Assembly (NCBI GenBank): GCA_025453525.1
Contig: JALOQD010000007.1
Location: 1-36,696 of the forward strand
Direction: 5' to 3'
From: Myxococcota bacterium
GTDB lineage: Bacteria > Myxococcota_A > Polyangia > JAAYKL01
Length of the DNA stretch: 36,696 nucleotides
Shown: positions 1 to 36,696 of the stretch, piece after piece
Layout of the letters: every line of letters begins with the position of its first letter
How positions within the stretch are numbered: position 1 is the first letter of the stretch
The notes under the pieces: generated by a model
Told to the model about the DNA's origin: nothing
Databases searched by the model: none
Seen by the model: the letters and a program-made list of their open reading frames with translations, nothing else
Made by a program: the position numbers and the translations under genes

Positions 1-2
1 AG

Positions 3-386
3 ACGCACGAGCTGAAGCTCACGCCGCCGCCCATGTGGATCGAGCTGCCGCAAGAAGAGCAAGCGGCCAAGGTGGACGAGCACATGGCCCTGGCGGAGAG
101 GTTTTTCCGCGAGCAACGCGAAAACCGGCCCTGCCTAGGCATGGACCTAGTGCTGGCCCAGCGCTTCACCGATCGCCCGTCCGAGCCGTCGCGTCGGCCG
201 CGGATCAAGGTGTTCAGCTTGGACAAGGCCAAGACCGACGAGCTGCTCGACAGCTACCGGCGCCACGTAGGCGGGTATCGCGAGGTCTACGACGGTTTTG
301 TCAATGCCGTGCAAGCTGGCAAGAGACCCACCGTGGAATGGCCGAGAGGCAGCTACCCACCGTCCTGCGCCGTGCCCATCGGCTAG
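3..386 (+). pseudogene. RAYT/IS200-like (Y1) transposase, C-terminal part, cut by window start
   Basis: The reading frame is open from the window edge, so the ATG at 33 is probably internal. The visible 127 residues resemble, from memory of the family, the C-terminal tail of REP-associated tyrosine transposases of myxobacterial type: a Pro-rich lead-in (LTPPPMW), a helical stretch, then a YREVYDGFVNAV segment and a closing PRGSYPPSCAVPIG tail. The catalytic HUH and Tyr motifs of the Y1 domain would lie upstream and cannot be seen, so activity cannot be judged. It may be an intact gene truncated only by the window or a decayed copy; it is listed as pseudogene for lack of a better partial class. 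No recognisable mobile partner lies next to it, but a REPIN-like palindrome occurs at 25567-25647. Confidence 0.5.
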
Positions 387-896
387 GACTAGCAGAGCGC
401 GCCCGAGACCCCTACATCGCCGGCCCCTCCAATCGGCCAAGGGCCGAGCTACGCCTATTGACCCGCCGTTCGCGCTCAGATGAGCCAGCACAGAACGGTG
501 TCGGGCCAAACTGCGCCGAATTTCAGGGCGCCACATCACCCACCGCGCCCTTCTCGACCCCACGCCCGAAGCAAGGACGCCTCAGTGACCACCAACGCTG
601 AGCCCGTGAGCCGCAGGCTCCCGAAAAACGTCGTGATATTCATCTTTTCCCCTTGGGTGGGATGGGGCGTGGATGGGGCGCCCCTTGGGTGGGATGGGGC
701 GTGGCTTGGCGCAAATCACCTTGCAGCCATTCCCTCCAGCTCCTTGCGCGGCTCCATGGCCAGGCCTTGACGACACCTGACAAAGAACGAGAGGAATCAA
801 TGCTCCGTGCGTTGACCGCGTGCTGGCCGCTTGGCTAAACTCCAAAGGTTATGGACGGCGTGCGGAGCGAAGTCCTGCCGCCATCAAGGAGTCTCC
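387..896. other. Gene-free stretch with small hairpin and G-rich repeat
   Basis: I see no convincing coding region in these 510 bases: the short open frames have no ribosome binding site and no family resemblance. The stretch holds a perfect 6-bp hairpin with a 3-base loop at 433-447 (TCGGCC-AAG-GGCCGA), not followed by a T run, and the 32-bp-period G-rich tandem repeat at 649-704. The ribosome binding site of the lipoprotein gene is at 886-891. No clear sigma70 promoter was found. Confidence 0.6.
649..704 (+). repeat. G-rich tandem repeat, 32-bp period, 1.75 copies
   Basis: The 24 bases at 649-672 are repeated exactly at 681-704, with 8 bases (ATGGGGCG) between them, giving a 32-bp period. 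Each copy contains CCCCTTGGGTGGGATGGGG, so the plus strand has several runs of three or four G close together and could form a G-quadruplex. It sits about 190 bases upstream of the lipoprotein gene at 897. Confidence 0.85.
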
Positions 897-1472
897 ATGA
901 GGCAGGCGTTCGGGCAATTTTTGTGCGTTGTCGCGCTCTTTTTCTTGGGCTGCGGCGCGGGCCCTTACAGCTACAGCCGCACCTACGTTCCCAATGGGGT
1001 CGAACGGCCGCTCCTCGAGCAGGCCAAGTCGCCTCACTGGGCTGCTGTGGATACCCGACCGCAGGACTTCGACGGACAGCTCATCGACTGGTTCGGCGTC
1101 GTGCTCTCCCTCGAGAACGGCAAAGACGGCAAGTCCTTGGTGCGGCTGTCCCACGCGGTGCACCAGAACAGACACCTGTGTGAAGGCGAAAGCTCCCGGA
1201 GCTGCCGCGTGACCATCGGCGAGGTGAGCTCCGGCGAGTTTTCGGCGCTGCTCGCTCTTCATCAGAAAGATCTTCGGAACGATCCCGATAAGCTGCAGAC
1301 CGGAAGTCTCCTCCACGTGTTCGGCAAGGTTTGCTGCGCCGTCAACGAAGACGACGAAACGGTGTGCGAGCGGGACGACAAAGGCGCGGTGCGGCTCGAC
1401 GGGGTCGCCTACCGCCACTTCCCGGCAACCCACTACGTCACGCCGCGCCAGGCGCCTCAAATGCGGCGTTAG
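897..1472 (+). CDS. Putative outer-membrane lipoprotein, possibly Slp-like
   Basis: 191 residues. The start at 897 is chosen because AAGGAG (886-891) lies five bases upstream and because it gives a compact lipoprotein signal peptide: MRQAF, a hydrophobic stretch, and lipobox FLGC with the lipidated Cys near residue 17. The mature part contains WFGVVLSLENG, a SGEFSALLALH segment and TGSLLHVFGKVCC. The order of WFGVV, GEF and a final G-x-L-h-V-x-G-K-V recalls the Slp family of starvation lipoproteins, but the resemblance is weak and made by eye. Four Cys in the second half (CC, and further C residues around NEDDETVC) could form disulfides. The last 35 bases overlap the 3' end of the convergent ArsA-like gene. 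Function unknown. Confidence 0.7.
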   Translation: MRQAFGQFLCVVALFFLGCGAGPYSYSRTYVPNGVERPLLEQAKSPHWAAVDTRPQDFDGQLIDWFGVVLSLENGKDGKSLVRLSHAVHQNRHLCEGESSRSCRVTIGEVSSGEFSALLALHQKDLRNDPDKLQTGSLLHVFGKVCCAVNEDDETVCERDDKGAVRLDGVAYRHFPATHYVTPRQAPQMRR

Positions 1473-2361
1473 AGAGCACGCGCGCCAGGCGATCAAGGGA
1501 CTGCTCGTCGAGCTCTGCTCGATGCAGCTTGGGCAGGGTCACGATCGGCAACCTGAGCCCAGACAGATCCTCGAGGCAGGCGGCCTGCAGGGCCAATCCA
1601 CCGCGGGCCGCAGCGGCTGGAATGAGATAGTCGGTGGCTGGCTCAGACTGGTCGAGCAGCGCCTCGAGCTGCGGCGAAAGACCCGTGGCCTGCACCTTGT
1701 TCACGATGAGGTGACACACGCTGAGTCTTTTGTCGCGCAGCCGCGCCACGTACTCGAAGGTCTCTCGAACTGGGATGTCTTCGGCCAAGGTCACGGGGAC
1801 GACCTCGCAGCGCTGCGGATCGGACAAGAGCTCCACTCGGGCCAGGGCCTCGTCGCGCATTCGACCGGGGGGGATGGAGGCCGCGATGGTGGCGGGTAGG
1901 CTTAAGATATCGAGCCCGTGGCCTGTCGCCGGGGAGTCGAAGATCACCAAGTCGTGGCTGCGCTGCCCGCCCTCGCCGGGCAGGGCGTGATACGTGGCCT
2001 TGCCGAGGATCGCCCACTCCGACAGCCCTGGCACCGCGTCGAGAAAGGCCCGTACGACGCTCGAGCCGAACACGACCTTGTGGAGCAGGCGGTTGTGGAT
2101 GATCTTGTGGCCGTATTCTTCTTGGCTGGCCCTGGGCTCGAGATTCACCACCTCGAGATTCGGCCCCACAGAAGCGATATTCGGGCCAAGGGCGACTCCG
2201 CCCACGAGCCGGGTGTACCGAGGCGGAGCATTGCACAAGCAAACGAGGACTTTCTTTCCCGCAGCGGCGGCGAGCCGGCCCAAAACCAGCGACACGACGG
2301 TGCGACCCACGCCGCCTTTGCCGCCCACGATCACGAAATGCCGCTCGAGTAGGCTTCTCAT
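1438..2361 (-). CDS. ArsA/Get3-family ATPase
   Basis: 307 residues. The N terminus has the deviant Walker A of the SIMIBI class, IVGGKGGVGRTVVS (about residues 11-24), with the signature Lys of ArsA/Get3/MinD proteins. FDSPATGHGLDIL matches the switch II region (DTAPTGH in ArsA). One ATPase half is present, as in most bacterial homologues, not the tandem form of E. coli ArsA. No arsenical efflux pump or ArsD/ArsR gene is nearby, so arsenite resistance is not supported; single-domain homologues in Myxococcota and Actinobacteria have mostly unassigned roles. It starts inside the stop of the upstream membrane-protein gene (4-base overlap, 2358-2361), suggesting translational coupling and a shared task. 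Confidence 0.88.
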   Translation of the reverse strand: MRSLLERHFVIVGGKGGVGRTVVSLVLGRLAAAAGKKVLVCLCNAPPRYTRLVGGVALGPNIASVGPNLEVVNLEPRASQEEYGHKIIHNRLLHKVVFGSSVVRAFLDAVPGLSEWAILGKATYHALPGEGGQRSHDLVIFDSPATGHGLDILSLPATIAASIPPGRMRDEALARVELLSDPQRCEVVPVTLAEDIPVRETFEYVARLRDKRLSVCHLIVNKVQATGLSPQLEALLDQSEPATDYLIPAAAARGGLALQAACLEDLSGLRLPIVTLPKLHRAELDEQSLDRLARVLSNAAFEAPGAA

Positions 2362-2984
2362 GCCTGTTTAGAAGGATGTTCCCGCTGCGCCCATTGCCGT
2401 GCGACGCAGTCGATGAACTCGCTGGCGCGCTCTTTGTCCACGCCGCACAGACGCAGCTCGTAACGGCCGAGGCCAAGGCGCATCCGACTTCGACCGACGC
2501 CGCCCGGGACGAACAGGTAGAGGGCGACGTCTGCCAGCGCTCCAGCGACCACCGCCCCTGCGCCGATGAGAAACAGGACAGGAGAGCCAGCGCCGAGACC
2601 CTCCAGAATCCAGTGCACACCGCACCAAAGGCCAGCGACGAGAAAACCGCACCCAGCCACGAGCGACGCATACCCGGTGCGGTTCTCGAGCCTCACATCA
2701 CCCAGACCCGACAGTGGCGCGGTGGTTCGGTGCGCGCGCACTTGCTTGCCGAGGATGGTCCAGCGCTCGTCGACGGTCATCACTCCGCCCGACACCCTGG
2801 CAAAGGCCCGGCGACGCAAACCCAGTCCAAATCGCGCCAAAAGTGACCAGATGGCTCGAAGGAGCGCAAACCCCGTGACAATGGCGGCCATGCGCAGCGG
2901 CCAGGCCAAAAGCCTTCGGCTGAGCTCACCCTCGACCGCGGCCTCGCTACAACTCGATGAAACTGGGGAAATTTCGGACGACAT
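2358..2984 (-). CDS. Hypothetical multi-pass membrane protein upstream of the ArsA-like gene
   Basis: 208 residues, family not recognised. Three hydrophobic segments are visible: about residues 30-56 (MAAIVTGFALLRAIWSLL), 105-128 (ASLVAGCGFLVAGLW) and 133-158 (VLFLIGAGAVVAGALADVAL). The Ser- and Glu-rich N terminus and the charged C-terminal region (about 160-208, containing RYELRLCGVDKE) are probably cytosolic or peripheral. A weak TAGGAT precedes the ATG. The stop overlaps the start of the ArsA-like ATPase gene by four bases, so the two proteins may act together at the membrane; this is inference from context only. Confidence 0.7.
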   Translation of the reverse strand: MSSEISPVSSSCSEAAVEGELSRRLLAWPLRMAAIVTGFALLRAIWSLLARFGLGLRRRAFARVSGGVMTVDERWTILGKQVRAHRTTAPLSGLGDVRLENRTGYASLVAGCGFLVAGLWCGVHWILEGLGAGSPVLFLIGAGAVVAGALADVALYLFVPGGVGRSRMRLGLGRYELRLCGVDKERASEFIDCVARQWAQREHPSKQA

Positions 2985-3025
2985 GCCGTGTATCCTACTG
3001 CAACGACGCTGGGCCGAACAAGCGC

Positions 3026-4474
3026 TTATACCCTCACCCGGTGGTGAGTGTCATCCACCTTTTGCGCAGCGTACCTCGAGAGCCTGGGCTTGACGATCGT
3101 TTCGAGGAAGCGCTCCACCTGCTGCGGCGCTCGGCCTATGAACCGCGCCGGGTCTGTCGCGAGGGCGCACAACTCGGCTGCGGACAAAGGCAGGTGCTCG
3201 TCGTCGGCCAGCCGGTCCAGCAAATCATTGGGCAAACCCTCGACCTTCACCCGATGTCCAGCCGCCACCGAGTGGTCGCGGATGACCTCGTGCACGTCCT
3301 GGCGGTTTCCGCCTCGCTCGACCGCGGCCATGAGGATCTCCTCTGTGGCGAGGAAGGGCAGCTCCTCGGTGAGCCGTCGCCGCATGGGCGCGAGGTTGGG
3401 GTGCAGGCCAGAGGCGACGTCGATGAGCAAACCGAGCACCGCGTCGGTGAGCAAGTAGGCTTGGGGGATGTCCATGCGCCGCACGGCCGAGTCGTCGAGG
3501 GTGCGCTCCATCCATTGGTTGGCGTGGGTGGCATGGAAATCGGCCGGCAGATTCATGAGCTTGCGAGACAGGGAGCACATGCGCTCGGACCGCATGGGGT
3601 TGCGCTTGTACGCCATGGCCGAGGAGCCCACCTGCTTTTCGCCAAACGGCTCGTCGAGCTCCTTGAGGCCGCTCATGAGCCGCACGTTCACTCCAAACCA
3701 ATGGGCCGACGCGCCGATGCCAGCGAGCGCCTCGGCGATCTTGGTGTCGAGCTTGCGCGGATAGGTCTGGCAGGTCACCGGAAAGGCGCGATCAAAGCCG
3801 AGCTTGCGCGACACCAGGGCGTCCAGGGCCTCGACCTTGGCGTGGTCGCCGTTGAACAGGGTCATGAACGACGCCTGGGTGCCGGTGGTGCCCTTGGCGC
3901 CCCGAGCCAGGATGTGCTCCTGTGCCCATTCGACAGCGTCGAGATCGAGCAGCAGATCCTGCACGGCCAGGCTGAAGCGCTTGCCCACCGTGGTCGGCTG
4001 GGCAGGCTGAAAGTGCGTCGCGCCGAGCACGGGCATGTCCTTGGTGCGCTCGACGAACGCGGCCAGGGCGCGGATGGCGGTCACGAGATCCCGGTGAACG
4101 AGCTCCAAGGCCTCTTTGTGCAGGATGAGATCCGTGTTGCAGCCCACGAACTGGGAGGTCGCGCCGAGGTGGATGATCCCAGCCGCGGCAGGGGCTTGCT
4201 CGCCATAGGCGCGCACGTGGGCCATGACGTCGTGGCGCAGCTCCTTCTCGAGCTTTTCCGCCACCTCGAAGTTGATGTCCTGCGCATGGGCGCGCATTTG
4301 AGACAGAGCCTCGTCGGTCACCAGATGGGACAAACCCAGCTCTGCCTCGGCCTCGGCCAGGGCAATCCAGCAGCGCCGCCAGGTCGCGAACTTCCTCTGC
4401 TCGGAGAACAGCCGCTGCATGGCCTCGCTCGTGTATCGGCTCACCAGGGGATCGCTGTAGACTTGCCGGCTCAT
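3026..4474 (-). CDS. purB: Adenylosuccinate lyase
   Basis: 482 residues. It cleaves SAICAR to AICAR plus fumarate and adenylosuccinate to AMP plus fumarate, two steps of purine synthesis in the cytosol. The fumarase/aspartase superfamily signature GSSAMAYKRNPMRSE lies at about residues 283-297, including the flexible catalytic Ser loop. H102 in IIHLGATS and H154 in THFQPAQPTT are candidates for the conserved catalytic histidines. Length and sequence resemble the longer PurB type also found in animals, not the shorter Bacillus type. A strong AGGAGG (4481-4486) stands six bases before the ATG. A gap of about 100 bases separates it from glmM, so it may be in the same transcript. Confidence 0.97.
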   Translation of the reverse strand: MSRQVYSDPLVSRYTSEAMQRLFSEQRKFATWRRCWIALAEAEAELGLSHLVTDEALSQMRAHAQDINFEVAEKLEKELRHDVMAHVRAYGEQAPAAAGIIHLGATSQFVGCNTDLILHKEALELVHRDLVTAIRALAAFVERTKDMPVLGATHFQPAQPTTVGKRFSLAVQDLLLDLDAVEWAQEHILARGAKGTTGTQASFMTLFNGDHAKVEALDALVSRKLGFDRAFPVTCQTYPRKLDTKIAEALAGIGASAHWFGVNVRLMSGLKELDEPFGEKQVGSSAMAYKRNPMRSERMCSLSRKLMNLPADFHATHANQWMERTLDDSAVRRMDIPQAYLLTDAVLGLLIDVASGLHPNLAPMRRRLTEELPFLATEEILMAAVERGGNRQDVHEVIRDHSVAAGHRVKVEGLPNDLLDRLADDEHLPLSAAELCALATDPARFIGRAPQQVERFLETIVKPRLSRYAAQKVDDTHHRVRV

Positions 4475-4575
4475 CGAGCACCTCCTTCGAAGAACGGGGG
4501 CAGCCTACGCGAGAAGGGCTCGAAAGGGCAAGAGGGGTTATGACCGGAGGAAAGGTCGCGGGAACGCCGTGGCTT

Positions 4576-5943
4576 CTATGCCGACAGCTCGCGGATGAGG
4601 GTTTCCTTGATGTCGCTGGCGTAGAGATGATTGGCGCTCGGATCTGGTCCCTCGATGAGCACTCGGGCCTTGGCCTCGGTGCCGGAGTAGCGGACCAGAA
4701 CACGGCCGTCGTCTCCGAGCTGGGACTCGATTTTTTCGATGAGTGCAGAGAGGCCGGTTAGCGTCTCCAGGGGCGCGCGGCGGGGCACGGCAAAGGACTC
4801 GAGGGTTTGAGGCACTCGCTCCATGGCGAGCTGCGCGAGCTCGGACAGGGGTCTTCCCTCTCGCAGCATGATCGCGAGGATCTGCAAGGCCGCGACAATG
4901 CCGTCTCCGGTGGAGGCGTGCTCGAGGAAGATGAGGTGGCCGGACTGCTCGCCGCCGAAGGTGTAGCCACCCTTGCGCATGGCCTCGACGACGTAGCGAT
5001 CTCCCACGGCGGTGCGCAGGACTTGGCCCCCGGCATCGCGCACGGCTTTGTCGAGACCGAGGTTGCTCATCACCGTGGTGACGAGGGTGCCGCGGGCCAG
5101 GACGCCGGCCCGCAGCATGCGCGTGGCGCACAAGGCCATGACCGCGTCGCCGTCCACCGATTGCCCATTCTCATCGAGGAGGATCACGCGGTCCGCGTCG
5201 CCGTCCAGGGCGATCCCGACCTGGGCGCGTTGCTTGACGACCGCGCGGCTCGCGAGCTCGGGGTGCAAGGACCCGCAGCGCAGATTGATGTTGCGGCCAT
5301 TGGGCGAGGCGCCCAGCTTGACCACATGGGCGCCGAGCTCGGCGAACACCGCGGGCGCGGCCTTGTACGCCGCGCCATGGGCGCAGTCCACCACCAAGCG
5401 GACGCCGTCGAGGGTGAGATCTCGGGGAAAGGTATGCTTGAGCTCCACCACGTAGCGGCCGGTGGCGTCGTCGATGCGCACGGCCTGGCCCACGTCCGTC
5501 GCCAGCTTGAAATCGTCTTTGTCCATCATCCGTTCGATTTCGGCTTCCTGTGCATCGGGCAGCTTGAAGCCATCGCCGCCGAACAGCTTGATGCCGTTGT
5601 CTTGGTACGGATTATGAGAAGCCGAAATGACGACCCCCGCGTCGGCGCGCATCGACGAGGTGATGAAGGCGATGCCGGGCGTGGGCATGGGGCCGACCAG
5701 CATGACCTGTCCCCCCATGGAGCAGATGCCCGAGGCCATGGCCGTTTCCAGCATGTAGCCCGAAAGCCTCGTGTCCTTGCCGATGACGATGCGAGGGCGC
5801 CGCTCGCCGGTGCGCCGCGCGATGTGGCGGCACAGAGCCCGGCCGAGCTTCAAGGCGACCTCGCTGGTCATGGGGTGGCGGTTGGCGACTCCGCGAATGC
5901 CGTCTGTGCCGAAGTAGGTGCGGGAGATCTTCTTGGCGTTCAT
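4576..5943 (-). CDS. glmM: Phosphoglucosamine mutase
   Basis: 455 residues, the usual GlmM length. It converts glucosamine 6-phosphate to glucosamine 1-phosphate, feeding UDP-GlcNAc for peptidoglycan and LPS. The four alpha-D-phosphohexomutase landmarks are present: the active-site loop [14 protein letters not shown] with the phosphorylated Ser at residue 109, the metal loop DGDADR near residue 248, the sugar-binding GGEQSGH, and the phosphate-binding RYSGTE near the C terminus. The opening YFGTDGIRG is typical of GlmM within the superfamily. The upstream gene ends three bases before its ATG, which suggests cotranscription. Confidence 0.96.
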
Positions 5944-5946
5944 GGG

Positions 5947-6960
5947 TCAGCGCAGTTCCTTGATCTTTGTTTTAATGGTGTCGAGTAGGGCGTTTTGGGC
6001 CACCACGTAGCTCGTCCACGTTTTGGCCAGGGACTCGGTCATCTCCGCCTCCAGGGCGTCGCGGGTGCTGCCGAGACACGAGTCGATCCCGAAGACCGAG
6101 TTGTGATCCAAGCGCTCCGCTTTGCTCTTTCGGAACGCGGCCACGGTGGAGGCGTATCCGGCCTTGTCGGCTTCGCTCTGTTCGCCCACCAATGCCTGCA
6201 GGCAGTCGAACGCCACGCGCCGGAACCATTCGGGCTTGTCGCTGCGGCAGCTGTCCTGGATAGCGGCGCTCACTTCGTTGGGCACGATCTCTTCGAGTTT
6301 TTTGTCCTTGAGGATGCAGCGGAGCACAGCGTGGTAGCGCTGGGCCTTGGCAGTGAACTTATCCGCGTTCGACTGTTGGGCGCCGAACCACTGATCGCCG
6401 TGATCGGAAAGCTTGCCCTTGGCCTCGAGAAAGCCCTTGTAGTGACCGAGCTCTGCGGCAAAGGCCTTCCACGAGTCGAACATGGCCTCGGCGGCCTTGG
6501 CCACGGCCTCGACCTTGTCGGCATACTCCGCGGGCGCCTCAATTTTCTTGTAACCGGGCAGAGCGGCGGCCAGCACCGGGATCGCATTCTCTTCGAGGTG
6601 CTTTGCGTAGCGCACCGGGTCGTCTCTGAGGATTTGACGCATCCGACCCTCGAAGTCCCTGTTGGACTTCATGGCTTTGATGTTCACTTGGGTCTTGGTC
6701 CAGAACGCGGCATAGCCGTTGCGGTGGGCGGCTTCGAAGGCGACCCGCGCCGCTTCGTGACGGGCGATCTGTTCCTGCTTGCCATTCCACCAATAGAGCC
6801 CAGCACCGAGGCCGCCGAGCAACACCAAGATCACGAGAACGGCGCGAATGCGCTGTCCCGTGTTGGAGACTTGCACGTCGGCATCTCCTGCCGGCAGCGG
6901 CACCTGGCCGTCCGGGCTGCCCACACCTTGGAAGTCGTTACGGTCGTTGTCCTGGCTCAT
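5947..6960 (-). CDS. Hypothetical single-pass membrane protein with large extracytoplasmic domain
   Basis: 337 residues, no family recognised. The ATG at 6960 is preferred over a start at 7056 because AAGGAA lies at 6965-6971. Residues 1-37 are polar (cytosolic), residues about 38-59 form one membrane segment (IRAVLVILVLLGGLGAGLYWW), and the remaining 280 residues are helical, rich in Ala, Lys and Glu, and presumably periplasmic. Four Cys (in LRCILK, DSCRSD, FDCLQ, DSCLGS) could form two disulfides, consistent with export. The gene lies directly upstream of glmM with a 3-base gap. A perfect TTGACA (7079-7084 on the minus strand) and TATGAT (7052-7057) lie upstream but 21 bases apart, too far for a standard promoter. 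Confidence 0.7.
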   Translation of the reverse strand: MSQDNDRNDFQGVGSPDGQVPLPAGDADVQVSNTGQRIRAVLVILVLLGGLGAGLYWWNGKQEQIARHEAARVAFEAAHRNGYAAFWTKTQVNIKAMKSNRDFEGRMRQILRDDPVRYAKHLEENAIPVLAAALPGYKKIEAPAEYADKVEAVAKAAEAMFDSWKAFAAELGHYKGFLEAKGKLSDHGDQWFGAQQSNADKFTAKAQRYHAVLRCILKDKKLEEIVPNEVSAAIQDSCRSDKPEWFRRVAFDCLQALVGEQSEADKAGYASTVAAFRKSKAERLDHNSVFGIDSCLGSTRDALEAEMTESLAKTWTSYVVAQNALLDTIKTKIKELR

Positions 6961-7119
6961 GGGGTTCCTTTCTTCATGGCAGCGTCCGCCGCTCCTTCGA
7001 GGAGGGACCTCGCGCTGTTTTTCGTCATAGAGCGGACTCAACTTGTCGGAAATCATAGAACGCGATGCGCGTGGTGCGTGTCAACTAGGAGAACGGCTCA
7101 GGGCGAAATCGCTCGGGGC

Positions 7120-7914
7120 TCAGGGCAGGTCGATGTTGAGCAGGGGGACGAGGACCTCTACGGAGGACTGGTGTCGAGCCTGCCCCAATGGGGAAGGCTC
7201 GCCTCTGCGGCTGAGCAGAGCCACGTTCGGCATGGCCAGGGTGGCAAAGCCGGAGCGGGCATCGAAATACAGTAGAGCGCCGACCTGTGCTGCGCGGAGC
7301 TGTCCGTTGTCGAGGCTCGCCGAAGGTCCGCCGCCACCGTCGGCCGGCGGTTCTGCCGGAGTTTCGGCTCCCGGAGGGGGCAGCTCGCCTGGAGGGGCCT
7401 CTGGGCTGGACTCGACCTCGGTGCTCGTCGAGTCTTGGCTGGCAGGGGTCTCGGTCTGTGGCGTAGCCTCGAAGGAGTAGCGCTTGCCCGCGTTCTCGTC
7501 TGCCACGGCGTTTTCGGAAGACGGATCATAGGCTCGAGCCACAGAGACCATCACCGCCGTGGGAATGACCAAGACGAGGCTACTGACGAGCAAGGCCACG
7601 GCGCCCTTGGGCGAGGCCTTCTCGAGGAAGTAGCCGCCCACAGCGCCGCCAGCGGCGCCGAGGAGCGGGAACGTGAGGTAGGGCCAGACTTTCTTGACCT
7701 TGAACAAGGCCTCGGCGGCGGCGACGAGCTCGAACCCCGCGATGGCTCCGCCCGAGATGCCCACCGCTGTGGCGTCCAGTCTGTCCGTTCCATAGGGACG
7801 TTCGGGGCCCGTATCTGCAGGAGAGTCCGTATCCCCTTGAGCGCGGACCACGCAGGGTGCCGCGAACACTCCAATTGTCACGAGCCAAAACAGCCATCGA
7901 CCGAGCGCGTTCAT
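7120..7914 (-). CDS. Hypothetical secreted or membrane protein, Pro/Glu-rich linker
   Basis: 264 residues, family not recognised. A signal peptide is clear (MNALGRWLFWLVTIGVFAAP, likely cleavage after VVRAQ). Residues about 50-130 contain Gly/Ala-rich hydrophobic stretches (VGISGGAIAGFELVAAAEAL, PLLGAAGGAVGGYFL, VALLVSSLVLVIPTAVMVSV), probably membrane segments. A low-complexity region of about 60 residues rich in Pro, Glu, Ser and Thr follows, and then a short C-terminal domain of about 55 residues. The pattern of signal peptide, small hydrophobic core and Pro-rich linker is common among myxobacterial envelope proteins of unknown role. GGGAGG lies four bases before the ATG. Confidence 0.7.
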   Translation of the reverse strand: MNALGRWLFWLVTIGVFAAPCVVRAQGDTDSPADTGPERPYGTDRLDATAVGISGGAIAGFELVAAAEALFKVKKVWPYLTFPLLGAAGGAVGGYFLEKASPKGAVALLVSSLVLVIPTAVMVSVARAYDPSSENAVADENAGKRYSFEATPQTETPASQDSTSTEVESSPEAPPGELPPPGAETPAEPPADGGGGPSASLDNGQLRAAQVGALLYFDARSGFATLAMPNVALLSRRGEPSPLGQARHQSSVEVLVPLLNIDLP

Positions 7915-8037
7915 GGGGCCTCCCTTTGCGCTGACATCAAAGATTGCTTAAAAAAGTAGCACGTCCCTCCCATCGCAACAAGGATCGTTCCCATTTGCCG
8001 CTCCTAAGGGTTCGGTGATCGCCCTGATCTGTGGCAG

Positions 8038-10005
8038 TTACGGAAGCTTCCAGTGCTCGGTAAAAAAGCCGCTCTCCACCTCTGGATTGCGGCCGAGCAC
8101 CTGGGTCGACAGCCGCGCTTGCATCCTCTTGTCCCAAACGACGTAATCGGCCAGATAGATGGGCAAGTACCCGCCTTTGACGACCGCCTCGGCGGACAGG
8201 CCGGCTTGGACGATGAGGTACTTGCTCGGCATGAGGGGGTTGGGACAGATGAATCGCGCGCCCACCTCGGGCTCGGTGAGCTGGCGATCGCGCAGGCCGA
8301 GGTGCTTCTCGCCCACGATGATGGGGAGCTGTGCGCCGATTTTGGCCAGAACGGAATTGTTCTTGGCGTTGCCGTAAAGGACCACGACGCGCTCCCGCAT
8401 CATCGATTCGGTCAGGGCCGTGTCTGGGATCACGGGGTGGCGAATTTGGGTATACTCCGGCGCTGGAATCCAACCCCTGCCTCCGAGCGTCGCGGCCTTG
8501 CGCAGGGCATCGGTGTCGGTGGCGACCTGGGTTCCATACACATGCACCTGGGGTTCGTAGTCCGCGTCGCCCAGAGGTCCGCTCAGACGGGGACTCTTGC
8601 GCATGCCGAGCTCTGTCTTGGTCTTCTGTGCGCTGTGGTCGAGCAAGCGCATGGGCGCCTGCGGTGCGTCCCGAGTCATGGCGAGCTGGCCCTGCCACGC
8701 TTTGGCGCCTGTCGAAAGGGACTGACCGTCGATCTCGATCTTTGCGGCCGTCGCCGTGGGCATTTCGTCGAGGAACAACGTGACCTGTCGCACATTGGCG
8801 GTGGTGAGCCGCACAGCGCCGTCTTTCGCCACAGTGCCCGTGAGTCGACCGACCAACGTGTGGTCGAAGCGATCGTCGATCTGCGCCCAGAACTGGCGTC
8901 CCGCCCTCTCGTTGGCCGTGACGATCCGCACCTCGGCCGGTCGGCTGCGGCGCGCGAAGTTGCGGGTGTACTCGACGATTTTCGATTGGCGCCACAGCAC
9001 GTGGGTCAAGTCGTGGCCCAGGTGTGGGATCTCTCGGTACCTGTGGGGAATGGAGAGTTGCTTCAAGCGATCGCGCAGGACCCGAGCTTGCGAAACGTCG
9101 AATCCCGAGTCCTTTAAGCCGTGCAGAAACTCGAGATGCGTGTTGAACGCGTTTTCCGCGAAGGTGAGAGCCGATTCGTTGCGCAGCACTGTCCGCTCCG
9201 CGGGCCGCAACGCATTGATGTTGACGTTGTGGGTCTCCCACTGGGTGATGCCGGCCATGGGCAGCACCGCCGAGAACCGCCAGGCATGCTGGAGCCCGAC
9301 TTTGTACGAAGCGATCGCGCCGTTGGACAACCCGTTGAGGACGATTTTGTTGTCATCAACGGCGTAGTTGCGCTGCACGTCGGCGATCACGTCGAAGATG
9401 TCCCGCTCCGAAGCCCAGCGCCACCGTCCCTGGCACATGCCCTGGGGCGCGACGATGATCGCTTCGTCCTGGTCGAACTTCGGCGAAAAGGAGGTGCGGT
9501 GATTGGCGAAGTAGTCCTTTTCAGCGACGTTGTTACCCAGGATCAAGGCCATCCAGAGGTTGTAGTTGGACTGACCGCCGTGCAAAGACACGATGAGCGG
9601 CCAGGTCCGATCCGGCGTGTACGATTTGGGCACGTAGATGGCGTAAAACTGTGGCCGCAACGAGAGGACCGAGCGGTAGCCCCGCCAGAAGAAGCCGCGC
9701 TTGGCAGCCAGCGCGTCCTTGCCGTTCTCGGCAGCGGACAAGAGGCCCCGAGCCTCTCGCCGGATCCTTTCCGCATAGGCAGTCTCTCGAAACGCCCGCG
9801 CCTCTGCGTCGGCGAGCAACGCCTCGATGGTGGTGGAAAGTCCAGGGGAGAACCGGTCTCGCTCCGTCGCAAGGTTGGACAGGCGCTTCCAATCGCCGCC
9901 GTCCTTCGCGGAGATCGGCATCGGTGAGCACAACGCAAACACCAGAAACAGCGCCATCGCATTGGCGAAACAGCCGAAAACGAATGGACCTCGCGACACC
10001 CTCAT
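8038..10005 (-). CDS. Secreted alpha/beta-hydrolase (esterase/peptidase-like)
   Basis: 655 residues. An N-terminal signal peptide (hydrophobic core AMALFLVFALC, likely cleavage after ISAKD) predicts export. The domain at about residues 110-345 is an alpha/beta-hydrolase: a strand with IVSLHGG (oxyanion-hole type HG), the nucleophile elbow NGLSNGA with Ser227 (G-x-S-x-G), and a late HLGHDLTH with a candidate catalytic His near 331. This layout is like feruloyl-esterase/PHB-depolymerase or secreted peptidase hydrolases; the substrate cannot be told. The C-terminal 300 residues form a second region with beta-rich stretches and no recognised family. GTG at 10008 and ATG at 10005 are both possible starts. 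A gene-free stretch of about 215 bases lies upstream, with a TTGACT (minus strand, 10078-10083) that could be a -35 box. Confidence 0.8.
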   Translation of the reverse strand: MRVSRGPFVFGCFANAMALFLVFALCSPMPISAKDGGDWKRLSNLATERDRFSPGLSTTIEALLADAEARAFRETAYAERIRREARGLLSAAENGKDALAAKRGFFWRGYRSVLSLRPQFYAIYVPKSYTPDRTWPLIVSLHGGQSNYNLWMALILGNNVAEKDYFANHRTSFSPKFDQDEAIIVAPQGMCQGRWRWASERDIFDVIADVQRNYAVDDNKIVLNGLSNGAIASYKVGLQHAWRFSAVLPMAGITQWETHNVNINALRPAERTVLRNESALTFAENAFNTHLEFLHGLKDSGFDVSQARVLRDRLKQLSIPHRYREIPHLGHDLTHVLWRQSKIVEYTRNFARRSRPAEVRIVTANERAGRQFWAQIDDRFDHTLVGRLTGTVAKDGAVRLTTANVRQVTLFLDEMPTATAAKIEIDGQSLSTGAKAWQGQLAMTRDAPQAPMRLLDHSAQKTKTELGMRKSPRLSGPLGDADYEPQVHVYGTQVATDTDALRKAATLGGRGWIPAPEYTQIRHPVIPDTALTESMMRERVVVLYGNAKNNSVLAKIGAQLPIIVGEKHLGLRDRQLTEPEVGARFICPNPLMPSKYLIVQAGLSAEAVVKGGYLPIYLADYVVWDKRMQARLSTQVLGRNPEVESGFFTEHWKLP

Positions 10006-10223
10006 CACCTGTCGGCGCTTCCCGAAACACTTGGGGGGCCGCCGCCTTGGGAAGCTTTAACGCCCCGATGCTCTGCAAGTCAACAACTAGTTGGCATCCC
10101 GAAAGTCCCGTTTTCGGCATCCTTCTCCAAGTCTGCGGAACTCGGACATCGATTTAGCCAACTCAAACAGTCCTCGCCTTTCCGAAGGACGCCGGAAAAC
10201 TCCCATTTCGGGATGGACACTAA

Positions 10224-11009
10224 CTAGAATGAAACAGCTTCCACGACGCCGCCGGATATGGAAACGAGCTCGCCCTGGTCTGTTTGCACCCGAAGCCTCC
10301 CTTCCGAATCGAGGCCTGCGGTGAATCCCTCGACTTCGCCCACGCGCACCCGACGGCCAGGCGGCTCGGCCCAGGCAGTCCAACGTGCGACGAGCGCTTC
10401 CATGGGCTTTGCGCAGAAAAAAGCGAGCTGCGCTTCCAAGCCCGCGACGAAGGCCGCGGCCACCTCTTCGACACCCAAGGGCGCCTCGAGGTGATCGGTC
10501 ATGGATGTGGCCGTGGGGGCATGCTGCTCATCGAAGCTCGCAGGGCGCAAATTGAGTCCCAGGCCGACGATGGCCATGGAGCGCTGCGGGAGAAGCTCAC
10601 ACAAGATGCCGCCGAGCTTTTTACCAGAGACCAACACGTCGTTGGGCCATTTGAGCCGGAGACGCTCTCCCAGAGAAGGAGCGAGCTCTATCAAGGCATC
10701 TGCGGCCGCGAGGCCCGCGACGAGCGGCAATCGCGGCACCGAGTCGGAAAGCGGCGCTCGAAGGGGGATGGCGACGGAGAGGTAGAGATTGCCAGCGATG
10801 TTCGATTGCCAGGAGCGACCGAGGCGCCCTCTGCCTTCGAGCTGGGTATCGGCGACCACGACGGTCCCTTCTGCATTGCCCGTGGCGATGCGCCGCCTCA
10901 GCTCGGACGAGGTCGAATCGACGGTGCAGAGCGCGACGGTCTCGCGGTCGACGCGTCCGCAGCGGCGAGCGAGTAAAGACAGGAAGAGCTCGGAGTCGAA
11001 GCCAGGCAT
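10224..11009 (-). CDS. birA: Biotin--[acetyl-CoA-carboxylase] ligase, class I
   Basis: 261 residues. It activates biotin with ATP to biotinyl-AMP and transfers it to a Lys of biotin carrier proteins such as AccB. The ATP/biotin loop GRGRLGRSW is at residues 59-67 and KWPNDVLVSGKKLGGIL starts at residue 120, containing the KWPND motif and the catalytic Lys region. A small C-terminal SH3-like domain follows (GRRVRVGEVEGFTAGLD). There is no N-terminal helix-turn-helix, so this is the mono-functional class that does not repress biotin genes. It is the last gene of the minus-strand operon, 10 bases after nadC. No clear Shine-Dalgarno precedes the ATG, so translation may depend on coupling. Confidence 0.93.
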   Translation of the reverse strand: MPGFDSELFLSLLARRCGRVDRETVALCTVDSTSSELRRRIATGNAEGTVVVADTQLEGRGRLGRSWQSNIAGNLYLSVAIPLRAPLSDSVPRLPLVAGLAAADALIELAPSLGERLRLKWPNDVLVSGKKLGGILCELLPQRSMAIVGLGLNLRPASFDEQHAPTATSMTDHLEAPLGVEEVAAAFVAGLEAQLAFFCAKPMEALVARWTAWAEPPGRRVRVGEVEGFTAGLDSEGRLRVQTDQGELVSISGGVVEAVSF

Positions 11010-11019
11010 CGCTTTTTCG

Positions 11020-11859
11020 TCACGCGCCTTGGATGAGGAGAGACAGATCCGCCGCCCGTACCGAGTGGGTCAGGGCGCCGACGCTGATGGCGTCCACGCC
11101 GGCCTCGGCCAAGACACCCACATTTTCGAGGGTGATGCCACCCGAGGCCTCGATGAACGCCCGCCCTGCGGCCAGGGTCACGCACGCCTCTACTTCGCCT
11201 TTGCTCATGTTGTCGAGCAGGACGGCCTCGGCGCCAGCGGCGAGGGCCAGCTCGAGCTCCTGCCGGCTTTGCACCTCGATTTCGATGCGCAGGGGATGGG
11301 GCGCGCCAGCTCGCGCCGCTGCCACGGCCGCCGCGATCGAACCGGCAGAGGCGATGTGGTTTTCTTTGATGAGCACGCCCCCGCTCAGATCTGCCCGGTG
11401 GTTGAACCCGCCGCCGTCGAGCACCGCGCGCCGTTCGAGGTAGCGCAGCCCTGGTGTGGTCTTGCGGGTGTCCGTGATCCGGGTCTTCGAGTGTTTGGGC
11501 AGCGCCGCCACGTAGTTCGCGGTTGTGGTGGCGATACCGCACAGGCGCTGGAGAAAGTTCAGCGCCACGCGTTCGGCCATGAGAATGGAGGCGGTGGAGC
11601 CCGCCACCTTGGCGACCACCTCGCCACGGCGGATGGACGCCCCACAGGCGGCGAGCTCTTGCACTTCGAGTGACCCGTCCACGCGCCGCATCACCGCGGC
11701 AAACACATCCAGTCCCGAGAGTACGAGCTCCTGCTTGGCCACGACCCGGGCCTCGGTCTGCGCTGCGCGGGGAACGGTCAGCCGGCAGGTCACGTCCCCG
11801 CGGCCCAGGTCTTCCTCGAGGGCCAAATCGATGACTGTGAGCACGGTGGGTGGCAACAT
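11020..11859 (-). CDS. nadC: Nicotinate-nucleotide diphosphorylase (quinolinate phosphoribosyltransferase)
   Basis: 279 residues, normal family length. It makes nicotinate mononucleotide from quinolinate and PRPP in de novo NAD synthesis. Family motifs visible: EEDLGRGDVTC (15-25), DTRKTTPGLR (130-139), IKENHI (164-169), AVLLDNM, and the closing phosphate-binding SGGI and SVGALTHS. The ATG at 11859 is chosen because GAGGAG (11866-11870 region) precedes it; the open frame extends upstream but only as a shadow of the protease gene. nadA and nadB are not in the window. It sits between the CPBP protease and birA in one operon, joining two cofactor genes. Confidence 0.95.
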   Translation of the reverse strand: MLPPTVLTVIDLALEEDLGRGDVTCRLTVPRAAQTEARVVAKQELVLSGLDVFAAVMRRVDGSLEVQELAACGASIRRGEVVAKVAGSTASILMAERVALNFLQRLCGIATTTANYVAALPKHSKTRITDTRKTTPGLRYLERRAVLDGGGFNHRADLSGGVLIKENHIASAGSIAAAVAAARAGAPHPLRIEIEVQSRQELELALAAGAEAVLLDNMSKGEVEACVTLAAGRAFIEASGGITLENVGVLAEAGVDAISVGALTHSVRAADLSLLIQGA

Positions 11860-11876
11860 GGGCAGCTCCTCACTCG

Positions 11877-12641
11877 TTATGCGCCAAGGCCGAGGCCGGC
11901 GCGAAAGACTTCCATGAAGGCATTGCTCGCGGCGTGTAAAATGGTCGGACCCACGAGGGATCCTGTGCGCGCCCGCAGCCAGCCAAAGGCGAGGGCTGGG
12001 AAAAACACCAAGAGGCGCGCTGGCTCCATGTCGATGAGGTAATGACCGAGGGCAAAAGCCAGGGCCTGCAAGAGCAGCGCCGGACCCACCTGCGCCCCGA
12101 GCACACGCACTCGGCGGGGCAGCGCATCGTCGAGGCGACCCATCAGGTAGCCGCGGTAGAACACCTCCTCGGGCAGGGCCACGACGAGCAAGGTGTCGAG
12201 AAGCGCGAAGGGGTAGCCCATGGGCCAGCGCCAAGAGAAGTCGAGGGACGAAAGGCCCCACAGCTGCGGAAAGAAGGCGAGTCCAGCCACGATGGGGGGA
12301 AACAAGGCGAGGCACAAGCCGAGCGCCCAAAGCGCGTCGCGCACAGGGTGGTCGTGGGTGAACCCATACCGCCCATAGGGACGGCCTGCGCGATCGAGAA
12401 CCAGCACCGGCAGTGCGATGAAGACGAGCGCCGCGAGCGCTGGCGCTGCGCCCAGCATCCCGAAGTGATTGCCCAGCCGGACCACGGCGACAATGAGGCC
12501 GAGCTGCACCGCGAACACGAGCGCTGCTTCGCGCAGCAAGCTCCGGGGAGACAAGAGGGCAGCCTGAATGTGGGGAACCTCACTCATGGGCGAGTAGAGA
12601 CAATCGACGCAGGCTCTGCCTTGAACGGACCACGCCTTCAC
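11877..12641 (-). CDS. CPBP-family intramembrane glutamic protease
   Basis: 254 residues with about seven hydrophobic segments. The three CPBP/Rce1 (ABI) motifs are present: EEVFYR at residues 158-163 (catalytic Glu pair and Arg), FALGH ending in His200, and HAASN at 236-240. Such proteases include CAAX-prenyl endopeptidases, bacteriocin self-immunity proteins and, in Myxococcota, the myxosortases that process MYXO-CTERM surface proteins; which applies here is open. The start is ambiguous: GTG at 12641 overlaps the ROK kinase stop by four bases with GGAG just upstream, while ATG at 12587 (MSEVPHIQ) has no ribosome binding site. I prefer the GTG. Confidence 0.88.
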   Translation of the reverse strand: MKAWSVQGRACVDCLYSPMSEVPHIQAALLSPRSLLREAALVFAVQLGLIVAVVRLGNHFGMLGAAPALAALVFIALPVLVLDRAGRPYGRYGFTHDHPVRDALWALGLCLALFPPIVAGLAFFPQLWGLSSLDFSWRWPMGYPFALLDTLLVVALPEEVFYRGYLMGRLDDALPRRVRVLGAQVGPALLLQALAFALGHYLIDMEPARLLVFFPALAFGWLRARTGSLVGPTILHAASNAFMEVFRAGLGLGA

Positions 12642-13546
12642 TTCTCCGGCGCTGTTAATAGCGCGGCGCCAAAGACCCCGGCCGAGTCTCCGAGCTCATG
12701 GCGGACGATGGGGGTGAGCAACTCGTCGCTGAACACGTAGCGCTCCACCTCTGCGCGTCCTTCGGTGTAGAGCAGGTCGATCTGGGACAGGCCGCCGCCG
12801 AGCACCACGATGTCGGGGTCGAGGGTGTTGATGAGGTTGGCGAGCGCCCGGCCAAAGTGCTCGAGCAGGCAGTCGAGGGCGGCTCGAGCTGCGGGATCGG
12901 TGCTGGCGCGAGCGAGGATCTCGGGCATCTTGCGCTTGCTGCCGCTCAACTTCTCGTAGTGTCGCTCTACCCAGGGGCCGGCGAGGTAGGTCTCGACGCA
13001 GCCGGGTTGGCCGCAGTAGCAGATGCGCTCTGAATCTGGACGCAGCACCGCGTGGCCCCATTCCCCTGCGATGGACTGGGGGCCTTCTCGCACAAGCCCA
13101 TCGACGACGATCCCGCCGCCGGTGCCTGTGCCCATGATCACGCCGAACACGAGCCCGTGGCCGCGACCTGCTCCCATGACCGCCTCGGCCAAGGCAAAGC
13201 AGTTGGCGTCATTGGCAAAGAGGATGGATTGACCCAGGCGCTCTTGCACGGCCTGGCGGAACGGGGTGCCATTGAGACACACGGTATTGGAGTTTTTGAC
13301 CAGGCCGGCCCGTGTGACACTGCCGGGCATTCCCACGCCCACGGGATAAGGCCGTGCGACGCCGGCCTTTTGCCCCAGCTCGTCGATGAACTGCGCCAGG
13401 CGCGCGACGAGATGCTCGTAGCCGCCCTCGACCTCGGTGGGAATGCGCCGCCGCAAGGCGATTCGCGGTTCGTTCCGTGCGCCTTCGAGGACGATGCCTT
13501 CGATCTTGGTGCCGCCGAAGTCGATGCCGATGCGCGGACGTTCCAC
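12638..13546 (-). CDS. ROK-family sugar kinase, glucokinase-like
   Basis: 302 residues. ROK kinases phosphorylate glucose, fructose or amino sugars with ATP. The phosphate-binding DFGGTK is at residues 9-14, the catalytic Asp at D113 (FANDANC), MGTGTGGGIV provides the second ATP loop, and the ROK zinc site is complete: H165 followed by C176, C178 and C183 in CYCGQPGC, then VETYLAG. This fits a glucokinase or fructokinase, but the substrate cannot be fixed from motifs. Translation starts at GTG 13546 with AGGAG (13554-13558) seven bases upstream. It is embedded in the operon between the zinc-ribbon protein and the CPBP protease. Confidence 0.92.
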   Translation of the reverse strand: MERPRIGIDFGGTKIEGIVLEGARNEPRIALRRRIPTEVEGGYEHLVARLAQFIDELGQKAGVARPYPVGVGMPGSVTRAGLVKNSNTVCLNGTPFRQAVQERLGQSILFANDANCFALAEAVMGAGRGHGLVFGVIMGTGTGGGIVVDGLVREGPQSIAGEWGHAVLRPDSERICYCGQPGCVETYLAGPWVERHYEKLSGSKRKMPEILARASTDPAARAALDCLLEHFGRALANLINTLDPDIVVLGGGLSQIDLLYTEGRAEVERYVFSDELLTPIVRHELGDSAGVFGAALLTAPEK

Positions 13547-13549
13547 GGT

Positions 13550-14038
13550 CTATCTCCTGCGGCGGGCGTCGCCCCGGCACAGGTAGCAGCCGACCGGAAC
13601 GCCGTTGGGATCGCACTGGATGTTGTAGCGATGGACCTCCACCCGGCACGTTGGACAGATGAGCGTGTCGGAAGAAGAGGGCTCGGGCAGAGTGTCCTCT
13701 GCGTCCTGCGCCGGCTCTTCGAGGGCGTCGCGAAAGACCGGGACCTGCGATCGAATCGCGTACACCTTGAGGCTTTCGCCGCGAATTCTCTGGTGACTGC
13801 GCAGGCCGTTGAGCTTTCCGAGCACTCGCTTCTGGATCTCTGCCAAGCAGGGGAACTTCAGGCAGTGACCGACCCGCTCACCAGCCACCCAGTCCTTGGC
13901 GCCTACTGGACACAACTCGAGTGTGAGATCATCGGGGTTGGCCTCGGTGTGCTCGCGCAGCGCATCCCGCAGAGACTGCTCGGTGCGCACGCCCACGAGC
14001 AATTCGATGGGCTTTAGTTGGTTTCCAATGTTCGTCAT
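13550..14038 (-). CDS. Hypothetical protein with C-terminal zinc ribbon
   Basis: 162 residues, no family recognised. The N-terminal part (about residues 1-115) is mixed alpha/beta with LELCPVG and KFPCLAEIQKRVLGK; the linker at 116-128 is acidic (EEPAQDAEDTLPEPSS). The C terminus carries two Cys pairs, CPTC and CYLC, about 20 residues apart, typical of a small zinc ribbon. It ends three bases before the GTG of the ROK kinase and begins eleven bases after the glycosyltransferase stop, so it is cotranscribed. No clear ribosome binding site is seen before the ATG at 14038. Confidence 0.7.
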   Translation of the reverse strand: MTNIGNQLKPIELLVGVRTEQSLRDALREHTEANPDDLTLELCPVGAKDWVAGERVGHCLKFPCLAEIQKRVLGKLNGLRSHQRIRGESLKVYAIRSQVPVFRDALEEPAQDAEDTLPEPSSSDTLICPTCRVEVHRYNIQCDPNGVPVGCYLCRGDARRRR

Positions 14039-14049
14039 AGATGGTTCAA

Positions 14050-15120
14050 TTAATTAGCCGATACGCGGCGTCGGCTGCAAGCCATTTGTAGAACGCGCTC
14101 GAGCAAAGAGATTTCATCGTCTAGCCGAAAGCGGCTCACATGCGCCCGGCCCGCGTCGATCCATTTGCGCCGCTGCTTGGTATCGTCCAGTGTCACGATG
14201 GCCTGGGTCCACGATGTCACATCGGTGAAGTCGTCCACCAAGATGCCTCCCTTGCCCACGGATTCGGCGAGCCCGCCGGTTCGCGAGGCGATGACCGGGA
14301 TGCCGCAGTACATGGCTTCCAGCACGATGCGGCCGAAGGGCTCCTGCCACTGGGATGGCACGATCACCGTGCGAGTCATGCCGTAGATTGTCGCAACGTC
14401 TGGCGATGAACGCGCATGCACGAGATTTCCCGAACGATACAAGGCGATGCCGCGCGCCTCTGGGTCGAGGAAGCCCTCTACGAAGAGAAACGGCCGGTCG
14501 GGAAATACCCGCGTGACCAAGGTGTGTGCGATCTCCAGGCCCTTGTGCGGCGCGGGATTGAAGAAAGTGATGTACGGTCCGCCTTCTTCCTCGGTGTGGA
14601 ACGAGCGCCAGTCCGGGACCGGGTACACGACGTGACACTCGCACTCCCACCGCTCGCTGATCACGCCGGCCATGAAGTGGCTATTGGTCACGACGGCGCT
14701 GAGGTGTTGACGGGCCTTTTCGAACATGGGCAGAGTCGCGGTGAGCTCGTGCACGTAAAGAACCACGGGCGCTCCTGCGCGGGCGATGTGCTCCACCATG
14801 TCTTGCACATCATCGGCCGTGGCAGAGGGCTCCGGGCATGAGGTCAGAACCACATCGGGTCGAAAGTCCAAGAGCGTTGCGTCGAGAGAATCGAGGAAGT
14901 TGCCGTTCACGAGCGACACGGGCACGCCGTCCACGACATAGGAGCGGCCCGAAAGGCGAGAGCTCGTGCCTGGCGGGCAGATGCCGTGCACGCGCAGGTC
15001 GAAGCCGCGCTCGCGCAGGCATCTTGCGAATTCATGATTGGCCAGATCCGCACCGCTCACGTAGGTCGGGTACCACCAGCGGTGCTGAGCGACGAGGATC
15101 TTGAGCTTCGAGCCGCTCAT
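14050..15120 (-). CDS. Glycosyltransferase, GT4-like
   Basis: 356 residues. The fold is a GT-B retaining glycosyltransferase: an N-terminal Rossmann domain starting KILVAQHRWWYPTYVSGAD, a second domain from FFNPAPHKGLEIA (about 186-198), and the sugar-nucleotide motif EPFGRIVLEA at 260-269 followed by IPVIASRTGGLAES. The E-x7-E pair of family 4 is present (E260 and E268). Donor and acceptor are unknown. The ATG at 15120 overlaps the stop of the upstream gene by four bases; the open frame continues upstream only as a shadow. No polysaccharide cluster surrounds it, so its presence in a metabolic operon is unexplained. Confidence 0.9.
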   Translation of the reverse strand: MSGSKLKILVAQHRWWYPTYVSGADLANHEFARCLRERGFDLRVHGICPPGTSSRLSGRSYVVDGVPVSLVNGNFLDSLDATLLDFRPDVVLTSCPEPSATADDVQDMVEHIARAGAPVVLYVHELTATLPMFEKARQHLSAVVTNSHFMAGVISERWECECHVVYPVPDWRSFHTEEEGGPYITFFNPAPHKGLEIAHTLVTRVFPDRPFLFVEGFLDPEARGIALYRSGNLVHARSSPDVATIYGMTRTVIVPSQWQEPFGRIVLEAMYCGIPVIASRTGGLAESVGKGGILVDDFTDVTSWTQAIVTLDDTKQRRKWIDAGRAHVSRFRLDDEISLLERVLQMACSRRRVSAN

Positions 15121-17009
15121 GCCGTGGGTCTTTCTCGCAGCAGCGCCCTGGCAGAGTCGAGCACGGAGGTGGCCAAAGACATGCGCCCCATGGGCGCGGC
15201 GATCTGCAGACCATCGACCCGGGGGAGGATGCGCGCGACGATCTCTTGAGCGATGCGCCGACCCTCCTCGAGCTCTTGCCCACTGTCGCGGGCTGCGGCC
15301 ATGCGCTCGAGCAGAACGCTCGGCATGGACACGCCCGGCACCTCGTTCGCTAGAAACTCGGCGCTGCGGAGGCTCTGAAGGGGCCACACGCCGGCGATGA
15401 CGGGACGCTCCACCCCTTTGGGGATCTTGTCGAGAAAGCGCATGAGTTGTTCTGCGTCGAATATGGGCTGGGTGATAATCGCATGGGCGCCGGCGTCGAC
15501 TTTGTATTGGAGCCGCTCGAGCTCGCGCTTCTCGTTGATGGCCGTTGGGTTGAGCCCGACGAGCACGAAGTACCCGGTGGGCTTGCCGATGTTTTTGCCT
15601 CCCAGATCCGTACCGTTGTTGAGCCGGGTGATCATGTTGGTCAGCCCGATGGCGTCCACGTCGAACACCGCCGTGGCCTGGGGATAGTCGCCGAGAATCG
15701 GAGGATCGCCGGTGATGATGAGCAAGTTGCGCAGGCCCAGGGCATAGGCGCCCAGCAGATCGGATTGCATGCCCAGGAGGTTTCGATCTCTGCACGCGTA
15801 GTGCATGATGGTCTCAATGCCCACCTCGCGCTCGATGGCGACCGCCATGGGCAGTGGGCCCATGCGCGCCATGGCCCGAGGACCGTCGGGGATGTTCACC
15901 GCGTCGAAGCCGGCCTGCTTTGCCGCAGCAGCAGCGCGCAGTACCTTTGCCAGGTCGTATCCATGGGGGGGCGCGATTTCCACCGAGCACACGAAGCGGC
16001 GCGCTTCGATCTTTGCGGCCAGGGCCGAGCGCTGCGGCAGGGGCACCACGTCTGCAGATACTTCGGGCCGGGGCGGCGGCGAAGATTTGCGCGCGACTTT
16101 CAATGAGCGTGCCTCGCCGCTTTGTTGGCGCACGCTCTCGGCGATCTTGCGGATGTGCTCTGGCGTCGTGCCACAGCAGCCCCCCACGAGGAACGCGCCG
16201 GCTTGCACGAACCGCCGGGCGTAGTTCGCCATGTAGTCGGGCGTTGTGACGTAAATGGTTCTGCCGTCGACCGCAGTGGGCCGGCCGGCGTTGGGCATCA
16301 CGCACAGGGGCTTGCTCGTCACCTCCCGAAGGCGTTCGAGGGCTTCGAGCATGGGTCTCGGCCCCACCGAGCAGTTGAGCCCCACGACGTCGGCCCCTGC
16401 CTCTTCGATCTGCGGACCGAACACCTCGGGCTCTGCGCCGTACAGCGACTGGCCGTTGACGTCCACGGTCATCGAGCCGATGACCGGCAGGTCGAGCCCG
16501 CGCTTCGCAGCCACCTGTTGAGCCGCCCGTATGGCCTGCTCCAGCTCTGTCACATCGGAGAAGGTCTCGCACACGATGAGGTCCACGCCTCCCTCGACGA
16601 GGGCATCGATCTGCTCGGCAAACGCTTCTTGCGCTTCTTCGAGGGCCGTGGGTCCCCAGGGTTCGACCCGCAAACCGAGCGGGCCCACCGAGCCAGCGAC
16701 GATCCCGTGGGGCGAAGCCGCGGCTCTCCCGATCTGCGCGCCGCGCACATTGATCTCATGGACCTGATGGGCCAGGTTGAACGCAGCGAGCTTGTAGCGG
16801 TTCGCGCCAAAGGTGTTGGTCTCGATGACCATGGCGCCGGCCTCCAAGTAGGCTTTGTGGATCTGCTCCACCAGCTCGGCGCCAGTGAGATTCAACTCGT
16901 CGAAGCAGCGGTTGATGAAGATCCCGTGCTCGAACAACACCGTGCCCATGGCGCCGTCGAACACGATGAGCGCTTTTTCATCGAGTAATCTTCGAAATGG
17001 ATTGATCAT
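15117..17009 (-). CDS. Bifunctional homocysteine S-methyltransferase / methylenetetrahydrofolate reductase (YitJ-like)
   Basis: 630 residues in two domains. Residues 1-300 are a zinc-dependent homocysteine methyltransferase (MetH N-terminal type) with FDGAMGT at 18-23 and zinc ligands C213 (GLNCSVGP), C278 and C279 (GGCCGTTPEH). Residues about 331-605 are a methylenetetrahydrofolate reductase domain, VCSVEIAPPHG with E344, LIITGDPP and ITQPIFD, the last keeping the substrate-binding Gln. The arrangement is that of Bacillus YitJ. The cobalamin domains of full MetH are absent, so the methyl acceptor system may require another protein. The start MINPFRRLLDEK fits the family, but no Shine-Dalgarno is visible. 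It is first in the operon running down to birA. Confidence 0.92.
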   Translation of the reverse strand: MINPFRRLLDEKALIVFDGAMGTVLFEHGIFINRCFDELNLTGAELVEQIHKAYLEAGAMVIETNTFGANRYKLAAFNLAHQVHEINVRGAQIGRAAASPHGIVAGSVGPLGLRVEPWGPTALEEAQEAFAEQIDALVEGGVDLIVCETFSDVTELEQAIRAAQQVAAKRGLDLPVIGSMTVDVNGQSLYGAEPEVFGPQIEEAGADVVGLNCSVGPRPMLEALERLREVTSKPLCVMPNAGRPTAVDGRTIYVTTPDYMANYARRFVQAGAFLVGGCCGTTPEHIRKIAESVRQQSGEARSLKVARKSSPPPRPEVSADVVPLPQRSALAAKIEARRFVCSVEIAPPHGYDLAKVLRAAAAAKQAGFDAVNIPDGPRAMARMGPLPMAVAIEREVGIETIMHYACRDRNLLGMQSDLLGAYALGLRNLLIITGDPPILGDYPQATAVFDVDAIGLTNMITRLNNGTDLGGKNIGKPTGYFVLVGLNPTAINEKRELERLQYKVDAGAHAIITQPIFDAEQLMRFLDKIPKGVERPVIAGVWPLQSLRSAEFLANEVPGVSMPSVLLERMAAARDSGQELEEGRRIAQEIVARILPRVDGLQIAAPMGRMSLATSVLDSARALLRERPTA

Positions 17010-17049
17010 GAGCAGGCAGCTTAGCACACGCGGATGAAAAGGTGACAAG

Positions 17050-17077
17050 TGGACGTTGTTGAAGATTTCTGTACAAT
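17050..17077 (+). promoter_or_regulatory. Candidate sigma70 promoter of the V-ATPase operon
   Basis: TGGACG (17050-17055) and TACAAT (17072-17077) with a 16-base spacer. The -10 matches consensus in five of six positions and the -35 in four. Transcription would start near 17084, giving a leader of about 100 bases before the atpE start at 17184. Found by eye. Confidence 0.35.
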
Positions 17078-17183
17078 GTCGCGAGTCTGTTTGTTGAAGG
17101 GTTCGAAGCCTCGAGTCTGACGTGGCGATGACAAACACGAGCGGCGGGCAACGGCCCACTGCCTAGGAAGGACCAGAGGAACG

Positions 17184-17828
17184 ATGGAGCAGCACGGTCT
17201 CGACCAACTAATCGGCGAGCTCAAATCTCGCGGTGTCAAGGCAGGAGCAGAAGAAGCCGCGCGCCTCGTGGTAGAGGCCAAGGCCAAGGCCGAGACGATC
17301 ATCTCGCAAGCCAAGGCCGAGGCGGACTCGATTCGACGCAAGGCAGAGGACGATCGCACGGCGACCAAGGCTGCCCTGGACTCTGAGCTGAAACAGGCGG
17401 CGCGAGTGGGGCTCGCAGCGTTCCGCGAGGCTATCGAGAAAGGCTTTGCAGTTCCCGAAATCGACGCTCAAGTCAAACGGGCGCTGGATAGGCCGGGCTT
17501 TCTCGAGGACGCGGTGGGCGAGCTCGTCAAGTCGTTCGCGGCCACGGGCCTTGCGAACACCGACATCGAGGTGCTGCTGCCCGAAAGGCGGAAAAATGAG
17601 CTCGGAGCTGCGTTCATCGATGCCCTCTCGGCCAGGGGCGCGTCGGGCGTGAAGGTGCGGTTCGACGATAGTTTGTCCTTTGGTCTGCGCATTGGGCCCA
17701 AGGGCTCGGGTTTCAATTTCGATCTCTCCGATGAGGGCTTCCGCGAGGTGCTGGTGCGCTTTCTGTCCCCTCGGTTCCGCGCGGCTTTCTACGCGCCTAC
17801 GAGCAAGGCAGGAGGAGGAAAGCCTTGA
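17184..17828 (+). CDS. atpE: V/A-type ATP synthase subunit E (peripheral stalk)
   Basis: 214 residues. Subunit E joins the catalytic A3B3 head to the membrane part as the outer stalk. The N-terminal half is one long Ala/Lys/Glu helix with the typical coiled stretch ARLVVEAKAKAETIISQAKAEADSIRRKAE (quoted in part: EAKAKAETIISQAKAEAD), followed by a globular C-terminal domain with the alternating VKVRFDDSLSFGLRIGPKG region. AGAGGA (17175-17180) precedes the ATG. It is first in the operon. A partner subunit G/H, which pairs with E in Thermus and archaea, is not found here. Confidence 0.9.
   Translation: MEQHGLDQLIGELKSRGVKAGAEEAARLVVEAKAKAETIISQAKAEADSIRRKAEDDRTATKAALDSELKQAARVGLAAFREAIEKGFAVPEIDAQVKRALDRPGFLEDAVGELVKSFAATGLANTDIEVLLPERRKNELGAAFIDALSARGASGVKVRFDDSLSFGLRIGPKGSGFNFDLSDEGFREVLVRFLSPRFRAAFYAPTSKAGGGKP
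17810..17818 (+). promoter_or_regulatory. Strong ribosome binding site deciding a TTG start
   Basis: AGGAGGAGG ends six bases before TTG at 17825 and inside the last codons of atpE. With the TTGA overlap to the atpE stop it fixes the start of the DUF2764 gene at a rare TTG codon. Confidence 0.8.
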
Positions 17829-18550
17829 AATACTACCGCTTGCTCAGCGCATTGCCAGCGCTGCCGCTCGCGCCCGAGAAGCCGCCCATTGCCCTGTCCG
17901 AGGTGATCAGCCAATTGAGGCAGGAGCTCGCGCCCGCGGATCTGCGCCTCGCCGAGGCCATGGCCATGGTCGTGGACATGGGCAATCTCGAGAACCTCCT
18001 GGCCAGTCGCGATGCGCCTTTTGATGCAGGGGGCCTGTACGCGAAGGACCAGCTTTCTTCAAAGCTGGGAACGGATCTGCCGGAGTTCGCCTCTCTACTC
18101 CTGCAAAAATCCGAAGAGGGTGGCCTTTCCCCTGCCGCGGCCATCGCCGCCTTGTGGCAGGCGTACTACGGCTATCTGCTCGAGGTCGCCGAGACCTCGG
18201 GGTGCCGGTTCCTAAAGGAATACGTGGCGTTCGAGCTGCCCCTGCGCAACGCGCTCTATCGCCTGCGCGCCGAAAAGTTGGGCCTCGACACGGCGATCCA
18301 GCGCCTCGACGAGCCCTCGGGCGGCGTTCCCCACGACGATCTCATCTCTGCGCTCGCCGAAGAGCCAGACGCCATCACCCGGGAGCGGCTGCTCGACACC
18401 GCCCGGCTGCGGGCGTTCGAGGCGGTGTCCGGTATAGACCCATTCTCCATCGAAGCTGTCCTGTGCTACCTCGCGTCCACGCTCGTGTTGGACCGTTGGG
18501 ATCTGCCTCGGACCGCCGATGCCAAGCAACTATTGGAGGTGTTCGCGTGA
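17825..18550 (+). CDS. DUF2764-family protein of the V-ATPase operon
   Basis: 241 residues. Start is TTG at 17825, overlapping the atpE stop by four bases and preceded by AGGAGGAGG. The opening MKYYRLLSALPALPL is the hallmark of DUF2764, a family found between atpE and atpA in chlamydiae and spirochaetes. The rest is helical (WQAYYGYLLEVAETSGCRFLKEYVAFELPLRNAL). Its role is unproven; because subunit C, the funnel that connects the rotor to the membrane, is missing from the operon, DUF2764 has the position and the helical character to be a replacement, which is my inference. The R-N-x-L and Y-x-x-L-R stretches resemble the repeated helical units of subunit C in general style only. Confidence 0.85.
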   Translation: MKYYRLLSALPALPLAPEKPPIALSEVISQLRQELAPADLRLAEAMAMVVDMGNLENLLASRDAPFDAGGLYAKDQLSSKLGTDLPEFASLLLQKSEEGGLSPAAAIAALWQAYYGYLLEVAETSGCRFLKEYVAFELPLRNALYRLRAEKLGLDTAIQRLDEPSGGVPHDDLISALAEEPDAITRERLLDTARLRAFEAVSGIDPFSIEAVLCYLASTLVLDRWDLPRTADAKQLLEVFA

Positions 18551-20325
18551 CGACCCCTTCTCAGAAGATTCGAGCCAAAGTGATCGGCGTGTCTGGCAAC
18601 ATGGTGTCCATCGAAGTGCCCGAGGGCGCGCTCGTCCAAAACGAGGTGGCCTACGTCCACTGCGGCGACGAGCACCTCAAGTCCGAGGTGATCAAGATCC
18701 GCGGCAACACGGCCAATCTCCAGGTCTTCGAGGACACCCGCGGCATCGCGCCAGGCCAGGATGTCGAGCTGACCGGCGAGCTCTTGTCGTGCGAGCTCGG
18801 ACCAGGCCTGCTCGGCATGATCTACGATGGTCTTCAGAACCCCCTGCGCCTGCTCGACAATCGCCAGGGGTTCTTCCTCAAGCGCGGCCAGTATCTGCCG
18901 GCCATCGACCAGGCGAAGAAGTGGAAGTTCACGCCCACGGCCAAGCCAGGGGACATCGTGCGCGCTGGGTCGTTCCTCGGTTCTGTGCAGGAGCGGCACT
19001 TTCCCCACCAGATCATGACGCCCTTGGGGCTCATTGGCACAGCCACGGTGGAGTTGGTGCGGCCTGAAGGCGAGTATTCGGTGCGCGACGAAATCGCCGT
19101 GCTCAAAGATGAGGCGGGCAAAAAGACCACCGTGACCATGAGCCAACCCTGGCCGGTCAAAAAGGCCATGAAGGCCTATGCCGAGCGGCTCTACCCAGAG
19201 GAGATGATGGTGAGCGGGGTGCGGATCATCGACACGTTCTTCCCAGTGGGCCGCGGTGGCGTGGCCTGCGTGCCTGGGCCGTTCGGCGCGGGCAAGACCG
19301 TGCTTCAGCACATCCTGTCCAAGTATGCCCAAGTCGACATCGTCATCGTGGTGGCTTGCGGCGAACGCGCCGGCGAGGTGGTGGAGCTCATCGACGAGTT
19401 CCCGCACCTGACCGATCCCAAGACCGGTGGCTCTCTCATGGATCGAACCATCATCATTTGCAACACCTCGTCCATGCCCGTGGCGGCCCGCGACGCCTCG
19501 GTGTACACAGGCGTGACCCTGGCCGAATACTACCGCCAGATGGGCCGCGATGTGCTGCTGCTGGCCGACTCGACTTCCCGCTGGGCCCAGGCCATGCGCG
19601 AGATGTCCGGCCGCCTCGAGGAGATCCCGGGCGAGGAGGCCTTCCCCGCCTACCTCGAGAGCCGAGTCGCCAACTTCTACGAGCGCGCTGGTTTCGTGCA
19701 ACTCCACTCAGGGGACAAGGGCGCGGTGACCATCGTCGGCGCCGTGTCCCCGGCCGGCGGCAACTTCGAGGAGCCCGTGACCCAGGCCACTCTGAAGGTG
19801 GTCTCGGCGTTCCACGGGCTGTCTCGCAAGCGCTCCGACGAGCGCCGCTTTCCAGCCATCGACCCCCTCGACTCTTGGTCCTTGTACCTCAAGCAGCTCG
19901 AGGCGAGCCTCAATAGCCGGCTCGATCCCAAGTGGGTCGAGATGGTCACCTTCTGTACCTCGACCCTGCGCAAGTCCGCCGAGATCGGCCGCATGATGAC
20001 CGTGGTGGGCGAGGAGGGCGTCAGCCTCGACGACCTCGTCGTGTACCTCAAGGGCGAGATGCTCGACGCCGTGTACTTGCAGCAGAACGCCTTCGACGAC
20101 GTCGACCAAGCCACGCCCATCGACAGGCAAGTCAAAGATTTCAAGCTCGTGTACCGGGCGCTCTTTGCGCCGTTCTCCTTCAAGATCAAGAGCGACGCGC
20201 GACGGTTCTTCGCTCGGCTCCAGGACGCCTTCTACCAGAAGAACTACACTCGCGAGGGCTCGGCCGAGCATAAGGGCTACCTCGAGACCATCGAGAAGCT
20301 CCTCGTCGAAGGGAGTGCCGCATGA
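18547..20325 (+). CDS. atpA: V/A-type ATP synthase catalytic subunit A
   Basis: 592 residues. This is the ATP-hydrolysing subunit. The Walker A GPFGAGKT lies at 244-251, and the catalytic Glu/Arg stretch [11 protein letters not shown] follows; the 90-residue bulge domain typical of V/A-type A subunits sits between about 110 and 200 ([23 protein letters not shown]). [36 protein letters not shown] (in part: [18 protein letters not shown]) is the family signature. GTG at 18547 overlaps the preceding stop by four bases, with GGAGGT at 18535-18540. A longer open frame upstream is a shadow of the DUF2764 gene. Confidence 0.97.
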
Positions 20326-21629
20326 TCAAGGCGTACAACCACATTACAAACATCATCGGCGATATCGCCGAGCTCGACGCCCAAGGCGTGGCGTTTGGCG
20401 AGCTAGCTCAGATCACCAACACCAACGGAGAGACGTCTCTGGCTCAGGTCATCAAGATCGATCGCGAGCGGGTCTCGCTCCAGGTGTTCGCCGGCGCCAA
20501 GGGTCTCTCCAATGGGGCCAAGGTGAGGTTCCTCGGCCACCCCATGCAGGTGCCGTTCACCGCCGATCTGCTCGGCCGCGTCTTCAACGGTTCTGGCAAG
20601 CCCCTGGACGGCAAACCCGCCCTGTTCGACGCGCCGGTGATCGAAATCGCCGGTCCCTCGGTGAACCCGGTGAGGCGCATCGTTCCGCGCAACTTCATCG
20701 AGACGCGCATCCCCATGATCGACGTGTTCAACCCTCTCGTCGAAAGCCAGAAGCTCCCCATCTTCAGCCAAGCTGGCGAGCCCTACAACGAGTTGCTCGC
20801 CCGCGTGGGCCTGCAAGCCAAGGCCGACATCATCATTCTCGGCGGCATCGGCCTCAAGTTCGACGAGTATGTCTTCTTTAAGCACGCCTTCGAACGCGGC
20901 GGCGTGATGGACCGCACCATCATGTTCGTGCACACAGCCGCCGATCCAGTGGTGGAGCGCTTGCTCGTGCCGGATCTCGCCCTCGCCGTGGCCGAGCAGT
21001 TTGGCATCGAGGGCAAGCGCGTGCTGGTGCTGCTCACGGACCTCACCGCATTCGCCGACGCGCTCAAGGAGATCAGCGTGGCCATGGAGCAGGTGCCGAG
21101 CAACCTCGGATACCCAGGCTCTCTCTATTCTGATCTCGCCTCGCGTTACGAGAAAGCCGTCGACTTCGAGGGCGCTGGCTCCATCACCATCCTCGCCGTG
21201 ACCACCATGCCCGGCGGCGACGTCACCCACCCAGTGCCCGACAACACCGGGTACATCACCGAGGGCCAGTACTACCTCGCTGGCGGCGTGATCAACCCGT
21301 TCGGCTCCCTGTCGCGCCTCAAGCAGCTCGTGGTGGGCAAGGTGACGCGGTCGGACCACGGCTCGGTGATGAACTCCATGATCCGTCTGTACGCCAAGGC
21401 CCTGGAGACCAAAAAGAAGATCGCCATGGGCTTCGAGAAGACGGCAGACGACGAACGCTATCTCAAATATGCCGACCTGTTCATGCAACGGTTCATGGAC
21501 CTGAGGGTGGATATCCCCCTGGAACAGGCCCTGGACCTCGGCTGGAAGACCATGGCCGAGTGCTTCTCTCCCGAGGAGGTCGGCATCAAGAAGGCGGATC
21601 TCGACAAACATTGGCCGAAGAAGGACTAA
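20322..21629 (+). CDS. atpB: V/A-type ATP synthase regulatory subunit B
   Basis: 435 residues, family length. It alternates with A in the head. The P-loop is replaced, as expected for B: the region around [22 protein letters not shown] has no Gxxxx[29 protein letters not shown] and the [12 protein letters not shown] stretch with the trans-acting Arg are typical of V/A subunit B. The ATG overlaps the atpA stop by four bases. Only a 4-base gap separates it from atpD. Confidence 0.96.
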
Positions 21630-21633
21630 CGCC

Positions 21634-22266
21634 GTGGCCAAAATCAAGCTCAACAAGAACTCTCTGCGGGACCAGCGCCAATCGCTGCGCCTCTATCAGG
21701 AGTTCTTGCCCACCCTGGAGCTGCGCAAGCAACAGCTGCAAGCCGAGCTGCGCACGGTCCAGCAGCGCATCGACGCGCGCCGGCTCGAGCTCGACAAGAT
21801 GCTCGACGGCGCGGTGGGCATGGCTCCGATGCTCGAGACCACCTTGCCCACGGTGAAGTCCCTCGTGGCCGTCGACGAGGTGAAGACCCGCATCGGCAAC
21901 GTGGCTGGCGTCCGCGTGCCGGTGTTCGAGCATGTGAAGTTCAAGGCCATTCCCTACTCCCTGGTGGGGACGCCGCCCTTCTTCGACGCGGCTATCGAGC
22001 TGTGGCAAAAAGCCTTGGGCAGCAGGGCCGAGATCGCGGTGCTCGCTCAGCAGATGGCGGCTCTCGCCCTGCAGCTCACCAAGACCACTCAGCGGATCAA
22101 CTTGTACGAAAAGGTCCTCATCCCCGAGTGCAAGGAGAACATCCGCAAGATCAAGGTGTACCTCGGCGATCAGCAGACCGCCGGGGTGTGCCGCGCCAAG
22201 ATCGCCAAGGGCAAGCTGGTGCGCTACGCCGAGGCCGAGGCCCACGAGGCAGGAGGTGCCCCATGA
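21634..22266 (+). CDS. atpD: V/A-type ATP synthase subunit D (central rotor shaft)
   Basis: 210 residues starting at GTG 21634. The protein is a long antiparallel coiled coil: N-terminal helix LNKNSLRDQRQSLRLYQEFL to QQLQAELRTVQQRIDARR and C-terminal helix QITKTTQRINLYEKVLIPEC, the latter matching the conserved R-x-N-A/L-x-E-x-V-x-I-P segment of subunit D. A weak AAGGA lies upstream. Its rotor partner F, always present in Thermus and archaea, has no gene here. Confidence 0.93.
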   Translation: MAKIKLNKNSLRDQRQSLRLYQEFLPTLELRKQQLQAELRTVQQRIDARRLELDKMLDGAVGMAPMLETTLPTVKSLVAVDEVKTRIGNVAGVRVPVFEHVKFKAIPYSLVGTPPFFDAAIELWQKALGSRAEIAVLAQQMAALALQLTKTTQRINLYEKVLIPECKENIRKIKVYLGDQQTAGVCRAKIAKGKLVRYAEAEAHEAGGAP

Positions 22267-24062
22267 GCGTCCTCCCAATGAAGCGCGTGTCTGTGCTCGC
22301 GCCGGCCGATCGGGCCCGCGACCTGCTCGAGGTCTTGCAGGCCGAGGGCGCGGTGCACCTCGTGCCCCTCGACCTCAGCGCCGAAGTTCCCCAAGAGCCT
22401 GGCGCGCGAGCGACCGCGGCTCGTCGAGTCGAGGCGTTTTTGGCCTCGCGGAAGGGCAAGCTCGAGCCTGTTCCGGCCGAGGCGCACAAGGAGCTGCAGG
22501 GATTGTCCGACCGGGCGCTGCTCGAGCGGGCCGAGGCGCTTCTCGCCACGCGGACCGAAGCCGAGAACAGGGTCTCGGCGCTCGCCAAGGAGTACGAGTC
22601 GGCCCTGCCGTTTGGCGCCTGTTGCCAAGAGGACATCGACGAGCTGGCCAATGCAGGTCTCACGGTTCGCACATACTGGGTCCCTAACGCTGCAAAGAAG
22701 AAGCTCGACCTGCCTTCCGACGTGCTGTGCGCCGAGCTGCCGTGGAACAAGAACCGCAGTATTCTCCTCTGCGCGGAGTTCGGCCCTGGCCAGGACCACC
22801 ACCTGGAGCGCCTCGAGCCACCCGCGCGCCCTGCACCCCAGATCGCGGCCGAGCTCGAGGCCGCGCAGCAAAAAGTTGCGGCCATCGACCAGGAAGTCAC
22901 GGCCCTGTGCGCGGGCCTGCCAGCCATTGCTCGAGAGAGGGCGAGGCTCGTGGATGCGCAACGGCTCAGTGAGGCCAAGGCGCGCGCTGGCGGCGATAGC
23001 GACGTGTTCGCGGTGAGCGGTTGGTGTCCGGCCGTGCGCTGCGAGGCTCTGGCCAAGGTCGTGACCGCGTTTGGCGGCGCCGTGGCGTTTGCGGAGCCCG
23101 GCCCAGAGGAGAACCCGCCGGTGGCGGTGAGCAACGGCGCCATCGTGGGCTGGTTCGAGCCGCTGCTCGGAGCCTTCCAGCTCCCCAGCTACCGCGAGCC
23201 GGATCCCACCATCCTGTTCGCGCCGTTCATGGCCGTGTTCTTCGGCTTCTGCTTGGGCGACGCGGCCTACGGCGCGATCTTGCTCATCGTTACGACCTTG
23301 CTGCGCCGCAAGCTCAAGGATCTCGATGTCACGCTCAACAAGTCCCTGCGGCTCATGCAGCTCCTCGGCCTGTCCACGATCGTGATTGGCCTGCTCACCG
23401 GCGTGGTGTTCGGCCAGGCGATTTACGAAATCGAGGCCGTGAAAGCCCTGGGCCTGACCGAGGACAAGCTCTTGTTTTTCCTCTCGTCCGATCCCAAGAA
23501 CTTCTTCAACGCGGCCCTGATTTTCGGTGTCGTGCAGCTCGCCTTCGGCATCATTGTTCGCCTGATTCTGAAGCTCAAGGCAGGGGAGTACCAGGAGTCC
23601 CTCGGCGTCTTGGGTTGGCTCGGCTTGCTTCCCACTGCGCCCTTCTGGGTGATGACCGGCAATAAAATCCCGTTCCTCGTGGCCCTCGGGCTCATCGTCC
23701 TGTTCAAGTCGCCGAACAAGAGCATCCTCCGGCGCCTGGGCGGCGGTCTGTGGGGACTCTACGAGTGGGTGCTCGGTCTGTTCGGCGACGTCATGAGCTA
23801 CCTGCGTATCTTCGGCCTCGGCCTGTCGTCGGGCATCATCGCCTTGGTCGTCAACACCATCGCTGGGATGATGATGGAGGGCGGCTCGGTGGTCGGCATC
23901 ATCGGCGGCGTTCTCGTGCTGCTCATCGGCCATACGTTCAACTTCGCCATGAGCGTTCTCGGATCCACGGTGCATTCTGCGAGGCTCCAATTCCTGGAGT
24001 TCTTCGGCAAATTCTTCGAGGGCGGCGGGCAGCCATTCAGCCCGTTCGCGCGAACCAAGTAA
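22263..24062 (+). CDS. atpI: V/A-type ATP synthase subunit I (membrane stator, a-subunit)
   Basis: 599 residues: a soluble N-terminal half of about 300 residues that docks the outer stalk, then about seven membrane helices. The essential Arg of the ion half-channel is visible, Arg574 in VHSARLQFLEFFGKFFEGGG, a near-standard V/A motif. The start ATG at 22263 overlaps the atpD stop by four bases; the longer open frame from 22002 is a shadow. FFGFCLGDAAYGAIL and SYLRIFGLGLSSGIIALV are further landmarks of the membrane part. Together with subunit K it forms the ion path. Confidence 0.95.
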   Translation: MSVLPMKRVSVLAPADRARDLLEVLQAEGAVHLVPLDLSAEVPQEPGARATAARRVEAFLASRKGKLEPVPAEAHKELQGLSDRALLERAEALLATRTEAENRVSALAKEYESALPFGACCQEDIDELANAGLTVRTYWVPNAAKKKLDLPSDVLCAELPWNKNRSILLCAEFGPGQDHHLERLEPPARPAPQIAAELEAAQQKVAAIDQEVTALCAGLPAIARERARLVDAQRLSEAKARAGGDSDVFAVSGWCPAVRCEALAKVVTAFGGAVAFAEPGPEENPPVAVSNGAIVGWFEPLLGAFQLPSYREPDPTILFAPFMAVFFGFCLGDAAYGAILLIVTTLLRRKLKDLDVTLNKSLRLMQLLGLSTIVIGLLTGVVFGQAIYEIEAVKALGLTEDKLLFFLSSDPKNFFNAALIFGVVQLAFGIIVRLILKLKAGEYQESLGVLGWLGLLPTAPFWVMTGNKIPFLVALGLIVLFKSPNKSILRRLGGGLWGLYEWVLGLFGDVMSYLRIFGLGLSSGIIALVVNTIAGMMMEGGSVVGIIGGVLVLLIGHTFNFAMSVLGSTVHSARLQFLEFFGKFFEGGGQPFSPFARTK

Positions 24063-24077
24063 GGAGGCTAGTTCCCA

Positions 24078-24542
24078 ATGGAAAACATGGTCGTGCAGGG
24101 TTTCGATTGGTCCGCGTTCAGCGCCTATCTCGGCCTGGGTCTGCTGCTCCTCATGGGCCTTTCGGGCTCAGCCATCGGTCTATCCATCGCCGGCAGCGCG
24201 GTCACGGGGTGCAGGGAAGACAAGCGCGCTTCGGCGCTGGCCGTGTCGCTGCTCCCAGGCACCCAAGGTCTGTACGCGTTTGCCGTGGGCTTTCTGTGCT
24301 TGCAGAAGCTCACCGGCGAAGACCCGCAGAAGTGGTTCCTCACAGTGCTCGCCTGCGGGCTCGCCACGGGTGGTTCGTGTCTGTTTTCGGGCTGGTTCCA
24401 AGGCGCGGTGTGCGCCGCGGGCATCAAGTCCATAAACCAGGGCCGCATCCCCATGGGCCAGGCGCTCCTGCTCGCCGTCATCGTCGAGTTCTACGCCATC
24501 CTCGGTTTCGCCTTTGCCGCTCTCATGCTGTTCAACAAGTGA
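24078..24542 (+). CDS. atpK: V/A-type ATP synthase subunit K (c-ring, predicted Na+-binding)
   Basis: 154 residues, double-hairpin form with four membrane helices. Residues aligned by eye to Enterococcus hirae NtpK show all its Na+ ligands: L59, T62 and Q63 in LLPGTQGLY (NtpK L61, T64, Q65), Q108 in SGWFQGAVCAAG (Q110), and E137 in AVIVEFYAILGF (E139), a constant offset of two. Helix 2 has no acidic residue, so there is one carboxylate per hairpin pair. Na+ transport is therefore predicted, not shown. AAGGAGG (24061-24067) overlaps the atpI stop and lies ten bases before the ATG. Confidence 0.94.
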   Translation: MENMVVQGFDWSAFSAYLGLGLLLLMGLSGSAIGLSIAGSAVTGCREDKRASALAVSLLPGTQGLYAFAVGFLCLQKLTGEDPQKWFLTVLACGLATGGSCLFSGWFQGAVCAAGIKSINQGRIPMGQALLLAVIVEFYAILGFAFAALMLFNK

Positions 24543-24571
24543 GAATGATCGGGGAGATTGAGACCTTTTCG

Positions 24572-24598
24572 TAGACATCTGAAAAACCGCGCTACAAT
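24572..24598 (+). promoter_or_regulatory. Candidate sigma70 promoter of metF
   Basis: TAGACA (24572-24577) and TACAAT (24593-24598), both five of six to consensus, with a short 15-base spacer. The start point would lie near 24605, about 30 bases before the metF ATG. The 93-base gap after atpK is the first sizeable one since the operon began, which makes a separate promoter reasonable. Confidence 0.4.
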
Positions 24599-24635
24599 TA
24601 CGGGGACAAAAATTCGCAACTCGAAAGGAGCTGCC

Positions 24636-25511
24636 ATGAAGCTTTCGAGCAGATGGAGCAGCGGCAAGCCCACGGTGTCATTCGAGGTCTTTCCTCAGCA
24701 CGACGAAAAGGGCCGAGTCCGTTTGGGCAAGGTGATTGAAAAACTGGTGGCCTTGCGCCCGGACTTCATGGGCGTGACGTTCGGCGCCGGAGGCAGCACG
24801 CGCGAGGGTTCGCGGGATCTCGTGGAAGATCTGCGCCGCCTTGGAGTGGAGGTTCTGGCCTATTTTGCCGGATTGGGCCTGGGGCCCCGGCACATCGACG
24901 CTGTGCTGGGCTCATACCAGGAGCTCGGAGTGGAGAACCTGCTGCTGATCCGCGGCGACGAACCCGCGGCCCTAGAGGGCTTCGTCCACGACGAGCAGTC
25001 GATGGCCCATGCCAGCGATTTGGTGAGCTACGTCAAACCGCGGTTCGACCTGTGCCTGGGCGTGGCAGGATACCCAGAAGGCCATGTGCAGGCCAAAGAT
25101 CTCAAGACCGACCTCAAGTACCTCAAGCTCAAGGTGGACGAGGGCGCGACGTTCATTCTCACCAACTATTTTTACGACAATTATTACTACTTCAATTTTG
25201 TAAAGAACTGCCGCGAGATGGGGATTACCGTGCCCATCGTCCCCGGGGTCATGCCCATCTTCAACTTCGGCCTGCTCGAGAGTCTGGCCAAGACGTGCGG
25301 CGCGACCATCACCGAGCGGGTTCAACAAGGCCTCGGCGCTCTTGACCCCAACAACAAGGAAGCGGTCGCAGACTTCGGCGTGGCTTTTGCCATCGAGCAG
25401 TGCGAGGAACTTCTGCGCAAGGGAGCGCCTGGCATTCACCTGTATTCCATGGACAGAGCCAAAAGCGTCGAGACCATTGTGGAAGAGCTGAGGGCAAGGG
25501 GAGTCCTGTAG
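24636..25511 (+). CDS. metF: Divergent methylenetetrahydrofolate reductase
   Basis: 291 residues, standard single-domain MetF length. It should reduce 5,10-methylene-THF to 5-methyl-THF with FAD. Conserved points: VSFEVFP with the catalytic Glu17, VTFGAGGSTREGSRD, LLIRGDEP with Asp108, and VPIVPGVMPIFNF. Unusual points: the usual AHLTC segment is replaced by VLAYFAGLGLG (73-83), and the substrate-binding Gln of the ITQFFFD motif (Gln183 in E. coli) is Asn177 in LTNYFYDN. Folate specificity or partner may therefore differ. AAGGAG (24625-24630) fixes the start at 24636. A second MTHFR domain is at 15117-17009, across the V-ATPase operon. Confidence 0.85.
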   Translation: MKLSSRWSSGKPTVSFEVFPQHDEKGRVRLGKVIEKLVALRPDFMGVTFGAGGSTREGSRDLVEDLRRLGVEVLAYFAGLGLGPRHIDAVLGSYQELGVENLLLIRGDEPAALEGFVHDEQSMAHASDLVSYVKPRFDLCLGVAGYPEGHVQAKDLKTDLKYLKLKVDEGATFILTNYFYDNYYYFNFVKNCREMGITVPIVPGVMPIFNFGLLESLAKTCGATITERVQQGLGALDPNNKEAVADFGVAFAIEQCEELLRKGAPGIHLYSMDRAKSVETIVEELRARGVL

Positions 25512-25566
25512 CGGCCGAGCGGCGTCGTGCCCGATACGGCGTTGTTTGCTCTGAAGAAGAGCCCCG

Positions 25567-25647
25567 GAAAATGACCCCGTCTGCAACGCGGGATGCCTCG
25601 CTCCAAGCTTTCGCGAGGCAAACCCGCTGCGCGCCGGGGTCATTTTC
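25567..25647. repeat. Nested palindrome, REPIN/MITE-like element
   Basis: An 81-base element with a perfect 13-bp outer inverted repeat, GAAAATGACCCCG at 25567-25579 and its complement at 25635-25647. Inside lies a second inverted repeat: GCGGG (25588-25592) plus GCCTCGC (25595-25601) against GCGAGGC (25613-25619) plus CCCGC (25623-25627), with an 11-base loop. The whole can fold into one long hairpin. Two inverted REP-like arms enclosing a hairpin are the plan of REPINs mobilised by RAYT transposases; a RAYT-like remnant lies at the window start. No T run follows, so a simple terminator is unlikely. Confidence 0.75.
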
Positions 25648-25716
25648 AGCCTCATTGGTGGTCGCGACAGCGGCCATGAGCGTTTGTGCGCGCTTCTCCG
25701 CTTCGTCCCCCTCAAA

Positions 25717-25746
25717 TTGACACACCCCCTCGGACTCTGCTCTACT
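25717..25746 (+). promoter_or_regulatory. Candidate sigma70 promoter of gatE-trpS
   Basis: A perfect TTGACA at 25717-25722 and TCTACT (four of six) at 25741-25746, spacer 18. The start point would be near 25753, with a 40-base leader to the gatE ATG. It lies just after the nested palindrome. Confidence 0.4.
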
Positions 25747-25793
25747 TCCGCCGGTTGTGACTTAACGTGTCTGTCGACCAGGAGCGACTCACG

Positions 25794-27722
25794 ATGGCGA
25801 TTCCCTTTATCGATCCCGATTGTGCGGACTGGCAGGCCTTGGGGCTTATGTGCGGTGTGGAGATCCACCAGCAGCTTCTGACGCAACGCAAGCTCTTTTG
25901 CCGATGCCCAGCCGGGCTGTACAGCCATCACCATGACGCCGAGGTCGTGCGCCACATGCGCCCTACTCTGTCGGAGCTCGGCGAGTACGACGGTACGGCG
26001 CTCATGGAGTTCAAGACCAAGAAGAACATCACCTACCTGCTCGATCGCCGCAGTGTCTGTACCTATGAGATGGACGACACGCCGCCGTTCGAGGTGAACC
26101 GCGAGGCCGTTGAAATAGCCCTGGAGATATCACTGGCGCTCGGGTCCAACATCGTGGGCGAGTTCCATGTGATCCGCAAGCAGTACCTCGACGGCTCCAT
26201 CCCCACTGGGTTCCAGCGCACAGCCATCACAGGCGTGGGTGGCAGGCTGCCCTATCGAGGCAAGCAGATCGGCATTATCCAGCTGAGCGTGGAAGAGGAC
26301 TCCTGCCGCGAGGTGTCGGACCGCGGGCACGACATCGTGTTTCGCACGGACCGCTTGTCCATGCCTCTCGTGGAAGTGGTCACAGAGCCGGACATGCACA
26401 CGCCGCAAGAGGCGGCCGACGTGGTGCGGCTCATCGGGCGCGTGATGCGCAGCACCGGCAGAGTGCGCAGGGGCGCCGGAGCGAGCCGCCAGGACGTGAA
26501 CGTCAGCGTGCGGGGCGGCACGCGCATCGAAATCAAGGGCGTGCCGAGCATCTCGCTCATCCCAGGGCTCGTGGCTGGAGAGGGCGTGCGACAAAAGATG
26601 CTGCTCGACATGCGCGAGGAGATGCTTCGCCTTGGACTGACCCCGCAGACCTTTGCCGACTGCCGAGGGGTGGATGTGAGTTACCTGTTCGAGAGGGAAG
26701 AGACGCCGTTCACCAGGGCGACTCTGCGCGCTGGAGGCCGCTTCATGGCCGTGCGGTTGCCGGGCATGCGCGACCTCTTATCCACCAAGGTCGGCAGGAC
26801 GAGGACCTTTGCCGATGAGCTCGGCGGTCGCGTGCGGGTCATCGCCTGCCTCGACGTTCGTCCGCTCGTGGTCACCGACGATACGTGTCACGACCTCGGC
26901 ATTCGCGACGAACGCTGGCGAACCCTGCGCAAGAAGCTGCGGTGCAAGGCCACGGATGCGGTGGCGCTCGCGCATGGCCCAGTCGTGGACGCGCAATGCG
27001 CCGTTGCCGAGATCGTGGCGCGCGTCGTCGAGTGCTTCGAGGGCGTGCCCCGCGAAACCCGACAAGTGCGCAGCGGCGGCGAGACCGACTTCGAGCGCAT
27101 CCTTCCCGGTCCGGACCGCATGTATCCCGACACAGACTCTCCTCCGCTCGCCGTGACCGACGAGTGGCTCGCGGCCCTGGCAGCACGGCGTCGCACACCC
27201 GTATGGGAGCTCGACGAGCAACTCATGGCCGTCGGGCTGCCCCGGGATGTGGCTGAGAATTTGGCCATCTCGCCTCGCCTGCCTTTGTGGCAAAAGGCCG
27301 TGGACGGCGGCGCAGATCCCAAAGCCCTGGGCCTCCTCCTCGGCATGCGCTGGACCGCTCTCGTGCGCCGCGGGCTGCCTCTGAAGCGCATCCCAGAGGG
27401 AACGCTCCGCGATCTCTTCGCCGCCGCGGCTGCCGGTCGCGTCATGTACGAGGCGCTGCCCATGCTGCTCGAGGATGCGGCCGTGGCGCCTGAGCGCCCA
27501 GCTCTCGAGCTTCTGAATTTGCGGGGACTCTCTCCCATGACCCAGGCCGAGGCCGCACGTCGCATTTCCGATGTGCTCGAGCATTTGGCGAGGCCAACCT
27601 CGGTCGATCCCGCGGCCCGAAAGCGCTATTACATGGGCAAGCTCATGCCCCATTTCTTCGGTCGATTGGCCGGCGTCACGGTGGAGCGGCTGTTCGATGA
27701 AATCATGGCAGGCGCAGCATGA
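25794..27722 (+). CDS. gatE: Archaeal-type Glu-tRNA(Gln) amidotransferase subunit E
   Basis: 642 residues. GatE works with GatD in archaea to convert Glu-tRNA(Gln) to Gln-tRNA(Gln); it phosphorylates the tRNA-bound Glu. Residues about 20-290 are the GatB/E kinase domain: CGVEIHQQL, KLFCRCP, RPTLSELGEYD, RKQYLDGSIPTGFQRTA, LSVEEDSCR, RQDVNVSV and IEIKGVPS. Residues about 300-435 form the inserted GAD domain shared with bacterial AspRS, ending VPRETRQ to LPGPDRMYPDTDSPP; this insert separates GatE from GatB. The C terminus is the helical YqeY-like tail. AGGAG (25780-25784) favours ATG 25794 over GTG 25767. Stop overlaps the trpS start by four bases. GatD is not in the window. Confidence 0.9.
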   Translation: MAIPFIDPDCADWQALGLMCGVEIHQQLLTQRKLFCRCPAGLYSHHHDAEVVRHMRPTLSELGEYDGTALMEFKTKKNITYLLDRRSVCTYEMDDTPPFEVNREAVEIALEISLALGSNIVGEFHVIRKQYLDGSIPTGFQRTAITGVGGRLPYRGKQIGIIQLSVEEDSCREVSDRGHDIVFRTDRLSMPLVEVVTEPDMHTPQEAADVVRLIGRVMRSTGRVRRGAGASRQDVNVSVRGGTRIEIKGVPSISLIPGLVAGEGVRQKMLLDMREEMLRLGLTPQTFADCRGVDVSYLFEREETPFTRATLRAGGRFMAVRLPGMRDLLSTKVGRTRTFADELGGRVRVIACLDVRPLVVTDDTCHDLGIRDERWRTLRKKLRCKATDAVALAHGPVVDAQCAVAEIVARVVECFEGVPRETRQVRSGGETDFERILPGPDRMYPDTDSPPLAVTDEWLAALAARRRTPVWELDEQLMAVGLPRDVAENLAISPRLPLWQKAVDGGADPKALGLLLGMRWTALVRRGLPLKRIPEGTLRDLFAAAAAGRVMYEALPMLLEDAAVAPERPALELLNLRGLSPMTQAEAARRISDVLEHLARPTSVDPAARKRYYMGKLMPHFFGRLAGVTVERLFDEIMAGAA

Positions 27723-28942
27723 AAGAGACCAAAGAGCGAATCTTTAGCGGCATTCAGCCCAGCGGGGACATCCACATTGGCAACTACCTGGGCGCGGTGA
27801 AGACCTGGGTGGCGCTCACGCAGACCCACGATTGCATTTTCTGCATCGTCGATGACCACGCGATCACCGTGGACTACGACCCCAAAGAGCTGTCGCGCCG
27901 CACCTTCGAGGCCGCGCTCGCGGTCATGGCCTGCGGGCTCGACCCCAGTCAGTGCACGCTGTTCGTGCAGTCCCATGTGCCGCAGCACACCGAGCTCACA
28001 TGGCTCTTCAACACCGTCACTCCGCTGGGTTCGCTGTTTCGGATGACCCAGTTCAAGGAAAAGAGCCGCAACGCCCTGGCCAAGGCGATGTCTGGAAAGG
28101 GCGAAGCTGCCAGCACGCTGCTCTTCGACCTCAAACAAACCGGCCACGAGGCGGCCGCAGCCCTCGACGCCCTTCAAGAAGATCTCACGGCCCTCGATCC
28201 TCAAGGGGAGCTCGACGAAGAACGCGTGGCGCGCATCAACAACGGCCTGGGCGAGCTCATGGCCCGATTGCAGGTGGGGCTCGGAGTGTCGGCCGCGTCC
28301 ACTGGATTGCTCGACTACCCCGTGCTCCAGGCCGCGGACATCCTTCTCTACAAAGCGAGCGCGGAGCAGCCTGTGCTCGTGCCCGTGGGCGAGGATCAAG
28401 AGCAACACCTGGAGCTGTGCCGCGAGGTGGCGCAGCGGTTCAACCGCCGGTTTGGCAAGGCAGTGTTCCCGAGCGTGGAGCGCGTCAAGGGAGAGGCGCC
28501 GCGCATCCTCGGTTTGGATGGCCAACGGAAGATGTCCAAGAGCCTCAGCAATCACATCGGCGTGCTCGACACTCCCAAACAAGTGAAGAAGAAGATCGGC
28601 AGCGCGTTTACCGATCCCCAGCGGCTACGGCGCGAGAATCCAGGGCGGCCGGAAAAGTGCAACGTGTACTCGTTGCATGGGTTTTTCACCGGCGAAGAGG
28701 CCCGCCAGGAGCTCGCTCAGGGGTGTCGCTCGGCAGGTATCGGCTGCGGCGACTGCAAGGCCGTGCTCATCGACGGCATCAACCAAATGCTCGATCCCAT
28801 CCGCGGGCGGGCGGCGCACCTGTCTGCCCATCAGAGCGAAGTGCACGAGGCTCTGGCTGCGGGCGCCCAGCGCTGCCGCTCCTTGGCCGAGGCCACCATG
28901 GCAGAGGTTCGACAGGCCATGGGTCTGTTGCCAGAGCCCTAG
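27719..28942 (+). CDS. trpS: Tryptophanyl-tRNA synthetase with insertion
   Basis: 407 residues against about 330 in the common bacterial enzyme. It charges tRNA(Trp). Class I motifs: HIGN at 19-22 (for HIGH) and KMSKS at 271-275; YPVLQAADILLY and VPVGEDQEQHLEL are TrpRS signatures. The extra length comes mainly from an insertion of about 70-75 residues (roughly 118-192) in the connecting region between FKEKSR and LLDYPVLQ, rich in Ala, Leu and Glu. C314, C336, C343 and C346 form C-x21-C-x6-C-x2-C, close to the C-x22-C-x6-C-x2-C that binds [4Fe-4S] in Thermotoga TrpRS. Cotranscribed and coupled with gatE. Confidence 0.94.
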   Translation: MKETKERIFSGIQPSGDIHIGNYLGAVKTWVALTQTHDCIFCIVDDHAITVDYDPKELSRRTFEAALAVMACGLDPSQCTLFVQSHVPQHTELTWLFNTVTPLGSLFRMTQFKEKSRNALAKAMSGKGEAASTLLFDLKQTGHEAAAALDALQEDLTALDPQGELDEERVARINNGLGELMARLQVGLGVSAASTGLLDYPVLQAADILLYKASAEQPVLVPVGEDQEQHLELCREVAQRFNRRFGKAVFPSVERVKGEAPRILGLDGQRKMSKSLSNHIGVLDTPKQVKKKIGSAFTDPQRLRRENPGRPEKCNVYSLHGFFTGEEARQELAQGCRSAGIGCGDCKAVLIDGINQMLDPIRGRAAHLSAHQSEVHEALAAGAQRCRSLAEATMAEVRQAMGLLPEP

Positions 28943-29052
28943 TCTGGGGTTAAGAAAAGAAGAAGAGTTTCGTAAGGGGTCCTTTGACCGGCCACTAATA
29001 GATATACATGGGACGAAGGTCCATCCTTCGTTTATCGACAAGGAGGCAGAGC

Positions 29053-29661
29053 ATGAAGAGAGTTATCGTTAGCACAATCCTTGCTGCGGTTGCACTCGCG
29101 GTTTGCTCCTGCGAGGAGAAGCCCAGCGAGCCGGCGCAAGTGTGGGGCTCTGTCGCTCCGAGCATTCTGTCGTCGTCGTTTCAGGTCAATGGCAGCCTCG
29201 GCGAGGGCGGCCAGCGTTACTACGGTTACTGTCGGCTCGAGGACGGCGTTTTTTCCTTTGGCCTGGGCAACCACAAGCCCACCGCAAATGCACCGGCCAC
29301 CATGTTTTACTCGACCGTCAGCGGAGTCTCTGGGCCACCCACCGAGGGCGTGTTCAAAGATGGAGCCCCCAAGGTCAACGAGGACCTGCACAAGAAGTTC
29401 AAGAGCGCGAGCTTCAAAGTGGGCACGGCCCAGTCGTGGAACGTCAACAGCAATAACATGTCTAGTGACGAATATTGCCACGTGAGCCTGTTTGCCAGTG
29501 CTCTGGACACGGAGCTTCTGCCCGAGGAATACGGCAGCGAGCCGTTCGACTACTACCTGCGCATCGAGTGCTCAGGCCTCGACATTCCAGACAACGCTGG
29601 CCATGGCGCGAACCTCACCTCGTTCTACACGAACCTGTATTTTTCCGGCTGCCAGGACTAG
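29053..29661 (+). CDS. Hypothetical lipoprotein
   Basis: 202 residues, family not recognised. AAGGAGG (29040-29046) and a typical lipoprotein signal (MKRVIVSTILAAVALAVCSC) fix the start at 29053, lipidated Cys near residue 20. The mature part has a beta-rich look with YYGYCRLEDGVFSFG and FDYYLRIECSG, and four further Cys that could pair. Thr/Ser/Asn-rich turns (WNVNSNNMSSDEY) and a closing SGCQD suggest an exposed envelope domain. It lies 110 bases after trpS and converges on the next gene. Confidence 0.75.
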   Translation: MKRVIVSTILAAVALAVCSCEEKPSEPAQVWGSVAPSILSSSFQVNGSLGEGGQRYYGYCRLEDGVFSFGLGNHKPTANAPATMFYSTVSGVSGPPTEGVFKDGAPKVNEDLHKKFKSASFKVGTAQSWNVNSNNMSSDEYCHVSLFASALDTELLPEEYGSEPFDYYLRIECSGLDIPDNAGHGANLTSFYTNLYFSGCQD

Positions 29662-29662
29662 T

Positions 29663-29680
29663 ACCGCGGCCGGTGTTTTT
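29663..29680 (+). terminator. Weak candidate terminator after the lipoprotein gene
   Basis: ACCG (29663-29666), a CGGC loop and CGGT (29671-29674), then GTTTTT to 29680. The stem is only four GC-rich pairs, so efficiency is doubtful. Confidence 0.25.
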
Positions 29681-29737
29681 CCCGCAGACCAGACAGACAA
29701 CCGAGCGCGGCTCGAGGTGCACCGTCGCCCGTGAGCT

Positions 29738-30796
29738 TTAAAACGAGTGTGACCACGAAAGGGCCGCTCCGCCTCGCAGCGGAACCAAGGCGACCCCTTG
29801 GGAGACGCGCTTCTGAGCTGCGGATCGTGAGAGGAGGGCCGCTCCTAGGAGTGTGCACGCTCCGCCGACGAACACCGATGGCACCCACTTTGGAGCATCC
29901 TGAAATTCCGACAACCCGCCGATCACGAGGCCAGGCACGAGACTCGCGATGCCGGAGCCCAAGAAGAGCCAGCCTGTCACCCTGAAGGCAACCCACGGTC
30001 TTGGCTTTCCTCGATCGCTCTCGCTGGGCTTAGAAACAATCGAAGGCTTCGGTTCTTGAGGAGTCGTTGAGGTTGCTTCTGACAGCAGTTCTTTTGCCGC
30101 TGCCTGTAGGGGATCGACAAGGTCGGCAGCATGGGCACCGGCCACTGGAAGCACAACCGACCGGATCACTCTGTCATTACTGGCGTTGTACAATGCCAAA
30201 CCGACCACGGTGTCTTGGCCTTGCGCCATGGAATGAAAGCAGAGCACGGCGGTCGCATTTTCGGCCTGCGCCGTTTGCTGCCTGGCTTTTTTGTCGCAGG
30301 GTGCACCTGAAATCTGGTGAGCGGCCACGACGTCCATCTGCCTTGGCGCTAGGGCAGCTGTCATCACCTCGCGGACGACGTCATGCATTTGCTTTCTGTC
30401 CCCGTCGGTGAACCTTGGTCCCCCGCTCGCACCGACCATTGCCACGACTCCCTTTGAAGTCGATTCGGTATTGAAAGCGATCGGTAATCTCCCTGGCTGC
30501 CGGCTTTTGCAATGGCTTTTCAACCAGGCCCGCTTGAGGGGAACAGGCACGAGGGCGAAATCTTCGCGCTGCTTCTTGTTCAATCCTTCGCTGCACTCCA
30601 GGTAGGAGAGGCTCACCTCGTCGCAATGGCCAGCAAGCCATTGCTTCTGTTCCTGCTCGCTCTTTTTCGACAGTTCAGTGGCGATATCTCGCGGGAGTCT
30701 CAATCGACATGCGACGAAGGGATCCGCTTGTGCGGAAGCGCGGCTGCCTATTAAAAAAAACACAAGAAAGATCCACGCGAATCGCATCAACTCCAT
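29738..30796 (-). CDS. Secreted protein with duplicated Cys module and C-terminal membrane region
   Basis: 352 residues, family not recognised. ATG 30796 is preferred because AAGGAG stands seven bases upstream. A signal peptide ends near ASAQA (residues 20-24). Two adjacent modules follow with identical spacing: C30 to C58 and C68 to C96, each C-x22-W-L-x2-H-C (QWLAGHC and AWLKSHC). Residues about 115-240 form a globular domain (VVAMVGASGG, ATAVLCFHSMAQGQDTVVGL). A Pro/Ser/Lys linker leads to two C-terminal hydrophobic segments (VTGWLFLGSGIASLVPGLVI and SVFVGGACTLLGAALL). Such signal-domain-linker-membrane layouts are frequent in myxobacterial envelope proteins. Function unknown. Confidence 0.75.
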   Translation of the reverse strand: MELMRFAWIFLVFFLIGSRASAQADPFVACRLRLPRDIATELSKKSEQEQKQWLAGHCDEVSLSYLECSEGLNKKQREDFALVPVPLKRAWLKSHCKSRQPGRLPIAFNTESTSKGVVAMVGASGGPRFTDGDRKQMHDVVREVMTAALAPRQMDVVAAHQISGAPCDKKARQQTAQAENATAVLCFHSMAQGQDTVVGLALYNASNDRVIRSVVLPVAGAHAADLVDPLQAAAKELLSEATSTTPQEPKPSIVSKPSESDRGKPRPWVAFRVTGWLFLGSGIASLVPGLVIGGLSEFQDAPKWVPSVFVGGACTLLGAALLSRSAAQKRVSQGVALVPLRGGAALSWSHSF

Positions 30797-31064
30797 CTTT
30801 AGACTCCTTCCCAAAAAAAGAACTCGCAGTACGCGGACTGCTAGAGCTTACAGTTCGCGAAAAGCCAATTCAAGGACACAGGTCATGGGAAGGCCGGTTG
30901 GATGGCGCAAGGCCCTCTACGAAGGTGAAAGGCTCGCCACACTTTTACCACAACTGGCCACGACTTTTCCTCGACTCGGAGGCCGCTCTCGCCACACGCC
31001 CCGCGTACTTACTTGCAAAAGGGCAGCGGGACATCCCCCGCCAACCCATTCTTTGGAGGAAGTC

Positions 31065-32435
31065 ATGCTCAAACGGATCATTGCGTTGTCGGTCATTTTT
31101 TCCTGTAGCTGGGTGGCCTGGGCCGTGCTGAGCGCTGTCACCAGCATGCGCACCTCGGAGTTGTCAGAGAGCAACCGCGGCGACGTGTCACAGCTCTGGG
31201 GCTCTGAGCACACCCAGCTCGCGCCCGTGGTGTCGATCGCCTGGTGGGAGGACGTCCGGCGGCCGCTCACCGACGACGAAAAGGCGGCGTATGTGGCCAA
31301 GAAGCAGGAGCAAGAAAACGCCGAGGCCGCCGCTAAGGGCAGAGCCCCGAGGGTGTACGTGCCGATGCCCGAGGAGCTCTACACCTTGAGCCGCGAGCAA
31401 AAACAGCAAGCCGTGGGGCTCGACTCGACTGACCTGCGCGCCGATCTCGTGGTGGACCACCGCAAGAAGGGTCTCTTGTGGTTCTCGACTTACTCTGTGG
31501 GATTTGCGAGCCGCTACTCGTTTACCAACCCCAGGGAAGAGACCGTGGATGTGCGCGTCTCGGTGCCGTTTCCCAGCCCGTCCGCGGTGTACGACAACAT
31601 GAAGCTGGAGCTCGACGGCGGGCCTCTTGCAGAGGAGCAGGTCCAGGCCAAGACAGAGGCGGGCCAGATGGTCGCGCTGCTGCGCCTGCCGCCCAAGACC
31701 TCAAAGGCCTTCCGCTTCGGTTACCAGTCCCGGGGTCTCGATCGCTGGAGCTACCGCTTTGCCGCGGGCACGGAGGTGACCAAGGTCGACAACCTGCACG
31801 CCGTCGTGCGCACGAGCTTCGATGCCATCGACTTCCCGCCTGGCTCCATCAGCCCGGACCGCAAGACTCCGCGCCCGGCCGGCGGCTACGAGCTCACTTG
31901 GGAAAAGGACTCCCTGGTGAGCGGCCTCGAGATCGGCATGCTCATGCCGCGGCGCCTCAACCCCGGTCCGCTCGCCGCTGCGCTGAGCCTGCACGCGCCG
32001 GTGTCGCTGTTCTTCTTCTTTTTCGTGATGTTCATGCTCCAGGCCCTGCGCGACATCCGGATGCACCCCATGAACTACTTCTTCCTCGCCGCGAGCTTCT
32101 TCTCGTTCAACCTCCTGTTCGCCTATCTCGTCGACCATCTGACCCTGCCGCTCAGCTTCGCCATCGCCTCGGTGGTGTCGATGCTGCTGGTCGTCTCGTA
32201 CATGAGGCTCGTGGTCGGGGCGCGATTCGCCGTGTTCGCCGCTGGCACGAGCCAGATCGTGTACCAAGTCCTGTTCGGAGTGGCCCACTTTTTCGAGGGC
32301 TATACGGGCCTGACCATCACCGTCGGAGCCATCCTCACCCTCGCGGTGGTCATGCACGCCACTGGAGGGCTCGACTGGGAGGAGCTGTTTCGCAAAAAGA
32401 GCGCAGCGACAGTCGCTCCTACAATCACACCCTAG
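31065..32435 (+). CDS. creD: CreD-family inner membrane protein
   Basis: 456 residues. CreD proteins are inner membrane proteins induced by the CreBC two-component system and linked to envelope stress. One N-terminal membrane segment (about 4-26) precedes a periplasmic domain of about 280 residues with LWGSEHTQLAPVV and a beta-rich WFSTYSVGFASRYSFTNP region; then five or six C-terminal helices begin at FFFFFVMFMLQAL. RMHPMNYFFLAASFFSFNLL matches the HPMQYLLVG segment of E. coli CreD. GGAGGA (31055-31060) fixes ATG 31065. It is followed 36 bases later by the response regulator. The 10-bp direct repeat upstream (30933-30942, 30988-30997) may be regulatory. Confidence 0.82.
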   Translation: MLKRIIALSVIFSCSWVAWAVLSAVTSMRTSELSESNRGDVSQLWGSEHTQLAPVVSIAWWEDVRRPLTDDEKAAYVAKKQEQENAEAAAKGRAPRVYVPMPEELYTLSREQKQQAVGLDSTDLRADLVVDHRKKGLLWFSTYSVGFASRYSFTNPREETVDVRVSVPFPSPSAVYDNMKLELDGGPLAEEQVQAKTEAGQMVALLRLPPKTSKAFRFGYQSRGLDRWSYRFAAGTEVTKVDNLHAVVRTSFDAIDFPPGSISPDRKTPRPAGGYELTWEKDSLVSGLEIGMLMPRRLNPGPLAAALSLHAPVSLFFFFFVMFMLQALRDIRMHPMNYFFLAASFFSFNLLFAYLVDHLTLPLSFAIASVVSMLLVVSYMRLVVGARFAVFAAGTSQIVYQVLFGVAHFFEGYTGLTITVGAILTLAVVMHATGGLDWEELFRKKSAATVAPTITP

Positions 32436-32454
32436 GGTGTGTCATGCTTCTGGC

Positions 32455-32464
32455 GAGGAGGAGG
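32455..32464 (+). promoter_or_regulatory. Ribosome binding site deciding the GTG start of the response regulator
   Basis: GAGGAGGAGG ends seven bases before GTG at 32472 but only one base before an in-frame TTG at 32466, so GTG 32472 is the likely start. Confidence 0.75.
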
Positions 32465-32471
32465 TTTGAGG

Positions 32472-33164
32472 GTGCCAGCGATTCTCATCATCGACGACGA
32501 CGCCCATATCCGCGAAGTGGTGTGCTTTGCGCTGCGGGCCGCTGGGTTCGAGGTGCACGAGGCCGAGGATGGCAAGGTCGGCCTCGAGGTGTTCGATTCC
32601 CTGCGCCCTGACCTCGTGGTGCTCGATATCCTCATGCCCGAGCAGGACGGCCTCGCCGTGTGCCGAAGGATCCGCGCACTGGCTCGCACCCCGGTCATCT
32701 TCCTCACCTCCGTGGACGATGTGCTGGATCGAGTGGTCGGGTTGGAGCTCGGCGCCGACGATTATGTGACCAAGCCGTTTAGCCCTCGCGAGCTCGTGGC
32801 CAGGGTGCGCAGCGTGTTGCGCCGGGTGGCCGAGGCCCCGAAGCAGGACGAGCCGCGGCGTTTCCTCGAGCACGGGGCACTTCGCCTCGACCTCGAGGCG
32901 TACACCGTGAGCTGCGCCGGACGCGTCGAGCCCTTGTCGGCCACCGAGAGGGGCATCCTCGCGGCTCTCATGGGACACCCGTCCAAGGTCTGGACCCGCG
33001 GCGAGCTCATGGACCGGGCGTATCTCGACGGCTCCGTGGTCAGCGAGCGCACCATCGACAGCCACGTCAAGCGCCTGCGCAAGAAGCTCTTCGCCGTCGG
33101 GTGCGATGCCATCGACACGGTGCACGGGGTGGGGTATCGCCTCCGGACCAAAGGGCAGTGGTGA
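32472..33164 (+). CDS. creB: OmpR/PhoB-family response regulator, CreB-like
   Basis: 230 residues. Receiver domain: acidic pocket DDD at 8-10, phosphoacceptor Asp52 in LVVLDILMPEQDG, Thr79, Lys101 in DDYVTKPFSPREL. Winged-helix DNA-binding domain from about 130: LDLEAYTVSCAG, LSATERGILAALMGHPSKVWTRGELMD, TIDSHVKRLRKKL, and the final VHGVGYRL wing. Start GTG 32472 is set by the ribosome binding site. The CreB name rests on position between a CreD-type gene and a sensor kinase; by sequence alone it is a general PhoB-type regulator. It overlaps the kinase start by four bases. Confidence 0.9.
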   Translation: MPAILIIDDDAHIREVVCFALRAAGFEVHEAEDGKVGLEVFDSLRPDLVVLDILMPEQDGLAVCRRIRALARTPVIFLTSVDDVLDRVVGLELGADDYVTKPFSPRELVARVRSVLRRVAEAPKQDEPRRFLEHGALRLDLEAYTVSCAGRVEPLSATERGILAALMGHPSKVWTRGELMDRAYLDGSVVSERTIDSHVKRLRKKLFAVGCDAIDTVHGVGYRLRTKGQW

Positions 33165-34774
33165 CGGCCTCGCCTTCTGCGGCGCAGCGCAGCGCCTCGT
33201 TTTGGCGCCGTCTCTACTCCCTGCGCGCCTTGGTGCTTGCCATCAACCTCGTGGTGTTGGCGCTGCCGGTGCTCGGCATCTTGGCCTTGCGCCTGCCTGA
33301 CAACTTCCTGCATCGACAGACCGAGGCCAAGCTCATCGCCGAAGCCGCCTACGTCCGCGTGCTTTACCTCGACGCCCTGCACCGGCTCGAGGAGGAAGGC
33401 GCGGACCTCCGGGGCACCTACCGCGTGCTCGAGTCGCCGCCGCGCCGGCAAGACGCTCTCTACGACCCTGCCTTCCCCCAGATCGACCTGCTGTTCGATC
33501 CCGTGCTGCCACCTGTGGGTGAGCCAGGCCCGGCGCCCCACGAGGCCAGTGAAGCGGCGAAACGCGCTGGTCTCGAGATCTCCAAGGTTTTGGCCCAGGC
33601 CCAGCTTCTCAATCTATCGGGCGTGCGCGTGCTCGACCGCAGCGGCGTCGTGGTTGCCACCACGGGCGAAGGGCTCGGTCTGTGCTATGCGGAGCGCGTG
33701 GAGGTACGGCGCGCCCTTTTGGGTGAGTATCACGGTGTGGTGCGCGAGCGGGCCAGCCAGCCGTCCCGCGCCGGAGTCTTCAACCGCGCCAGCCGGTTGC
33801 GGGTGCATGTGGCTCTGCCCATCGTAGAGGGCAACCGCCTGTATGGCGTGGCGTACCTATCCCGCACCAGCCTGTCGCTGCTACGGGACATGTGGCAAGC
33901 CGAGTACAGTGCGGCGGTGCTCATCGTCCTGTTCTCCACGATAGGCATCGGTCTGCTGCTCGGGTGGATCATCACTCGGCCCCTCAAGAACCTCGTGGAC
34001 AAGGCGCGCCTCATCGCCGAAGGAGGGCGCCACACCAGCCTAAACGTGGGCTCGGCAGCGCCGCGGGAGGCCAGGGATCTCGCCGACGCTCTGTCAGCGA
34101 TGCTCTCGTCGCTGGGCAAGAACCTTCAGTACATCCAAGAGTTCACCCGCAGCGTGTCCCACGAGCTCAAGACCCCCATTACCGGGATCGCAGGGGCCGT
34201 GGAGCTGCTCGTCTCGAGCGGCGAGGACATGACCGCTGCCCAGCGCCAGCGTTTCCTGCGCAACATCGAGGAGGATACGCGGCGCATGGAGCGGATCGTG
34301 CGGCGCCTGCGCGAGCTGGCGCGGCTCGAGGCCATGGTCCGCACCGAGGAGAGCTGCGATCTGGCCGCGTGCGCTGCGGAGCTTCTGGACTCGTATAGGG
34401 CCGACGGGCACGAGATCACGTTCGAAGCGACAGACGCAAACTGCGTGGCGCCGCTGCCTGCTGATCTCGCCGAGGTGCTGCTCGTCAACCTCCTCGACAA
34501 TGCCCTGCGCCACGGACAGGGCAAGGGAGTCGTGCTCCGCGTCGAGGCTGGCCCTTGCCTGGTGGTGGAGGACCGCGGTCCTGGGATCTCGACAGCCAAT
34601 CTGTCGCGGGTGTTCGAGCGGTTCTTCACCACCGCGCGCTCGAGCGGCGGCACAGGGCTGGGTCTGCCCATGGTCAAGGCCATTGCCGAGGCCCATGGCG
34701 CGGTTGTCGAGGTGGAATCAGAGCCTGGCCGCACGGTGTTTCGCGTGTCGTTCGCGGCACCGAGCTCTGCGTGA
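33161..34774 (+). CDS. creC: Sensor histidine kinase, CreC-like
   Basis: 537 residues, starting at GTG 33161 inside the regulator stop. Membrane segments at about 23-43 and 248-272 enclose a periplasmic sensor domain of about 200 residues. HAMP-like linker after WIITRPLKNLVDKA, then the dimerisation domain with phosphoacceptor His334 in SVSHELKTPITG, and the ATPase domain with N box NLLDNALRHG, G1 VEDRGPGIS, F box FERFF and G2 GGTGLGLPM. E. coli CreC is about 60 residues shorter, the difference lying in the sensor part. With the regulator and CreD this forms a three-gene operon in the order D-B-C. Confidence 0.92.
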   Translation: MTASPSAAQRSASFWRRLYSLRALVLAINLVVLALPVLGILALRLPDNFLHRQTEAKLIAEAAYVRVLYLDALHRLEEEGADLRGTYRVLESPPRRQDALYDPAFPQIDLLFDPVLPPVGEPGPAPHEASEAAKRAGLEISKVLAQAQLLNLSGVRVLDRSGVVVATTGEGLGLCYAERVEVRRALLGEYHGVVRERASQPSRAGVFNRASRLRVHVALPIVEGNRLYGVAYLSRTSLSLLRDMWQAEYSAAVLIVLFSTIGIGLLLGWIITRPLKNLVDKARLIAEGGRHTSLNVGSAAPREARDLADALSAMLSSLGKNLQYIQEFTRSVSHELKTPITGIAGAVELLVSSGEDMTAAQRQRFLRNIEEDTRRMERIVRRLRELARLEAMVRTEESCDLAACAAELLDSYRADGHEITFEATDANCVAPLPADLAEVLLVNLLDNALRHGQGKGVVLRVEAGPCLVVEDRGPGISTANLSRVFERFFTTARSSGGTGLGLPMVKAIAEAHGAVVEVESEPGRTVFRVSFAAPSSA

Positions 34775-34777
34775 GCC

Positions 34778-36532
34778 CTAAATGGGCGAGTCGATCTTCT
34801 GCAAGTCGAGTCCACCCGGATACATATAGGAGGTGTATCGTCCGATCCCATAGACCGTGAGCCCGAAAGACTCGTTCGACTCGATGGTGTGAATCCCGCC
34901 TGATATTTCGAGATTTGTCCGCGCGAATTCGTCGTTGATCTCCACGGTATCACCGGCGATGGGCAAAGCGTCCAGCACGGGGAACTCCCCGATCTCGTGA
35001 ATCACGGTGATGTAGTTATTCGAATACGAATTCGGAGCGAGGAAGGAATAGCTCTTTCTGTATTGCTCGATGGGCACCACCAACGACATCGACGGGTCGC
35101 CGTATTCGTGGGGAGAGGCGCTGACCATGAACTGCGCCACGCCTAGCTTCTGTGTGCCTGTCACTATGAAATCGCCCGTGCTCTCGAACTCGATGAACTC
35201 TCCTTTGGAGAGAAGGGTGGTGGCATGGGCAGAGGAGGGCTCGAAGGTCACCGTGTTGTCGTCCTCGTTCGAGTAGATTCTGAACACCGACGGTTCGTCG
35301 TCCGTCTGCTCGACGTGGTGCCCGCAGGCGTAGCGAAGCCCCCACGAGTCGTAGGGAAACATCTGCTCTTCCAGGTGATCGCAGGCGAAGGTGTCGAACG
35401 GGATGAAGGCGCAGTCGACACCGGCAAACACCGCGGGGCTCGGTCCGGAGGTCACCTGCAATCTTGTCCCTGTCAGGTCGTAGTCCTTGGGGACATCGCA
35501 ACAGCTGACGCCGCTGCACGAAGCCTGACCTGGGCATCCGGCTGGCGCAGAAGCGAGGATTTGAAGAACCTCGAAGGGCTTGACCGTGAGGCTCGCCGAG
35601 AGATTCGGGCTTCCGCCTCCGATGGGAGTCTCCGAGAGATCATCCGATGGATAGGTGTAGGCCGTGTAGTGGATTTCGAGGGTCGTTGGGCCTTCCCGTG
35701 AGCCCAACACCGCTAGATACCCCGGTTTGATCGACGTGCCGCCGAGGGTGGACCCTATCGTTTTCCAGGTCGGTCTGGTGAGGGCGACGTAGCTCGACCT
35801 GTAGACATGGGCCGGGAGAAGCAAGGACGCGTCGTTCGTGTACGAGTATTGGCCTTCGAGTTCGTAGTCGAGCGGATTGAACTGATAGGCCGTAATCGGA
35901 AGCGAGGAGGTGATGTGGTAGGCGCCGTTTTTCACCACTCGACTCGCATAGACGCGCTCGTCGTTGATAGGTCCGCCGATGAACGGCTCTTTGACGCCCT
36001 TTTTCCAGGGCAGGTTGTCGATCACCTTGATGCTGCCGGCCTTCACCACATAGTCGGCGTCCACTGCGCCAGAAGGGCCGTCGGTGATGTGGACATCCGC
36101 ATCGTTTTCGCCGTCGTTGGCCAGCACCACGGCGAAGAAGAACGAGGGGCCTGTTCGAGGCGCTCCGGTGTTATGGAAGTTCAGGTAACTGTTGGCGAGG
36201 GTGGTCGCGTAGTATTCGCAACCGATGTACGAGTTGGAGTTGATCGCCGCGGCGCATTCCTTGGAGATGTCACGGCACACTCCGGCGGCGCATACGGTAT
36301 CGGTCTTTTGGCAGTCCTCATCTTCGAGCCAGTCGCTCCCAGCGGGATTGCAGCGGATCGCAACGTCCCCGGCACACCCGAGCTCGCCGGGGGTGCACGT
36401 CTTGTTTGTGTCGCTGCTGGTGTCCGTGGGGTCGTCCGTGTCATCGGTGTCGCCCCGCGGGTGCGTCGGTTCGCATCCGCAAGCGAGAACCAGGATCAGT
36501 CCACAGTGCCATCGATGGTGATGTTTTGTCAT
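34778..36532 (-). CDS. IgGFc-binding-type surface lipoprotein
   Basis: 584 residues. Signal: MTKHHHRWHCGLILVLAC with lipobox VLAC, Cys near residue 18, followed by an Asp/Thr repeat linker (DTDDTDDPTDTSSDTN). Residues about 44-88 form a Cys-rich module (CTPGELGCAGDVAIRC) common in Myxococcota surface proteins. The remaining 490 residues match, by eye, the IgGFc-binding N-terminal domain: YYATTLANSYL near its start, ITSSLPITAYQFNPLDYE, and QKLGVAQFMVSASPHEYGDPSMSLVVPIEQY. Adhesion or surface recognition is likely; no ligand can be named. The gene ends four bases from the creC stop. No Shine-Dalgarno is seen, and a -10 box lies very close to the ATG. Confidence 0.85.
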   Translation of the reverse strand: MTKHHHRWHCGLILVLACGCEPTHPRGDTDDTDDPTDTSSDTNKTCTPGELGCAGDVAIRCNPAGSDWLEDEDCQKTDTVCAAGVCRDISKECAAAINSNSYIGCEYYATTLANSYLNFHNTGAPRTGPSFFFAVVLANDGENDADVHITDGPSGAVDADYVVKAGSIKVIDNLPWKKGVKEPFIGGPINDERVYASRVVKNGAYHITSSLPITAYQFNPLDYELEGQYSYTNDASLLLPAHVYRSSYVALTRPTWKTIGSTLGGTSIKPGYLAVLGSREGPTTLEIHYTAYTYPSDDLSETPIGGGSPNLSASLTVKPFEVLQILASAPAGCPGQASCSGVSCCDVPKDYDLTGTRLQVTSGPSPAVFAGVDCAFIPFDTFACDHLEEQMFPYDSWGLRYACGHHVEQTDDEPSVFRIYSNEDDNTVTFEPSSAHATTLLSKGEFIEFESTGDFIVTGTQKLGVAQFMVSASPHEYGDPSMSLVVPIEQYRKSYSFLAPNSYSNNYITVIHEIGEFPVLDALPIAGDTVEINDEFARTNLEISGGIHTIESNESFGLTVYGIGRYTSYMYPGGLDLQKIDSPI

Positions 36533-36538
36533 GGATTG

Positions 36539-36567
36539 ATTTTATGCCAGGCTTGGTGTTGGAGCAA
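36539..36567 (-). promoter_or_regulatory. Candidate promoter giving a leaderless mRNA
   Basis: On the minus strand TTGCTC (36562-36567), 17-base spacer, TAAAAT (36539-36544). Only six bases separate the -10 box from the ATG at 36532, so transcription would begin at or next to the start codon, consistent with the absent ribosome binding site. Confidence 0.35.
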
Positions 36568-36631
36568 AGCCATGAAAATCACAGGGTCGAGCCAAAGGCG
36601 TTACGTCTGCCTCCCCCATCAGGAGAGCGTG

Positions 36632-36696
36632 ATGGAGCTGTTTGGGCCCCTGGCTGTCCTTGTGCTCTTGGGGCTCAGCTCTTGCGCTTACGAGCT
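36632..36696 (+). CDS. Start of a lipoprotein gene, cut by window end
   Basis: Twenty-one codons are visible: MELFGPLAVLVLLGLSSCAYE, a hydrophobic signal with lipobox LSSC (quoted here for the lipobox; last residues AYE). AGGAG (36621-36625) lies six bases before ATG 36632. An in-frame ATG at 36572 with GGAG (36561-36564) would add 20 residues including two Arg, supplying the positive n-region that the short form lacks, so the true start may be there. Divergent from the IgGFc-type gene. Confidence 0.5.
   Translation, partial: MELFGPLAVLVLLGLSSCAYE

Follow-up and report, generated by a model that had tools for sequence, protein, structure and literature searches.

A gene resembling archaeal gatE stands in a contig of a Myxococcota bacterium, directly upstream of trpS, and raises the question of what a GatE subunit does in a bacterial cell. 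Reviews and evolutionary models up to 2022 describe the GatDE amidotransferase as archaeal only (PMC9499178, PMC8007984), and our search of the literature available outside subscription papers found no description of a bacterial GatDE. We therefore analyzed the gene, its 36,696-nucleotide contig stretch (the window; features in Table 1), its genome (G000), and its relatives in other genomes.

Table 1. Features of the gatE locus in window coordinates
Feature	Position	Strand	Basis
gatE, Glu-tRNA(Gln) amidotransferase subunit E, 642 aa	25794..27722	+	NF003107, TIGR00134, 1zq1_C, fold match
GGAG, candidate ribosome-binding site of gatE	25781..25784	+	Sequence read; 10-13 bases 5' of ATG
Cradle (kinase) domain, first part, residues 11-280	25824..26633	+	42-44% identity to two archaeal GatE
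GAD-type insert, residues about 281-400	26634..26993	+	Colinear with 1zq1_C insert; 22% identity to archaeal GatE
Cradle domain, second part, residues 401-455	26994..27158	+	37-48% identity to archaeal GatE
Helical and tail (YqeY-like) domains, residues 456-642	27159..27719	+	19-20% identity to archaeal GatE; helical in model
trpS, conserved 3' neighbour of gatE in G005, G009	27719..28942	+	TIGR00233, 308 bits; synteny
217-aa ORF, function unassigned, 3' of trpS; conserved in G005, G009	29008..29661	+	tblastn, 38-40% identity

The gene is a genuine full-length gatE. Its reading frame starts with ATG and contains no internal stops, and the product scored 495 bits with the NCBIfam GatE model NF003107 (cut-off 456; residues 11-637) and 399 bits with TIGR00134 gatE_arch (cut-off 320), whereas the GatB model TIGR00133 gave just 121 bits against a cut-off of 315 and thus failed. 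When the PDB was searched with phmmer, Pyrococcus abyssi GatE (1zq1_C) was colinear with residues 9-633 (E=7e-98), and Methanothermobacter GatE (2d6f_C) also matched over nearly the full length. Furthermore, a structure search with an AlphaFold2 model (mean pLDDT 88, pTM 0.86) returned 1zq1_C and 2d6f_C/D at the top (E about 1e-45 to 1e-42), with all GatB structures ranking lower. These results confirmed the initial annotation, made from the sequence alone, in assigning the protein to GatE and not to GatB; since models of a public library already recognize the protein as GatE, the gene does not represent a new kind.

The domain order and fold are those of the archaeal enzymes of P. abyssi (1zq1) and M. 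thermautotrophicus (2d6f). Pfam GatB_N covers residues 19-459 (171 bits), and in an alignment of 59 GatE sequences the invariant columns fall mostly in the first part of the cradle. The inserted GAD domain that had been proposed is supported by the colinear insert and by weak AspRS matches of the structure model, as a GAD fold would give, but the Pfam GAD model did not reach E 0.01 on the window protein, as it did on 21 of the 59 aligned GatE; GatB_Yqey likewise left it unmatched and matched 38 of the 59. Both models miss it because the insert (22% identity) and the helical and tail domains (19-20%) are strongly diverged, and PF02637, which missed the window protein, was unsuited as a genome probe for GatE. 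In archaeal GatDE, the helical and tail domains are the tRNA-reading part. The window protein differs from the archaeal ones also in a loop, with the sequence RKQYLDGSIPTGFQRT in place of the RKIVIDGSNVSGFQRT and RKQVIDGSNTGGFQRT of the archaeal pair.

The gatE stop codon TGA (27720-27722) overlaps the trpS start codon ATG at 27719 in an ATGA, and the proposed translational coupling to trpS thus stands. The order gatE-trpS-217-aa ORF is common to G000, G005, and G009, all of one family; the 217-aa product had no matches in Pfam. The TrpRS (407 aa) is matched by family models in two stretches, and an insertion of about 80 residues, around residues 110-190, appears to split its catalytic domain. 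A V/A-type ATPase operon at 18154-24542, with Pfam matches to two catalytic-type subunits, subunit I, and the proteolipid, is followed at 24558-25511 by a MetF-like methylenetetrahydrofolate reductase gene just upstream of gatE. Among 80 fetched gatE loci, no recurrent neighbour was found besides gatD.

No gatD had been noticed near gatE. That is correct within the window, but a different contig of the genome encodes a GatD (G000:C264:222-1424, 461 aa, 511 bits, cut-off 324) that keeps the asparaginase catalytic motifs of 2d6f_A and 1zq1_A (two threonines, aspartate, and lysine), with GTGGTIAS, HGTDT, and VRKMHSS aligned to the solved GatD. In G005, gatD also lies on a separate contig from gatE and shows 81% identity to its G000 counterpart, and in G009 (71% complete) the profile search did not find it, whereas in other family members it adjoins gatE, so that its absence from the window is a local rearrangement. 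As in archaea, the two genes are usually adjacent in other bacteria carrying both: gatD lies within 53 of the 80 fetched gatE loci (at most 400 bases away in 52, on the same strand in 51), and the pair thus moves together. As the window's clade keeps the two genes apart, the case for their joint function there rests on homology.

Judged by its genes, G000 is predicted to encode a complete bacterial GatDE, the sole tRNA-dependent amidotransferase found there, in agreement with one option of the initial annotation. Its other option, that GatE acts with another amidase or asparaginase, is disfavoured by the canonical GatD with its catalytic residues. The separation of gatE from gatD, its coupling to trpS in the window's clade, and the strong divergence of the helical and tail domains would all fit a GatE working with such an amidase or outside aminoacyl-tRNA amidation altogether; given the GatD of G000 and the many cradle residues that are invariant across the 59 sequences, we regard this as very unlikely.

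We then considered the origin of the gene, for which transfer from archaea had been put forward as the simplest explanation. A recent archaeal transfer, or archaeal contamination of the bin, would accord with the description of GatDE as archaeal only, but the distribution of GatE speaks strongly against it. One scan of a one-genome-per-species set found GatE relatives on at least 567 contigs, and the best 80 of these were nearly all bacterial, plus three Thermoplasmatota MAGs. They covered Myxococcota, Planctomycetota, Ignavibacteria and relatives, Acidobacteriota, Aminicenantes, KSB1, Zixibacteria, WOR-3, Cloacimonetes, Gemmatimonadota, Krumholzibacteriota, Eisenbacteria, Caldisericia, and others; the genomes are for the most part MAGs, and the closed Ignavibacteria chromosome CP054675.1, itself a MAG, carries GatE together with GlnRS (766 bits) and has no GatA match. 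In a tree of 86 GatE, made by a quick method with the root not fixed and five archaeal sequences, a branch of 1.47 changes per site set the two solved euryarchaeal sequences, which were taken from phmmer alignments and lack their ends, apart from a deeply branching bacterial set in which the phyla are mixed. Outside the window's family, the nearest GatE relatives were L145 and L186. Together with the gatE-trpS-ORF order repeated in two further genomes of the same family, these data leave a recent archaeal origin or contamination scarcely credible, and a simple archaeal transfer as first stated is not upheld. The window's family and family f5 each occupy two places within the bacterial set, which indicates repeated transfer between bacteria, and several horizontal moves of gatE are apparent from this sequence tree. 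The three Thermoplasmatota MAGs (L155, L159, L170) carry a bacterial-type GatE loop, RKQYLDG(S/T)IPTGFQRT, unlike P. abyssi and M. thermautotrophicus.

The archaeal trait of lacking GlnRS is not found in this host. G000 encodes a full-length GlnRS (732 bits), an AsnRS (608 bits), one bacterial AspRS, and one GluRS (499 bits), and its GlnRS and AsnRS, together with the unlinked gatE, distinguish the system from archaeal GatDE; the absence of GlnRS is, however, a trait of the archaeal hosts and not of the enzyme, so that membership in the GatDE family stands. Profile searches gave zero GatA matches in G000, which at 89% completeness cannot by itself rule out a missed gatA, and no GatA over the cut-off in the remaining GatE genomes of the family, which are 71-96% complete. 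The search for gatCAB and glnRS that the initial annotation had suggested thus yielded GlnRS without GatA, an outcome it did not foresee. In addition, archaeal GatDE reads A1-U72 of tRNA(Gln) (PMC9499178), whereas tRNA(Gln) UUG, tRNA(Gln) CUG, and tRNA(Asn) of G000 all have U1-A72, and base pair 1:72 therefore cannot separate its tRNA(Asn) from its tRNA(Gln).

Two further leads were set aside. The GluRS site of T. thermophilus Arg358, tried as a marker of tRNA(Gln) charging, is Lys in G000, G005, and G006 and Arg nearly everywhere else, but is not diagnostic because Arg also occurs in G036, a genome with GatCAB and no GlnRS over the cut-off, which should need a nondiscriminating GluRS; for H. 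pylori GluRS1, too, the residue is reported to lack this effect (PMC3927822). G000, G010, and G020 also encode AspRS-like proteins of about 310-390 aa; the idea that these are AsnRS paralogues of the asparagine-synthetase type was dropped, as by eye they look like EpmA-type LysRS paralogues. A short LysRS-like protein, also EpmA-type by eye, is encoded directly upstream of gltX in G000 (L052:1429-3947).

The comparison with GatCAB was extended to 39 genomes of the class, with GatA counted at 400 bits or more. GatE was present in 12 and GatA in 26: GatE only in 10, GatA only in 24, both in 2, and neither in 3 (Fisher p=2e-5). Within the window's family, eight genomes have GatE, six have GatCAB, and none has both (p=3e-4), although the genomes of one family are not independent and the p-values therefore overstate the case. 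In the window's lineage, GatDE sits where sister genomes have GatCAB. The GatE genomes of the family form two separate lineages in the tree (G000/G005/G009 and G006/G012/L162), so that the GatE/GatA pattern must have two or more origins or have been reshuffled. GatDE thus shares with bacterial GatCAB a homologous kinase domain, a near-complementary distribution in the class, and plausibly the same job, and differs in the low GatB score of its GatE, in the lack of GatA in G000, and in the second AspRS that adjoins GatCAB in the sister genomes. Across bacteria the exclusion fails: among 50 bacterial GatE genomes, GlnRS was over the cut-off in 37 and GatA in 21, and 22 had GlnRS without a GatA-like match of at least 400 bits.

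In three genomes, GlnRS is directly followed by a match resembling the GatB/YqeY tail (G023:C67, G025:C23, G031:C327), an arrangement that suggests a GlnRS-YqeY fusion. A fusion of this kind occurs in Deinococcus.

What is observed is which genes are present, that they are intact, and how they are distributed; the activity and substrate of this GatDE are predicted from homology within the family. We consider it probable that the product of the window gene is the subunit that binds tRNA and activates the side chain in a complete bacterial GatDE, the only tRNA-dependent amidotransferase found in the lineage, in place of the GatCAB of sister genomes and beside both GlnRS and AsnRS. GatD, encoded apart from gatE, would free ammonia from glutamine or asparagine as the amide donor, while GatE would phosphorylate the side-chain carboxylate of the amino acid on the wrong tRNA and then amidate it there. 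By descent the substrate would be Glu-tRNA(Gln), handled in a second or repair route beside GlnRS. With chances a little short of even, GatDE in this family might also, or instead, amidate the Asp-tRNA(Asn) that the single AspRS, of the His type, would produce, and thereby supply asparagine. The two substrates appear about equally likely, the first because of the ancestry of GatDE and the second because of its distribution complementary to GatCAB and the type of AspRS; a dual role is possible.

The AspRS sequences bear on this choice. Leu30 of E. coli AspRS marks a position at which Leu is found in the discriminating enzymes, those of E. coli and T. thermophilus, and His in P. aeruginosa (4wj4), whose enzyme is nondiscriminating, and in M. 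tuberculosis and M. smegmatis, whose enzymes are deposited as tRNA(Asp/Asn) ligases. In one of the searches behind this comparison the N-terminal part of the second AspRS of G013 served as the query, with about ten leading residues as filler, and only matched residues of the PDB chains were used from it. The lone AspRS of the family's GatDE genomes has His in 7 of 7 readable cases. In the six GatCAB genomes, the first AspRS has Leu (6/6) and a second, His-type AspRS is encoded directly beside gatB (6/6). These second enzymes (L105, L106, L109, L110, L248, L249) share about 42-44% identity with an AspRS from GatDE genomes of the family.

Such a pattern is what would be expected if GatDE in the family had moved to asparagine, the lone AspRS making Asp-tRNA(Asn) and GatDE, in replacement of GatCAB, amidating it to Asn-tRNA(Asn) and thus, where asparagine synthetase is missing, also supplying asparagine. 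Consistently, G020 and G028, members of the class with GlnRS and AsnRS and no amidotransferase, have Leu and Phe at this position; profile searches found no AsnB over the cut-off in G000, G001, G005, G010, and G012; and tRNA(Asn) of G000 resembles both tRNA(Gln) in U1-A72. On the other hand, archaeal GatDE is described as a Glu-tRNA(Gln) enzyme (PMC9499178), and AsnB is present in G002 and G006. Leu also occupies the position in G017 and G034, which have GatDE only, and 19 bacteria of other groups with GatE and GlnRS and without GatA have Leu or Met in 14 cases and His in 5; Asp-tRNA(Asn) therefore cannot be the general role of GatDE. At the position of E. coli Lys81, a second determinant, Lys is present in both the GatDE and the GatCAB group of the family, and His is the usual residue of the class at the Leu30 position, so that it may simply have been inherited. 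The asparagine synthetase distribution was also tried as a discriminator and dropped, as the GatDE and GatCAB genomes of the family do not differ in it. We thus hold a move to asparagine to be a tentative reading with less than even chances.

A close parallel is Bdellovibrio bacteriovorus with its nondiscriminating AspRS and GatCAB, for which a rescue test in the E. coli asparagine auxotroph JF448 has been carried out (PMC4206432). This bacterium shares with G000 a GlnRS, an AsnRS, one AspRS, a single amidotransferase, and no AsnB found; in G000, however, the amidotransferase is GatDE, and the nondiscriminating nature of AspRS is suggested by one residue. The wider proposal, that a bacterial GatDE took the place of GatCAB and acquired Asp-tRNA(Asn) as a substrate, with asparagine made on tRNA despite GlnRS and AsnRS, we consider rather unlikely.

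Alternatively, Glu-tRNA(Gln) may be the sole substrate of GatDE, which would then serve as a second route or correct the mischarging of tRNA(Gln) by GluRS and take no part in asparagine metabolism. This would agree with the role described for the archaeal enzyme, with the discriminating-like AspRS of 14 of the 19 other bacteria, and with G060, which has GatE and two GluRS copies and in which neither GlnRS nor GatA was found. In contrast, the GlnRS of G000 and of 37 of the 50 GatE genomes removes the known need for such a route, GatDE looking superfluous for making Gln-tRNA where GlnRS is present, and the family's His-type AspRS would be left without an amidotransferase for its likely misacylated product. 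A role confined to glutamine is thus possible, but we would not put it at even chances.

Whichever substrate the GatDE of this lineage serves, the at least 567 GatE contigs, the best of them nearly all bacterial, contradict the view of GatDE as archaeal only. A 2014 survey knew of no bacterium with both routes to Gln-tRNA(Gln) (PMC4206432), and many bacteria, one of them with a closed chromosome, carry the genes of both GlnRS and GatDE. The finding also puts back under debate whether co-evolution of GatDE with archaeal tRNA(Gln) kept GlnRS out, and offers a case, open to direct testing, in which two charging routes compete, or the substrate has changed, in cells with U1-A72 tRNA(Gln). If the gain of asparagine were true, an enzyme thought to be archaeal and glutamine-specific would make asparagine on a bacterial tRNA.
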